NCBI RefSeq assembly: GCF_963678975.1
Contig: NC_089281.1
Location: 1,116,001-1,180,000, forward strand
Origin: Dysidea avara
Taxonomy: Eukaryota; Porifera; Demospongiae; Dictyoceratida; Dysideidae
Direction: 5' to 3'
Length of the DNA: 64,000 nucleotides
The position numbers were made by a program, and so were the translations under genes. Under the pieces are notes generated by a model. It was not told the origin of the DNA, searched no databases, and worked only from the letters and a program-made list of their open reading frames with translations. The first letter of the stretch is position 1, and each line of letters opens with the position of its first letter. This document shows, in pieces, positions 1-64,000 of the stretch.

Positions 1-503
1 AAGGTGTGTGTTGGCTAGCACAAGTCAATCATTCTCATGTTGAGCTTACTAGTCCATAATTTTGCCTGCTAAGCAAGTTGTTCATTACATCATTTAAGCA
101 ACGATTCTAGAGGAAAAGCCTCTTTCTGTGAAGTAAATGTTCTAGGATGTATGCAGCAGAGATAGCAAAATTTAGACTGTGAGTTGGCCGAAGACTAACA
201 CTGCCAAAAAGGTGTGAACAATCATGACCTGCAGAGTTTGCTAGTAATTTTATAGTATTAGATGTTGGGTCCCTGTGGGCCTTTATTCTCTGGCTTCAGT
301 GTTTATACCAACCCATCAATAATATGGTCCCCCATCCTCATTGTAAGACACTACTGTTTAAAAAGATGTGACTGGGTAAGCAGTAACATAAATACAACAG
401 CTAAATTCTGTTGCTCTGTGTGTTTCTGTTGTTTCTTGTATGTGTGGCAAGTATAGTAACAGTCAAGCTGTAAGGATTAGTTGTCATTTTCTTTCCACTC
501 CAG
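1..503. other. probable intron or intergenic sequence
   Basis: No convincing coding sequence was seen. The segment ends in a pyrimidine-rich tract followed by CAG at 501-503, which reads as a splice acceptor for the exon that follows, so it is probably intron of a gene that starts outside the window. Confidence 0.4.
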
Positions 504-719
504 CCATGGCCGATGGGTTTGATAGTGGAGAAGTCACGTAACATTGCTGCTAATCCACTGAAGAATCGTCCCTACTCAGACACAATGATGGTGATAGGAT
601 TGCTCACATTAACAATGCTGGTGGTACTGTTCCTCTTTGTGTTAGCTTATGGACTGAAGAGCATCTGGTCTAGAACAAAACATTATCAAAATGGATATAT
701 ACAAATCTCACCTGATTAA
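504..719 (+). CDS. terminal exon of a single-pass membrane protein
   Basis: The frame is open from the acceptor at 503 to a TAA at 717-719 and encodes about 71 residues. A hydrophilic juxtamembrane part (EKSRNIAANPLKNRPYSD) is followed by a hydrophobic span of about 25 residues (MMVIGLLTLTMLVVLFLFVL), then a basic stop-transfer sequence (KSIWSRTK) and a short tail ending NGYIQISPD. The Gly-Tyr-x-x-Ile near the C-terminus resembles a YxxPhi sorting signal of lysosomal or endosomal type I proteins. The order (lumenal side, TM, short basic tail) suggests the C-terminus of a type I membrane protein. The family is not recognised. The internal ATG at 513 is not assumed to be the start; the exon reading is preferred because of the acceptor. 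Confidence 0.5.
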   Translation, partial: PWPMGLIVEKSRNIAANPLKNRPYSDTMMVIGLLTLTMLVVLFLFVLAYGLKSIWSRTKHYQNGYIQISPD

Positions 720-1350
720 TGTATATGTATATTTGTTAAATTTTTAAACCAATCATCAGTTTTGCAGTGTGTTGTTAACAGCTCTATACATAGGTAGTAG
801 GAATGGGGTACCCCCTACTGCTTTTATTGGATGGTGACAAATACTCTAATAGAGCAGTCACCTACGATAGTGGCACTCTCACTACATCTGGCTGTAGAGC
901 TATAAACAATTTGTTGAGAATTGAATACACTTAGCTACGTGAAAATAGTTAACACAAGTAGCTATTGTAGGGTAAGAAGTGAAACCACCTTCTGTCAAAA
1001 TGATATGTAAATTACAATTTGAAAAAAAGGATTTGCAGCTTATTGTTGTCTTCACAGTTTGTAACTATAGCCAGTATCATTACAACTGAGAAATTATTTC
1101 AAAAGATACTTTACTTCTTTCAAACAAGGCAAGTTTTGAGGTGCTGAATCTGATTACATTTTGAATTATTAGTTCCACTATATAGCACTTTGTTGTAAGT
1201 TTACAACTGATTCTGCAAACATATACATGCTCCTATGAATTGAACATTTTTTCAATACACCTTTTACAAACAACAGAGTTAATTTAAAACCTTTCATAAA
1301 CTAGTGTTAAGATCTACTATACAAAAATAACATCTATGAGAGTTAAATAG
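720..1350. other. intergenic, between convergent gene ends
   Basis: 3' flank of the membrane-protein exon and of the minus-strand exon that follows. It holds one copy of the dispersed CTCTAATAGAG motif (about 842-866, minus orientation). Nothing else was recognised. Confidence 0.5.
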
Positions 1351-1456
1351 CTACAGTGGTTGGTGTTTCTTCTCGTCCATAGGCTCTACTAGGTAATCTG
1401 GGTCACAAGGATCAACTTTAGCAAGCTGTTCAAATATGCCATAGTTACCCTGCTGG
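1351..1456 (-). CDS. candidate terminal exon of an unidentified host gene
   Basis: On the minus strand a branch-point-like CTAAT and a TACTTCAG acceptor precede an open frame of about 35 codons ending in TAG at 1351-1353. The peptide is acidic and well behaved (it contains GIFEQLAKVDPCDPDYLVEP, then MDEKKHQPL at the end), with codon use unlike the surrounding AT-rich DNA. It faces the membrane-protein exon tail-to-tail. A second short open stretch on the same strand around 1630-1755 (containing HYRCEVYIGKSPKDIHKRF, followed by a GTTAGT donor) could be an upstream exon, but its phase does not join cleanly to this one. No family is recognised. Confidence 0.38.
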
Positions 1457-2589
1457 CTGAAGTATTAGTGGGTAACAATACTGGGCCTTAACACAATCAG
1501 GATTAACCTTGTGTACTACTCTACCAATAAACTGAGAAACAGAATTAGCTATTTTATGTATTATCCCCACCACACTGACCTTGTAATCTCCCAATAACAA
1601 TTAGTACAGTGTATGGACTTTTCCACTAACAAAACGTTTGTGAATATCTTTAGGACTTTTTCCAATGTATACCTCACACCTGTAGTGACTGCTATCATTA
1701 GAAAACTTTTCTGTTGTCTGTGCAAGGACCATTGCTTGGATGTGTGTGTCCTCTACATCATGTCAATCAAGATGTTGTTTTATTCCATCAGAAATCAACT
1801 GCAATGCATGCATAAAATTTAATTTAATGAAACATAATTATAGTTATTATACACATACATAATTTTTAATAATACAGGAGCAAGAAAATAATCTGATTGT
1901 AATTAGTGTGTTGTTGGTATTTCCTACTTCATTCATTAACCACCAAATTCTCAGTGAATTGTTTCACACAGCAACTACTCATATCTACAAGGAGCTCAAC
2001 TATGTTGCATGCATTAGAATGGGCTGACAAGGTTTCTATGTTGTTTAGAGACCCGAGGACGATGTGTCTATCCACAAACTTAATTACCAAGGCAGACCCA
2101 CATCATCTGAAGGGCTCTAAAATGGCATAGAAACTGATGTCGGCTGAATTTAGAAATTTCCCTGAACAAAGTAGATAAAGAAAGAGTGAAAGTGGCAAAC
2201 TGTGTGCTAGTACTGGGATTGTCAAGTTGATGTCAGTGCCACTACACTGGCATGACATTCATAACATAACGGGACAATAGTGCCAGTATATCAAGTAGTT
2301 ACTATGCAGGCTAGAATGACGCTTGTTTTGTCCAGAAAGTAAGCTATTAAGAAGCAAACTGTAAGTGTTAGCATCAAGATTTATCCTTCGAGTTTATTGT
2401 GTCAGTACCACACCATGCCAGACATTGGTCTATTGAACACCTACCTGAACGCTAATGATGCTTGTCTTGTCCAGCTAACAGTAAGGACATTAATTTTTGT
2501 TTTTGGCTTTGCCTTTTGTTATTTGATGAATGCAGTAAACAATCACTAGAGGTTACTAACTATTTAGTAACCCCACCACAGGTTTAGTA
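1457..2589. other. no confident gene
   Basis: Contains the possible minus-strand upstream exon near 1630-1755 noted for the preceding gene. The rest is AT-rich and shows only short, unsupported reading frames. Confidence 0.4.
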
Positions 2590-2942
2590 AGGTATATGTG
2601 GGTATTATGAGTCACAATATTCATTACTTCATAAGTTCATTATTTTATATTTAAATGTTGTGGAAATATTTACAGGCACTCTAATGGTATTCAAAACACC
2701 ATAGTTGACTTTGTTTTTACACTTTACATCTTCATATTCCTTACAACATGGTGAGAGGTACATGCAGCTAATCTGGAGCAGTATTCCTGCTTAATGAACT
2801 CCTAATTGGATTTGTGGTTAGCTAATGATCACTGTCTATGTTGATCTGGAGTAGTATCATCCATTTCTTTCTAAATCTGCACCCTCTGAGCATATTTTAA
2901 GCTATGCGACCCTGACCCAAAATACCAGCATATACTTTAACC
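2590..2942. repeat. dispersed repeat, copy 1 (paralogue at about 10011-10665)
   Basis: A stretch beginning GGTATATGTGGGTATTATGA and ending near CCAGCATATAC recurs at 10011-10665 with only scattered differences. The second copy carries an extra internal segment that includes a 22-bp tandem repeat. No coding capacity was seen; it is probably a non-autonomous transposon. Confidence 0.7.
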
Positions 2943-5817
2943 TCATACATCACAGGAAATATTATGCAAAAGTTTCTAACTTTTGATAACAATAACTGCA
3001 ATGAAATTATTAAAAAGCAAAATCTAAACCTTAGCAAACTTTGGTAAAATCCAGCCTGAACAATTAAACAACTTTTCTTTGTACTTGTTTGTTTGCTATC
3101 TGTATAACACAATTCAGTATGAGTAGTGAACCCGTGCACACCGCATCAACACCAGACTTAATCTTTTGAGAGCCCCTACTAGCAATTACTGAAATACTGA
3201 AATGACCATTATGCTTCATTTTCAGCTAAATACACAGCATTACAAAGTACCTCTACAATCAGTCAGAATGATGATTTTCGCTACAAATGTAAGGAAGCCG
3301 TCACATGCTACCATGAATTAACACCTTTCATTGTCAGTGAAAAGAAACGAAACATAAAGAAAGACAAAGTCCATGATGTGTAGTTATGCGCGGTGATTAT
3401 GCCAAAAGGCACCTGTAATAATGTCTAACAGTGAAAAAAATCAAGCTAATAGCCTAAGCCATTATCAAGTTATACTTGGATCAAGCAGGCAGGCAGTTAG
3501 TCAGTCAGTAGAAAATTCTGAAAAGAAATTATAAACCATAACAACTTCAAAGGGCTTGTCTCCCTAACCAGGCACCATGAAAGTATTGTGAGGCTGGTTT
3601 CTGGTCAGTATTTTTTTTTGTAAGTAAACCTTCATAATCCCACCTAACTTTGTGCCAAACAAATAAATTAATTAGAATTATGGGACTTGGTGGTGACTGT
3701 TCTATTAGAGTACTCCAATCTTTCGTTTTAGTGATGCATCACCAAGATGTTTGCAATACTATGCAACTAAAACTTATAATTATTCCTAGACCAATTATTC
3801 TGGAATACTATTTGCATGCCTACCTGAAAAGGCTCACATTAACTAAAAAACAAGTATTACCCCAGCAAGGCCAACAATTGTCTACAATCTTATTAGTTGT
3901 TAACAATTAGCCAATTATAAAGTTGTTTGTGTATATATTGTTGTTGTTTTGTATATATGTCATGCAGGAACTAGTTTTTAGCACTTTAAGCTCTATAGGT
4001 AGCACCAACTACTTCATTGTTACTATTTTTCATTGTTAAACTCTGCTCTGGATTCAGATTTTGTGCATACTTTTAGACATCTCAACCTTAAAGTAAAATT
4101 TGAGGCTAAAACAAGTGAGATTTGATAACATAAGAGTACAAAATAAGAATTTTCTTGTACACTTTGCAATATTTTATAAATTTGGCACATGCAGTTTTAG
4201 GCTAAATGGTCATTTCTCTCCATGTTTTGAGCTATCAAGGTGCTGTTGTCTTTCACATTGGTTATAATCAAGTGAGAAGCTTTTTTTTGTCATGCACAAG
4301 ATGGGAACTATACACGAGATAACTACCGAAATGCATTTATATCTCATACATTATGTGTGTGTCTCTCATATGTTTCACATGACCTGAGGTGTTTATATTT
4401 GAACCACAATAGTGTGGTGATAGTGGTTCATAATAATGCTAGCAGAAACTATAGTGGATTGTTAAGGTAAATTGTTTTGGTACACAAAAACACCAACAAT
4501 AAACTGATACTCTCTAATACAACAGTCATTCTGTGTACTTGCACGCACTTTGTAAACTACTTACTCTACAAAGCAACTAACAATAAAATTTTATATTATG
4601 AATTTATGATATGGTTAACAAATACTTATGATCAGATAAAATCTTACTGGAAGATGTGTAGCTAAACAATGCTTACACTATAGTGCTTTTAGTTACAGCA
4701 GTCCTTGAGTTGAGCTAGCCAAATGTCTAGTCAGTGTCTAGTCAGTGAGGATACTGCAATATAATTGTTTCATAAATGTACTATCTATAGACCATACATT
4801 TGTGGAATTTTAACATACAGAAAAACCATGGGTGATCCTTCTTGTGATCACTCAAAGCTTTATGTCCATTATTCTACTGCTGGCTAGTTTGCCAGATATT
4901 GTGGTGTGCCTGTTTTCACTTGGGGTTATTCGTTAATGGGTATGAGGTGTACGTAGGGATTTATTGAGTGTATATGACTGTGCAGAAGTGAGAAGTCTTT
5001 AAAGTGAGTATACCAGGAAACACACTATCTAGTTGTAAGTGTTACAAATGTTTCATTATATAGACCATAGAGTTCAACCTGAATGTGAATTTAAATACAA
5101 ACCATACTATTACCATTGGATGTTCTATTGAAATACTTCACGATATGCAAGCATGCAGCTGACCATTGATATTGATTTATTCAGTTGTGCTTCTATGCTT
5201 GCACAGAATGTAAATAATGACTGTACAATACCAAAACCCAAGCCATAAATTCTTAGTAGGTTGATCACACTCTGCTAACATTCTTATGATGGTGATCGCT
5301 AAGAGCTAAGGCAACAAGACCGCCTAATGTACTAACGCTATTTTCATGTACAGGTGTGCAGTCATGTGATCATCCAGCCACACCCACATGATCAAAAAAG
5401 AAGTAGTAATAGTAGCACATCCACATCACAACTGCTGAAGTGTGTTCATCATCTTGTTGATCACAAGTAATTGACATAATTCATTGTATACCCTTGACTA
5501 TATCAATAGGTTGAACATTCAATAAATGTACAGAGCCTGTAAAGTTTTATGTACACTTCAGTTTGTATGAGCGAGTGATGAAATTATTATCAAGGTTCAC
5601 GCAATGTTAGTGCTTATCATACAATGAATAATGTATTGATATTGGGTGTCAAAGTAGCTACGTATTTTGCGTTTCACTGCTGTTAACTTGCTCCATCAAC
5701 ACTTTAATCATAAGCATGGATTTAGTATAATAACCAGAAAGATTTGAAGCCCTCATTTTTGATAGACCATACTGATGTTAGATACTCTCTCTTTTATTGT
5801 TCACTCTTGCTTACAAT
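2943..5817. other. long stretch without a recognisable gene
   Basis: AT-rich sequence with short reading frames only. One copy of the dispersed motif (GACTGTTCTATTAGAGTA) lies near 3697-3715. A short direct duplication (GTCTAGTCAGT) lies near 4728-4746. No exon with good splice signals was recognised, though small host exons could be hidden here. Confidence 0.4.
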
Positions 5818-5993
5818 CAGGGCCACCCAGAGATATTAAGGGGTGCAGGGCAAACAGTTAAAGTGGGGCCCCAGAGGCAAGGAGGTTTCCATTCTGAATC
5901 ACAACTTCACCCAAGCTGTAAGTTGAAGACCAAAAAAAAAAAAAAGGTCATGACCTGCTGACAATGACAATAATTACTCCTCACCAACCATAT
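5818..5993 (+). mobile_element. hAT-type MITE, 5' half
   Basis: Begins CAGGGCCACCCAGAGA and runs through the internal AAGACC-oligoA-GGTC module to ACCAACCATAT. This matches the left half of the complete MITEs at 14226-14546 and 25334-25686. The right half is missing; the sequence passes directly into a different dispersed repeat at 5994, so the copy was truncated or recombined. Confidence 0.7.
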
Positions 5994-6634
5994 CAAGACG
6001 CACGGTAGTGTCGTGCGGCCCAAGAAGCCGGCGTGTAACACCCGTGAGTATATTGACTGGAAGAAAGAAAACGCAATTTTCGCACCTCCGTAGCTCTGTG
6101 CTTCCTTGACGAAACAAGACGATTTTTGCTGTGGACACTCCCTCCAACTTCAGTACTCCACATTCCAAATTTGAGTGAAATCGCTTCACGCGTTCCCGAG
6201 ATATGCGACTTCAAAAATTGGCTTAGTTTCTTCGTTTTTTTTTCTTCTTATTTTTCTTCCTCTTGTCGCACACTTACAAAAACTGCTATAAAATGCGAAC
6301 GCCATATCCGATTGCCTTGAAATTTGGCACCAAGAAGGGGGGTATAAAGGTGCAGCTCTGTACCAACATTGGCTGGAATACGATAAACAGGCAAAGAGTT
6401 ATGAGTGATTATTCACGAAAAATAGCACCAATATGTTGTCACGCCTACAGGGTAAACCGCGTATTGTAAGAAGCTGAAAATCGGTGGGTGAATAGGTTAA
6501 CTATTGAACCTCAAACCTTTTGTGGTTTGAAAGAAATCGAGCTAAAAACCAGGAAGATACAACGAAAAAACCAACAGTGTGTAACAATTATGCAATCGAG
6601 ATTAGCTAATAAAAAAACAACTGCTTGCCACGCC
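5994..6634. repeat. dispersed repeat family A, copy 1
   Basis: Starts with an inverted-repeat-like end (GACGCACGGTAGTGTCGTGC), continues through GGCCCAAGAAGCCGG and an ATATACTCACGGG-type motif (reverse complement), and ends with CGCCTACAGGGTAAACCGC. The same blocks recur at 9740-9985 with 12213-12250, at 26560-27456, and at 49650-49680 with 50701-50883 and 59032-59240. There is no transposase; short frames across it are not coding. Because several copies remain, it supplies empty sites for later insertions. Confidence 0.65.
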
Positions 6635-6703
6635 TAGTCTCGCGTTGCCAGACGCTATTTCTCCGCACGGCGCTTATAATTAGGGTCTGGCAACGCAAGA
6701 CTA
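6635..6703. mobile_element. 69-bp MULE-type mini element with 9-bp target duplication
   Basis: The ends are inverted repeats: TAGTCTCGCGTTGCCAGAC at the left and its near-perfect complement at the right. An exact 9-bp duplication, TGCCACGCC, flanks it at 6626-6634 and 6704-6712. A 9-bp duplication is characteristic of Mutator-like elements. Elements with the same TAGTCTCG terminus and 9-bp duplications occur at 19628-19728 and 42943-43392. Confidence 0.75.
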
Positions 6704-6924
6704 TGCCACGCCTACCAGATAAACCGCTTGGGGTAATGCTTTGAAAATCGTTGTACAGATGGAGTAATCATCTTAGAAAGGCTCATCGATGGTGTAGAAG
6801 AAACAGACTTAAAGCCACGGAGTTATAACACAAAATCCAACTTGGTGCAGCAAGTGCGAGATCGAGATACTCTAATAGAGCAGTCATCCTAATAAAGCAG
6901 TCATCCTAATAGAGCAGTCACCCT
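6704..6924. repeat. repeat family leader of the minisatellite
   Basis: Contains CGCCTACCAGATAAACCGC, then a block ending in GATCGAGATACTCTAATAGA. The same blocks, in reverse complement, adjoin the second minisatellite at about 26520-26700. The leader and the array therefore appear to be one repeat unit. Confidence 0.55.
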
Positions 6925-8848
6925 GAAGAGAATTTCAAGAGATCAGCTAGAAACAAGTAACCTGTATAGAGATCAGCTACAAACAAGTCACCCTGTAGAG
7001 AGATCAACTAGAAGAAGTTACCTTGTAGGGAGTTCATGCAACTATGGAAAGAGATAGTTCAGCTAGAAGAAATCACTTTGTAGAGTTCAGCTACAAAGAA
7101 ACCACCATGTAGAGAGTTCAGCTACAAACAAATCGACCTGTAGAGAGATCAACAGAAGAAGTTACCTTGCAGAGAGTTCAGCTACAAAGAAACCATCATG
7201 TAGAGAGTTCAGCTACAAACAAATCTTCCTGTAGAGAGATCAGCTAGAATAAGTTACCTTGTAGAGAGTTCAGCTACAAAGAAGCCATCATGTAGAGAGT
7301 TCAGCTGCAAACAAATCACCTGTAGACAGTTCAGCTACAAACAAATTTCCCTGTAGAGAGATCAGCTAGAAGAAGTTTCCTTGTAGAGAGTTCACCTTCA
7401 AACAAATCACCCTGTAGAAAGATCAGCTAGAAGAAGTCACCTTGTAGAGAGTTCAGTTACAAAGAAACCACCATGTAGAGAGTTCAGCTACAAACAAATC
7501 TCCCTGTAGAGAGATCAATAGAAGAAGTTACCTTGCAGAGAGTTCAGCTACAAAGAAACCACCATGTAGAGAGCTCAGCTACAAACTAGTGACCTTGTAG
7601 AGACATCAGCTAGAAGAAGATACCTTGTAGAGAATTCAGCTACAAAGAAACCATTCTGTAAAGAGCTCAGCTGTAAACAAATCACCTATATAGAATTCAG
7701 CTACAAACAAATTACCCTGTAGAGAGATCAGCTAGAAGAAGTTATCTTGTAGAGAGTTCAGCTACAAACAAACCACCCTGTAGAGAGATCAGCTAGAAGA
7801 AGTTACCTTGTAGAGAGTTCAGCTACAAACAAATTATCCTGTAGAAAGATCAGCTAGAAGAAGTCACCTTGTAGAAAGTTCAGTTACAAAGAAACCACCA
7901 TGTAGAGAGTTCAGCTACAAACTAGTCACCTTGTAGAGACATCAGTTAGAAAGTTACCTTGTAGAGGGTTCAGCTACAGAGAAACCATTTTGTAAAGAGC
8001 TCAGCTGCAAACAAATCACCTGTACAGAATTCAGCTACAAACAAATCACCCTGTAGAGAGATCAGCTAGAAGAAATTACCTTGTAGATAGTTCAGCTACA
8101 AACAAATCTCCCTGTAGAGAGATCAGCTAGAAGAAATTACCTTGTAGATAGTTCAGCTACAAACAAATTTCCCTGTAGAGAGATCAGCTAGAAGAAATTT
8201 CATTGTAGAGAGTTCAGCTACAAAGAAACCACCATGTAGAGAGTTCAGCTGCAAAGAAATCACCCTGTAGAAAATTCAGCTACAAACAAATTGCCCTGTA
8301 GAAAGATCAGTTAGAAGAAGTTACCTTGTAGAGAGTTTAGCTACAAAGAAGCCATTCTGTAAAGAGCTCAGCTGCAAACAAATCACCTGTACAGAATTCA
8401 GCTACAAACAAATCACCCTGTAGATAGATCAGCTAGAAGAAGTTACCTTGTAGATAGTTCAGCTACAAACAAATCTCCCTGTAGAGAGATCAGCTAGAAG
8501 AAATTACCTTGTAGAGAGTTCAGCTACAAAGAAACCACCATGTAGAGAGTTCAGCTGCAAAGAAATCACCCTGTAGAAAATTCAGCCACAAATACATTGC
8601 CCTGTAGAAAGATCAGTTAGAAGAAGTTACCTTGTAGAGAGTTCAGCTACAAAGAAACCATTCTGTAAAGAGCTCAGCTGCAAACAAATCACCTGTACAG
8701 AATTCAGCTACAAACAAATCACCCTGTAGAGAGATCAGCTAGAAGAAGTTACCTTGTAGATCGTTCAGCTACAAAACAATTCACCCTGTAGAGAGAGCAT
8801 CTAGAAGAAGTCACCTTGTAGAGTGTTCAGTTACAAAGAACCACCATG
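6925..8848 (+). repeat. minisatellite array 1 (about 30-bp units)
   Basis: About 1.9 kb of tandem units in two alternating flavours: GTAGAGAGTTCAGCTACAAA plus about 10 bases (type A), and GTAGAGAGATCAGCTAGAAG plus about 10 bases (type B). The A/B alternation gives a loose higher-order period of about 60 bp. Units differ by substitutions and small indels, so the array is not fresh. No ORF spans it. The reverse complement of the same unit makes up the array at 24619-26520. Confidence 0.9.
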
Positions 8849-9037
8849 GAGATTTCTGTAATCAATATAATATTATGTATTATATATATATAATTTGTAC
8901 ATTTACTGATAAAATATTTAAAGTACACCTACTTCATCTTTTCTTCTTCCTGTAGTAAAGAAAAAAAGATAGGTTAAAAAAGTCCCAAAGCCGGCCATAG
9001 GCCGGCTTTGGGGTATACAAATACAAAAAGAAATGAA
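8849..9037. repeat. repeat fragment with short palindrome
   Basis: AT-rich spacer, then a palindromic AAAGCCGGCCATAGGCCGGC-type motif near 8984-9011. A close relative (CAAAGCTGGCCTATGGCCAG) lies in reverse orientation near 17960-17995, so this is a dispersed repeat end. Confidence 0.5.
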
Positions 9038-9345
9038 ATCTAATCCAAAACAGCCAGGCTGTAAAAAAGTGTGCGGCCCTCAAAAAGGCTATGGTGAAAA
9101 AAGATGTGAAATCCAAGGTGGCGGCCAAGAAATGGCTGTGATGGTAGGTTAATGGTAAAAATTTTAATAATGACGATTCAGGTAAATTTTGTGCAATTTA
9201 CCTGAATCGTCATTATTAAAATTTTTACCATTAACCTACCATCACAGCCATTTCTTGGCCGCCACCTTGGATTTCACATCTTTTTTCACCATAGCCTTTT
9301 TGAGGGCCGCACACTTTTTTACAGCCTGGCTGTTTTGGATTAGAT
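9038..9345. mobile_element. foldback (long inverted-repeat) element
   Basis: Two arms of about 151 bp, 9038-9188 and 9195-9345, are almost perfect reverse complements separated by six bases (TTGTGC). They begin and end with ATCTAATCC / GGATTAGAT. A relative of one arm lies at about 12463-12606 and of the arm tip at 12250-12300. There is no coding capacity. The near-perfect arms suggest recent formation or gene conversion between arms. Confidence 0.85.
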
Positions 9346-9523
9346 CTCCTTATCTATAAACTTGCTACACTGCTCCTCTGAAGAATATTGTGACTGCTCT
9401 ATTAGAGTATATCGATCTTTTAAACAGGTATTCAAGGGGCCCATCGTGGGGCCTCCTGGGGACCCCTTTCAGGCTGGGGCCCGGGGCAAAATGCCCCAGT
9501 TGCCCCCCCTGTGGGCGGCCATG
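9346..9523 (+). mobile_element. hAT-type MITE, 3' half
   Basis: Begins CTCCTTATCTATAAACTTGC and runs to the terminus TGTGGGCGGCC, matching the right half of the complete MITEs at 14226 and 25334. The left half is replaced by the preceding foldback element. It contains a CTCTATTAGAG motif. Confidence 0.7.
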
Positions 9524-9739
9524 CTTACAATACATGAGCATACTGTTACATACATGTCCAGATTTTACTATCAAAAACTTTGAAAATGTACAACTTTTGC
9601 ATTTAATTGTCTGAAGTTTTCCATGAGTGACCACATGGTGCATAATACAGTAGTTGTTTATGTTTATAAATAACTCTAAAACGCTCAAGTGCATCTGACT
9701 GAGTACGTGACTACAGTATTAGAGTAACTGGCTAGTCTA
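9524..9739. other. unassigned sequence
   Basis: AT-rich sequence with no recognised feature. Confidence 0.4.
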
Positions 9740-9985
9740 TAGGAGTATCTTGACCTTGTAAAGTGAATAAGAAAAAAGAACGAAAAAATTAAAACAAATT
9801 TTGAACGCCCATATCTCGCAAATGGCTGTTGCGAATTTAATCAAATTTTCTGTGTGGCGTACCCTACGTGGGGGACAGCTATAATGCAAAAATGGTGTGC
9901 TTTGGAGAAGGGGCCATCGAGGTATGCACACATGAAAAAGCTGTTTTCTTTCTTCCTGTAAATATACTCACGGTGTGGTCGCCGG
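9740..9985. repeat. dispersed repeat family A, copy 2 (left part)
   Basis: Contains CATATCTCGCAAATGGCTG and AATATACTCACGGTGTGG, shared with the copy at 59040-59215. It is interrupted at CCGG (9982-9985) by the element at 9986-12212 and resumes at 12213 with CCGGCTTTCTTGGCCGC. Confidence 0.65.
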
Positions 9986-10010
9986 TGTCACAGTGATATA
10001 TGTTTCCCCG

Positions 10011-10665
10011 GGTAAGATATATGTGGGTATTATGAGTCACTTAAGTTAAAAACATTCTTATCACCTAATAACGTGACCCCAATTTTTCATACTACTTGTA
10101 GGCAAAGGTGTACCCATAAACTACACTATCCTAAAATTTCAAAAATTATCCTACCATGTGGTGGGCTGTATGATTTTTTTCTCTAAAGTACTTTATGTGC
10201 TCCTGTTATGAGTCATATGTGCTCCTATTATGAGTCATATGTGCTCCTATTATGAGTCATATGTGCTCCTATTATGAGTCATATAGGGGTATTATGGGTC
10301 ACAATATTCATTACTTCATAAGCTAATTATTTTATATTCAATTATGATAAATGTTGTGGAAATATTTACAGGCACTCTAATGGCATTCAAAACACCATAG
10401 TTGACTTTGTTTTTGCCCTTCATATCTTCATGCTCCTTACTACATGGCAAGAGGTAAATGTAGCTAATCCAGAGCAGTATTTCTGCTTAATGAACTAAGT
10501 TATCTCTTAATTGGATTTGCAGTTAGCTTATGATCACTGTCTATGTTGATCTGAAGTAGTATCATTCATTTCTTTCTAAATCTAAAGGATTTAACCCTCT
10601 GAGCATATTTTAAGCTATGCGACCCTTAATACAACCTGACCCAAAATATCAGCATATACCTTAAC
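10011..10665. repeat. dispersed repeat, copy 2, with 22-bp tandem repeat
   Basis: Paralogue of 2590-2942, here extended by about 240 bp near its left end. At about 10195-10275 a 22-bp unit (ATGTGCTCCTATTATGAGTC plus AT) is repeated four times. Noncoding. Confidence 0.7.
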
Positions 10666-10864
10666 GTGTTTCCCGCACACATATCCCTAGGGATCCGTGT
10701 TTCCCCGCACACATATCACTATAGGGATCCGTGTTTCCCACCAAAAGCTGTTAGTGATATGTGTTTCCCGTAGCGATTTTTTAATATTTCACCGCACACA
10801 CATATCCCTAGGGATTCATGTTTCCCCGCACATATATCACCAGGGATCCGTGTTTCCCACTAAG

Positions 10865-11178
10865 ATATAGCCATCGTGCAGTAACTCCAAGGTCCTATGG
10901 CTAGTTGCAAACAGTACTCGATCCAACCAGAACTTTTTTACAAATAGAATAGTCAATCTATGCAACTATGATCTATGGAACTCCTTACCTGACTTTATCA
11001 TTTCAGCACCAACAGTTGCAACCTTCAAGCTGCGCTTGGATAATTTTTGGAAGCAATCTAGATATGGGCACCTTCAAAGGCCTGCGGCCTAGCCTGGCAA
11101 GTTAGCTTGCCTTGGCATCTACAAGCCCATTAATTACATAACCAAGTAATAAGAATAAATAATAATAATAATAACCAT
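10865..11178 (+). pseudogene. LINE 3' end fragment (reverse transcriptase C-terminus)
   Basis: One frame gives NRIVNLCNYDLWNSLPDF and, after it, TVATFKLRLDNFWKQSRYG, then a stop. This matches the C-terminal end of the intact LINE at 37863-40823 (there NRVVNLWNSLPADVISVPTV, then LFKKNLDDLWRITRYG). It is followed by a similar 3' UTR (GCGGCCTAGC, then CCAAGTAATAAGAATAAAT) and an AAT-repeat tail ending at about 11177. It is a 5'-truncated CR1/L2-like insertion in the same family. Confidence 0.75.
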
Positions 11179-11340
11179 TCAGTAGATATATTGCTATCTA
11201 GCTAATAGACATGCACCCATGCATATTGCATGTAAATATATATATAGCTATAGTTAACTAACTAGCTATTATAGCTACTATATAAGCTAATACAATAATT
11301 ATACTAGCTAGCTATACTAATAATCAGAACTATAGTCATT
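11179..11340. other. AT-rich TAGCTA-rich spacer
   Basis: Low-complexity sequence rich in TAGCTA/TAGCTAT words between two LINE fragments; no gene. Confidence 0.5.
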
Positions 11341-11745
11341 TAAAATAAACTTTGTTGCTCTTCTCTGGACCTGCTCAATAAGTGTGATGTCCTTGATATG
11401 GTTAGGTTTCCAAATCACTGAACAGTATATAACTTGTCAGCTATTTTGTAATTAGTGATGATTTTTGCATTAATATAGGTGGACACTCTTTTTTGGATTA
11501 AAGAACATATTATATCTCGTATTCCACAAAGTTGCTGAGTCTAAATCATTTTGAAACAGTGAAATATCTCCAGAACTACAAACAGTATTATAAAATTAAT
11601 CTTGGTGTTGTCAATGAATAGTAAAGTTTTACTAATGGTAACACAAGATGGTAAATCATTCATGTAAATAATGAAGAGTAGGGGTCCCAATTCCCAAAAT
11701 ACTCCCTTGGGGAACCCCAGATAGAACCGGCAAGAGGGTAGATAA
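11341..11745 (-). pseudogene. degenerate LINE reverse transcriptase fragment
   Basis: On the minus strand, LSGVPQGSILG is followed after a few bases by LLFIIYMNDLP-like sequence. Then comes FIDNTK in place of the FADDTK catalytic box, and later VIWKPNHIKDITLIEQVQRR with ATKFIL. Frameshifts and substitution of a catalytic Asp show it is dead. Confidence 0.7.
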
Positions 11746-12074
11746 TGACTGACTGCATGCCAAAGCTGTAGCTACATTGATTAGTTATACATAGCTGCAA
11801 TCACATGATTTACTCTATATAGCTAGAGATAGTATTTTATTGTATACATGTACTTGTAGCTACTGTTTTATTAAACTGATGCTATAGCTACATAGCCAAA
11901 TCACAACACAGTTTAGCAGTTATAGTTGAATGCCAGTGAATGGCTTGATTTCCTCCATCAACATGTATAATTATAGTATTAGTTGTATAGGTATGGCTAG
12001 CTATGATTATTAAAACTGCATGCGTGCCTATGCTAACACTACGTACGTTGCACATGACTTTATAAAGGGGAAAC
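11746..12074. other. unassigned interior of the TIR element
   Basis: AT-rich, TAGCTA-rich sequence with no recognised coding content. Confidence 0.4.
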
Positions 12075-12212
12075 ATATTACCCGGGGAAACACATATCAC
12101 TGTGACTTGTAGGTCGCTAGCGAGTTAGTGATATGTGTGCGGGGAAACACGGATCCCTAGGGATATGTGTGCGGGAAACACGTTACCCGGGGAAACATAT
12201 ATCACTGTGACA

Positions 12213-12610
12213 CCGGCTTTCTTGGCCGCACGACACACTACCGTGTGTCTTGATCTAATTAAAAACAGCCAAGCTGTAAAAGAAGGTGCGGCCCCTAAAA
12301 AAGTCAATGATTTTAAAACACTGCTGGACAGACACTACAGTAATTGTTTATTTTATTTTGTATAGTAATTAGAATAGCTAAGTACGTAATTCATTTTGTT
12401 TATGGATGTACAGGCATAAGCCTTTATCCTTAAAATACAAATACAATGCAAATACAAAAGGGCACCTGAATTGTCATTATGAAATTTTTACCATTAACCT
12501 ACCATCACAGCCATTTCTTGGCCACCACCTTGGATTTCGCATCTTTTTTCACCATGGCCTTTTTAGGGGCCGCACCTTTTTACAGCTTGGTTGTTTTTGA
12601 TTAGATATCA
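12213..12610. repeat. family A right part and foldback-family fragments
   Basis: 12213-12250 resumes repeat family A with the CGCACGACACACTACCGTG end. 12250-12306 and 12463-12606 are relatives of the two arms of the foldback at 9038-9345 (shared: ACAGCCAAGCTGTAAAA and CACAGCCATTTCTTGGCC). The centre differs, so this is an older, partly replaced member of the family. Confidence 0.6.
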
Positions 12611-12628
12611 CTTCTTTTTGTACCGTAG

Positions 12629-13392
12629 CTATACGTAAAAAGTTTAGAGATGGAAAATTTTCGTAGATGAGCGACTATCAGTGGCGTAACTAGACTTGTA
12701 CCAAAACCAGGGCCCAGTGCAATAAGTTGAAGTCGTATTCACAAGTAAATAAAGCTACTGAAGTAGTCGAATAGATGAATTTTATAATAAGGAATTTTAA
12801 ACTGTTGCCCCTAGCAACCTGAATTTACATTATTTTGTAGGTGTGAATGTCAAAAGTAACATCTCAAATTTTTAAAAGGGTAGCATATATATTATAGGTC
12901 ATGAGATATGACATTTTAAAGTTTGCAGTTTTCCCATACATTAATTATCTATGGGAGGGGGTAACAGTTGCCCCTTCTGGGAAATCACATGGATAATGTA
13001 TGAGAAAACCCTATACGTAAAAAGTTTAGAGATGGAAAATTTTCATAGATGAGCGACTATCAGTGGCATAACTAGACTTGTACCGAAACCAGGGCCCAGT
13101 GCAATAAGTTGAAGTCGTATTCACAAGTAAATAAAGCTATTGAAGTAGTCAAATAGATGAATTTCATAATAAGGAATTTTAAACCGTTGCCCCTAGCAAC
13201 CTGAATTTGCATTATTTTGTAGGTGTGAATGTCAAAAGTAACATCTCAAATTTTTAAAAGGGTAGCATATATAGGTCATGAGATATGACATTTTAAAGTT
13301 TGCAGTTTTCCCATACATTATCTATGGGAGGGGGTAACAGTTGCCCCTTCTGGGAAATCACATGGATAATGTATGAGAAAACTGCAAATTTC
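12629..13392. repeat. 382-bp direct tandem duplication
   Basis: The block starting CTATACGTAAAAAGTTTAGA at 12629 recurs at 13011 with a few substitutions and a short deletion. Each copy contains CAGTGGCGTAACTAGACTTG, a hAT-like terminus. The duplication is therefore internal to a transposon-derived repeat. Confidence 0.8.
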
Positions 13393-13655
13393 AAATGTCA
13401 TATCTCACGATCTATATACTCCATCATTTTAAAATTTGGAGAGGTTAATTGTGAGATTCACAGCTACAAATAATGAGAAATGACATTAATTGAATTTGTT
13501 GTTTTCCCACACATTATTTATATGATTGCCCGGAAGGGGCAACTGTTGCCCCCTCTCATAGACAATGTATGGAAAAATGACAAACTTTAAAATGTTATAT
13601 CTCATGACCTATATATGCTATCCTTTTAAAATTTGGAGATGTTACTATCAAGACT
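13393..13655. repeat. inverted continuation of the 382-bp repeat
   Basis: 13530-13655 is the approximate reverse complement of 13240-13345 (shared: CAGTTGCCCCTTCTGGG and its complement). The 12.6-13.7 kb block therefore has a foldback-like layout; noncoding. Confidence 0.6.
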
Positions 13656-14217
13656 CACGGTAGTTCAAGACTCACGGTAGTGAGTCGCGAGGCCAAGAAG
13701 CACAACAAAGTGCACGCCCACAATAATAAACACGCGACCACTACTGTGAGTCATTTACATGAGAGATCGATTATGCAATCTTTTAAAATCCGCATGGCGA
13801 AATCTCAGCCTTACTAAAAGATTCCGCCTCGAAACCAGGGGCATGTAACCTTTGTATAATGAGTAACTACCACACGAAAAGTCAGGTGAATTGTTGGAGT
13901 AGTTTGTTCCATCACCCACCCATTTACAATGCATTAATTAAATTATTTATTCAAATGTGCATCGTTCTTTTTTTCATTTTCTTCGTCATCGCATCCCATT
14001 GAAGCGATTTTCTTTCAACCATGAAGTCGTATTATAAAAAGGCTGCGGCTATCAGGGGCTTTTTACACAATGTATCTGTACATTTAATTTCGCTAAAAGT
14101 TGTTTGTTAGTTTATGAGATCGCTTTTGTACTCTTTGAAGATTCAAACTTGCCGCCATGACGTCGAGGTGTGAGGCACCCGCCTTAATTCCCAAACAGTG
14201 TGGAAGTGGGCAAGGTC
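13656..14217. other. repeat end plus unassigned sequence
   Basis: 13656-13760 shows GACTCACGGTAGTGAGTCGC at the left and ACTACTGTGAGTC at the right, an inverted-repeat pair resembling the termini of family A. The remainder has no recognised feature. Confidence 0.45.
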
Positions 14218-14225
14218 ATTACATT

Positions 14226-14546
14226 CAGGGCCGCCCAGAGAAATTAAGGGGCCCTTCACCCAAGTTGTAAGGTGAAGACCAAAAAAAAAAAAAGGTCACA
14301 ACCTGCTGGCAATGACAATAACTACCCATCACCAACCATATCTCCTTATCTATAAGCTTGCTATACTGCTCCTCTGAAGAATACTGTGACTGCTCTATTA
14401 GAGTATTTAGATCTGACTGCTCTATTAGAGTATATCGATCTTTTAAACAGGTATTCAGGGGGCCCTTCATGGGGCCTCCTGGGGCCCCTTTCAGGCTGGG
14501 GCCCGGGGCAAAATGCCCCAGTTTCCCCCCCCTGTGGGCGGCCCTG
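14226..14546 (+). mobile_element. hAT-type MITE, complete
   Basis: 321 bp with TIRs CAGGGCCGCCCA / TGGGCGGCCCTG and an exact 8-bp target duplication ATTACATT (14218-14225 and 14547-14554). An 8-bp duplication with a CAGGG terminus is typical of hAT elements. Internally it has the AAGACC-oligoA-GGTC module and two CTCTATTAGAG motifs. There is no transposase. Confidence 0.85.
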
Positions 14547-14554
14547 ATTACATT

Positions 14555-16823
14555 AGCCATAGCGAGCTGACTGATTTGATGGACACTGTGCTGTCAACTC
14601 CAGGTTTAAGTCCAGTCAATGATTTGTTTTAAATTCGCCACGGTATGCCTCCACTGACTCGTTATAACGTTACTCGTCCCCCATGCAGGGCCGTACCGGC
14701 ATATAGCCATAGTCAGACTAACATGTCAAATATGTATAGTGTGTGTGTAGCATATGTGTGTACATATGTGTGTACACACTATTATTCAAGCTGAGTATGT
14801 GTCTGGGCCAGTTCTTCAAATCCAGGACCCTGCCATTGTCCTAACATGCACTACACACATACACCAACATTCCAATTATACTCACCACATGTTGTAGTTG
14901 GACTTCAACAAGTGTACTTTACAAAAGTCTTTATGGTCAGGAGGTCCTACGTAGGTTCCTTGGGTTGATCAGATTGAGGCAGGTCTGAGTAAAACAGTAT
15001 GACTAACACCTATACAACATGAGCATTACATCATTTTATATACATTAAAGTGGGCATCCCACATACCCATTCCCAAGATGTATTATTCAGCATACTGAAG
15101 CTGGTAGCAGTTGATGACCAATTTTGTAATATATTACTTGACTTGTTTTGTGGTTCTCACCTATGCTACATTTTTGACATAACAATTTTTGTTGCTAGGA
15201 GACGTATAAACTAGGAGGGACTAATGGTTATAGCATAATGGTAAAAAAGTTACAACAGCAAAGGAAATTTTATAACCAGCAGTGATCTAGTTGATAGATA
15301 AAGGTAAAAGACAATCTGTAGTTTCTCCAGTCCTTCTTTAAGAATAAGCACATTAGCTGCTATAAGCACAACAAACGCAAGACAGCCTAACTTTTAACAC
15401 AAGGTTTATGATGCAAACTCATTATGCACCTACCAATGTGTTGCCCCACCACCCCCTTTGGATGTAAGTGGGGCTTTACAAGGGGAATTGACATGAAACT
15501 GCTGCCCCACTATGGGGAACAATCATTCATTAAGCACCCAAGTATTTTTTCTACGCTATGTCAAATCCCAAGTAAATCCCCACGTTGTAACTGGAGCCAA
15601 TGGGTGGGGATTTGACACAATAGGTTTGCCCTACCATGGGGCATTTAACATTCAGTTGTGCCCACTATAGCGCCATATATGCTCGAAGGGAGGGGTAGTG
15701 GGGCAATACATTGATAGATGCATTATAGGGGTAAATAGATTAAGCCTGTACCTTGCGGGCCTAAGTATGTTCCTCTCCTGTTTTGAAAAATAATCTTTTA
15801 TTGCCTGGCCCTAACTGGAGTTTGCCTAAAGCCTTCAACAACACAAAAAGCTATTTAAAATGGTTAATTTAGCTTCGACCATTGGCAAACTACAACACTC
15901 AACAATTATATCAGAATATACATAACTCTATATATCTGCCCAGTTACTATATAGTAGGGTCCATGGTTGTCTCAGATCTGCACATATTATCATCGACTTA
16001 CTTGCTAATCATTCAAATGCCTGACACATTATTTATAGCCAAAGATTTCGCCATACACTAGATGAAGCCATAAAAGTATATAGCCTTTGATGGAAGCATT
16101 TGTCTGCTCTTGACAACTTCGTTGTCATCACCAACCATCTGATTGGTTGAATGTTGAGAAAAAATCTTCTTTCATTTTTTGCTGTTTTCTCACTAGGGTT
16201 CAGCTCAACTTGTTCGCGGTCTGACCCACACAGCTGCTAGAACAAGCCAGCTGCAAGGATCTGGCCTACAAAAGCATAGATATATAATCCCAGGAAGCTA
16301 TTATGGCATGGGGGATTCCTGTCTAAAATTACGACGGTAGTTATAGTCTATATCCGTTTACAATGACTTATACACAAACTTACTCGGCAATTCGCTAGGA
16401 GAATAGTGTGATGTATTCAGCGCCTTCATGTCCATTCCGAGGCATACATTCAGCAACAACTCGCAGCCGATTCGCCTCCACTTGTTACGCACAGAGACTA
16501 GTTATATCACCAACCCACCGCTTCAGGAAGAACCATTAAGATGGTAGCCTCGACTTTGTCACTATCCCCGGTTCTTATTTTCACGTGAAACATCACGCAA
16601 AATATCATGTGAGTCCTTGAGGGAAATTTGAACGGTTTGAATGAGTTTTCTCTTAGCAAGTCACTTTTAGTAGCGCTTCTAAACACTGAACTTGAAGCTT
16701 TTGCTACTGATTTAGCTAACTAATCTGATACTGAAGCTGTTATTATGCATAGTGTCTCCTATGTAATATAATAGCCAATCTTCAGTAACTGTATGTTCTC
16801 CATTCAACAAAAAGTAGTGATAT
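14555..16823. other. long stretch without a recognisable gene
   Basis: Short frames only. 15660-15720 (GGGAGGGGTAGTGGGGC, then ATTGATAGATGCATTAT) resembles 58455-58498, a dispersed repeat. 16560-16700 looks unique but gave no exon with convincing splice sites. Confidence 0.4.
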
Positions 16824-17739
16824 CCTATGCCAAAAACAGCCCAGCTGTAAAAAAAGGCGAGGCCAAGAATGCACAAGTACATGTTCATGGAGTAACTACA
16901 ACCAAAAGACATGATATCAAAATCTGGCCAAGAAAGCATTTACAGTATAGGCACTTTTATGCATTCGTTTTCTATATGCTTCACATTATCACATCCAGCT
17001 AGCTGTACATGTGTGCTTGCAATATAAACAATACTACTGAGACGATAAAAGATGATTACACTGCATTGTTACCAAAATTAATTTAACTAAAAATTTACAA
17101 TTGGTTTCTACTTGGCCATCTTTTTATTTTAATATGCAGTGCAAAAAGATGGCCAAGTAGAAACCAATTGTAAATTTTTAGTTAAATTAATTTTGGTAAC
17201 AATGCAGTGTAATCATCTTTTATCATCTCAGTAGTATTGTTTATATTGCAAGCACACATGTACAGCTAACTGGATGTGATAATGTGAAGCATATAGAAAA
17301 CGAATGCATAAAAGTGCCTATACTGTAAATGCTTTCTTGGCCAGATTTTGATATCATGTCTTTTGGTTGTAGTTACTCCATGAACATGTACTTGTGCATT
17401 CTTGGCCTCGCCTTTTTTTTACAACTGGGCTGTTTTTGGCATAGCAGGGGCGTATGCAGGAATTTTGAAAAGGGGTTTCCACTACAGCTAAGTGACTGTT
17501 ATATTAGAGTATCTCGATCCTTCACCAAAATCATAATGCAGAACAATGCTATAGGTGTTGCTATCATGTTAGAAACTATTATTTAAGTAAGATAAAGGCT
17601 TAAAATGTGTCCTGTTCCATGATACATTTCAGATTCTGGAAACCTGAAGTTTCTATTTCTTAATGTTTCAGGTAGCGTGTAAAATCCAAAGGGGTTTCCT
17701 AAAACCCCTGGAAACCCCCCTCGGTACGCCCCTGCATAG
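16824..17739. mobile_element. large foldback element, interrupted by a MITE
   Basis: Arms of about 300 bp: 16824 to about 17128 and about 17148 to 17444 are near-exact reverse complements around a centre at about 17130-17147. The outer tips are CCTATGCCAAAAACAGCCC and its complement. The right tip is cut by the 290-bp MITE at 17445-17734, after which the last bases (CATAGG) resume. Short peptides readable across the arms are not credible genes. Confidence 0.85.
17445..17734 (+). mobile_element. hAT-like MITE with 5-bp target duplication
   Basis: TIRs CAGGGGCGTATGCAGG / GGTACGCCCCTG and an exact duplication CATAG (17440-17444 and 17735-17739). It carries one TATTAGAGTATCTCGATC motif. Because it sits in the right arm of a palindrome, the uninterrupted left arm confirms the insertion point. 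Confidence 0.8.
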
Positions 17740-18734
17740 GTAGACATTTACCCCTACAAACATTGTAAAATTCAGGTTGCTAGGGACAACTTTAGTTATT
17801 ATGAAATTCATCCATTATCGAAACGATAATTATTTATAGAGGCGCTTATACTGATAACCTGGCAGCTTGAAGTGATTTCAGAATAATGAAAGGTAATATA
17901 GCTGTTTTGCAGCCAGAAATGTGTCAATGTCTCGATCGTTATTCGATGAAATACGGTATTTGTATACCCCAAAGCTGGCCTATGGCCAGCTTTGGATAGG
18001 CCAGCTTCGGGGCTTTTTAACCTATCCCTTTTCTTTACCACAGCAAGAATAAAAAGACAAAACAGATTTCAGGGGTGGATTCAGGAGTTGGCAAGGGGAG
18101 GGGCACAAACAGGCCAAGTTGTAGATGGTTGGGGAGAGCCAGATTCTCTTGTTATAGTATGTTCACGTTGAGCTGAATCCTGAAAAACAGCTAAAATTAA
18201 AAGTGGATTTTTTCTCAACAGAGTTAACATTTCAGCCAACCAGATGATTATTGGTAACAGCAAAGGTGTCAACAACAGACACGTACGGTTTGGCTCCATT
18301 ATAAGTTCGGAAAAGGGCTGTAATGGACATCATACCTATATGGCTTCCCCATAGGAAATGTATTGTAAAAATTATGATTTGCCGTAAATATTAGCTATGT
18401 CAAACAGTTGGACAAAAAGATTTTGAAATATTTTTAGCGGGTCAAGCAGTACTACAAATGAGCCAAATTTCAAGATCGTGTGTAATTGCATCATCCATGA
18501 GTTATTAAATGTTTTTGGGGATTCAACTCAACAACTGAACACTATAGTTGCTGCATTTTTGAAGCAGCAAATAATCACCTCTTAGTAGTGTCTCACTGCT
18601 GATTTTGCCATTTTAATCTTTTCAGGTGGCTGTGAAGTCTTAAAAGCTGTTTAAAGGCTCTGAATGTCTTAAACAATAGCAACACAATAATTATTTTTAG
18701 TGGCGCTTAGTACCACGAAGGTGCTGGGTGACAA
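17740..18734. other. dispersed repeat scraps, no gene
   Basis: 17945-18020 carries the AAGCTGGCCTATGGCCAGC palindromic repeat end also seen near 8990. 18068-18110 has a CAGGGGTGGATTCAGGA transposon-terminus-like string. The rest is unassigned. Confidence 0.45.
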
Positions 18735-19362
18735 TTTAGTTCAAAGTTTTTATTTATTTATTTTATTTATTAATGCTTTATAGTACACACATGCAAGCAT
18801 AAGCTTAGGTACACACACAGATATAAGAATTGACAATACACATGGTGTACTAAAGGTCTGTAGGCTTGTGCCTACAGCCAAAAGTAGTAATTATAAAATA
18901 ATAATAAAAGATCACATGATAAATTGTCTAATACAGTGTGTAGTTAATAGAGAAATAATGATCAGTAACACACCGACTACAGGGACAGTGGTAGTGCAGT
19001 GTAAGGGGATTGAGGGGGTCAAAGTTATGAATGAAATGATTCCAGAAGTGGGACTTGACTCTGTTCCTGATAGTGTCAATAGACAGATTAATGTCAATTA
19101 ATGGAAGCGCATTCCATAAGTGACAGATCCTTACAAAGTAAAAGTGTCGTTGCTTGTTAGTGGTGGAGGAATTGTGATGTAATTTGAAGCCTCCTGATCT
19201 GGCCGGCACTGGTAGAGAAGGAAATGAAATGGTGAATATTGAAACTACTGGTTAGATTTTTGATAGATTTGATGAAAAACATGATGTCTGAAAGTTCAAA
19301 GGTGTACATTAATGGGAGAAGCTCTAGTTTGAGAAGTCTAGTTTTATAGTCGGAAATGTAAT
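18735..19362 (-). pseudogene. 5'-truncated LINE, RT C-terminus and 3' UTR
   Basis: On the minus strand DYISDYKTRLLKLELLPLMY, then DIMFFIKSIKNLTSSFNI, then HFYFVRICHLWNALPLIDIN. This parallels the same positions in the LINE at 59270-62186 (DYVSDYKTRLLRVGILPLMY, and later FYFNRIPRIWNQLPCIDIN). Frame changes between these blocks show it is decayed. The 3' side ends in a TTTA-rich stretch near 18735-18770 (+ strand), the tail. Confidence 0.8.
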
Positions 19363-19377
19363 CGTTCAAAATATACC

Positions 19378-19465
19378 GTATGACAACAAATTTTGGCGGT
19401 AAACTAAATTTGGCGAATTGGCGATTCGTTACCAAATCGCCAAAATTAAATTTCGCCAATATTAT
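19378..19465. repeat. short inverted repeat
   Basis: Nested TTTGGCG / CGCCAAA words (AATTTGGCGAATTGGCGATT against AATCGCCAAAATTAAATTTC) can form a hairpin; probably a small MITE remnant abutting the LINE end. Confidence 0.4.
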
Positions 19466-19627
19466 ATTTATGCTATAACAAGCCAAGTTACCTCTCCGTG
19501 GTCAGTCGGTCCCTCGATCAGCGCCTTTTCTAAACTACAGCTCTGCACTGCTCAGCTGCACGTGCTGGACTCCAGCTTCTAATACTTTCGAATATTAAAT
19601 AGCACGTGTTTGTTGGGTGGTGGCAAG

Positions 19628-19728
19628 TAGTCTCGTGCCAAGCCGGGCTCGCGCTAATGCGCAAACACCACGATCACGATAAGAATGGTGTTTGCGCATT
19701 AGCGCGAGCCCGGCTGGGCACGAGACTA
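19628..19728. mobile_element. 101-bp MULE-type mini element with 9-bp target duplication
   Basis: Almost a pure hairpin: TAGTCTCGTGCCAAGCCGGG at the left and its near complement at the right around a short loop. The exact 9-bp duplication GGTGGCAAG is at 19619-19627 and 19729-19737. It lies about 130 bp upstream of the transposase reading frame. A wider direct repeat, AGCACGTGTTTGTTGG, also brackets the region (19601 and 19786). Confidence 0.75.
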
Positions 19729-19858
19729 GGTGGCAAGGTGGCAAGGGGTGCAGGTATGGCACCCCGGGAAAAAAATATATATATAGCACGTGTTTGTTGG
19801 TTGGTCGCAATGGCGATGTTAAAATACGTCAAAATAGAGCATCGCAAGAGCTGCAACT

Positions 19859-21269
19859 GATTCATCGATTTTGTCCCAGAAAGACATTGAAGCTGCTCAG
19901 AAGTCTATTGCTAACGCTGTTAGCGCCGCAGCAGAGAAGCCCCAGAGTCGTGGAAAGTACAATTCATACTCAAAAGAACAGCGCGCTATGATTGGAAAGT
20001 ATGCTGCAGAGAATGGTCCCACCTGTGCAGCGAAACACTATTCTGCAGTTTGGGGAATTCCTATAAACGAATCCACAGCAAGAAGGCTGAAGGAAAAGTA
20101 TGAACTCAAACAAGCGGTTTCAGAACAGTGTAGAAAGCGAGCTGAAAATCGAGATGCTTCTGATGATGAGGAGCACAAAGAAGAACCTATCATTATTTCT
20201 GAACTGGAAACCAAGCCTCGAGGTAGGCCAGTACACCTGGGAGAACAGCTGGATTCGTTGGTGAAGGAGTTCATAAGTTACCTGAGAGCAGCTGGTGGAG
20301 TAGTCAATACAACTGTCGTTAGGGGGACAGCTGAAGGAATTATTTCTTATCGTGATGTTTCCAAGCTTTCTTCACATGGTGGTCACATCAACATTGCAAA
20401 GAGCTGGGCACAGTCATTGTTGCGACGAATGGGATTTGTAAAAAGAAAGTGTTCAACATCAGGAAAAATCTCAATGGCACATTTTGATGAATGCAAAGAG
20501 ATCTTCTTAGCTGATGTAGCAGCAGAGGTACTATTTAATAGTATACCACAAAGTCTGATAATCAACTGGGATCAGACTGGCTTGTCCATTGTTCCAACTG
20601 GAGATTATACAATGGAAAAAGAAGGTGCACAAACTGTACCTATTGCCCATAGTGATGACAAAAGGCAGTTAACAGCAGTTTTAGCTGTGACTGCAGCTGG
20701 TGATTACTTACCTCCACAGTTGCTCTACCAAGGGAAGACACCAAAGTGTCACCCCCAAGTCACTTTTCTAGGTGGTTGGGATGTGTGGCACTCCGAGAAT
20801 CATTGGTCCAATGAAATTACCATGAAGCGCTACATTGAGAAAATTATTGTGCCCTTTGTTACGGAGAATCGAAAAAAGCTGAAATTGGGTTCAACATCTC
20901 CTGCAGCAGCTATTTGATAATTTCCATGGACAAACAACTGATGTGATTTTGTCACTTTTAAGAAGCCACAATATTGTCCCGATTCAGTTGCCAGCTAATT
21001 GCACAGATAAACTGCAGCCATTGGACATTTCCATAAATAAACCAATGAAAGATCATCTTAAGACCAGTTTCCAACAATGGTATGCTCAAGAAGTGAAGAA
21101 ACTGTTAGAAACTGTTCCACTTGGCCAAGTCAAAGTTGATGTGGGTTTACAAGTCATCAAAAGCCCCAGTGCTAATTGGATAATCTCTGGTTGGCAGACA
21201 TTAGAAAAAAGACCTGAAGTGGCAATTAATGGATTTAGAATAGCATGCAGGGATCCTAGATGCCATTAA
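19859..21269 (+). pseudogene. pogo-like (DDE_1) transposase, frameshifted
   Basis: The first frame (about 19859-20914) holds an N-terminal helix-turn-helix-like region (YSKEQRAMIGKYAAENGPTC), then RGRPVHLGEQLDSLV and a CENP-B/Tc5-like DNA-binding part. Next is the first catalytic block NWDQTGLSIVP, followed by QLTAVLAVTAAGDYLPPQ. The frame ends at AAI-stop. One base further along, the reading frame LFDNFHGQTTDVILSLL continues with the second catalytic Asp and the third block CTDKLQPLDISINKP, ending at 21267-21269. One indel near 20900-20912 therefore breaks an otherwise complete DDE_1 protein of about 460 residues. No in-frame ATG is evident at the start; the upstream ATG at 19810 is in another frame. 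Confidence 0.8.
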
Positions 21270-21357
21270 CTTGTAGTCGTGTTTTGTTTTACTTTTGCTG
21301 TAATAGCCAAGTTTTTATAATTGTACAGCATAATTATTATAATCAAAAAAATTAATA

Positions 21358-22170
21358 TTAATACACAATAATAGCTAACTGTCCAATTGACACGCAGTTA
21401 ATACATGGAAATGCGGTGATGTTTATATCTTCAATACATTTCACCAAATGCACCCTCATTTTCGGTTGGTCATAATTCGCTGGTAGGCTTCTTTCAGCCA
21501 AACAAATGCAATTTGCAATGGCATATAGGCCACAATCCTTATCACCCACCTGCTTTCGATCATTGTTCACAACCACTTCTGCTTTAGGTCCAAATAGCTG
21601 CTTTAAAATACCAGTAGTGTTCCCATCAACAGAATCAAACAGGGAATCATATACGGTGACCTTCGGATAGCTAAGTATTGTGGAAGCAATGATCCAGTGA
21701 TTTGTTCTGCAGTGAACAATTTGTAGAAAGTTCTTTACACAACTCATGGGAACCCTTGTAGATTTATGGAGAGTCAGTGTTGATTTCAAGCCATACACAT
21801 CCTTGAACTTATTGCCGATCAACTTTTGGACAAAGTTCATGTGTTTATCCGTCAATTGTTCACCTAAAAATATTCATTTATAAAAATTATCCTGGGTCTA
21901 AACTACGTACCTTTTAAAATGATGCTTTTATCCACTGTTGTTAAGTTGCACCCACCATAACAAACCCATGAATCTTCTTTAGCAAGGTCACGGGAAGATT
22001 GACTGCATTGATCCAAATCAATGACTTTGCTTGTCTTTATCTGTTTGCATTTCTTAACTGGAGGCTCCTCTGGCTTTGCTTCAATTTCTCGCTTGGACAC
22101 TGGTACTGCACTTTGTGCATGATGTTTCAATTCAAAGTCAATTGGTGGAGCTGATCTTACAAGCTTCTTT
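21358..22170 (-). CDS. Ulp1/C48-like cysteine peptidase, two visible exons
   Basis: The upstream exon (about 22170-21911) is lysine-rich (PVKKCKQIKTSKVIDLD). It splices at a 47-bp GT-AG intron (21864-21910) into a 3' exon ending at 21358. Across the junction the frame reads ILKGEQLTDKHMNFVQKLIG, so the splice is in phase. The 3' exon carries the C48 pattern: NHWII (His), VTVYDS (Asp), then QVGDKDCGLYAIAN (Gln and catalytic Cys). Such adenain-like proteases process SUMO-type conjugates or, in large DNA transposons, occur as accessory genes. It faces the pogo-like transposase tail-to-tail with an 88-bp gap. The 5' part of the gene is separated by a LINE insertion at 22171-23848; a possible further exon starts near 23886 after a TTATTACAG acceptor. 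Confidence 0.75.
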
Positions 22171-22323
22171 ACTATTGATTTTTTTATTTTTTTATTTTAT
22201 TTTAACTGCTTTTTAATGCAGGCAAGGCCTGCATTAATGGTCTGTGGGCAACTGGTGTCCACAGCCAGAAAAAGTATTCGTACAACTTACAATTACAATT
22301 GAATGTATAAAATTACAATCAAA

Positions 22324-23030
22324 TTAAGTTAGCTGATAGCAGATCTGCATCGTCACACTTGAATTCAAGCTTGCAGGGTATCTGCAAACCACCCTGTGGT
22401 AAATCTGCAGAATACTAGCGACGGCAATCGGCAATAATACAAGTGAGAGTACCTCCTCTCTATACAAAAAGGGAGCACGCTGCAGAAATCTTACGGGGCA
22501 GGGGCGGATCCAGAGTCTGGAAAGAAGGGGGGGCACCTTGCTGAAAAAAGTTGAAGAGCAAAAAAAAAAAAAAAAAAGGTCACAACAATAGCTAGTTATC
22601 CTTTACCAAATATTAATGTTATATCACGTCTGTTATGTAAAATAAAATCCTATTTATAGCTTCATAAGTAAGCTGCACTGCCTCATGAACATTGTGACTG
22701 CTTTATTAGAGTAATTGACTGCTCTATTAGAGTATCTCGATCTTGTATGCAATTTCTTGAAGGGAGGGGGGGGGGGGGGGGGGGAGAATTTGCCCCAAAT
22801 GCCCCATCCTGGATCCGCCATTGCGGGGCACATGACCAATCACGTTTGCATCTATTCTAATAGCTACAGCGTATGGATCAAATGAATTCAGTGCTGTCTT
22901 CCGCTTGGCATGAAAGGCGCTCTCCTGTAGCTGGGGTCCAAATGTCTTGATAGACATGAAAGCCCCGTACGCAACTTTCCACCACGTGTAACTCCATTAT
23001 TTTCGTACGAAATGAATTCAGGGTTGCAAG
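22324..23030 (-). pseudogene. HIRAN-like domain fragment inside the LINE
   Basis: On the minus strand one can read FGPQLQESAFHAKRKTALNS, FDPYAVAIRIDANVIGHVPR, then, after the MITE, KISAACSLFV-stop-RGGTL and YSADLPQGGLQIPCKLEF. The NxxDPYAVAV...GHVPRKIS...QGGLEIPC pattern is that of HIRAN-like proteins seen in cnidarian and sponge gene models. Two in-frame TAG codons and the MITE between GHVPR and KIS show it is dead. No LINE function is expected of it, so the LINE is chimeric or was itself invaded. Confidence 0.65.
22499..22823 (-). mobile_element. hAT-like MITE with 5-bp target duplication
   Basis: 325 bp, ends CAGGGGCGGATCC / GGATCCGCCATTG, flanked by CGGGG (22494-22498 and 22824-22828). 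It contains an oligo-A-GGTC module, two (C)TCTATTAGAGTA motifs and a run of about 18 G. It splits the HIRAN-like pseudogene between the codons for GHVPR and KIS, which verifies the exact insertion site. Confidence 0.8.
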
Positions 23031-23855
23031 AAATCGTAGCTATATACCGGTACTTTGTGGCTCGTCTCTGAAGATGTTCTAGGTTACTGATGTCTTTCAC
23101 TAAATATGGATGCCAGATAGGGGAGCAGTACATGAGCTGAGACCTGATTAGAGATACGTATAGCTTAACTTTAGTCATGATCAGTGGTGGTATAGATGAA
23201 CTAAAGGTTCTTCGTACAAGACCCAATGTCTTATAAGCTTTACTTAAAATAATGTCATGATGAGTTTTCCATTCAAGATTATCACTTAATATAACTCCGA
23301 GATCTTTATGTGATTATTTAGTAATGATTATGTTACCACTGTAGTATATGATGTAGGAAACTTCCGGTTAAAAGATAAATGGCAGCTTTTAGATGAGTTA
23401 AAATGTAAATTTGAGGATGTACTCCAGCTAAAAAGGTTGTCAATGTCACGTTGTAACAGTTGTTTGCCAGGAGGTGTCTTAATGTGCCTGAAACATTTGG
23501 TGTCATCTGCAAAGAGTAAAGCCTCACTATCAGTAATAGAATTAGGTAGATCATTCATAAACATGATAAAGAGAAGTGGACCGAGAATACTGCCCTGGGG
23601 TACCCCAGATTCAACAGATAAAAGATCAGAATAACGATTATTAATAGAAACAAACTGGAATCTGGTACTAAGGTAGGCTTGAAGCCAAAGCCACAAGCTA
23701 CCTGAAAAGTTAAATTTATGAAGTTTGGACAATAGATAAGAATGGGAAACTGGATCAAAAGCCTTACTGATATCTAAGTAGATGGCATCAAATTGGTCAC
23801 GAGAAGAAAATGCATTGTGTAGAAATAGAAGTAGCTGTTGAGTAGCTACTTCTTT

Positions 23856-24107
23856 GGCTTTGGTTCGCTTTGGTTTCAAGTGGATCTGTAATAAATGCTA
23901 TTAAAATGTGCATATTTTCATGAGTTTATAAACTGATCTTGGACTGACAAAGTTTAGTAGCTAGCTATTTTAATCAGTAGCTATATGGCTGGCTCCACCA
24001 CAAGGTGAGGGGAGGAGGAGTATTTGCCCCAAATGCCCCATCCTGGATCCGCCATTGGATTTTTAATACCTCAACTGTTTTTGGTTTTATCAGTAATTAT
24101 ACAAATT
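23856..24107. other. possible 5' exon of the protease gene; MITE end fragment
   Basis: Minus strand 23886-23856 follows a TTATTACAG acceptor and may be protease-gene exon, but its frame to the LINE-separated part is unresolved. 23994-24056 is a fragment of the MITE family at 22499 (GCCCCATCCTGGATCCGCCA). Confidence 0.35.
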
Positions 24108-24553
24108 CAGAGGCGGCGGAGAAACCTATATTTGGGGGGGCTGGGGGTCTATAGTTTGATTTTATTTTGCTAGCTATATAGAATAGGATCATATACAGGC
24201 ATTGCCTATGTATCCTAAATCACTAATACTAATACTATAGCTTGGTGATGCCATGGCCTAGTTGTAAGTTGAAGACAAAAAAAAAGGTCATTACCTGCTG
24301 GCAATAGTTTTCCTCTACCAACTAGACGTATCTCCTTATTTATAACCACATACGTAGCTTGTCCTCAAAGAATACTGTGACTGCTCTATTAGAGTATCTC
24401 GATCTTGACTGCTCTATTAGAGTATCTCGAATGATGCTATTAAGCTAGGCTCTCCATCACAGGTACAGATAATTTTAGAGGGGCTAAGCCCCCCCCATAA
24501 TTTTTTTCACAGGGGCTGCAGCCCCCCTTGCCTCCCCTTCTCCGCCACCATTT
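24108..24553. mobile_element. hAT-like MITE, 446 bp
   Basis: Ends CAGAGGCGGCGGAGAA / TTCTCCGCCACCATTT are diverged inverted repeats; the 8-bp duplication TACAAATT lies at 24100-24107 and 24554-24561. Internally it has GAAGAC-oligoA-GGTC, the GCTGGCAATAG block and two CTCTATTAGAGTATCTCGA motifs, shared with the other hAT MITEs despite different termini. Confidence 0.7.
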
Positions 24554-24618
24554 TACAAATTATATACATAGCTATATTTATTACATGTCTAATATTCCCT
24601 ACTGGATAACTTGTTCAC

Positions 24619-26520
24619 AGCTGATCTCTCTACTAAGGGACTTGATCATGAAATGTAGCTGGACTCTCTACAGGTTGATTTGTTTGTAGCTGAATGCTCT
24701 ACAGAGTGATTTGTTTGTAGCTGATCTCGGTTCTTTGTATATAGCTGAACTCTCTACAAGGTGACTTCTTTTAGCTGATCCCTCTATAGGGTGACCTGAT
24801 CTCTCTGTAGGATGACTTCATCTAGTTGAACATTAGTACTCTACAGAGTGATTTGAACTCTCTACAGGATGGTTTCTTTGTAGCTGAACTCTCTACAAGG
24901 TGACTTGCTTCTAGCTGATCTCTCTAGATGGTGACTTCTTCTAGCTGATCTCTCTACAGGGTGACTTGTATAGCTGAACTCTCTACAGGGTGATCTGTTC
25001 ATAGCTGAAGTCTATACAGGGTGATTTGTTTGTAGCTGAACTCTCTACAGAGAGGGTTCTTTGTTGCTGAACTCTCTACAGGATGGTTTCTTTGTAGCTG
25101 GTCTCTACAAGGTGACTTGTTTCTAGCTGATCTCTCTACAAGGTGACTTTTACTACTACAGGGTGACTTGCATCTATAGCTGAACTATTTACAGGATGAT
25201 CTGTTTGTAGCTGAAATATCTACAGGGTAATTTGTTTCTAGCTGAACTCTCTACAGAGAGGGTTCTTTGTTGCTGAACTCTCTACAAGGTGACTTCTTCT
25301 AGCTGACCTCTCTATAGGGTGACCTGATCTCTCCAGGGCCGCCCAGAGAAATTAAGGGGCCCAGGGCAAAGAGTTAAAGTGGGGCCCTTGACCCAAGTTG
25401 TAAGGTGAAGACCAAAAAAAAAAAAAAAAAAAGGTCACAACCTGCTGGAAATGACAATAACTACCCATCACCAACCATATCTCCTTATCTATAAGCTTGC
25501 TATACTGCTCCTCTGAAGAATACTGTGACTGCTCTATTAGAGTATTTAGATCTGACTGCTCTATTAGAATATATCGATCTTTTAAACAGGTATTCAGGGG
25601 GCCCTTCATGGGGCCTCCTGGGGCCCCTTTCAGGCTAGGGCCCGGGGCAAAATTCCCCAGTTGCCCCCCCCCTGTGGGCGGCCCTGGATCTCTCTACAGA
25701 GTGACTTTTATCTTGCTGAACTCTCTACAGGGTGATTTGTTTCTATCAAAACTATCTCCAGGGTGATTTTTATACCTGAACTTTCTACAGGGTGATTTGT
25801 TTGTATCTGATATCTCTATGGGTAGATTTGTTTGTAAGTGAACCCTCTATACAAGGTGATTTGTTTGTAGCTGATTTCTCTACAGAGTAATTTGTTTGTA
25901 GCATAACTCTCTACAAGGTGATTTGTTTCTAGCTGAAATCTCTACAGGGTGATGTGTTTCTAGCTGAACAGAACTCTCTACAGGATGGTTTCTTTGTAGC
26001 TGAGCTCTCTACAGGGTGATGTGTTTCTAGCTGATCTCTCCACAGGGTGACTTTTTTGTAGCTGAACTCTCTACACAGTGACTTGTTTCTAGCTGATCTC
26101 TCTACAGGGTGATTTTTTTTGTAGCTGAACTCTCTACAGGGTGATTTGTTTATAGCTGATCTCTCTACAGAGGGATTTGGTTGTAGCTGATCTCTCTACA
26201 GTGGGTGATTTGTTTGTAACTGAAATGTCTATAGCTGAACTCTCTCCACAGTGACTTGTTTGCAGCTGAATTCTCTAGAGAGTGTAGCCGAACTCTCTAC
26301 AGGGTGCATGACTTGTTTATAGCTGAACTCTCTTCAGTGTGACTTGCAATGTTCTGATTCTTCTGAATCACTACAGCGATACATTTGTAGCTGAATTCTC
26401 TATAGGGTGACTTGCTTCTTGCTGAACTGTCTATAAGATTAACTGTTTGCAGCTGAACTCCCTACAGAATAACTTGCAATGTAATAGAATTCTATAATGG
26501 AGTAAATAAATTAGCTGAAT
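24619..26520 (-). repeat. minisatellite array 2 (inverse of array 1)
   Basis: Units AGGGTGATTTGTTTGTAGCT plus GAACTCTCTAC alternate with GGTGACTTCTTCTAGCTGAT plus CTCTCTACA; these are the reverse complement of the type A and B units at 6925-8848. The array is interrupted at 25334-25686 by a hAT MITE whose 8-bp duplication (GATCTCTC) is array sequence. It ends at 26520-26560 with the CTATTAGAGTATTTCGATCT motif, mirroring the start of array 1. Confidence 0.9.
25334..25686 (+). mobile_element. hAT-type MITE, complete, inside the minisatellite
   Basis: 353 bp, TIRs CAGGGCCGCCCA / TGGGCGGCCCTG, exact 8-bp duplication GATCTCTC (25326-25333, 25687-25694). Very similar to the copy at 14226-14546. 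No coding capacity. Confidence 0.88.
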
Positions 26521-27455
26521 GCTCTATTAGGGTGACTGTTCTATTAGAGTATTTCGATCTAGCATTTTCTACACGGAGTTGGTTTTCGAATCATAACTCA
26601 GTGGTTTGTAATCCGATTCTTCTGTACTACTGCAAAGACTTTCTATGAAGATTATTCCAGCTATACACCGACTTTCAGCTCATTGCTCTAAGCGGTTTGC
26701 CTAGTAGGCGTAAAAACTAATACTTTTTTATTGTCGATCGCGTAAATGTGACACAGGTTGGGTTTTGTCATATCTCTATGGTCTTTATCTCGATGCTTTT
26801 CAAACCACCAAAAGGCACTCCTACGATGGTTGCTTTTTAACTGCTTTTTAACTGCTTGGCTCCATCTACATAGCAATTTTCAACTCATTCCATGAAGCGG
26901 TTTACCCTGTAGATTAGATTAGATTAGATTAGATTATCGATTTTTGTCAAAAGACAAGGGTCACACAAAAGGCAAAGCCTGCAAACGTGCTCCCCTTACA
27001 AAGACATACATACATACATACATACATACAGTTACAAGTACAAAATAAAACATACAGCAAAAACATGACACACGACAACTACATACCTATACAAAAAGAA
27101 AACAAAGAGAAAATTACAAAATCAGGTTAGCTGAGCAGAAATCGATCTTGTATCATGTTTTTGTGATACAAGATCGATCTGTAGGCGTGACAACAAATCG
27201 ATCTTGTTCTACGCGAATAATCGGTCATAAATCCTGAACCAATCATCGGATTTGCACCAAATTTGATACTGGGATTCGCCGTTGGACTCCCTTTCGGTGT
27301 ACCAAATTTCAAGGCGATGGGAGTATGCGTTTGCGTTTTATAGCAATTTTGCAAGTGTGCGAAAAGACGAAGAAGGATCGAGGTAAAAAAACGAAGAAAA
27401 AAAATCGATACTTTGAGATCAGAGATTTAACTGCTACCCTGTTGACTGAAGTATG
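26521..27455. repeat. dispersed repeat family A, copy 3 (most complete)
   Basis: Runs from the minisatellite junction through GAAGCGGTTTACCCTGTAG to GGCGTGACAACAAATCGATC and CGCGAATAATCGGTCATAAA, then CGAGGTAAAAAAACGAAGAA. The last two blocks are the uninterrupted counterparts of the LINE and MULE insertion sites at 49680/50701 and 50883/59032. It is itself interrupted by a short retro-insertion at 26913-27178. Confidence 0.7.
26913..27178 (-). mobile_element. short 5'-truncated retro-insertion (LINE tail)
   Basis: Begins on the + strand with an (ATTAG)n run, the complement of a 3' tail, continues with a UTR-like GGCAAAGCCTGCAAACG block and a CATA microsatellite, and is flanked by CTGTAG (26907-26912 and 27179-27184). 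The copy at 6440-6460 shows the uninterrupted sequence CCCTGTAGGCGTGACAAC (complement), confirming the insertion. Confidence 0.6.
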
Positions 27456-28236
27456 CAGGGGCGGATCCAGGGGGGGGGGGGGGGGGACTTTGGGGGCTGA
27501 AGCCCCCCCCCCTTCACTATTAGGCTTTACTTGATCAATATGCTGAGTATTATAATGAAATTTTGTCTTAGCATAATTATATGATCACTAATAATACAAA
27601 TACTCATAAAACCATCTTATAAACATCTTTCCAAGGCATTATCAGTGGATTTATGCTAAAGTTTATGCAACAAGGACCCGGATCAGCATTGGAGGTGTAC
27701 AAGATCGAGATACTCTAATAGAGCAGTCAGCTAACTACTCTAATAGAACATTCACTGGAAGCATATAGTTTGTTCTGTTATGGAATTTTTCCAAATCTGC
27801 CTGCACCTATACATACAATGAAGTGCATTGGTCTGTTTAAAGGGCTTCATTCATCTACTTGTGTAGTTAATATGTATGGCAATACTTAATTCAACTATGC
27901 AATTTCCATTGAAAATGCTCTCAGATTCAATCTTATATTGTTTAAATTTCAAAATTTTCCACTTTCAACATTATTATTCTAGCATGCACCTATTCAGTGT
28001 TGTACAATTGTGAGAGGGGTGCATCATGTACTTGGTTGTCTGTACCTACCCAAACTTTTCCATTAACAAAATGCTTCAGAGAGCCATACCTATAATCTAA
28101 AGGCAGTATATAAAATATCTACAGGCAGAAAATATTATGAATTTTATGTGGAAATGTCTCAAAATTGCAGTATTTTGGCATCTATTTTTCAAAAATTTCC
28201 TGGGGGGGGCATGCCCCCAGACCCCCCTAGTTCCAG
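27456..28236 (-). mobile_element. hAT-like element, copy 1, cut by the assembly gap
   Basis: Starts CAGGGGCGGATCCAGGGGG and matches the reverse complement of 62321-63638 as far as GACCCCCCTAGTTCCAG, where the N run begins. The complete copy continues about 66 bp further, so the element's other end should lie in the gap. No transposase. It lacks the nested element found in the other copy. Confidence 0.75.
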
Positions 28237-28436
28237 NNNNNNNNNNNNNNNNNNNNNNNNNNNNNNNNNNNNNNNNNNNNNNNNNNNNNNNNNNNNNNNN
28301 NNNNNNNNNNNNNNNNNNNNNNNNNNNNNNNNNNNNNNNNNNNNNNNNNNNNNNNNNNNNNNNNNNNNNNNNNNNNNNNNNNNNNNNNNNNNNNNNNNNN
28401 NNNNNNNNNNNNNNNNNNNNNNNNNNNNNNNNNNNN
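28237..28436. other. assembly gap (200 N)
   Basis: Exactly 200 undetermined bases, probably a placeholder length. Any reading frame crossing it is meaningless. Confidence 0.98.
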
Positions 28437-28929
28437 CAACACTGTTACGTTAGCACATGTAGATTGATATCAATGTACATTGTAACTCATGAGTGTATAT
28501 GTAGTGTTTGCCAATCAAAATAATTTCTGTTGAACATATATACATTATGCATGTGCACAGTCAATGATATACATGGATGATGTGATCACAGCTGGATTAT
28601 CCTCTTCATTCAAGGGACACAATAAAGAGCCGACAATATGATTGTAGACTGGTGATGTCCATGGGTCAGAAAGGGGCAAACACATGTCTTTTCATTCAGA
28701 TCATTGAAAGTTCTTCGTCTAAAGTTATGTATGCTTGAACAAATCAGGCTTGTTCACCACAAATATGAAGTTGTTCCAGCATTTGAAATGCTTTTCAGGG
28801 AACAACTTCGTACTTGTAATACACAACCCTATCGCACCTACATAAAGATAGTGACAACACAAAATTAAATTTCCATAAGAATATGTGCATATGCTTGTGC
28901 TCTAATGTGCAAATACATGCTGTAGTGTA
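28437..28929. other. no recognisable gene
   Basis: AT-rich sequence between the gap and the GT microsatellite; only short frames. Confidence 0.4.
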
Positions 28930-29046
28930 AGTTGAGTCTGTAGTATGTGTTGGAGCATGTGTGTTTGTGTAGTATACAGTCTTTATGTTTTTATAGTGTG
29001 TGTGCATGTATGCGTGTGTGTGTAGTGTGTGTGTGTGTGTGTGTGC

Positions 29047-29090
<44 letters not shown>

Positions 29091-29326
29091 TGTGTGTGGT
29101 GTGTGTGTCTGTGGTATTTGTGCGCGCGCATGTGTGTCTGTCTCTGTGTGTGGTGTGTGTGTGCGTGTGTGTGTCTGTGGTGTGGGTGCGCACTTGTGTG
29201 TGTGTGCGCACTAGTGTGTGTGTGTGCGGTGTGCGCGTGTGCGGTGTGCGCGTGTGCGGTGTGCGCGTGTGTGTGTAGTGTGCATGCTTGTTTGTGTGTG
29301 TTGTGTATGTAGCGTGCATGTGTGTG

Positions 29327-29402
<76 letters not shown>
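28930..29402. repeat. GT-rich microsatellite
   Basis: About 470 bp of (GT)n with GC, CA and TG interruptions, ending in an uninterrupted stretch of about 70 bp of GT. Long Cys/Val or Thr/His frames on either strand are products of the repeat and are not genes. Confidence 0.95.
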
Positions 29403-29403
<1 letters not shown>

Positions 29404-30483
29404 TGCACTACGAATGTGAGGAATACCACCAAAATACACCTGTGTATTGTACACACACACACAACACAACACTCACACAGTTGTCCAGTAATATACATAT
29501 TGCACACTGTATAGCATATATAGCATAAACATTTTGAAGGACAAATTTTTTAATAGGTTGAGCAATGTTAAAATTTTAGAGGATTTGCAAACACTCCCAA
29601 AGTGTACTACACTATATGGATCAGCTAACCCATACTAGTGTACGATTGTGGCGAGTTGGCCAGCAGTGAGCAGTCTTTTCAATTACCACTTTTCAGGGAA
29701 ATTTCCTATAACTGTACTGATACTTACTTGTGTACATATTACGATATTGCATGCATCTTTTGGGCTGTGCCCCTAGGTGTTACCAGCACATTGCTGACTA
29801 CCCACTATTCAAACTTCAAAGTCAAATTAACTTAGGTTAGATATAATGCAAACATGTGAAAGGTTGAATTGCAGCTGCCATGTTACAGGGGGTTTATTAC
29901 TTCTTGCAACACAGAAGATAAAATCCAAAAAGCATAGAGCGTCACATGGCTTCTTTAATTGACCAAAGAATTTTGTTCTATAGTCCATATTAGGAATGAT
30001 AGCAGTAAACATACACCATAATGGGAGTGAACTATACATGTTTGTAGCTAGTTAACATGTAAGAAGCCATGCCACACTCTACGCTTTTCACTCCCAATAT
30101 TGCAAGAAGTAATAAATCCCCTGTATTTTGTTCGTTGATATAGGAATACTGGGACCTTAAACTGCTCTTGGTGTAATACTTGCACTAATACTCATCATAC
30201 ATCTATGTGCACTTATTCATACTTGCTACCATCGGAGTGGACAAACAATAATGATCATGAGGATTTTATTAACTGTGACAACAATTCTTAGCTAAAAACT
30301 TTCTGTTTAATCAGTGTATGTCATTATTTTATTGCAGTCGACGGTGACCACTGCCTGAAAGCACAGCCTGTATACTTTACCACTAGCTTAGTAGCTTTGG
30401 CAGTAACTTGAAGTATGCTGTATGATGAGTATGCTCTGGTAAGGAAGAACAGCTATGCCGATTACCAAGAGGTTAATTAAAAA
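29403..30483. other. no recognisable gene
   Basis: Short frames only. 29880-30120 contains an imperfect inverted pair (CAGGGGGTTTATTACTTCTTGCAA near 29886 and its partner ending CCCCTGTA near 30119), probably a small MITE. Confidence 0.4.
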
Positions 30484-30927
30484 TCAAATAAAGTAGTCAT
30501 AGTCTACGCACACTACATACATGCACGCCGGGTGCACACACACACACAAGAATACAAAGGAATTATAATTGCAATCAATTGTAATAGATTTCATGAAAGA
30601 ATTCCACCATGGTGTAGCAGAGGAACAGAAATATTTTTTGGTGGTTGATAAAGGGTAACTAAGTGGGTTGACAAAACAATCTTTACACTGTGTGTTGTAA
30701 CTATGCTGTGCTCCGAGCATAATAGGAGGATCGAGGAGCAAACAAAGTTGTTTATCATGATGGTAGTGGCGACACATGGCACAGGCTGACTTAATAATCT
30801 GGTGTGAGGTCGGTAGCCAGTTTAATCGGTGACGATGTAAAGAGACATGATCATATTTTCTCAAACACATGAATTGCTCTGTGCTGTAGACGTGCCACAC
30901 GTGATTTGTTGAGAGGTGCCCCCCCAC
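30484..30927 (-). pseudogene. LINE C-terminal fragment, different lineage
   Basis: The frame contains DHVSLHRHRLNWLPTSHQII, later LGAQHSYNTQCKDCFVNPL and SSATPWWNSFMKSI. The HWLP...HSYNTR...WNSLP pattern is the C-terminal region of non-LTR reverse transcriptases, but not of the same type as the family at 37.8-40.8 kb. The start and end of the frame are arbitrary; the 3' side runs into a CA-rich stretch. Confidence 0.6.
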
Positions 30928-31867
30928 ACAGGCAAAGCATAGTCAATTCTGGAAAGAATCAGGGACTCAGTTAGCATATTCAGGACATCAAATGTTAGTG
31001 ACTTCCGGTTAACACTTAGCATTATACAGGTAATACAATATCATACATTAATACTCACCTGTACATGTGCTCCCCCACTTTAATTCTTTGTCAAATATGA
31101 TTCACACTGGTTCCTTACTGGTAAAGTTCATGAGACCATAGACCAGATCGAATCGTCACCACCGCATCACAGATCTTCGTGGCGTTCTCACACACTAGAC
31201 CAGGTTTAATTATAAGCGCCACGCCCGACATTTGCTTTTAATGTCAGGCGCACGAGACTAAAGAGGACCTAGCCTGGACGTAGCCTGGACCTAGCTGGAG
31301 GCCGCGAGTTAGGACTTTTTCACAGAACGGACCCCTAGTCGTATTAAAGAAGCAGAGCGTTATGTAATGTTACGAGTGTCATGTGAAAGGAGCCTGTCGC
31401 CGTCTCATAGACTCATCCTTTGTTGGGCAGGGAGAGCCAGTAGGGTATGGTATCTACAAGTTATACAATAGTAGCTACGTAGCATGTAATATCTATGGTA
31501 GTTTAGGCTACTTTCGACTTGGAAGGAAGTGCCTTAGCCTCGGGATTTATCACCAGAGTGCTGGTGTAAAAGACAGTTTCACTAGTATATAGACTACTAG
31601 TCGGTAGCTAGCTGAGCTCTCTAACAACAATGCATCACTTTTTACTGTGACTATAGGAGTATATAGTCCATTCTAAACAAGAAGGTATTCAAAGATTAAG
31701 TTTGTGGTTTCCTGTATTTTAACCACAAAACCATGTTTTCTGATGGCTCCAATGTATATATTGAATTATCATCTATGGGTTTAGTGGTGCTATAAACTTT
31801 TGAAGAGATACCATTTGTAATCTATGTGCTCAAAACTGTGACTTAAATCAAATCATTGCTAGTCATG
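30928..31867. other. no confident gene; degenerate MULE-type end
   Basis: 31195-31262 has AATTATAAGCGCCACGCC and ends GCGCACGAGACTA, resembling the TAGTCTCG mini elements, but no clean duplication was seen. 31383-31592 is an open frame of 69 codons with no recognised features. Confidence 0.35.
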
Positions 31868-32060
31868 TCAATGGAACGCTCTACCCCCTGAAGTGATTAA
31901 CTCTCAATCAATTTCTGAATTCAAGAGAAAGCTTGACCTATTTTGGCCAGAAACTGGACATGGACACAATTAAAGGCCAATGGCCTACCAATGTATTTAA
32001 TTTGTGTTGATTTTTGTCCATTAAATATAATAAGCAGTAGTAGTATTAGTAGTAGTAAAC
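31868..32060 (+). pseudogene. LINE 3' end fragment
   Basis: Reads WNALPPEVINSQSISEFKRK, then LDLFWPETGHGHN and a stop. This is the C-terminal signature of the CR1/L2-like family here, followed by a short UTR and a TAG/AGT-repeat tail (about 32035-32057). Confidence 0.65.
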
Positions 32061-32220
32061 TGGATGCATTACAATACAATATTAGTCAGTTACATAGTAC
32101 TGTTAGTATATACGCTACTAGGTTATTGACGACTAATCCTTGGAATCTTCCTTCGTGATTCTTGAATGCCACCTTTATACCACCATAAATCATCCTGTTT
32201 TCTATAAAAAAAAATGAGAA

Positions 32221-33350
32221 GGTAAGTGACCAATTGTATCTGTATACGTGTTGATAATATGTTTATGTAGCAGTCTATTGTTTGACTGTTGGAAATTGAA
32301 TGTGTTACTGGACCAGTACATTCAGTGGAATAGTGGAAAGTGTGGTAAGTGATTGAGTGTATATGTATACGTGTTGATAATATGTTTATGTAGCAGTCTA
32401 TTGTTTGACTGTTGGAAATTGAATGTGTTACTGGACCAGTACATTCAGTGGAATAGTGGAAAATGTGGTAAGTGATCGAGTGTATATGTATACGTGTTGA
32501 TAATATGTTTATGTAGCAGTCTATTGTTTGACGGTTGGAAATTGAATGTGTTACTGGACCAGTACATTCAGTGGAATAGTGGAAAGTGTGGTAAGTGATT
32601 GAGTGTATATGTATACGTGTTGATAATATGTTTATGTAGCAGTCTATTGTTTGACTGTTGGAAATTGAATGTGTTACTGGACCAGTACATTCGGTGGAAT
32701 AGTGGAAAGTGTGGTAAGTGATCGAGTGTATATGTATACGTGTTGATAATATGTTTATGTAGCAGTCTATTGTTTGACTGTTGGAAATTGAATGTGTTAC
32801 TGGACCAGTACATTCAGTGGAATAGTGGAAAGTGTGGTAAGTGATCGAGTGTATATGTATACGTGTTGATAATATGTTTATGTAGCAGTCTATTGTTTGA
32901 CTGTTGGAAATTGAATGTGTTACTGGATCAGTACATTCAGTGGAATAGTGGAAAGTGTGGTAAGTGATCGAGTGTATATGTATACGTGTTGATAATATGT
33001 TTATGTAGCAGTCTATTGTTTGACTGTTGGAAATTGAATGTGTTACTGGATCAGTACATTCAGTGGAATAGTGGAAAGTGTGGTAAGTGACCAATTGTAT
33101 CTGTATATGTGTTGATAATATTTTTATGTAGCAGTCTATTGTTTGACTGTTGGAAATTGAATGTGTTACTGGACCAGTACATTCAGTGGAATAGTGGAAA
33201 GTGTGGTAAGTGACCAAGTGTATATGTATACGTGTTGATAATATGTTTTTGTAGCAATCTATTGTTTGACGGTTGGAAATTGAATGTGTTACTGGACCAG
33301 TACATTCAGTGGAATAGTGGAAAGTGTGGTAAGTGACCAATTGTATCTGT
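32221..33350 (-). repeat. 123-bp satellite, about nine copies
   Basis: Unit GTAAGTGATCGAGTGTATAT... of 123 bp, about nine times with 1-5 differences per unit; recent. Because 123 is a multiple of three, the minus strand stays open for about 405 codons and would encode a 41-residue repeat (TYHTFHYSTECTGPVTHSIS followed by about 20 more). No start context, domain or flanking exon supports a gene, so it is called as a satellite. Confidence 0.9.
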
Positions 33351-33884
33351 ATACTACGTGTTTATAGCTTTTTACAGAAGATTGACTACCTGGTATAATT
33401 ACAGAAGTCTTGCCTTGACTAAAGAAAGTCTTGCCTTGACTACATTGCAATTTTTGTAAATTTTAAATGTTATTTTTAAAATTGTTTATTGATGGTAATT
33501 TTTTCTACGGTCCAAATGGCATTAGCAAGTGTGCCGTTTAAAAGGAAGCACTGATAGGCAGAGAGGGGTGACAGCCATCCATTGTTTCGATGTGGTACCT
33601 TAAAGGAAAGCTAAACCTTTAAAATAATAAATACAAGTAAAGTTGTAATTCTGTTGTGACTGAGTGTTCAAACTCCTTTGATGGGTTTGGTTTTTGTCAC
33701 TGCTGACTTACCTGTATTGGTTTAGTCTTGGTGAATCGATGGATTATATATACCAACAGTTATATACCAATGTGTACTGTTACTATTAAATCACTGTGCA
33801 CACATCAATAAAACTACCTCATTTAAGGCTCAAGTCAATTTAGTACCAAAAGTAGTTAAAATACAATTAATGACCTCAAATTAT
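33351..33884. other. no recognisable gene
   Basis: AT-rich sequence with no recognised feature. Confidence 0.4.
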
Positions 33885-34167
33885 AAGACCACCTCATTAT
33901 AATGACCATATCAAGTAGATCCCAAACATTGCTAAGGTGTACTTCATGACCTCATTAAAAAGACCACCTCATTATAGTGACCATGTCAAGTAGGTCCCAA
34001 ACTTAGCTAAGGTGTACTTCATGACCTCATTAATGAGACCACTTCATTATAGTGAGCAAGTCAAGTAGGTCCCAAACATAGGTAAGGTGTACTTCATGAC
34101 CATTGATAAGACCACCTCATTATAGTGACCATGTCAAGTAGGTCCCAAGATATACTTCATAATAAGA
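33885..34167. repeat. 75-bp minisatellite, four copies
   Basis: Four diverged units around GACCACCTCATTATAGTGAC and GGTGTACTTCATGACCTCAT, period about 75 bp; the last is truncated. Noncoding. Confidence 0.8.
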
Positions 34168-34426
34168 TCACTCCAACATATTGCAATGGCCACGCCTTAG
34201 CTGTGTTAGGGACTTAATACGTCTCATCCAGGTATGGCCTTAGTTCAATACATCAGTGTGGTGGCTATTTAAACGTGACTGGATCTGTGAAAACCCAACA
34301 CAATAGTGCATTTTTGAGTTCCTGTTTATTAAATATTTATAATCTAGTTATATATAGCCAAGTGTATCCTCTGGCAAAGTTTCAGCCTCATGCGCCAATA
34401 ACCCTCAGAGTCACAGCCCTACAAAG

Positions 34427-34725
34427 CAGTGGCGGATACAGGGGAGTTGCAATGGTTTCAGCTGAAACCCCCTCTGAAAATACCGCGCGCCCCAAATTTA
34501 TTGACAAGTTGTGTGGGTGATAAAATCGCCACGAGTTATATATAGTGTATTATAGAAGGACTCTCTACAGGCGAAAAACTTCATACTTTAGCCTTTGAGA
34601 TCACAATTACGGCTTTCTACAGCTGGTTGTGACCTTTTTTTTCTTTTTTTGGTCTTCGACTTACAGTAGGCTGAAGTTAAGTGGAATCTGAAACCCCCCA
34701 CTGAAAAGTTCTAAATCGGCCACTG
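34427..34725 (-). mobile_element. hAT-like MITE with 5-bp target duplication
   Basis: 299 bp, ends CAGTGGCGGATAC / ATCGGCCACTG, flanked by CAAAG (34422-34426 and 34726-34730). It contains the GACC-oligoT/oligoA-GGTC module in reverse orientation (GTGACC, T-run, GGTCTTCGAC). Confidence 0.78.
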
Positions 34726-34730
34726 CAAAG

Positions 34731-37700
34731 TAGCAATAAAAGCAAAATCGATTTGTACAGTAAGTATAGGAAAAATAAATTACAGACGTTTACTAAAACG
34801 GTTGTAACTTACTGGGCTGAAATTTTCACCATCGTGTTCACCATGGATAGGGGAATAGTTTACTGGGTAAGTTTTTCCTTTCATTGCCTTTCTTCACTGC
34901 ATACAAATGTGAAATTCATGAAGAAAAATCATTCACGTACAATTGCTTCGATGTGACGTAAAACAAATGCTCATAACTTGCATATCCTTGAATCTACTAC
35001 AACAAAACAAAGATTTTCCAACTCTTCTTTAGTAGGTGAATATGATAGCCAGGTTTTTGCTGTTAGTTCCTTCGTTCGCTAAGAAAGAGGTGTTCAAAAA
35101 ATTTATGGATTTTTTTTTAAAATTTCAATACTTTATACTATCAATTTAGGCTTGCACAATTGTTGGGTTTTCGCAGATCCGGTCACAAATGATGTTGAAG
35201 CCTTTATTGTATACACATTAATGTGTCTCATGGGGTGTCTTATTGATCATCTGCTACAATTACTAAATGGTGGAAGAGACCTCCACACATCATAGTAAAT
35301 TCTACATACTATTAACATGGTCACTGTAATGAGGCGGTCTAATTAAGGGAGTTAAAAAGAACACACATTCCCACAAGGAGCGAGTGTAAATGGCTTTTAG
35401 TATCCATGGTGCGAGACAAGCTAAGGAAGACGTGATTGCATAATATAATGGAGGTAAAACACTGAATACCGCGCTTCATGTTTGAGATCAACAAAACCTA
35501 ATTGAGATATCATAATGTAAGGTAGTCTGTCCATGTAAAATTGTGAGTTACTCAAGCCTTGGTAGCCATTTATAACTATCACAGTGTCAAAACTTGTAGC
35601 TACAGGAATATGAAAGCAAGCAACACCAGTCACTTTACACAAAGACCTACGCCTTACCGGAACTTCAAGGCTACCGTCAGAGTGGCTTTCTTTGCCAACT
35701 TCCCCCTAGACTTCTTCTTCGGGAATATTCCATTGTAAGCGCCTAGGCGCTTGCTAAGTACGAAAAGAGAGCTGGTAATCGTAGAAATTTATTACGATAA
35801 GTCGACAACGGAGCAAAAATATAATCGCGTTTGGTTCACTTGGCAACTTCAAGTAGCAGCTGCCACACGTCTCCCTTTGTCAAGGCGAACCAAACTAAGT
35901 GTAACGTGTTTCTGGAACAAAAAATGTTTGGATGAGCACAGATTTGGATGATTTTGACGTTGCAAGATAGCCATTCCCGATAACTACAAGCCAAATGGTG
36001 CGTATTTTTTTAAAATTATTTAACCACATGTTAACCATCCGTAATCGCCAACCTTTGTGCATAACTTAGTCGTTTATGACATGACAAATAAAGTAGGTAC
36101 AGATTTAAATGTTCATCCTTCGCACTCGCCGATTTCCCCAATGGATCCCTGTACTTAACTTTTTTTTTTTTAATGTAAGGGTATGACCGCGGATTTCCGG
36201 TATCGCTCCCCCATACAAATCAGTATTACGAACTCTTGGTTGTACAGTATAGGTAAACAAAGATAAGTTTCTCTCCCATCTTATTCTAGGATTTCTATTG
36301 ACAAGGAAAATTCAATTATTTGTATACAGGCTCAAAATTGAGAAAATATAAAGAAAGTGAATTAATATTATACAGTCAGTTTGCTTTTGGATATTTAATG
36401 TCTCCAACCACAACAAAATTTGATGAATCCATGCATCTCATCACTGGTCGTCTGAACATTCTGAAAGTGATACCTCACTCAATCAACCATATATTCTGTT
36501 TATTAGACTGAATAAAGTCATGATTACCTAAACAATCACTTAATTAATGTTTTATAATCATCATATTCCATTTTCCTGGAGGTTCCACTGATAAAATGCA
36601 ATTTCAGCAATGATAGCAGCTAGCCAAGCTGCAAGTTGATTCAGAAAGCATTCCATTCTGTAAAATAGACCCCATCCAGAATTCAACTCAGTACTCAGGC
36701 TGAGATATCTGACAATAGTCCACTACTCTGTTAATGAATCATTGATGTTATTATTATTATTACTAGGACCGCGTCACATACATACACCAACGTGACAGCC
36801 CCCCGGTGAGGCTATTAGGTGGTGAATGCATTATCTCCAAATCAACTCAATATGTCACAGTAGTGACAGATATAACACAATAGTGGCATCGTAACTAAAG
36901 GCCACCAGTAGCTAAGTGCCAGTACATCATTGGTGTGGTAATGGCACAGTGATGTGTACAAAGTATATGTATACAAAACATACAGGAGAGAACTATACAT
37001 TATTGCAGTATTGTATGTAGCAATACATTATAGGCAACATCACCATGCAGATAAAAATTATTAGCCAATATACAGAAATGCATATCAACATCAACTAGAG
37101 CTAAGTAAGGTTCATCAGTGATGTAGCAATGGCACAGTGATGGGTGACACACTATAGTTATGCATACACAACTTTCAGGAGATAGCTACACAATGCTGTA
37201 GGCGTATGCAAGCCAGATGAACCAGATAAAGGAAGACAGCCAAGCCACTAGAGCCTAGTAGCTACGCCAGGTGAAGGCAAAAAAATTAAGCACGTATTGA
37301 ATTGCCTGACACCAACACAAAGAAAGTTCGCCATGCCAGCTGCACAAGACAAAATTGTTTACATGTATTTATATGTATAACTGTAAGCTTATTGTAAAGA
37401 GCGTGGCATATGTCAGTTTAATGTTTTCTTGTATTGTTTATTTACGTGAATGAATCCACTGGCAGCTGGCATGGAGACTTGAGATGTTACAAACATAAAA
37501 ACTTACTTGTAATCTTCTTGTTTACACAAGTGGCTTCTGGCTCTCCTGCACGGGCTTCACTAATCTTCTTCGCGCAATATGTAAGTAATTAAGCAAGGGT
37601 GTGGTACTGGGCGTTATATAGAATTACACGTATGGTCAAGTCATGAGCACAAACAGGAGCGATGATTATACGTTTGTGCCTTCATTCACAGGCGAATCTA

Positions 37701-37809
37701 TCCCCGGTTAGTTCATGCCTCTAGGCCTCGTAGTTTTCTCAAACATTAATTATTAATTTATTTAATTATTTATTTATGACGTAATTTTAACCGCGTTTCG
37801 TATTATTCT
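34731..37809. other. about 3 kb without a recognisable gene
   Basis: Only short unsupported frames. 36650-36690 carries AGAAAGCATTCCATTCTGTA, a relative of 41190-41245 (CATTCCGTTCC repeats), so it is repeat-derived in part. Some of this stretch looks unique and could hold small host exons that I cannot identify. Confidence 0.4.
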
Positions 37810-40800
37810 TAGTACTTGGTTGTATAATTAATGGTCAAAAATTGCTTGGCAGTACAAGACTGTCAAGCTAGGCCGCAGGCCTTTGAGAGCCCATATCTTG
37901 TTATTCTCCATAAATCATCAAGATTCTTCTTAAACAATGCCACGGTTGGTACAGAAATAACATCTGCTGGAAGAGAATTCCACAAATTAACTACTCTGTT
38001 GGTGAAAAAATTATGCCTCACTAGCAGCCGAGATCGAAATTTAAATAGTTTACGGTGGTGACCTCTGGTGGTATCCATATTACTCAAAGTGAAAAATGAG
38101 GTAGGGTTGATGTCATAGTAACCATTCAATATCTTGTAGGTCTCAATTAGATCTCCCCTTTGACGTCTACAATACAGTGAATATAAACCAAGTCTCTCTA
38201 GACGAGTTTCGTATGGTAAATCAAATAAACTAGGTAATAACTTGGTGGCACGTCTCTGTACTTTCTCTAGGAGATCAATATCTTTCGCCAAGTAAGGGCT
38301 CCAGACCTGGATGCAATACTCCAAGTGAGGTCTGACATACATTTTGTACAAAAAAGTCAACAATTCAACAGAAAAAAGTTTGAAGGACCTTCTTAGCAAA
38401 CCAAGAACTTGCATAGCTTTTGCTGCAGCCTTACGACACTGTAGAGATGGTTTCAAGTCTTCAGTGCACCAAATACCAAGATCTTTTTCTTCTTGCACTT
38501 CTGTGATTTCAAAGGGTAAGTTGGTGGAACTGTCCAGCATAGAGTAGGTGAATGGAGCAGAGTTACCAATCCGCATCAGCTTACATTTAGCTATATTGAA
38601 CCGAAGCAACCATGTGTGAGACCACTGCAACAATCGGTCAACATCACTTTGCAGCCTAAGGTGATCGTCAAAGCTCTGAATAACAGAATAAATTTTTGTA
38701 TCATCAGCAAACATTCTTACATTACTTTCAATAAGGTCTGGGATGTCATTAACATATAATATAAACAACAAGGGCCCTAAAACAGACCCCTGGGGGACTC
38801 CACTCACCACCTGAGCCCAAGACGACAAGTGACCATTCAACACAACTCTCTGGAAGCGGTTGGAAAGAAAGTTTGATAGCCACAAAGACAAATTACCACG
38901 AACACCAAATGCTTCCAACTTGGAGATCAATCTATGATGAGGTACAGAATCGAATGCCTTACTGTAGTCTAGAAATATGACATCAATGCCAAATCCTTGA
39001 TCCAAAGCAGAAGTCCACTCTTCAAAAGTTGATAACAAGTTAGTAAAACAGGACTTCCTGTTAACAAAACCGTGTTGCTCACCATTAGGTATGCCTTGCC
39101 CATCAAGAAAGGTTACCAATTCAGAATGTATATTAGATTCCAGGATCTTAACAACTAAAGATGTCAAACTAATTGGCCTGTAGTTGGAAGCTTGGTTTCT
39201 TTGACCCTTTTTAAAAACAGGAACAACGTGTGCCTGTTTCCACTCATCAGGGAGGACACCACTAGATAAGGATTGAGAATACAGAATGGTTAAAGGTACA
39301 TAAAGTGTGTTAGCACAAGCTTTTAAGACGTAAGAATGTATACCATCAGGGCCAGGAGCTTTGTTAACCTTGAGCTCAAGTAGCTTCTGAAGAACTGTTG
39401 ACTCTGTTATGTCAATATCACAAAAACTATCTTCAGACACAAAGGAGGGAACAGGCATACTAGATAAATTTTCTTCGGTAAATGTTGACTCAAAGAATTG
39501 GTTTAGGGTTTCAGTCACCTCCTGGTCATCAGCAGTGAGAGAACCATCACTCTTTATCAATGGGCCAATACAAGGTCTAATCTTCTGTTTAGACTTAATG
39601 TAACTGTACAGTGCTTTTGGATTAGAACGAAGCTTGTCTAACAGGGACCGTTCATAAGAATTTCTAGCAGATCGTATCTTACATTTGACATCATTGCGTT
39701 TTGCTGCATAGGTGGCATAATCAGATCTTGATTTGGAATGTTTATATTTGGTAAAGGAAAGTTGCTTAGCTTTAATGGCTTTAGAAAGGTTTTTGGACCA
39801 CCAAGGAGTAGGTTTATTATTTTTAGGAATGGAAGTCGGGATGTATTTAGCTATGGCATCTTGAACTGTCACCTTAAACACATGCCAATCATCATGAACA
39901 TTGCCAGACAGAACTTCAGACCAGTTGATACTCCCAAAGTAATCATTCATAGCCTCGTAATTACCTTTTCTGTAATTGTACATAGGGACACTCTTTTTGG
40001 AAGGCAAATCATCAAAACACTTAAATTTCCACAGTAAACAAACATGGTCACTACTACCTAGAGGGGATAGATGTGTGACTTCATCAATAGAGTTTGGGTC
40101 AAGGGTAAATATTAAATCCAAAAGTGAAGGCTGTTGGCCTTGTCTGTGACGTGTACTACTGGCAACATGCTGGACTAAAAAACTGTCTTGAACAGTGTCA
40201 AAAAATGTGGATGCTGCAGAACTATCACTACCAGCACAATAGCTTTCAGCCCAATTGATAGTTGGAAAATTAAAGTCACCCATAATTAAAAGGTGGGTAA
40301 AGTTGACTAGCTCGTAAAGTCTACCAATGATAGATAATAGTTTTTGATTATTTATGTTAGATGAAGATGGAGCTCTATAAACGACACCAACAAGGAGAAC
40401 TTCAGCGGAGGAAAGTGTGACTAAACACCACAAGGAATTCTCAAAACCTACATCAGATAAAACTTTACATGGAATAGCTGACAGTGAAGAATGTACATAA
40501 AGCACAACTCCACCGCCAACTCCAGATGGTCGATCGTCACAGAAAAGGTTGTAACCATTTAAGCAGAGTTCAGCATCGCCAATGGAACTGGTACACCAAG
40601 ACTCTGCTATTCCAATAATCAGTGGAGAATGATCATACACAACTGCTTGTAGTTCAGGAAACTTATTCATAATACTTTGAGTGTTGGTAAAAAGACAAGT
40701 AATAGCAGACATGGTATAGCTAGACACATTCCGAATCTTCTCATGATTATCAGTGCAGATAGAACAACTCAGTTCACACAATATAGCCTCCTTGAGGTAT

Positions 40801-40823
40801 CTGAATGTTTGCTCCTCACACAC
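37810..40823 (-). mobile_element. LINE with intact endonuclease/RT ORF (CR1/L2-like)
   Basis: One uninterrupted ORF of 986 codons (37863-40823). The apurinic-type endonuclease domain shows IGIAESW (about residue 70), MGDFNFP (about 190) and GSSDHVCLLW (about 255). The reverse transcriptase shows KAPGPDGIHSYVLKA (about 480), FLDYSKAFDSVPHHRLISKL (about 610), SGVPQGSVLGPLLFILYVND (about 670) and MFADDTKIYS (about 700). The C-terminus has EKVQRRATKLLPSL and NRVVNLWNSLPADV. Both RT aspartates are present. The 3' UTR is about 50 bp and ends near 37810 (CAAGTACTAAGAATAATAC). It replicates by target-primed reverse transcription. No separate ORF1 is evident upstream, so the 5' end may be incomplete; the start codon is the first in the frame, not proven. 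Related dead fragments lie at 10865 and 31868. Confidence 0.9.
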
Positions 40824-41280
40824 TGCACAAAATTCCTTTAGATTCTACTCAGACTGAGTTGATTCAGCTTGTCACCATACTTGTATACTGATTTATGCCG
40901 ATTAGAAAGGCTGGGCCTCAGACTGTACATTCTAAAGTCAAGTAAGTAAAAATAACTCACATACTAGTAAAAACAAGTCATGCATTAAGTTCCCTACTTG
41001 ATATATCCGAAGATGAACACACTGAGTCAGCTATTCCCACGATTAGTACTTCGTTACTAATGACAACCAACAAGAACCCACAATCGATCCTTAAATTCGT
41101 TTTATCTTTCTTGGGGTACGTTTGATTACCTGCTGGAAGTGCCACTGATAACTTGTACAGCAATGGTAAGCTGCAAGCTTCAATTTGAGAAAGCATTCCG
41201 TTCCGCAGTTTAGTCCATCATTCCGTTCCGTTCCGTAGAATAGACCCCACCATTTTGTACCATACGCGTATGGTACATAC
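40824..41280. other. possible LINE 5' region and CCGTT-repeat
   Basis: 40824-41190 (minus) may be LINE 5' UTR or flank; a short frame with LINE-like IVGIADSVCSSSDISS lies at 40978-41196, echoing the endonuclease start (IIGIAESWCTSS), so an older LINE piece adjoins. 41197-41260 holds CATTCCGTTCC repeats. Confidence 0.45.
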
Positions 41281-41284
41281 CATA

Positions 41285-41315
<31 letters not shown>

Positions 41316-41750
41316 TATTACTATTATTATTAATACTTTACAATACAGTAAACGTATTGAGGGTCAACCAACAACCCGTGTTGGCAGCCCGAAAAAGTTA
41401 AAACTTAATTTACTTAATTACAAAACTAAAGCACCGAGAAATTGCTAGATAAACCTACGTTATAACAATTACTACATCTGCAACAAAAATGATACGTACA
41501 AGGATTGTCAGCTGAAAAATGAACTGTGAAGTGTTGATGTAGATACTTGTAGATGTTGACTTTAATGACTGATAGTGGCTGGCTTAGATCGATAGATGGT
41601 AATTTATTCCACAGTCTTGATATTCTGTTGAAATAGAAGTTCCTGGTGTAATTGTTAGAAGTGTAGACATGGTTGAGTTTATTATGAGAACATGTTTATT
41701 ATTAGAGGATGATCTGGTGTTTGCAGTGCTAAAAGAAACATGATCATATA

Positions 41751-42602
41751 TGTGACTGGATCTACGAAAACCGTTCTTATCGCCCAAGACAGGAAGTTTG
41801 ATTTTTTCACACAAACACAAAGCTTAATGAATGCACTATCAAGTTTCACTGCCACAGTCCACCAGAGTAAAGTGGTCTGCTTTTGCTGGCTGCTTTTCTA
41901 GAGCACAGTGGCGAGCCGTACGAGTGGTCTGGGGTCTTGATGGAGCCCTGGCCAACCAGGAGATGGCTGTGTGTGGCTGTACAGCTCTGTGGTGTTGGAC
42001 AATGACCTGTGCTGTAAATTTCCTTTCATTTTAGCCAGTTCTGAGCCCTGAATGGCCTATAACTTGGCCTAATTCATCCCAGCACGTCTCTTTTCAAGTT
42101 TTGAACACCATCTAGAGCACAGTGGCGAGCCGTACGAGTGGTCTGGGGTCTTGATGGAGCCCTGGCCAACCAGGAGATGGCTGTGTGTGGCTGTACAGCT
42201 CTGTGGTGTTGGACAATGACCTGTACTGTAAATTTCCTTTCATTTTAGCCAGTTCTGAGCCCTGAATGGCCTATAACTTGGCCTAATTCATCCCAGCACG
42301 TCTCTTTTCAAGTTTTGAACACCATCTTGCCCGCCTTCTAGGGCCCCCACCTCCCACCCTTCTGGAACTCGCCTGATACAGACAACCTCGGTTTAAAAAC
42401 TATCTAAAATGGCGGGAAACTTAGCTGTTGACTACTTCTTCAGTGGATGATCAGGAAGGTAAGAAATTGTTGTGAAACGTGTGAAAATTTGGTATGCGTA
42501 GCTACCACCATTGGCCAGCTACAACACACAGAATATTTAAAACCGACGTTTCTCGATACTTTTAAATGGGCGATAAGACCGGTTTTCCCAGAGACAGTCA
42601 CA
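41751..42602. mobile_element. 852-bp TIR element inserted at TA
   Basis: Ends TGTGACTGGATCTACGAAAA and, inverted, TGTGACTGTCTCTGGGAAAA; both continue to CTTATCGCCCA, so the TIR is about 36 bp and imperfect. TA stands on each side (41749-41750, 42603-42604). Removing the element plus one TA restores the LINE frame Phe-Asn-Ile-Tyr-Asp. A similar terminus (GTGACTGGATCTGTGAAAAC) occurs at about 34275. No transposase; superfamily unknown, but a TA target fits Tc1/mariner-like transposition. Confidence 0.65.
41897..42328. repeat. 214-bp tandem duplication inside the TA-flanked element
   Basis: The block beginning TCTAGAGCACAGTGGCGAGC at 41897 recurs at 42111 almost identically; offset 214 bp. It was probably duplicated after, or within, the host element. 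Confidence 0.85.
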
Positions 42603-42942
42603 TATATTAAAATGGTTGGAAGGCTGCTTTAGAGCTTTGATGAAAAACATGATGTCATAGAAATCCAGTGTATACATTAAAGGTAATAGATCTAGTTTGA
42701 GGAGACGAGTATGATAGCTAGATTCATAGTCTTTAAGGATGAATTTAGTTGCTTGTCGCTGAATCTTTTCTAGGGTAATAGTGTCCTTGATCAAGTATGG
42801 ATTCCACAGCTGAGAGCAATAAGTTAACTGAGATCGAACAAGAGTTATGTATAGAGTTTTTTTGGCTTTAACAGAGTGACAGTTACTAAAAGCACGCCTT
42901 AGTATTATGCGTATACGCGTACGGTACAACCATACGCGTATG

Positions 42943-43392
42943 TAGTCTCGCGTAGCCAGACCGCTTTTTTCCGTATATTGGGTGGGGAAAAAAGGGTCTG
43001 GTGCAACTCCAATAGCTGTTTACTTCTGAGCCGTCCCCACATTCCGGGGACGCTAATTGAATAACATTGGTCACAAAGGAGGTGCCATGACGTCAGTAAG
43101 TTAACTAGAGATCTGTTTATCCTTTAAACGAATCTTAATTTGCTCCGATGTCTCTTTTATAGCGTCTTGAAAGTTAATCCTCATCGTGTAACAAGACTCA
43201 CAACCGGAGCAGGAGTGTAGGAATACTTCATAGTTTTACTGACGTCATGGCACCTCCTTTGTGACCAATGTTATTCAATTAGCGTCCCCGGAATGTGGGG
43301 ACGGCTCAGAAGTAAACAGCTATTGGAGTTGCACCAGACCCTTTTGTCCCCACCCAATATACGGAAAAAAGCGGTCTGGCCACGCGAGACTA
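42943..43392. mobile_element. 450-bp MULE-type element with long TIRs
   Basis: Arms of about 156 bp (42943-43098 and 43237-43392) are near-exact reverse complements beginning TAGTCTCGCGTAGCCAGACC (right end TAGTCTCGCGTGGCCAGACC). The exact 9-bp duplication ACGCGTATG is at 42934-42942 and 43393-43401. Long TIRs with a 9-bp duplication are the hallmark of Mutator-like elements. The terminus matches the mini elements at 6635 and 19628. Confidence 0.82.
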
Positions 43393-43401
43393 ACGCGTAT
43401 G

Positions 43402-45433
43402 GTACAGAAAATCGTACCATCTGAGTACAGGCTATAGCTAACCTGCTTTGCATATAATATCAAGCAGAAGGTTTTTGCACTGCCGTACCTATTGACTATG
43501 CCAGATGGCACTCTGCTTTCATGGGAAGAGGGAGGGGGGAGGGGCTAGTCTCGCTTAACGGTTTCTGTAATTCAGTGAAGATCAAGCTAGCTAGGTATAT
43601 ACCTCTATAGAGCAATCATATTTTGGTCTGATTAACTATTCTATTCTCTAGAGCTGAGATGTATTTTGCTTTACTGTAATTAAAATATAATTTGCTTTAC
43701 TGCATGATGCAAACCTACACTGTTAAAACTGAGGTGGTCATAGCACACTTAACCAGCAGCACACCCTTGGGGTGCAGGCACACTTTCAGGATATAGCGTG
43801 TGAAGCACACAAGACAAGCAGTGTGGCCGTATATTGGTGTACATGGCATCCTTTATCATTTAGAGGTAGTATATAGGATGTATAGATAAGCATCAATTTT
43901 ATTGAATTTATGTGCTATAAATAAACTTATTTAGTGCTAAGCCATTACACAGACACACTACAATAAAATGTGTATTTGTGTATAATTATGTGGTATGCTC
44001 TAAATGTGCTGGTACATGTGCATAGCATGCACTCCTGTGGTGTATGTGATATGTAGGAGATGATTGTCCACATTTGTCCATTAGTTAGCAAATGTGAACC
44101 ATCATCTCCTACACATCACATACTCCACTGAAGTATGTGATGTGTGTGTGTGTGCGTGCGCGTGTGTGTGTGTGATATGCACAAAATCACATTTTATTGT
44201 AGTGACAGTTCAAGTCGCAGTGAACAAAGCTGGTATGTTTGGATCAATAAAGTAACCAATTTGCATTAACCATGCAAGAGTAAATTTACTCTTGATTAAC
44301 ATTAACTCATAGAATTTCCATTAGAATAAACCAGTCAACAGTAGAGAGATGAAAAAGATGATCAGTGGGGGCCCGTACATATCTTAAGGTAGCCTCAGTT
44401 GAGTGAAATTAAACCCACAATCAAACTCCAGGCTTGCATGGTGATATAGGTTTTATATACATTTTGAAACAATGTTTAAGTATAGATTTGAAAACAGTAA
44501 GTTGTTGACTGACTAATAGTGTTGTGTACTGTTTGTAGATTGTTGACATTCCAGGAATGTTACACCAATTGTGAAACTGCAGATGATGTAATATTTCACA
44601 ATAATGCTATGATGAGTGGTTGACTTTGATAATAAAGCTGTCACATTCTACCCTTCCACTCCTGAATGCACAAGTGCTTTTTTTCTCCACAGTGGAAATG
44701 CTATTACTTTGAAAGTACACAAGCTGGTATACTAGTACTGTATGTTCTTTAGAATATAGTCGAGTTGATAATCTAGCTGTTACATAGCAACCACATACAC
44801 TGAAAACGTATTGTAAATTTTAATTTTTGTTTCTTATTCCACACAGTACATTGTGGCTGCAATTGCTACACATATATTACTTCCTATTGGATTCATGATC
44901 CATTGTTTAATTGATACAACGAAAATTCAAAAATCAGGCCATTATTACATAATGCTACTGCTCCTTCATACCTGTAATAGAGTTTATAATGTAATGTAAT
45001 GATGTGACATGATGTAATAATTCATTATGCATACTTGTAATATTAATATTGTGTACTTTAGTTGTAAGAGTTAGTTGTTATTGTGTGCTTTCAATTATTG
45101 ATTAATAATATTATATACAGCTAGTGCATGGTCTGTTCTGCTTATAAAAGATTTACCCAAGAGCCTACACTTCCCTACAATTATAGAACAATACCCACAC
45201 ATATGTGATAGGCTGATAGCAACCATATTAATTAATTTGTATCCATTGGAAAATCTAGCCAATTTTTTTCAGTCACATATATGTATATTATTTCATTAAA
45301 TATTTTATTCTGTTGTTGCTACATAATCTATTGTTTAGCTTTATTTTGTTAGTACACTAGCTTCCACTTAAAAATGGATATTTATGCCTGATGGCATGCA
45401 CTAAAGGAGTGTTGAGCAGACAATTTTAATCAG
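43402..45433. other. no confident gene; hairpin and GT repeat
   Basis: 44037-44130 is an imperfect hairpin (GTATGTGATATGTAGGAGAT against its complement) followed by a (GT)n stretch at about 44135-44172. The remainder is AT-rich with no identified exon. Confidence 0.45.
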
Positions 45434-45569
45434 ATGAGCTCAAGAAGTACAATGTAATGATTGCTCAAACAGAGGAAGACCTGGAGAATGCTGATACAAT
45501 AACATTGAGGGAGGTAGCAAAGAGATTTAACTGTAGAGAAAGCAATATTCCAGTTTGCAAATTAATGTA
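45434..45569 (+). CDS. candidate terminal exon of a host gene
   Basis: After an AATTTTAATCAG acceptor (45422-45433) a frame reads DELKKYNVMIAQTEEDLENA, then DTITLREVAKRFNCRE, and stops at TAA (45567-45569). It is polar and helix-prone, unlike the AT-rich surroundings. Alternatively it ends at an internal donor (AACT-GTAGAG) near 45530. No family is recognised. Confidence 0.33.
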
Positions 45570-45696
45570 AATCTGGCTGTAGCGTAGCATTATTAGCATA
45601 ATTAATTGCATGTGCAATAAATTCTTTTTAAACTGAATCTTTGCTATTAAATGAGGTGTGTACATTGCCTACTGCGATGAAGTAGGAAAACATAAC

Positions 45697-46006
45697 ATGG
45701 CAGAGATTTTATGGTGAGTTTATGAGTTCTAATGAATATTTCAGTAACGAATGTATATTATCTAGCATTGTTTAATTGTTAAGTGTGTTGTAGCTACTCA
45801 CTATACTTACTGTGGATGGGACAATGTGTTTAGCTACTCTTATTTGAATGTATAATACTCTTTAAAGTTAACAACATCCACATTAATTTGTGCTGTAGCT
45901 AGGTCCAGTGTGATGAATGTGAGTGGTGATACTATTTACAGTATGTACAAACAAGAAAAGTACGCAAACAGGAAATTGGATCCTCAAAAGAAGAAGAGTG
46001 TATATA
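45697..46006 (+). CDS. candidate small two-exon gene, cut by a pogo MITE
   Basis: Exon 1 (45697-45713) is ATG GCA GAG ATT TTA TG followed by a strong GTGAGT donor. A 189-bp intron ends GTAGCTAG at 45902, and exon 2 continues in phase: MAEILWSSVMNVSGDTIYSM, then YKQEKYANRKLDPQKKKS. A pogo-type MITE sits at 46007, inside or just after the coding part; without it the frame would stop a few codons later. The start is chosen for the in-phase splice across a split Trp codon. Function unknown. Confidence 0.42.
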
Positions 46007-46566
46007 CAGTGGAACCTGTGTTACGGTCACCTGGATTAAGCGGTCACCTCTGCATAACGGCCATGGTCACGAGGTCCCAAATATTTTCCCATACAAATGC
46101 ATTGTGGTCTGCATTAGCGGTCACCTGTCTAACGCGTATAACGGCCAGCCAACAATTTGCCTATGAATCACTGTATACATAACTTTCTCCTTCGTATAGC
46201 GGTCACTACCTTTTATGGTGGCTTGTTAAGCCAATTTCCTGGTACCACGGCACCGTTTCAATTAATGCGCAATTATCACACTTCCTGCCTTTCAATGAAT
46301 ACTATATAATCAATCAGGCTTTATTGCTTAAGCATATTCAATAGCTATAACCAACATTCATAGACTCACCTTACCCTTTCTGTATTAAATATTGAGACTG
46401 TATTGCGGTTGGCGCGAGCCTCTTAATAATAATTACTCATTTATAACGGTCATAGCCACTAAAATGCTGCTGACCACCTTATGCAGGTTTTCTCTATAAC
46501 AGCCACCTGTATATAAAGGCCAGATATATCTAGTCCCAAGGTGACCGTTATAGACAGGTTCCACTG
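46007..46566. mobile_element. pogo/Tc1-type MITE, 560 bp
   Basis: TIRs CAGTGGAACCTGTGTTA / AGACAGGTTCCACTG with TA on both sides (46005-46006, 46567-46568). CAGTGGAACC termini and a TA target are typical of pogo/Tigger-type elements, the superfamily of the transposase at 19859-21269. Internally it has many GCGGTCACC/ATAACGGCC words. No coding capacity. A 178-bp relative is at 52145. Confidence 0.85.
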
Positions 46567-46673
46567 TAGTAGATAAAGATGCAAAGACAGTGAGGGGCCA
46601 CTGATGTTACACAACTGATAACACTTACAAAGTTCATTTTTCAAGTTGTTAGCTTTGCACAAACAGTATTAAT

Positions 46674-46951
46674 AACAAGTGGAACAAAAAATTAGGAATT
46701 TTCAATATGAGTAGGGATCAAAGTAATAAAAAGTACTGAAACAAGAGAGATTATCTACCACCTGAAGTCATGCTAGTACACACGTAATCGCTACTTCAGT
46801 TGCCAAGATTTAAGATATAATGGCACTGAAGTAGGGATTACGTGTGTACTAGCATGACTTTAGGTGGTAGATAATCTCTCTTGTTTCAGTACTTTTTATT
46901 ACTTTGATCCCTACTCATATTGAAAATTCCTAATTTTTTGTTCCACTTGTT
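46674..46951. mobile_element. foldback MITE, 278 bp
   Basis: Arms of about 125 bp beginning AACAAGTGGAACAAAAAATT are near-perfect reverse complements around a short AT-rich loop (about 46806-46822). No clear target duplication was found. Confidence 0.8.
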
Positions 46952-47079
46952 TGTGTACTTTTTACAAACATTGCATGAATCTTATCTTTTATGTGCATGC
47001 AGTTTCTATTACACAGGACACTAAAGTTACTATTTCTTCAATGTCCATGGTTTGCTAGCTATGTTATAGACAACATTAC

Positions 47080-47605
47080 CTGTGTTTAGATTCTTTGCAC
47101 AGTTTCTCAATATTAGAAAAGTAGTACTTGCTGGTTGAGGATCTAGTAGCAGCACGGGATTTGGCAACATCCTTGCGGTTATGTTCTTTAGTGCTCTCTG
47201 CAGAATCCACACGAGACTTTTCCAAGTCTTGATGGTAGTGTTCCCTTTTCTTTTTTGCAACTTCAGTGCAAGACTTTTCCAAGTCTTGATGGTAGTGTTC
47301 CCTTTTCTTTTTTGCAACTTCAGTGCGAGACTTTTCCAAGTCTTGATGGTAGTATTCCCTTTGCCTTTCCGCTGACTCAATGCGAGACTTTGCCAAATCT
47401 TTGTTAAATGATGTTTTGGTGGCTTCAGCTGATTTCTCACGCGACGCTGTTACATTTTGTAGTACTCATTAGCATGACGCTGTGATCGGCATTCACTGCT
47501 GTACTTGTCCTTTCTCTCTGAGAGTATAGACTCTCTATGAGCTTCATGGTACGCCCTGTTATTCTCCTTCTTTCTACTCTTCCGCGCCGCTTCCTTCGAA
47601 GGCAT
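47080..47605 (-). pseudogene. charged repeat protein gene, one frameshift
   Basis: Starts ATG at 47605: MPSKEAARKSRKKENNRAYH, then EAHRESILSERKDKYS. Near 47455 the frame stops, but one base away it continues SREKSAEATKTSFNKDLAKS, then repeated blocks of about 19 residues of the type RTEVAKKKREHYHQDLEKS (three to four copies). It ends at a CACAG-GTAATG donor at 47080, so a downstream exon once existed. An extra A in the AAAA run at the break would explain the shift. Long, basic, helix-forming repeats of this kind precede helicase domains in some invertebrate Helitron-like proteins, but no such domain is present here, so the function is open. Confidence 0.5.
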
Positions 47606-48031
47606 TGCCGCACCCAATATTGCCTCAGAGAAAACACACAAAGCAATAATAACCACAATACCCTTAGCTAACGCTATTTTGCTACGAACTATTTCTAATA
47701 TCGCTCAAATACTTGAGGTAGATACGTTGTTTACAGCAAAGAAATGCGTTTACAAACGCAAGCAATATTAATTTTGCCGGTTAACTTTGCCAGAAACAAA
47801 AGATATAAGTCGCTAAATATATTCACTTACACGTACAAAGCTTCCCGATTGTGAACAGCTCGCTGTTCCTGCTCAAAATCAACTTCGAACTTTCAACCAC
47901 GTGTATTCGAATATTTTACCGCGAAGATTATGATTACTCTATTTAGCGAGCACTCTTATTGAAACGGACGGCGCCGTACATTGAAGCCATTTTGTGGAGT
48001 TATTAACACTACCTGTAGTGAATCCAGGACG
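47606..48031. promoter_or_regulatory. possible divergent promoter interval
   Basis: Lies between the minus-strand start at 47605 and the candidate plus-strand first exon at 48032. It is less AT-rich than its surroundings and has no repeats I recognise. No core promoter element was identified; the call rests on geometry only. Confidence 0.25.
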
Positions 48032-48057
48032 ATGGCGACATTAAAGAACGATGAAAG
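48032..48057 (+). CDS. candidate first coding exon of a host gene
   Basis: ATG GCG ACA TTA AAG AAC GAT GAA AG followed by GTAAGA, a good start context (GACGATGGCG) and donor, at the edge of a GC-richer region. It encodes MATLKNDER or similar. No second exon was found within 800 bp. Confidence 0.3.
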
Positions 48058-48910
48058 GTAAGACCCTAGCGCAAGGATTGTATTTCTATCGGTGTAAGAA
48101 AGGTTTAATCTATAGGCAAAGCGAGCCGTTTTCATGCAAGAAGTAGGACTGTAGCTGTTGCCATCTTCCCGCTAGGCCTGGCTGAAGGCATCAGTTAGGG
48201 AGTCAGTCACTAGAAAATTCGATCAGATAGAATTTTTTTTAAAATTCGTGGAAACTCATAGGATGCATTTCGTGCCGTTTTGAAGGCGAAATCGTGCTTC
48301 ACTTTTGTAATACAATACTGCTGAATCGCCGAGATGGTATTGCAAGTCTGCTTTTGGTGCGTAATTTTTTGGCGGGAAATCGTGAACCTTGACGATCCCT
48401 ACCATTAAGTACTACCGTACTTAATGATATGTATAATTCAGTTAGAACTTACTAGCTACCATGCACGGTGACATTGTAATTGCTCTCCTTGCTTATTTAC
48501 CCAATTGTGTTGTAAATTGTCAGTTATCCACACTTAGCTATATATAATTTGAGTATATAAGACCATCTGCATGCTTCTGATAGCTATAAAGTAGCATACA
48601 CAGTACCATTCATGTGAAGTTCTGCAGACAACGTGAGATCATGTACATAAGATTTAGGTACATCAGTAGGACTATAGTGCATGGGAAATGCATGGGCATG
48701 GCAAGGCCAAAAATGCATGCATGTGTGTGTGCTGATGAATAATTTTATAATTACAGCTAAGCAGATTATTATGTTGTGTTCTAAGTTTAGCTACTCAGCT
48801 AGAAATGCTTGTAAAGATAGCCCATTGTAGCTAGGTGATGACAAGGCTAGAGGACACTGAGAAAAGGCATAATACGCATATGGTACGTACCATACGCGTA
48901 TGTCTATACC
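48058..48910. other. no recognisable gene
   Basis: Possible first intron of the preceding candidate. 48869-48902 carries the palindromic TACCATACGCGTATG repeat word that also flanks elements at 41265, 42934 and 49617. Confidence 0.4.
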
Positions 48911-49611
48911 CATAGGCGGATCTGAGGGGGTGCCAAGGGGTGCTGTGCCCCCCCTGGCCCTTCTCTTGCCCCCCCTTGGACCTATAGTACTATATTGATA
49001 CCAGAAACTAGAATCATGCATTCACAGTGTATTCAGAAGTATAGAAAGCCAATGGGCAAATAGAAGACAACAGTTATAAATGTACTTTACAGTTATAGCT
49101 AAACTGTACACTATAAAGAAAGCGAGACAAATAGACTTGAATTTTTGTGGAAAGATCGAGATACTCTAATAGAGCAGTCACTACTCTAATATATAGAACA
49201 GTCGCAGTTCTAATGTCATCAATTTACAAATATAACAATGCTAGCTACTCCTTATTTTGTTTTGGTATGCACTTTACCATCATCCAAACAGGTTTATCTC
49301 AGATAGGCCAACCAATCTTTGTATGCATTGCAAAGCATACACTTTGTTAGCTAAGTGCTATCAAAAATGCTCTCAAATTCAAACCTAGGAGGTCAAATTT
49401 TTAAAATTTTCTCCAACTACAGTCTTAAAAACTGTATGTCCATCATTCATCCAGCTATATGCTAAATAAAGTTATACAAATGAATATAACTTGTGTACTA
49501 GAATTCCGCCATTCTTATCCTCACAGTGACAGTGAAATAAACACTGTTGTGCACTAAAACTTCTTGCTCCCCCTTGGCCCCCCCTGACAGTGTCTCCTAG
49601 ATCCGCCTATG
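48911..49611 (-). mobile_element. hAT-like element, 701 bp
   Basis: Ends CATAGGCGGATCTGAGGGG / CTCCTAGATCCGCCTATG, with an imperfect 8-bp duplication (TCTATACC at 48903-48910, CCTGTACC at 49612-49619). It contains GATCGAGATACTCTAATAGA motifs and a central stretch related to 27750-28000. No transposase. It is inserted between two ACGCGTATG-type palindromes. Confidence 0.65.
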
Positions 49612-49680
49612 CCTGTACCGTACGCGTATGGTACGGAAAATCGTACCGTATACGCGTATACAACAAATCGATCTTGTTCT
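49612..49680. repeat. palindromic word and left stub of family A copy 4
   Basis: Contains GTACCGTACGCGTATGGTAC, then CAACAAATCGATCTTGTTCT, the left side of the family A site intact at 27197-27216. Confidence 0.6.
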
Positions 49681-50700
49681 ATTATTATTATTATTATTAT
49701 TTATTACAGGTAATTTATAAGGCTAAACAGCCTGTTACACCTGATCAACAGGTAAAAAAAGTACAAGTAGACTAATTACATACATTTATACATAGTGTTA
49801 GATGAATATTGGTCAATCAATTTCTTAAAATCATCAACTGATGCTGCACATGCTACTTCTTGGGGTAAATTATTCCATGGTTCAACAACTCTTCTTGTAA
49901 AAAAATATTTCCTGGCATCTGTTCTTGAAAAATATTTAAATAGCTTAAATGTATGACCTCTGGTATGGGTAATGGGTGAAAAAGTAAAAAAATCAGAATG
50001 GTCTATATCATACTTATCATGTAGCATATTGTAGAGAGCAATCATGTCACCTCTATAACGTCTATAATGTAATGATGGCAAGTTAAGTACTTTCAATCGT
50101 TCCTCGTAGTCAAGATTTCTTATAGATTTGATCATTCTAGTTGCTTTCCGTTGGATTTTTTCTAATTTTTGGATGTCTGTTTTATAGTAAGGTCCCCAAA
50201 CCAAGTTACCATATTCTAAAATAGGACGTACTATTGATTTGTATAAACATGCAAATGAATCTACAGAAATATCCGAAAAGGTCTGTTTAATAAGGCCAAG
50301 AAGTCTATTAGCCTTATTAACCACTGCCGAACACTGACTATGAAACTTGAGATTGCCATCAATCAACACCCCCAAATCCTTTTCCTCATTTACCTTAACA
50401 ATGTCCATCCCATCCATCTTATAACAATATCTTGGATTAAACTGACCTATATGTAGTATTTTACATTTAGAAATGTTGAAAGGCAACTGCCACATTACTG
50501 ACCATTCAATGCAAGCTTTAATATCATCTTGCAGGGAGGATATTGGGTTAGCACGACTAATGCTGGAATATATTTTTGTGTCATCTGCAAATAAAAGAAC
50601 TTTATTCCTTAATAATGATGGCAGATCATTGATGAAAATTGCAAAGAAGAGAGGACCCAAGACTGATCCTTGAGGTATTCCACTTATTACATCACTCCAA
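49681..50700 (-). mobile_element. 5'-truncated LINE, RT C-terminal half
   Basis: The frame is open from the truncation point to the stop at 49776: SGIPQGSVLGPLFFAIFIND, VLLFADDTKIYSSI, ILEYGNLVWGPYYKTDIQKL, KIQRKATRMIKSI, FFTRRVVEPWNNLPQEVA. The missing N-terminal part (endonuclease and palm start) is absent. The UTR ends in a TAT/ATT-repeat tail (49681-49700, + strand). The interrupted sequence (...CTTGTTCT | CGCGAATAATCGG...) is intact at 27205-27230. Codons upstream of SDVISG belong to the repeat, not to the LINE. Confidence 0.85.
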
Positions 50701-50883
50701 CGCGAATAATCGGTCATAAATCCTGAACCATTCATCGGATTTACACTACATTTGATACTGGGATTCGCCGTTGGACTCACTTTCGGTGTACCAAATTTCA
50801 AGGCGATCGAAGTATGCGTTTGCGTTTTATAGCAATTTTTGCAAGTGTGCGAAAAGACGAAGAAGGATCGAGGTAAAAAAAAA
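50701..50883. repeat. family A copy 4, middle part
   Basis: Matches 27217-27393 closely (CGCGAATAATCGGTCATAAA to GAAGGATCGAGGTAAAAAA). It is interrupted on the left by the LINE and on the right by the MULE. Confidence 0.8.
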
Positions 50884-51223
50884 GGCTTTTGCTATTGACA
50901 CCAATTGGTTGGTGGCGTAAAAGCCAGAAATACGCTATTGACACCAATCGAGTCACGTGACCTGATCAGATGGTATCGATATTGTGTCTGCTTCGTGGCA
51001 CGATGTGATGCGGAAAGTTTACAGAGATATTGAACACAACGCCCGTGGCCATGGTATTACTAGCGTAGAGGATTCTAGACTTATGAAGAAATTTAGGAGG
51101 CTGCTATTCCGAGTCATCGGTCAAGTGCGGCCGCCCCTTCGCTGGAGATGGAAAACAATCCATTCCAAAGAACGGAACGATGAAGATAGTAGTTTATTAG
51201 ATTGTATGAAGCATATAAATTAA

Positions 51224-52144
51224 TGTATTGTTCTAAATAATGCACACGGAGTATTAAATTCAGTTTAGAGATTTTCCTTCAAACAAGTTTCTGTGATCTT
51301 CCATGTTATCCACTCTCTTATCCGATGTGTGTTTCCCTGTGTGAATATATTGTAACTAATGAATGATACATGTATCCTAAATATACTATTAATTTAAAGG
51401 GAAATTCTGAGGTTGAGTAAAGATAGTTTTTTAATATCACTGCAAATACCTAAGACTGTATGGCACATACTCGGTGTTTGAAATGAATTTATTTGAGCAT
51501 GTCTGAATGAATACTTGTACAAGCTTGTGCTTGGAAATATTTTTTCCTTGGAACACTGTCAAGTCTGATCATACAGTACAGATTAGATGCAACTTAGCAT
51601 TTACTTGCGAGGAATTTACTTAGCATTTACTTGCGAGGAATTTACTCACACTCTAGAGTGGTTTACTTGCACTCGTGAGTACCTACAGGACCACTGGAGG
51701 CTCGAGTAAAACATTTGAGCTCACTGATAAACTCATCGAATGTTAAATGTACGTACTAGTTACGTATATGTACCTGGCCTGGTTGTGAAGCTACAGTAGA
51801 CTATTCATAGAGCTATTCATGATTCGAGCCTCAAGGACTATTCAGTACTTTTAATATTTTGGCCAATATTTTCATGGCTGATGCGCTTGATTCTGAATAT
51901 TGACTTGGAAAATGGAATGAATCGAGGGATCAGTCGTTAATCTGAGTAGGTACACAAATACTGTAGCCACGTAAATTTGAGTGTTCTCAGTCTGGAAAGT
52001 ATGAACGGAGCATATATTACTGGAACTCAAGAGTAAGCTCTCAGAACTCCACAGAAAGTTTTAATGCTTGCACCTAGTTTACTCGCACCTGCAGGTAGAC
52101 TACTCATACTCTCGGGTAGGTTACTCACACTTGGGAGTAAACTA
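51224..52144. other. noncoding interior of the MULE
   Basis: AT-rich; direct repeats of ATTTACTTGCGAGGAATTTA near 51597-51640 and several CTCGAGTAAA/ACTCACACT words up to 52145. No gene. Confidence 0.45.
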
Positions 52145-52322
52145 CAGTGGAACCTCTCTAAGAAGGACACCATTGGGGAATTATTTTTTGTCCCTTGTAA
52201 AGAGGTGTCCTTTGTTAAGGGGTGTATAAAGTACTGCTTTCATTAATTTGGGACCTTCACAGATGTCCTTTATAAAGAGGTTGTCCTCAGTTCAGGGGTG
52301 TCCTTTTAGAGGGGTTCCACTG
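52145..52322. mobile_element. pogo/Tc1-type MITE, 178 bp
   Basis: TIRs CAGTGGAACCTCTCTAA / TTAGAGGGGTTCCACTG, TA on each side (52143-52144 and 52323-52324). Internal GTCCTTTGTTAAGGGGTGT. It is nested in the MULE and shares terminal bases with the element at 46007. Confidence 0.88.
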
Positions 52323-52936
52323 TACTAGCACCCGAGAGTTATATGCTTGCTAGCATTAAGTTGCATCTAAGCTGTACCGTGCATTTTATCTGGTGAAAGT
52401 GTTTAATCAATAGTGAGCACCACTGCTTGAAGTATCTTAGTTTACTATAGTGGTATATCCCCAGTATATGGAACAATTAATTGTTTGTTATTTTAGTAGT
52501 TTTTCAGTAAACCCGCATTCACTGATGTTTTACTGAGAGTTTAAAACTTAGTAAAATAATTATGTTCCATATACTTAAGTTTACTGACACTTTACTATCA
52601 GTATAACTACAGTAAGGCATCTTAACAAATTAGTAAACTAAGAACCTTCAAGCAGTGCACATCATAGCAGACAAGCATGAATTCTAGTCAGAAAATGTCA
52701 CACGTCTAACCACTATTTCAAGCACTGCATATTAAGTAATGAAAACTACAGTACCTGTGAAAATTGGTATGATCGCTCTCCCATCATTTCATGTAATGCA
52801 TACTAGTAAATAAATTGATATCACACATGTCTGGTTGTACATACTGTATTACTTACCAAACAAACAAAGACACCACAATCACTGCTATTTGACTGTAGTG
52901 GCATATTTGAGATCTAAATTAGGTATAATTATACAT
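52323..52936. other. noncoding interior of the MULE
   Basis: An imperfect inverted pair occurs near 52445-52640 (CTTAGTTTACTATAGTGG and TTAGTAAACTAAG), possibly another MITE. No gene. Confidence 0.4.
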
Positions 52937-53849
52937 TTAGTTTACTATAATTCTAATTATGCACACCACTGATGCTGCATTAATATCTCTCCAGGTTGTC
53001 GCTGTCTTCAAAACCAACCATTCCTTAAAGACACTGATGCAACTGACATACACATTTGCAGTTGAGTCAAATAGCCACAGTTCTTTCTTTGTGGTCTGTA
53101 ACACCTGGAAACATGGCTGTTATGTATAACAGTCAATCAGAAAATATTTTACCACAAGTATCCAGTGTGACTCGTTGATGTTGACAGGAATTACCCTCAG
53201 CTCATAGTCACAAATGTTGACCTTAATCAAGTGACATTACAAATTAAGATATAATTAAAAGTTTACTTATTATTTACATCTCGGTACCATCTTTTTGCTA
53301 AATTCATATTACGGCACATACTGTTGTATAGAAAAGTGGATGCAACAAATGTATTCAGTCCCTTCTGTAATGTTATTTTGTTAATGTACAATGCTAAAAG
53401 TTAATTTCATACCATTTGTAGGCAGCGTTTTGCAGCAACCTTTAGAAACGTAGTGATTCCCTAGCGTATAACAAGATTGTACATTATGTATTGTTAACCA
53501 ATAAGTACCTTATCTGTTAGCCAGTTGCCAGGGAACAAAGCATATACATCGATGTCCATCATATCAGATGATCCCATTTTCCCAAATATACCTTGACTTG
53601 CTTCCTGCCAAATATCAAGTACCTGTATGTGTGCACATTAAATACAGTAAGTCATGAATGACATAGAAACAACATACCACTTTGCTAACTTCTGGCTTAA
53701 GTGTCCACCATTCAGGTTTACAAAGGTCAACCCAAGTATGGCTGGTACCTGAATTGTAGCTACATTTATGTTGCTCTGTGTAGAAAAGAAATTATATACT
53801 TATATATAATATACAATGCATATATATATCCATTGCTTAGCTTACTAAC

Positions 53850-54008
53850 CTGTAACAACACATCGCCTATTTACACAGCACTGCTTCTTCTTTCCTGGGC
53901 CACCATACTTGACCATATCCTGGCATGCTGAGCACTTCTGACAATCCACGGATGTGCATCCAATACACTCTCCACATCGACGGGATCTCTTTCTTTGTGT
54001 ATTATTAC
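53850..54008 (-). CDS. exon encoding the CXXC zinc finger
   Basis: Exon 3 of the MULE gene, bounded by an AAAG acceptor and an ACAG-GTTAGT donor. It has eight or nine cysteines in the CxxCxxCxxxxCxxCxxC...C...C arrangement, with RRCGEC at the start and KYGGPGKKKQ where DNMT1, MBD1 and CFP1 have KFGG. In those proteins this domain binds unmethylated CpG. The preceding intron (54009-54059, 51 bp) joins A|GT of the linker to this exon without a frame change, so the finger belongs to the transposase. Confidence 0.85.
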
Positions 54009-54369
54009 CTTTAAAAAGTTTTAAACATACGTTATTTTGCTTTACACTAAATCACTTACTTGTTTTGCCAACTTGCACACTTGGCTGAATATTCTCTTTA
54101 CACCAGTCTTCACTGTGTTGTCTTTTCTTTGATTTTGATGGCCACAGTTTGGAAGAGTATTTTGGACGACCTCGAGCTTTTATACTAGGCTTCAGGTGTA
54201 TTGAGCTTTTTTTAATGGATGTGACTGCTAAGTTTTTCAGTTGTGTTTGCTTACCAGCTCCATTACCGTCAATAATCTCCTCGATACTGCTGTGTAGAAT
54301 GGTATTTTGTTGCATGGTAGCCCTCTTGGCTGGTTTCATAATCTGTTTTTCAAGCTGTGCAGTATCATC

Positions 54370-54960
54370 ATGCCTTGTGGTATCACTCTGTTGCGTGACA
54401 TCACCATGCCTTGTGGTATCACTGTGCTGTGTGACCTCACCATGCCTTGTAGTATCACTGTGCTGTGTGACATCACTGTGCCCTGTGGTATCACCGTACT
54501 GTGTGACATCACCGTGCCTTGTGGTATCACTGTGCTGTGTGACATCACCGTGCCTTGTGGTATCACCGTGCTGTGTGACATCACAATGCCTTGTGGTATC
54601 ACCATGCTGTGTGACATCACAATGCCCTGTGGTATCACCGTGCTTTGTGACATCACCATGCCTTGTGGTATCACCGTGCTGTGTGACATCACCATGCCTT
54701 GTAGTATCACCATGCTGTGTGACATCGCTATGCCTTGTAGTATCACCATGCCCTGTGGTATCACCATACTGTGTGACATCACCGTGCTGTGTGACATCAC
54801 TGTGCCTTGTGGTATCATCGTACTGTGTGACATCATCGTGGCTTGTGGTATCACCGTGCTGTGTGACATCATCGTGGCTTGTGATATCACCGTGTTGTGT
54901 GACATCAGTGTGCTGTGTGAAATCAACATGCCATGTGGTATCACTGTACTGTGTGGTTTC
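54370..54960 (-). repeat. 36-bp coding minisatellite in the transposase
   Basis: About sixteen units of 36 bp on the minus strand encode the 12-residue repeat DVTQHGDTTRHG with variants (Y for H, S for G, G/S for R). All units keep the frame, with no stop, although the gene has lesions elsewhere. The plus strand is also open (Cys-rich) as a by-product. Confidence 0.9.
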
Positions 54961-56854
54961 ATCATCAATATCACACTCGACTTCATATTCTATGGTTTCC
55001 CATGAACACTCCTTAACAGCTTCATCACTGGCAACCTGCCCATCTAGTGTTGATTCCTCATGATCGCTTGTGCATTTTTCACATTCATCATCACAGCTTA
55101 CAACAATACATTTTGAACCTGAGTCCCAGTTCTTTACCAGCATTTCAACTGTGTTGTACATCTCTCGAAACTGTGGCATGCCAACCATGCTAGCCTGAGC
55201 TGCAATCTTTTGGCACAAATTCAACATTTTCTTATACTTTTGAGCTTGATTAAGTGTTTTCTGCATGGGTGGTTCTGGCAAAAGATCATACTCAAGTGCA
55301 CAATTGCTAGTACAGGCTGGGTCATCATGATGGGTGCTTTCTGTGACAAAGTCGATTTGATAAGATTTCAGCCAACGCTGATTTATCATAGACAGATCTA
55401 CAACAGAAAGACCCTTGTGCAAACGAGTACCAATTATGTGCCTACAAGGAAGCAACATAGTGTTCCAGAATGAGCAAGAACAAACACCAGCTTCTATGTC
55501 CACACTGTGAGTGTGGTCTTTATACTTTACTGCTACTGCAGAATCACCTGTGACTACAAACTCGTAATCAACTTTCTGAGCTACTTCTACCTGATTCTGT
55601 AGACGTTTATCCTGTACAGATCGCAGAAACTTCTTGCATTCCAGCAACATGGTCAAGTTTAGTTGATATAGAAGTAAACTGCTCTACGAAAGCATTGTGG
55701 CTACTCTCTTGGTTGATGAAGTTCATAAAGCTGAGTACCCCTTCAAACATCTCAGAAGGTGAGGATGTACGACCAATTAAATCTTTAAGCTTGCTATGGC
55801 TACATTCTAAACGGTTATTTGTTGTGTTTCCAAAGTGAACACTAGAATCACGTTGAAAGGAAGCCCACATCTCCAAGCAGCTATTCCAGGTATCAAAAAA
55901 GTATTTCTCAAAACTGGGACCCAGGCGTACAATTTCAGCTAAGTAGTCTTCATAATCATCCATGCTTTCACTATAGACAATATCATGTAAAACTTTCCTT
56001 AAGCTGTCCCTTTGTTCTTTGGGAACTTCTGCATCTGACACAGCTTTGTAAAAGCACTTAATCACATGAAACTGGCAAAACACAATTGTAGCAGTTGGAA
56101 TTTCATCCTTAAGTACAGCTATCTCTGTGAAATCTTTGTCTATTACAATAACCTTAGTGTTTCCGTAGCATAGATTGCTATTCTTAAATGCTTGGACAAT
56201 GGCTCTCAAATGTTGTGCATTCTCGTCTGTGGTAGCAGCATAAAACACAGTTCTCCCATGACCATTGCCATCCTCTATCATAAAGGAGTATAGAGGCATA
56301 CGAGACTTATTCACATTGTAAGTTCCATCAATCATAAGCACCTCTGGGAACTTTTCATACAAACCTAGCAAGTGAGAAGATGCAAAGTAAATGATAGACA
56401 ATTCGCTATTTTCATTGACAATTATGCCTCCTTTACTACCCTGATCTCTTTGCATTTCCTCTTCTAGCCGGTCAATTGTAACCTGTGCCTCATCACGACC
56501 ACCTTTAGCTTGAATTTTAACCTTAGTGCGTACATTTTGAATATCTTTTAATATAACCTGCTTCCCGAACTGCTTTAAGATATATTGTCTCACCAATTTC
56601 AATTTTGGGGCAAGTGTAACAAAATCTTCTATCTCCTTCAACTCATCACCAGCCAGTCGTCATTTAAATGGATAATGAGGCAAAACTTCTGGCCCTATTG
56701 GATGACAGTGTTCCAAATTGCATTTCCGCACTTCAAACTTCCTAGCATGGTGATTATATGAAACATACAACTCAGCTTGGCACTTCAGAGCAAAATGATG
56801 TTGAGTTGGCCTAACTCCTTTGCCTCTTTTTCTTGGCTCCCCTAGTGTACACAC

Positions 56855-58660
56855 CTATGCAAAAAATACAGCTATTGTTAATTTTATTGTATATAATATA
56901 TTGCTTACAAATCTTTGTATGTACGCTACTTGTTTTGAAGGTACTGACATGGCAAACTAGGGTACAGTACAGTTATACATACCCAACTGAGTACACTGTT
57001 TGCACCACATAATATGCACAATACCTATAGATAGTTTCTATAATCAAGTGTGGGTAGTACTGTATGTCAGGGATTATGAAGGTTTGCACATTCTTACAAC
57101 AATATTGATCAGAAAACAACCTCACAATACTTCACAGCACCTTGGCAATATTGGTGAGACAAGTCCAAAAGTGTCTTCTGTGCAGGAGTTGGAAAAAGGG
57201 TTAAGACATTGTCACTAATACAATTTATGCAGCTAATTTTCACAGCTGACATTTTAGCATTTGTTTCCAGGCTCAGACATCTTGTCATCGTGTAGCAATT
57301 ATTCGTTTATAAGCACGTTTGCAAGGCACAGAATATTATTATATAGACCATAATACTGCCGGATGAGAAACATGTGGCATTGTTTTAAGTTGTGACATTC
57401 AAGCCTGCAAGGTTGTGCTTTTACAGGGTAAGTGACATTAAAAAGGTAGCTGAAAAGCTAATAAACAAATATAATAAGGTAGTGATATATGATTACTTTA
57501 ACTACTTGAATTTCTGATGATAGTTAACATCTAGTCTTGCATACCACATGGTTTATGTGGGGGCAGCAAATAAATTGTCTGGTGTCTGTTGCACACATTA
57601 CGGACTAGTGGTCAGCGGTATTGAAATTTGAATTAGTAGTAAGAAAATATCGTGGTATATAGTATATAGTTAGCCTGCTATTTTAAGTATTGCATCATAG
57701 CTTAGGCTTAATATGAAGTGGTATGCATTCAAAAAACCAAAGAATGTAGCTTGGTGTAAGAAGGCAGATGCTTGTAGTGTGCAACCTCAATGTTTGTTTA
57801 GCAAATGCTTGAAGCCATCAACAGTTTAGGTTAAAAGCAATACTGGTATTTTGATATATTGGTCAAAAAACCAGTATTTCGATACATCGGTATTGAAATA
57901 CCTCATAATCAGTTATGCAAATTTATCACGATAAACGGTATATCGCTGAGCACTATTACGGACCACTACCAGAATGTTGGCAAGGCCAGTCAGATCACTT
58001 CATGCACTTTATGATGAAACAAACACCAATTATTCAAATTCTTAGTGCTGAATCTGGCTTTCTCTACAGGCTGTTGTTTATGAGCAATATGGGCTTAGGA
58101 TCTTAGTTTCCCTACTACAGGAAAAGGATATGGTTTGCTACGACTTCGTGAAATGGCAAAACTGTAGAGAAAGACTTTCAACAATGCCTCAGATAAATTA
58201 CCAAGACATTACTAGTACAACATTAGCCTCAGTCTGTTCACAGAGGTGAATAGCAAGACTATTACATCATCCTTGGTGCAAAACAATGCCACTATGTATT
58301 CTGGTGTTCATGGAAAGTGTGCAACAGTGACCAGATGGTTTATTTTCCGCCTCCGGCCCACACAAACTGTCAGGCATGCAAAACCGGTCAACATCATCAC
58401 TAACAGTAGTACTATAACAGTCATTTGATGTTTACTCAAATCTACACGTACACCCGGGAGGGGGGCAGTGGGGCTTAATATTGATAGGTGCATTATTTGG
58501 AAGATACACCTTACTGTCTCAGGCTTAATCTCAAATACTAAGTGTGAACTTCAACTTTCTGATATTGTAGGTTTGTTTTGTTCTCAGCTTATAACAAAAG
58601 TGAGAATTTTCGTATCCAGTCAAGCAAAAATCCTAGAATAAACACTCTGTGATTACTAAC
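56855..58660 (-). other. long intron 1 of the MULE gene
   Basis: No coding. Near 57600-57960 GGTCAGCGGTATTGAAA and CGGTATATCGCTGAGCAC suggest a further MITE with degenerate ends, without a clear duplication. 58455-58498 is a GGGGCAGTGGGGC / ATTGATAGGTGCATTAT repeat also seen near 15690. Confidence 0.5.
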
Positions 58661-59031
58661 CTATATGATACAAAGGCAAATTTCAAGCTCTCAATAAGTC
58701 TCAAATTACTGCCAGTGTTCTCCCGTCGTTGGTTGTACTCTTTTACAGACTGAGAGTTGAAACGTCGAAATGGATGGTAATGCTCATTTACTAGCCGTTT
58801 CACAGCCTCCTCAATTTCTTCATAAGTCTCGAATCCTCTACCAACAGCTATTTCAGCCATATCCATGGCCACGAACGATTACTCAATATCTCTAAATTTT
58901 CCGCATCACATCGTGCCAGGAGGTAGACACAGTATCGATACAATCTGATCAGGTCACGTGACTCGATTGGTGTCGATAGCGTATTGGTGGCCCTTAGCGC
59001 CACCAACTAATTGGTGTTAATAGCAAAAGCC

Positions 59032-59240
59032 AAAAAAAAAACGAAGAAAAAATCGATACTTTGGCAACTCGTATCTCGGAAATGGCTGGAGCGATTTCCT
59101 CCAAATTTGGAATGTAGACTTCCCTAGCTGGCGTGCAACTCTGTAGCACATTTGGCTCCAATCGGATAAGGGATCACCGAGTTACTTTCTGTTAATATAC
59201 CCACAGTGTGGCGCGCCGGATTCTTGGGCCTGTAACAAAA
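59032..59240. repeat. family A copy 4, right part
   Basis: Continues CGAAGAAAAAATCGATACTT from the MULE insertion point, as at 27399, and ends with GTGTGGCGCGCCGGATTCTTGGG, the family A end. Confidence 0.75.
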
Positions 59241-59269
59241 TATTTGGTCCGGATGCATAAATGGTCCGG

Positions 59270-62186
59270 GTTATAAAATTAATGTCAATGGTAAAGCTAA
59301 GCCACTCGTCACTAGACTCACTACTTGTCATCACGGATTAGTTATAGCTCATAGTATAACTATTGCCGTACATAGTTTCAGCCACGTCTCTTTGACAGAG
59401 GCGTAATTGCCGTTCGAACTCATATCATCAGTAAACTCTTACCCTCCCCCACCAATCTTGAGATGTTGACTGTTGAACTAAAGCTACCCAAACGCCTAAT
59501 CTTATGTGTGGTATACCTTCCTCCTGATCCAACATCATCTCAAATTCGATCCCTATCAGATCACATATCACAGTTCCAGCAGTCACACAGTGTTGTTCTT
59601 CTAGGTGATTTTAATCTACCACATATAAACTGGGAAACAATGTGTGGTAATTGTCGAGCCTCTGAAGACTTATGCGACATGACCTTTGAATTGAATCTTG
59701 TCCAACTTATAACCTACCCAACACACATTCATGGCAACATACTTGACCTCATTCTTACCAATGACGAAGACCTCATCACAAATGTCTCAGTTAATTCTCC
59801 AGAATGTTCTCAGATTTCATCTGACCATTTCCCAATTTCCTTCAGTATTAACCAAAACTGTCTACCACTTCACAATACTACTACATTACAAGCTTATGAT
59901 TATTCAAAAGCTGACTTTACGAGTATGAATGACTTTATTTTAAATTCTAACATTGCTGACTGCTTAACCTGTGATGATGTTGAAAGCACTTGGTCTACCA
60001 TCAAATCGGTCATCTCAGAAGCAATGTCCTTGTTTATACCCAAGTTTCAGTTGTGATCTAATCAGTATCCAAAGTGGTTTAGTCGTGATATAAGGCATCA
60101 GTTGAAGTGCCTTCACACTCTCAGAAGAACTCATAAACGTTCACCCACTCCCCATAATACTGCTAAACTTCGTCTAGCTGATGAACATTTTCAACAAAGT
60201 GTAGCTTTGGCCAAATCTAATTATGAGTCTTCCCTCATAAACAGTTATGCCGAATCCTCTAATCCTGCTATCTATCACTATATTAGAAGTTATACTAAAT
60301 CTGGCACAATACCACCTACTGTACATCTCGATGACACTACAGCTTCAAGTGATGCTTCCCGAGCTAGTCTGTTCAATCGATACTTCCACTCAGTTTTTAC
60401 AGCTCCAACATCTTCTGAACAAACCATTCCATCACTCCATCCAGATCAAATAAATTCTCTAACATTCACTGACGATGAAGTATACTATGTTCTGTGCCAA
60501 CTTGACCCTAACAAAGCTACTGGTATCGACAAAATTAGTCCCAAGGTCCTCAAAAACTGTGCTTTCTCACTAACCCGTCCATTATGCCATCTTTTTAATC
60601 TCAGTCTGTCAACTGGGTCAATTCCTGAGGAGTGGAAGATTCATTTAATTGTACCTGTATACAAATCAGAAGATAGATCTTCAGTAAAGAACTATTGTCC
60701 GATCTCCCTCCTCAGCAACACGTCTAAAGTCCTTGAAACTTTAGTTTATAACAACATAATCAATCACACACTCAGCCATATCACAAATTGTCAATTTGGG
60801 TTCCTTCCTGGTAGATCAACTACCCAACAACTGTTGCTATACTTGAACAGCATTCATCAAGTCACCACTCAAGGCCATCAAATAGACTCTATTTATTTGG
60901 ATTTTCGCAAGGCCTTCGACAGTGTTCCACATATGAAACTGCTAAATAAATTGAAGTCTTGTGGAATCTCCGGTAATCTCCATAAGTGGTTCAGCAGTTA
61001 TCTACAGAATCGTCTACAATGTGTAAGAATCTGTAATTCCATTTCCAACTTACTTCCTGTCCTGTCTGGGGTGCCTCAAGGTAGCACCCTTGGCCCACTG
61101 CTCTTCCTGCTATACATCAATGACCTACCATCTGTCATAAAATTTTCAAGTATATTCCAGTTTGCTGATGATACCAAACTATCTAAAAGTATTGCTGTTT
61201 CTTCTGACCAACTGTGCTTACAAGAAGATCTCAACCATTTATTCACCTGGAGTGTTAACAATGATTTTAGATTCAGTGTACCCAAATGCATCCACCTGAG
61301 TTTCAACAGTAAATTCACTACCACATATTCTATTGATGGCTGCCCACTCCCACAGCTTCTTTCTCATCGTGACTTAGGTTTGCAGCTTTCATCAGATATG
61401 TCCTGGTTCAAGCACTATCAAATCATAACTGCTAAAGCCTATAAATATTTAGGACTGCTGAGGCGTGTCTTCCATAGCTGCCATTCTATCAGAGCCAGAA
61501 AACTTCTTTATTTAACTCTAGTGAGATCTCAGTTAACTTATTGCTCACAATTGTGGAATCCTTATATGATCAAAGATACCACTATTCTTGAAAAAGTACA
61601 AAGACGAGCCACCAAGTTCATTCTAGCTGATTATGTCAGTGACTATAAAACACGCTTACTCCGGGTAGGTATCTTACCTCTAATGTATATGCTCGATCTC
61701 TATGATATTATGTTCCTTGTCAAAGCTTTACAACAGCCATCTTCTCAATTTAACATATACAACTACATATCATTTAGCTCTTCCAACACCAGGTCTTCGT
61801 CTACTAACAAACTAAATCATGTCCGCACTAATAGTAACTATGCCAGAAACTTTTACTTTAATAGAATTCCCAGGATATGGAACCAATTACCTTGCATTGA
61901 CATCAACCAGTCCCTACCAGTCATCAAAGCTACTATTCAGAACTATTTATGGCAACACTTCACCACAAATTTCTCTCCTGACAACCCCTGCACCTATCAT
62001 TACTGCTGTAGATGCAGCAAGTGCTATGATTCTGGACTGACAATTAACTTTACTACATAAGTTTAATTAACTCCCGGCTGCCAGCACAGGTTGCTGGCAG
62101 ACCATCAATGCAACTTTTCTTCATCTATACCCACCTACACATGTATATTTGTAATTGTATGTTGCATTGTAATAATAATAATAACA
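59270..62186 (+). mobile_element. LINE (CR1/L2-like), nearly complete, one nonsense codon
   Basis: The frame is open from about 59400: an endonuclease C-terminal part (VVYLPPDPTSS, VVLLGDFNLPHINWE, GNILDLILTN, QISSDHFPIS), an in-frame TGA at 60054-60056, then 652 more codons in the same frame. RT motifs: KATGIDKISPKVLKN, FLPGRSTTQQLLLYLNS, YLDFRKAFDSVPHMKLLNKL, SGVPQGSTLGPLLFLLYIND, FQFADDTKLSKSI; then QLTYCSQLWNPYMIKD, KVQRRATKFILADYV; the C-terminus has FYFNRIPRIWNQLP and CTYHYCCRCSKCYD. The N-terminal part of the endonuclease is absent, so it is 5'-truncated. The 3' UTR carries a CAGCACAGGTTGCTGGCAG hairpin and ends in a TAA-repeat tail near 62165-62186. It is the reference for the fragments at 18735, 22171 and 41281. 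Confidence 0.88.
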
Positions 62187-62320
62187 AAACCAGGGCCACT
62201 TGGGTCCCAGGCCCTGGGCAACCATAATTGTACACTACAATAATTATAATAACATGATCGAGATACTCTAATAGAACAGTCAACGTACAGCAGTCTGGTA
62301 AATGTTCAGTAATATATAAC
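62187..62320. other. spacer with dispersed motif
   Basis: Contains CCAGGGCCACTTGGGTCCCA and one GATCGAGATACTCTAATAGA motif (62255-62274). No gene. Confidence 0.5.
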
Positions 62321-63638
62321 CAGGGGGCGGATTTTTGACTGCTCAAGGTACTAATCTCTTCGGTAAAGGTGTGCGAAGAAAGCATGCTGGAACTAGGGGG
62401 GTCTGGGGGCATGCCCCCTCCCCCCCAGGAAACTTTGAAAAATAGATGCTAAAATAAAATTTGAAAAATAGATATAGATGCTAAAATACTGCAATTTGGA
62501 GACATTTCCACATAAAATCCCTAATATTTTGCCTGTAGATATTTTATATACTGCCTTTAGATTATAGGTATGGCTCTCTGAAGCATTTTGTTAATGGAAA
62601 AGTTTGGGTAGGTACAGACAACCAAGAATAGGTGCATGTTAGAATAATAATGTTGAAAGTGGAAAATTTTGAAATTTGAACAATACAAGATTGAATCTGA
62701 GAGCATTTTCAATGGAAATTGTGTAAGTATTGCCATACATATTAACTACACAAGTAGATGAACAAAACCCTTTAAACAGACCAATGCACTTCATTGTATG
62801 TATAGGTGCAGGCAGATTTGGAAAAATTCCATAACAGAATCAACTACATGCTTCCAGGGAATGTTCTATTAGAGTAGTTAGCTGACTGCTCTATTAGAGT
62901 ATCTCGATCTTGTACACCTTCAATCAACGTTGAAACCGGGTCACTACTGCTGACCCGGATGACCCACTGACCCGGATTTGACCCGGATGTGACCCGGATT
63001 AATTAAAGCCGAGACGTGTTTCGGCTAGTCTCGAGCGAGCAAACGAGTCTAGATTTTGAGCGTTCGATTCGTGTTGAGTAAATATTGCAAAAGACCAAAA
63101 AAAAAAAAAAAAAAAAAAGGTCTTCAACTACTGACAATAGCTACCCCTCTCCATAGATACCCTCAGTTTCGTGCTGCATACTGCACTTACTAGCAAATGG
63201 GCGTAGCTGAGCGTATGTTGATAATGCGATAAGTGGGCGTGGCTCACGAAAGAGCTACGCGATAGCGTTTATAAGTTTCCACGTCGTCAAACGAACAATT
63301 TTCGTTTCTCACGTGATCCAATCCGGGTCAGACCCGGATAAATTGTAAACCGGGTCAGACCCGGATGACCCGGAGAAAATGTGACCCGGATGACCCGACC
63401 CGGTTTCAACGCTGCCTTCAATGCTGATCCGGGTCCTTGTTGCATAAACTTTAGCATAAATCCACTGATAATACCTTGAAAGATGTTTATAAGGTGGTTT
63501 TATGAGTATTTGTATTATTAGTGATCATATAATTATGCTAAGACAAAATTTTATTATAATACTCAACATATTGATCAAGTAAAGCCTAAACATGAGGTGG
63601 GGCTTCAGCTCCCAAAGCCCCCCTTGGATCCGCCCCTG
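62321..63638 (+). mobile_element. hAT-like element, copy 2, complete, 6-bp target duplication
   Basis: Ends CAGGGGGCGGATTTTTG / TTGGATCCGCCCCTG, flanked by exact TATAAC (62315-62320 and 63639-63644). Without its nested insertion it is about 820 bp and corresponds to the copy at 27456-28236 (reverse orientation). It contains G/C-rich GGGGTCTGGGGGCATGCCCC near one end. No transposase. Confidence 0.78.
62925..63414. mobile_element. hAT-type MITE nested in the previous element
   Basis: 490 bp with 18-bp TIRs CAACGTTGAAACCGGGTC / GACCCGGTTTCAACGCTG and an exact 8-bp duplication CCTTCAAT (62917-62924 and 63415-63422). The sister copy at 27693-27700 has the unoccupied site. Inside: many GACCCGG / CCGGGTC words near both ends and an AAGACC-oligoA-GGTC module (about 63091-63122). 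Confidence 0.88.
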
Positions 63639-63644
63639 TATAAC

Positions 63645-63940
63645 AGCTACAAATAAGCTGCTGAAACTAGTCACATGTTAAGTCACCCAAAATATTTTGA
63701 TTGGATAAGAAAAAAGTATAGATAGCTATGATTTATTATTTCTTTTTGCAGATAAATGTATAAGCTAGACATGGCCTGACACTATTAATTTTGCGTAAAC
63801 ATGAAACCTGAAGATGTCATAGAAGATGTCTTTATTATGGAACTATGAAACCTGAAGATGTCCTTAAACATGAAACCTGAAGATGTCTTTATTATTTATA
63901 GAGTGTTAGTCAATTTTTATATTCCGGCATACATTTTCAG
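63645..63940. other. probable intron with short tandem repeat
   Basis: 63798-63885 holds three copies of CATGAAACCTGAAGATGTC with spacers. It ends in a CATTTTCAG acceptor at 63932-63940. Confidence 0.5.
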
Positions 63941-64000
63941 GAACTACGTCGTGAGCAAGGATTTAATATTTACGTTCAGTGTAGCATCAACCATATTAAA
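63941..64000 (+). CDS. candidate exon of a host gene, runs off the window
   Basis: After the acceptor the frame reads ELRREQGFNIYVQ and stays open for 20 codons to the window end. The string EQGFxxYV recalls the first conserved segment of katanin-interacting protein (KATNIP/KIAA0556), but the following residues fit less well. With 20 codons this is a weak lead. Confidence 0.25.

What the first reader, a model, noticed from the sequence alone, without database searches (positions are those of the whole stretch)
52937..58866. MULE transposase carrying a CXXC (CpG-reading) zinc finger
Seen directly: in one in-phase splice chain a ZSWIM3-like/MULE DDE core and a SWIM finger are followed by a textbook CXXC finger (KYGGPGKKKQ at the KFGG position). 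Known: CXXC domains of DNMT1, MBD1, CFP1 and KMT2 bind unmethylated CpG. Inference: the transposon lineage captured a chromatin reader that could steer insertion to unmethylated CpG islands or sense its own methylation. I do not know of a described MULE with this architecture.
Basis: partly seen in the sequence, partly recalled or inferred. Interest (0 to 1): 0.85.

Follow-up and report, generated by a model that had tools for sequence, protein, structure and literature searches.

The report
CpG-reading domain in jumping-gene transposase
A family of Mutator-type jumping genes in an unnamed, probably animal genome carries, fused to its transposase, a domain of the kind that recognises unmethylated CpG DNA plus a SUMO-protease-like domain, and its copies sit in small CpG-rich spots, which hints that a transposon may read DNA methylation state.

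Summary
The finding is real and larger than reported. The window holds an 8,148-bp Mutator-like element (50884-59031, gene on minus) with ~225-bp TIRs and A/T-rich 9-bp target duplications. Exon 2 is broken in this copy. Six copies keep the CXXC exon; against a diverged relative its dN/dS is 0.18 (one pair). Genome-wide, 49 of 150 scored MULE-core hits have a CXXC within 12 kb downstream on the same strand; chance gives 0.26. In other families OTU replaces ULP1. At 8 of 8 insertions CpG is denser beside the element than 0.7-1.5 kb away (6.2/100 bp falling to 1.3). That CXXC causes this is open: two CXXC-less MULE copies also have CpG-rich flanks, and putative boundaries of one CXXC family do not. 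New variant of a known kind.

The parts
50884..51103 (+). left (3' of gene) terminal inverted repeat, starts GGCTTTTGCTATT; 11 CpG, o/e 1.03
   Evidence: 15 matches in own genome
58803..59031 (-). right (5' of gene) terminal inverted repeat, 84% identical to the left over 232 columns; holds the start codon and first codons of the gene; 11 CpG, o/e 0.97
50875..50883 (.). A9, left copy of the target duplication
   Evidence: duplications of other copies
59032..59040 (.). A9 (the run has 10 A), right copy of the target duplication
58661..58866 (-). exon 1, ATG at 58866; with the start of exon 2 it codes a ZSWIM3_N domain
   Evidence: (37.7 bits, cut-off 27.8)
54060..56854 (-). exon 2: MULE DDE core, SWIM, repeat linker, AT-hook-like motif; broken in this copy (indel after its start, TGA 56660-56662, frameshift near 55640)
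   Evidence: one stop only in copy L012
55805..56335 (-). DDE-type motifs: MIDGTYN 56315-56335, VIDKD 56132-56146, FCQFH 56066-56080, NNRLE 55805-55819 (assignment as catalytic triad recalled)
   Evidence: Pfam
55438..55482 (-). SWIM finger CSCSFWNTMLLPCRH
54364..54907 (-). 36-bp coding minisatellite, 15 copies, in-frame linker
54160..54174 (-). AT-hook-like core RGRPK (motif recalled; no Pfam match listed)
53850..54008 (-). exon 3: CXXC finger (domain 53860-53982), 8 conserved Cys, KYGGPGKKKQ
53678..53775 (-). exon 4, linker
52755..53622 (-). exons 5-11 (53622-53509, 53439-53413, 53364-53278, 53221-53153, 53104-52967, 52913-52857, 52802-52755): ULP1/SENP-type (C48) protease; motifs SHW 53162-53170, WLFDS 53063-53077, LQSNSSDCG 52872-52898 (their roles as catalytic His, Asp, Gln/Cys recalled)
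27211..27415 (+). related repeat without the insertion; the joined flanks align across the junction at 94% (a second one at 6157-6330, 78%)

Best explanation
An autonomous-type Mutator-like transposon whose transposase carries C-terminal accessory domains: SWIM, AT-hook-like motif, CXXC and a ULP1-type protease. Shown by sequence: one gene model, multi-copy element, sign of selection on the CXXC, the same domain order in several MULE families of this genome, CpG-dense insertion sites. Inferred: the CXXC finger tethers the transposase-DNA complex to unmethylated CpG clusters, so new copies land in CpG-rich, expression-permissive patches, and copies whose own CpG-rich TIRs are unmethylated are bound best; the A/T-rich 9-bp cut site is chosen by the core, perhaps with the AT-hook; the ULP1 (or, in sister families, OTU) protease removes SUMO or ubiquitin marks from host repair or silencing proteins at the site.
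For: CXXC match 47.4 bits; nearest solved relatives are CXXC domains of DNMT1, KMT2B, KDM2B and others; 24 of 41 identities and 8 of 8 cysteines with DNMT1. ULP1 49.4 bits (cut-off 20.7), SENP5 2.6e-12. In-phase GT-AG introns of 48-74 nt for introns 2-10 (exon 7 corrected to end at 53278). Five further copies (L009-L013) keep the CXXC exon at 99-100% with its splice signals; in L012 an 881-aa frame runs from the core to the splice donor. dN/dS of CXXC 0.18, ULP1 0.12 against L026. 49 of 150 scored MULE-core hits have a same-strand CXXC 0-12 kb downstream, against 1 pair same-strand upstream and 2 opposite-strand; 47 of 150 CXXC hits are so placed, random mean 0.26. Insertion sites: 8 of 8 denser in CpG near than far, Wilcoxon P 0.0039; mean 10.4 CpG/200 bp against 3.1-3.4, 0 of 20,000 resamples; with homologous flanks dropped and the poorer flank used, 7 sites, P 5e-6. 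TIR CpG o/e 0.92-1.07 in the window, L011 and L012, element interior 0.39.
Against: No RNA, protein, binding or methylation data. CXXC-less MULE copies L044/L045 also have CpG-rich 5' ends (o/e 1.42/1.35) and CpG-rich flanks (4 and 4; 1 and 7 per 100 bp), so the CpG preference may not need CXXC (ends not verified). Family B (CXXC+OTU) 5' boundaries L014, L016, L017 have 0-1 CpG/100 bp (ends not verified by TIR or TSD). TIR CpG density is not rare for the window: 7.7% of 225-bp windows outside the element reach 11 CpG. Maize Mu also prefers hypomethylated DNA (PMC2774946, passages); that it lacks CXXC is recalled. CpG density is not proof of lack of methylation. Insertions number only 8, three with one flank only, and the end of L013 rests on a 73% TIR match. 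101 of 150 MULE-core hits have no CXXC listed nearby, though both lists are truncated.
Confidence: 0.5

Rival explanations
1. The fusion is real and selected, but CXXC acts on the element itself (binding its CpG-rich TIRs/promoter, or gating excision and expression by their methylation), while the CpG-rich targets reflect a general MULE taste for open, promoter-like chromatin.
For: TIRs have CpG o/e about 1 in an element of 0.39; CXXC-less L044/L045 show CpG-rich ends and flanks too; maize Mu insertions are 5x denser in hypomethylated and 5x rarer in methylated regions than the control (passage).
Against: That control is two copies with unverified ends; family A shows a peak within about 200 bp, near over far at 8 of 8 sites; five inverted-repeat elements of the window average only 2.4 and 1.6 per 100 bp, although two of their ten flanks reach 6-7.
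Confidence: 0.38
2. Passenger capture (Pack-MULE-like): a host CXXC gene fragment sits inside the element without function.
For: Mutator-like elements are known for capturing gene fragments (PMC8277862, PMC6446971; listing and passages).
Against: dN/dS 0.18 on CXXC; same order in several diverged families; in-phase splicing. PMC8277862 reports no Pack-MULE in its 100 animal reference genomes, though it argues that Ssk-FB4 of Drosophila populations is one (passages).
Confidence: 0.04
3. Two adjacent genes: a MULE relic followed by an unrelated CXXC-ULP1 host gene or an assembly join.
For: Exon 2 could end at a stop a few bases past the donor; no RNA evidence.
Against: CXXC lies inside the TIRs, copies at other loci have 9-bp duplications and the same layout; no ATG before the finger in its frame.
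Confidence: 0.03
4. The CXXC finger is a non-CpG zinc-binding module used for dimerisation or protein contact.
For: CXXC domains without the KFGG-type motif are known not to bind CpG (recalled).
Against: The KYGG...KKKQ segment used for CpG contact (recalled) is present and DNMT1-like.
Confidence: 0.05

Closest known systems
Mutator-like elements (MULEs) with SWIM finger, e.g. Curupira, Ghost, MuDR groups (Dupeyron et al. 2019, PMC6446971, passages)
   Same: MULE DDE core, SWIM, long TIRs, 9-bp TSD
   Different: the passages seen list SWIM, FLYWCH, CCHC, C2H2, PHD, RING, SET and other add-ons; the terms CXXC, sponge and Porifera occur 0 times in its main text
ULP1-bearing Mutator elements (hydra, lancelet, plants; cited in PMC2836005) and KI-MULE/Kaonashi (recalled)
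   Same: MULE with a ULP1 protease
   Different: PMC2836005 names ULP1 and PHD in Mutator transposases; the term CXXC occurs 0 times (passages)
Ginger1 transposons (PMC2836005, passages)
   Same: transposase with C-terminal ULP1 or OTU, once PHD with ULP1
   Different: integrase-type core with GPY/F motif, not MULE; no CXXC mentioned
Rehavkus (PMC6446971, passages)
   Same: 9-bp TSD, chromatin-type finger, minisatellite
   Different: PHD instead of CXXC; its minisatellite lies before the 3' TIR, here it is coding, between SWIM and CXXC
TET/JBP-encoding fungal DNA transposons (PMC12730594, passages)
   Same: DNA transposons carrying an epigenetic domain
   Different: a methylcytosine-modifying enzyme rather than a reader
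CXXC proteins DNMT1, KMT2B, KDM2B, CFP1
   Same: CXXC finger; eight cysteines shared with DNMT1 and KDM2B in the pairwise counts
   Different: host chromatin proteins, no transposase

Membership tests
Mutator-like element (MULE) | MULE/RNase H DDE core | tested here: met
   PF21056 2.5e-37, PF10551 1.6e-15
Mutator-like element (MULE) | long TIRs | tested here: met
   220/229 bp, 84%
Mutator-like element (MULE) | 8-11 bp target duplication | tested here: met
   exact 9-mers TTTTTATTT (L011) and TAATAAGTT (L012); L009 TAAAAAAAG with one A fewer on the other side; window A runs of 9 and 10, so length not exact
Mutator-like element (MULE) | SWIM or other zinc finger | tested here: met
   CxCx9CxH; Pfam 17.1 bits below cut-off 19.6 in the window, above it in L016, L018, L027
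Mutator-like element (MULE) | multi-copy and mobile | tested here: met
   15 TIR matches, which I group into 8 insertions; related sequence spanning the junction found without the element
CXXC zinc finger | eight zinc cysteines and KFGG-type segment, above Pfam cut-off | tested here: met
CXXC zinc finger | binds unmethylated CpG | not testable with these tools
   needs a binding assay; single-sequence AlphaFold model too poor (pLDDT 52)
ULP1/SENP protease (C48) | family match with His, Asp, Gln, Cys motifs | tested here: met
   49.4 bits (cut-off 20.7), SENP5 2.6e-12; Pfam match covers profile 63-184 of 217, the 3' end of the gene was not found
ULP1/SENP protease (C48) | SUMO cleavage | not testable with these tools
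   needs assay
Rehavkus | PHD finger | tested here: not met
   no PHD among Pfam matches of the exons at E<=1
Ginger1 | integrase core with GPY/F motif | tested here: inconclusive
   core matches MULE and no integrase family was listed; GPY/F itself not searched
Kaonashi/KI-MULE | phylogenetic placement with plant ULP-MULEs | not tested
   no plant sequences fetched

The most novel reading that the evidence does not exclude
A eukaryotic cut-and-paste transposase that reads DNA methylation state: its CXXC finger steers insertion to small unmethylated CpG patches, and repeated gain or retention of CXXC plus a SUMO or ubiquitin protease across MULE lineages of a CpG-depleted genome has spread many CXXC domains and made CpG-patch targeting a transposon strategy.
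Probability: 0.35. Interest if true: 0.92.

Novelty: new variant of a known kind. Interest (0 to 1): 0.78.

Why it matters
A transposase with a domain that distinguishes methylated from unmethylated CpG would give a direct mechanism for choosing permissive sites and for sensing its own silencing, and makes that testable. It also shows CXXC domains amplified by transposons (150 matches scored of 193 candidates in this genome; 47 of the 150 behind a listed MULE core), a possible source of new host chromatin readers and a trap for gene annotation. The recurring pairing with ULP1 or OTU points to SUMO/ubiquitin removal as a common need of MULEs.

Tried and rejected
Relatives in other collections: viral contigs with core and CXXC and the TIR pattern, genome contigs with core and tail: no relatives. 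AlphaFold of the CXXC frame from one sequence: pLDDT 52, Foldseek matches meaningless. The first exon 1/2 junction (phase 0, GTAATC), still used for the ZSWIM3_N scan, was dropped for the phase-2 junction seen in other copies. The L009 flank and TIR stretch used included a later insertion and were replaced or left out. TIRs for the other CXXC families and L026 were looked for and not found, so their insertion sites could not be tested properly. Dropped or missing rows: L018, L021 and L027 have no protease within 1.3 kb; L015, L022, L024, L025 have CXXC+OTU but no MULE core in the 10 kb taken; L010 and L013 have none in theirs, with core hits farther upstream. Two cores with a CXXC are split into two hits each in the list, so 49 hits are at most 47 cores. 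In the 7-context test C6 and L011R were left out for homology to other flanks.

Print searches for CXXC plus transposon terms; for ZSWIM3/MULE and ULP1/Mutator: (open-access PMC only; one search was rejected for its wording). Papers seen as passages only: PMC6446971, PMC13359780, PMC12460157, PMC2836005, PMC12730594, PMC8277862, PMC2774946; PMC12062965 as term counts only (0 for CXXC, MULE, SWIM, sponge); two others not held. Repbase was not searched.
Full report
What is there. On the minus strand the window carries one transposon, 50884-59031. Its terminal inverted repeats (220 and 229 bp, 84% identical) start GGCTTTTGCTATT and are flanked by A9 on the left and A10 on the right, so the length of the duplication is not exact here. 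The flanks, joined, align across the junction to a related repeat at 27211-27415 (94%) and to another at 6157-6330 (78%), so the ends are right and sites of this kind exist without the insertion. Other copies give exact 9-bp duplications TTTTTATTT (L011) and TAATAAGTT (L012); L009 has TAAAAAAAG on one side and one A fewer on the other.

The gene. Exon 1 starts inside the right TIR at 58866. Exon 1 plus the start of exon 2 give ZSWIM3_N (37.7 bits, cut-off 27.8). Exon 2 holds the MULE core with its DDE-type motifs, the SWIM motif, a 15-copy 36-bp in-frame minisatellite and RGRPK. A 51-nt GT-AG intron leads in phase to exon 3, the CXXC finger (47.4 bits; 8 of 8 cysteines and 24 of 41 residues as in DNMT1). 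The frame of exon 3 has no ATG before the finger. Eight more exons, introns of 48-74 nt, code a linker and a ULP1/SENP-type protease with motifs that I take, from memory of the family, for its catalytic His, Asp, Gln and Cys (49.4 bits; SENP5 2.6e-12). Exon borders were chosen with the homology in view, so the stop-free chain is not an independent test; the profile scores are. Exon 2 of this copy is broken by an indel, a TGA and a frameshift.

Copies. The own genome (550.8 Mb, 108 contigs) is held. zf-CXXC gives 150 scored matches of 193 candidates. I took 10 kb around 20 of them: five copies of this element and 15 further high-scoring hits. The five copies match the window element mostly at 95-99% over the stretches that align; some stretches are missing or interrupted. 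They keep exon 3 at 99-100% with both splice signals. Copy L012 has one 881-aa frame from the core to the splice donor, with one stop before it. The TIR search gives 15 matches, which I group into 8 insertions.

Selection. Against the diverged relative L026 (core 63-64% aa), Nei-Gojobori dN/dS is 0.18 for CXXC (48 codons), 0.12 for ULP1 (154 codons), 0.10 for the SWIM region (88 codons) and 0.39 for linker exon 4; the core's synonymous sites are saturated. This is one pair.

Other families. In the 20 loci a MULE core lies upstream on the same strand in 14, a ULP1 or OTU domain within 1.3 kb downstream in 17, and none of these matches is on the other strand. The models used there were built partly from the same loci; Pfam independently finds MULE/ZSWIM cores in L016, L018, L020, L027, SWIM above cut-off in L016, L018 and L027 (below it in L020), OTU in L015, L016, L022, L024, L025 (20 of the open frames were given to Pfam). 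Genome-wide, of 150 scored ZSWIM1-3 RNase H hits (264 candidates) 49 have a CXXC on the same strand within 12 kb downstream (median 2.9 kb; two cores count twice as split hits); 1 pair is same-strand upstream and 2 are on opposite strands; 47 of 150 CXXC hits are so placed, and the mean of 200 random placements of the CXXC hits is 0.26, the largest 2 (contig lengths partly approximated). About two thirds of the core hits have none listed; both lists are truncated. A tree of nine cores puts family A beside CXXC-less cores and apart from families B-E (unrooted), so CXXC was gained more than once or lost in some lines.

CpG. The window is CpG-depleted (o/e 0.46). Inside the element o/e is 0.39, in the TIRs about 1; none of 1,495 interior 225-bp windows reaches the 11 CpG of each TIR, but 7.7% of windows outside the element do. 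At the 8 insertions (13 flanks; C6, C15 and L013 with one flank each) CpG per 100 bp falls from 6.15 beside the element through 4.23, 2.27, 1.85 and 1.69 to 1.32 at 1-1.5 kb, pooled o/e 1.38 to 0.35, with little change in G+C (0.42 to 0.39). Single flanks vary: 5 to 15 CpG in the first 200 bp. Near (0-200 bp) exceeds far (0.7-1.5 kb) at 8 of 8 sites (P 0.0039). Dropping homologous flanks (L012/C6, L011/window) and using the poorer flank, 7 sites still average 9.3 CpG per 200 bp against 2.96 (P 5e-6). The background is the window outside the element or 216 kb of this genome, largely transposon-rich. The copies look young, and the insertion-free relatives of the window's site lie in CpG-rich stretches too, so the CpG density most likely preceded the insertion.

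Controls and what they say. Five inverted-repeat elements of the window average 2.4 and 1.6 CpG per 100 bp in the first two 100-bp steps, with two of ten flanks at 6-7. Against a CXXC-specific reading: two copies of a CXXC-less MULE have CpG-rich 5' ends and flanks averaging 4 per 100 bp, and three putative boundaries of family B (CXXC+OTU) have 0-1; neither set has verified ends. Maize Mu prefers hypomethylated DNA (PMC2774946, passages); that Mu lacks a CXXC finger is recalled.

Verdict. The fusion in the gene model, its multi-copy spread, its conservation and the CpG-dense insertion sites are shown by sequence. That the exons are spliced as modelled, that CXXC binds CpG here, that it chooses the sites, and that ULP1 acts on SUMO are inferences. 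No report of a MULE with CXXC turned up in the searches of open-access papers; Repbase was not searched. Mutator-type elements with ULP1, PHD or SET are known, so this is a new variant of a known kind.

Noticed in passing
window 19838-22196: DDE_1 transposase piece on + (20883-21266, with an upstream frame without Pfam match) and, tail to tail on -, a second ULP1-type ORF (21361-21873, 22.6 bits, cut-off 20.7): another transposase/SUMO-protease pairing.
   Followed up: no
window 37866-40844 (-): 993-aa open LINE reading frame with endonuclease and reverse transcriptase; LINE RT frames also flank the MULE on both sides.
   Followed up: no
L022:1816-3093 (+): YqaJ / viral alkaline exonuclease ORF upstream of a CXXC-OTU pair; perhaps another kind of element with CXXC.
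   Followed up: no
L015, L025: CXXC followed by OTU with no MULE core found in the 10 kb: CXXC-OTU cassettes may ride in further element types.
   Followed up: partly
L001, L006 (C3:17370303-17373681): Three CXXC matches, two on + and one on -, in 394- and 372-aa open frames; possibly host genes.
   Followed up: no
L044:2306, L045:2310: CXXC-less MULE family with CpG-rich 5' end (o/e 1.42 and 1.35).
   Followed up: partly
L013, between element coordinates 4042 and 4697: The stretch that is a 654-bp minisatellite region in the window spans about 5.5 kb in this copy: large expansion or an insertion.
   Followed up: no
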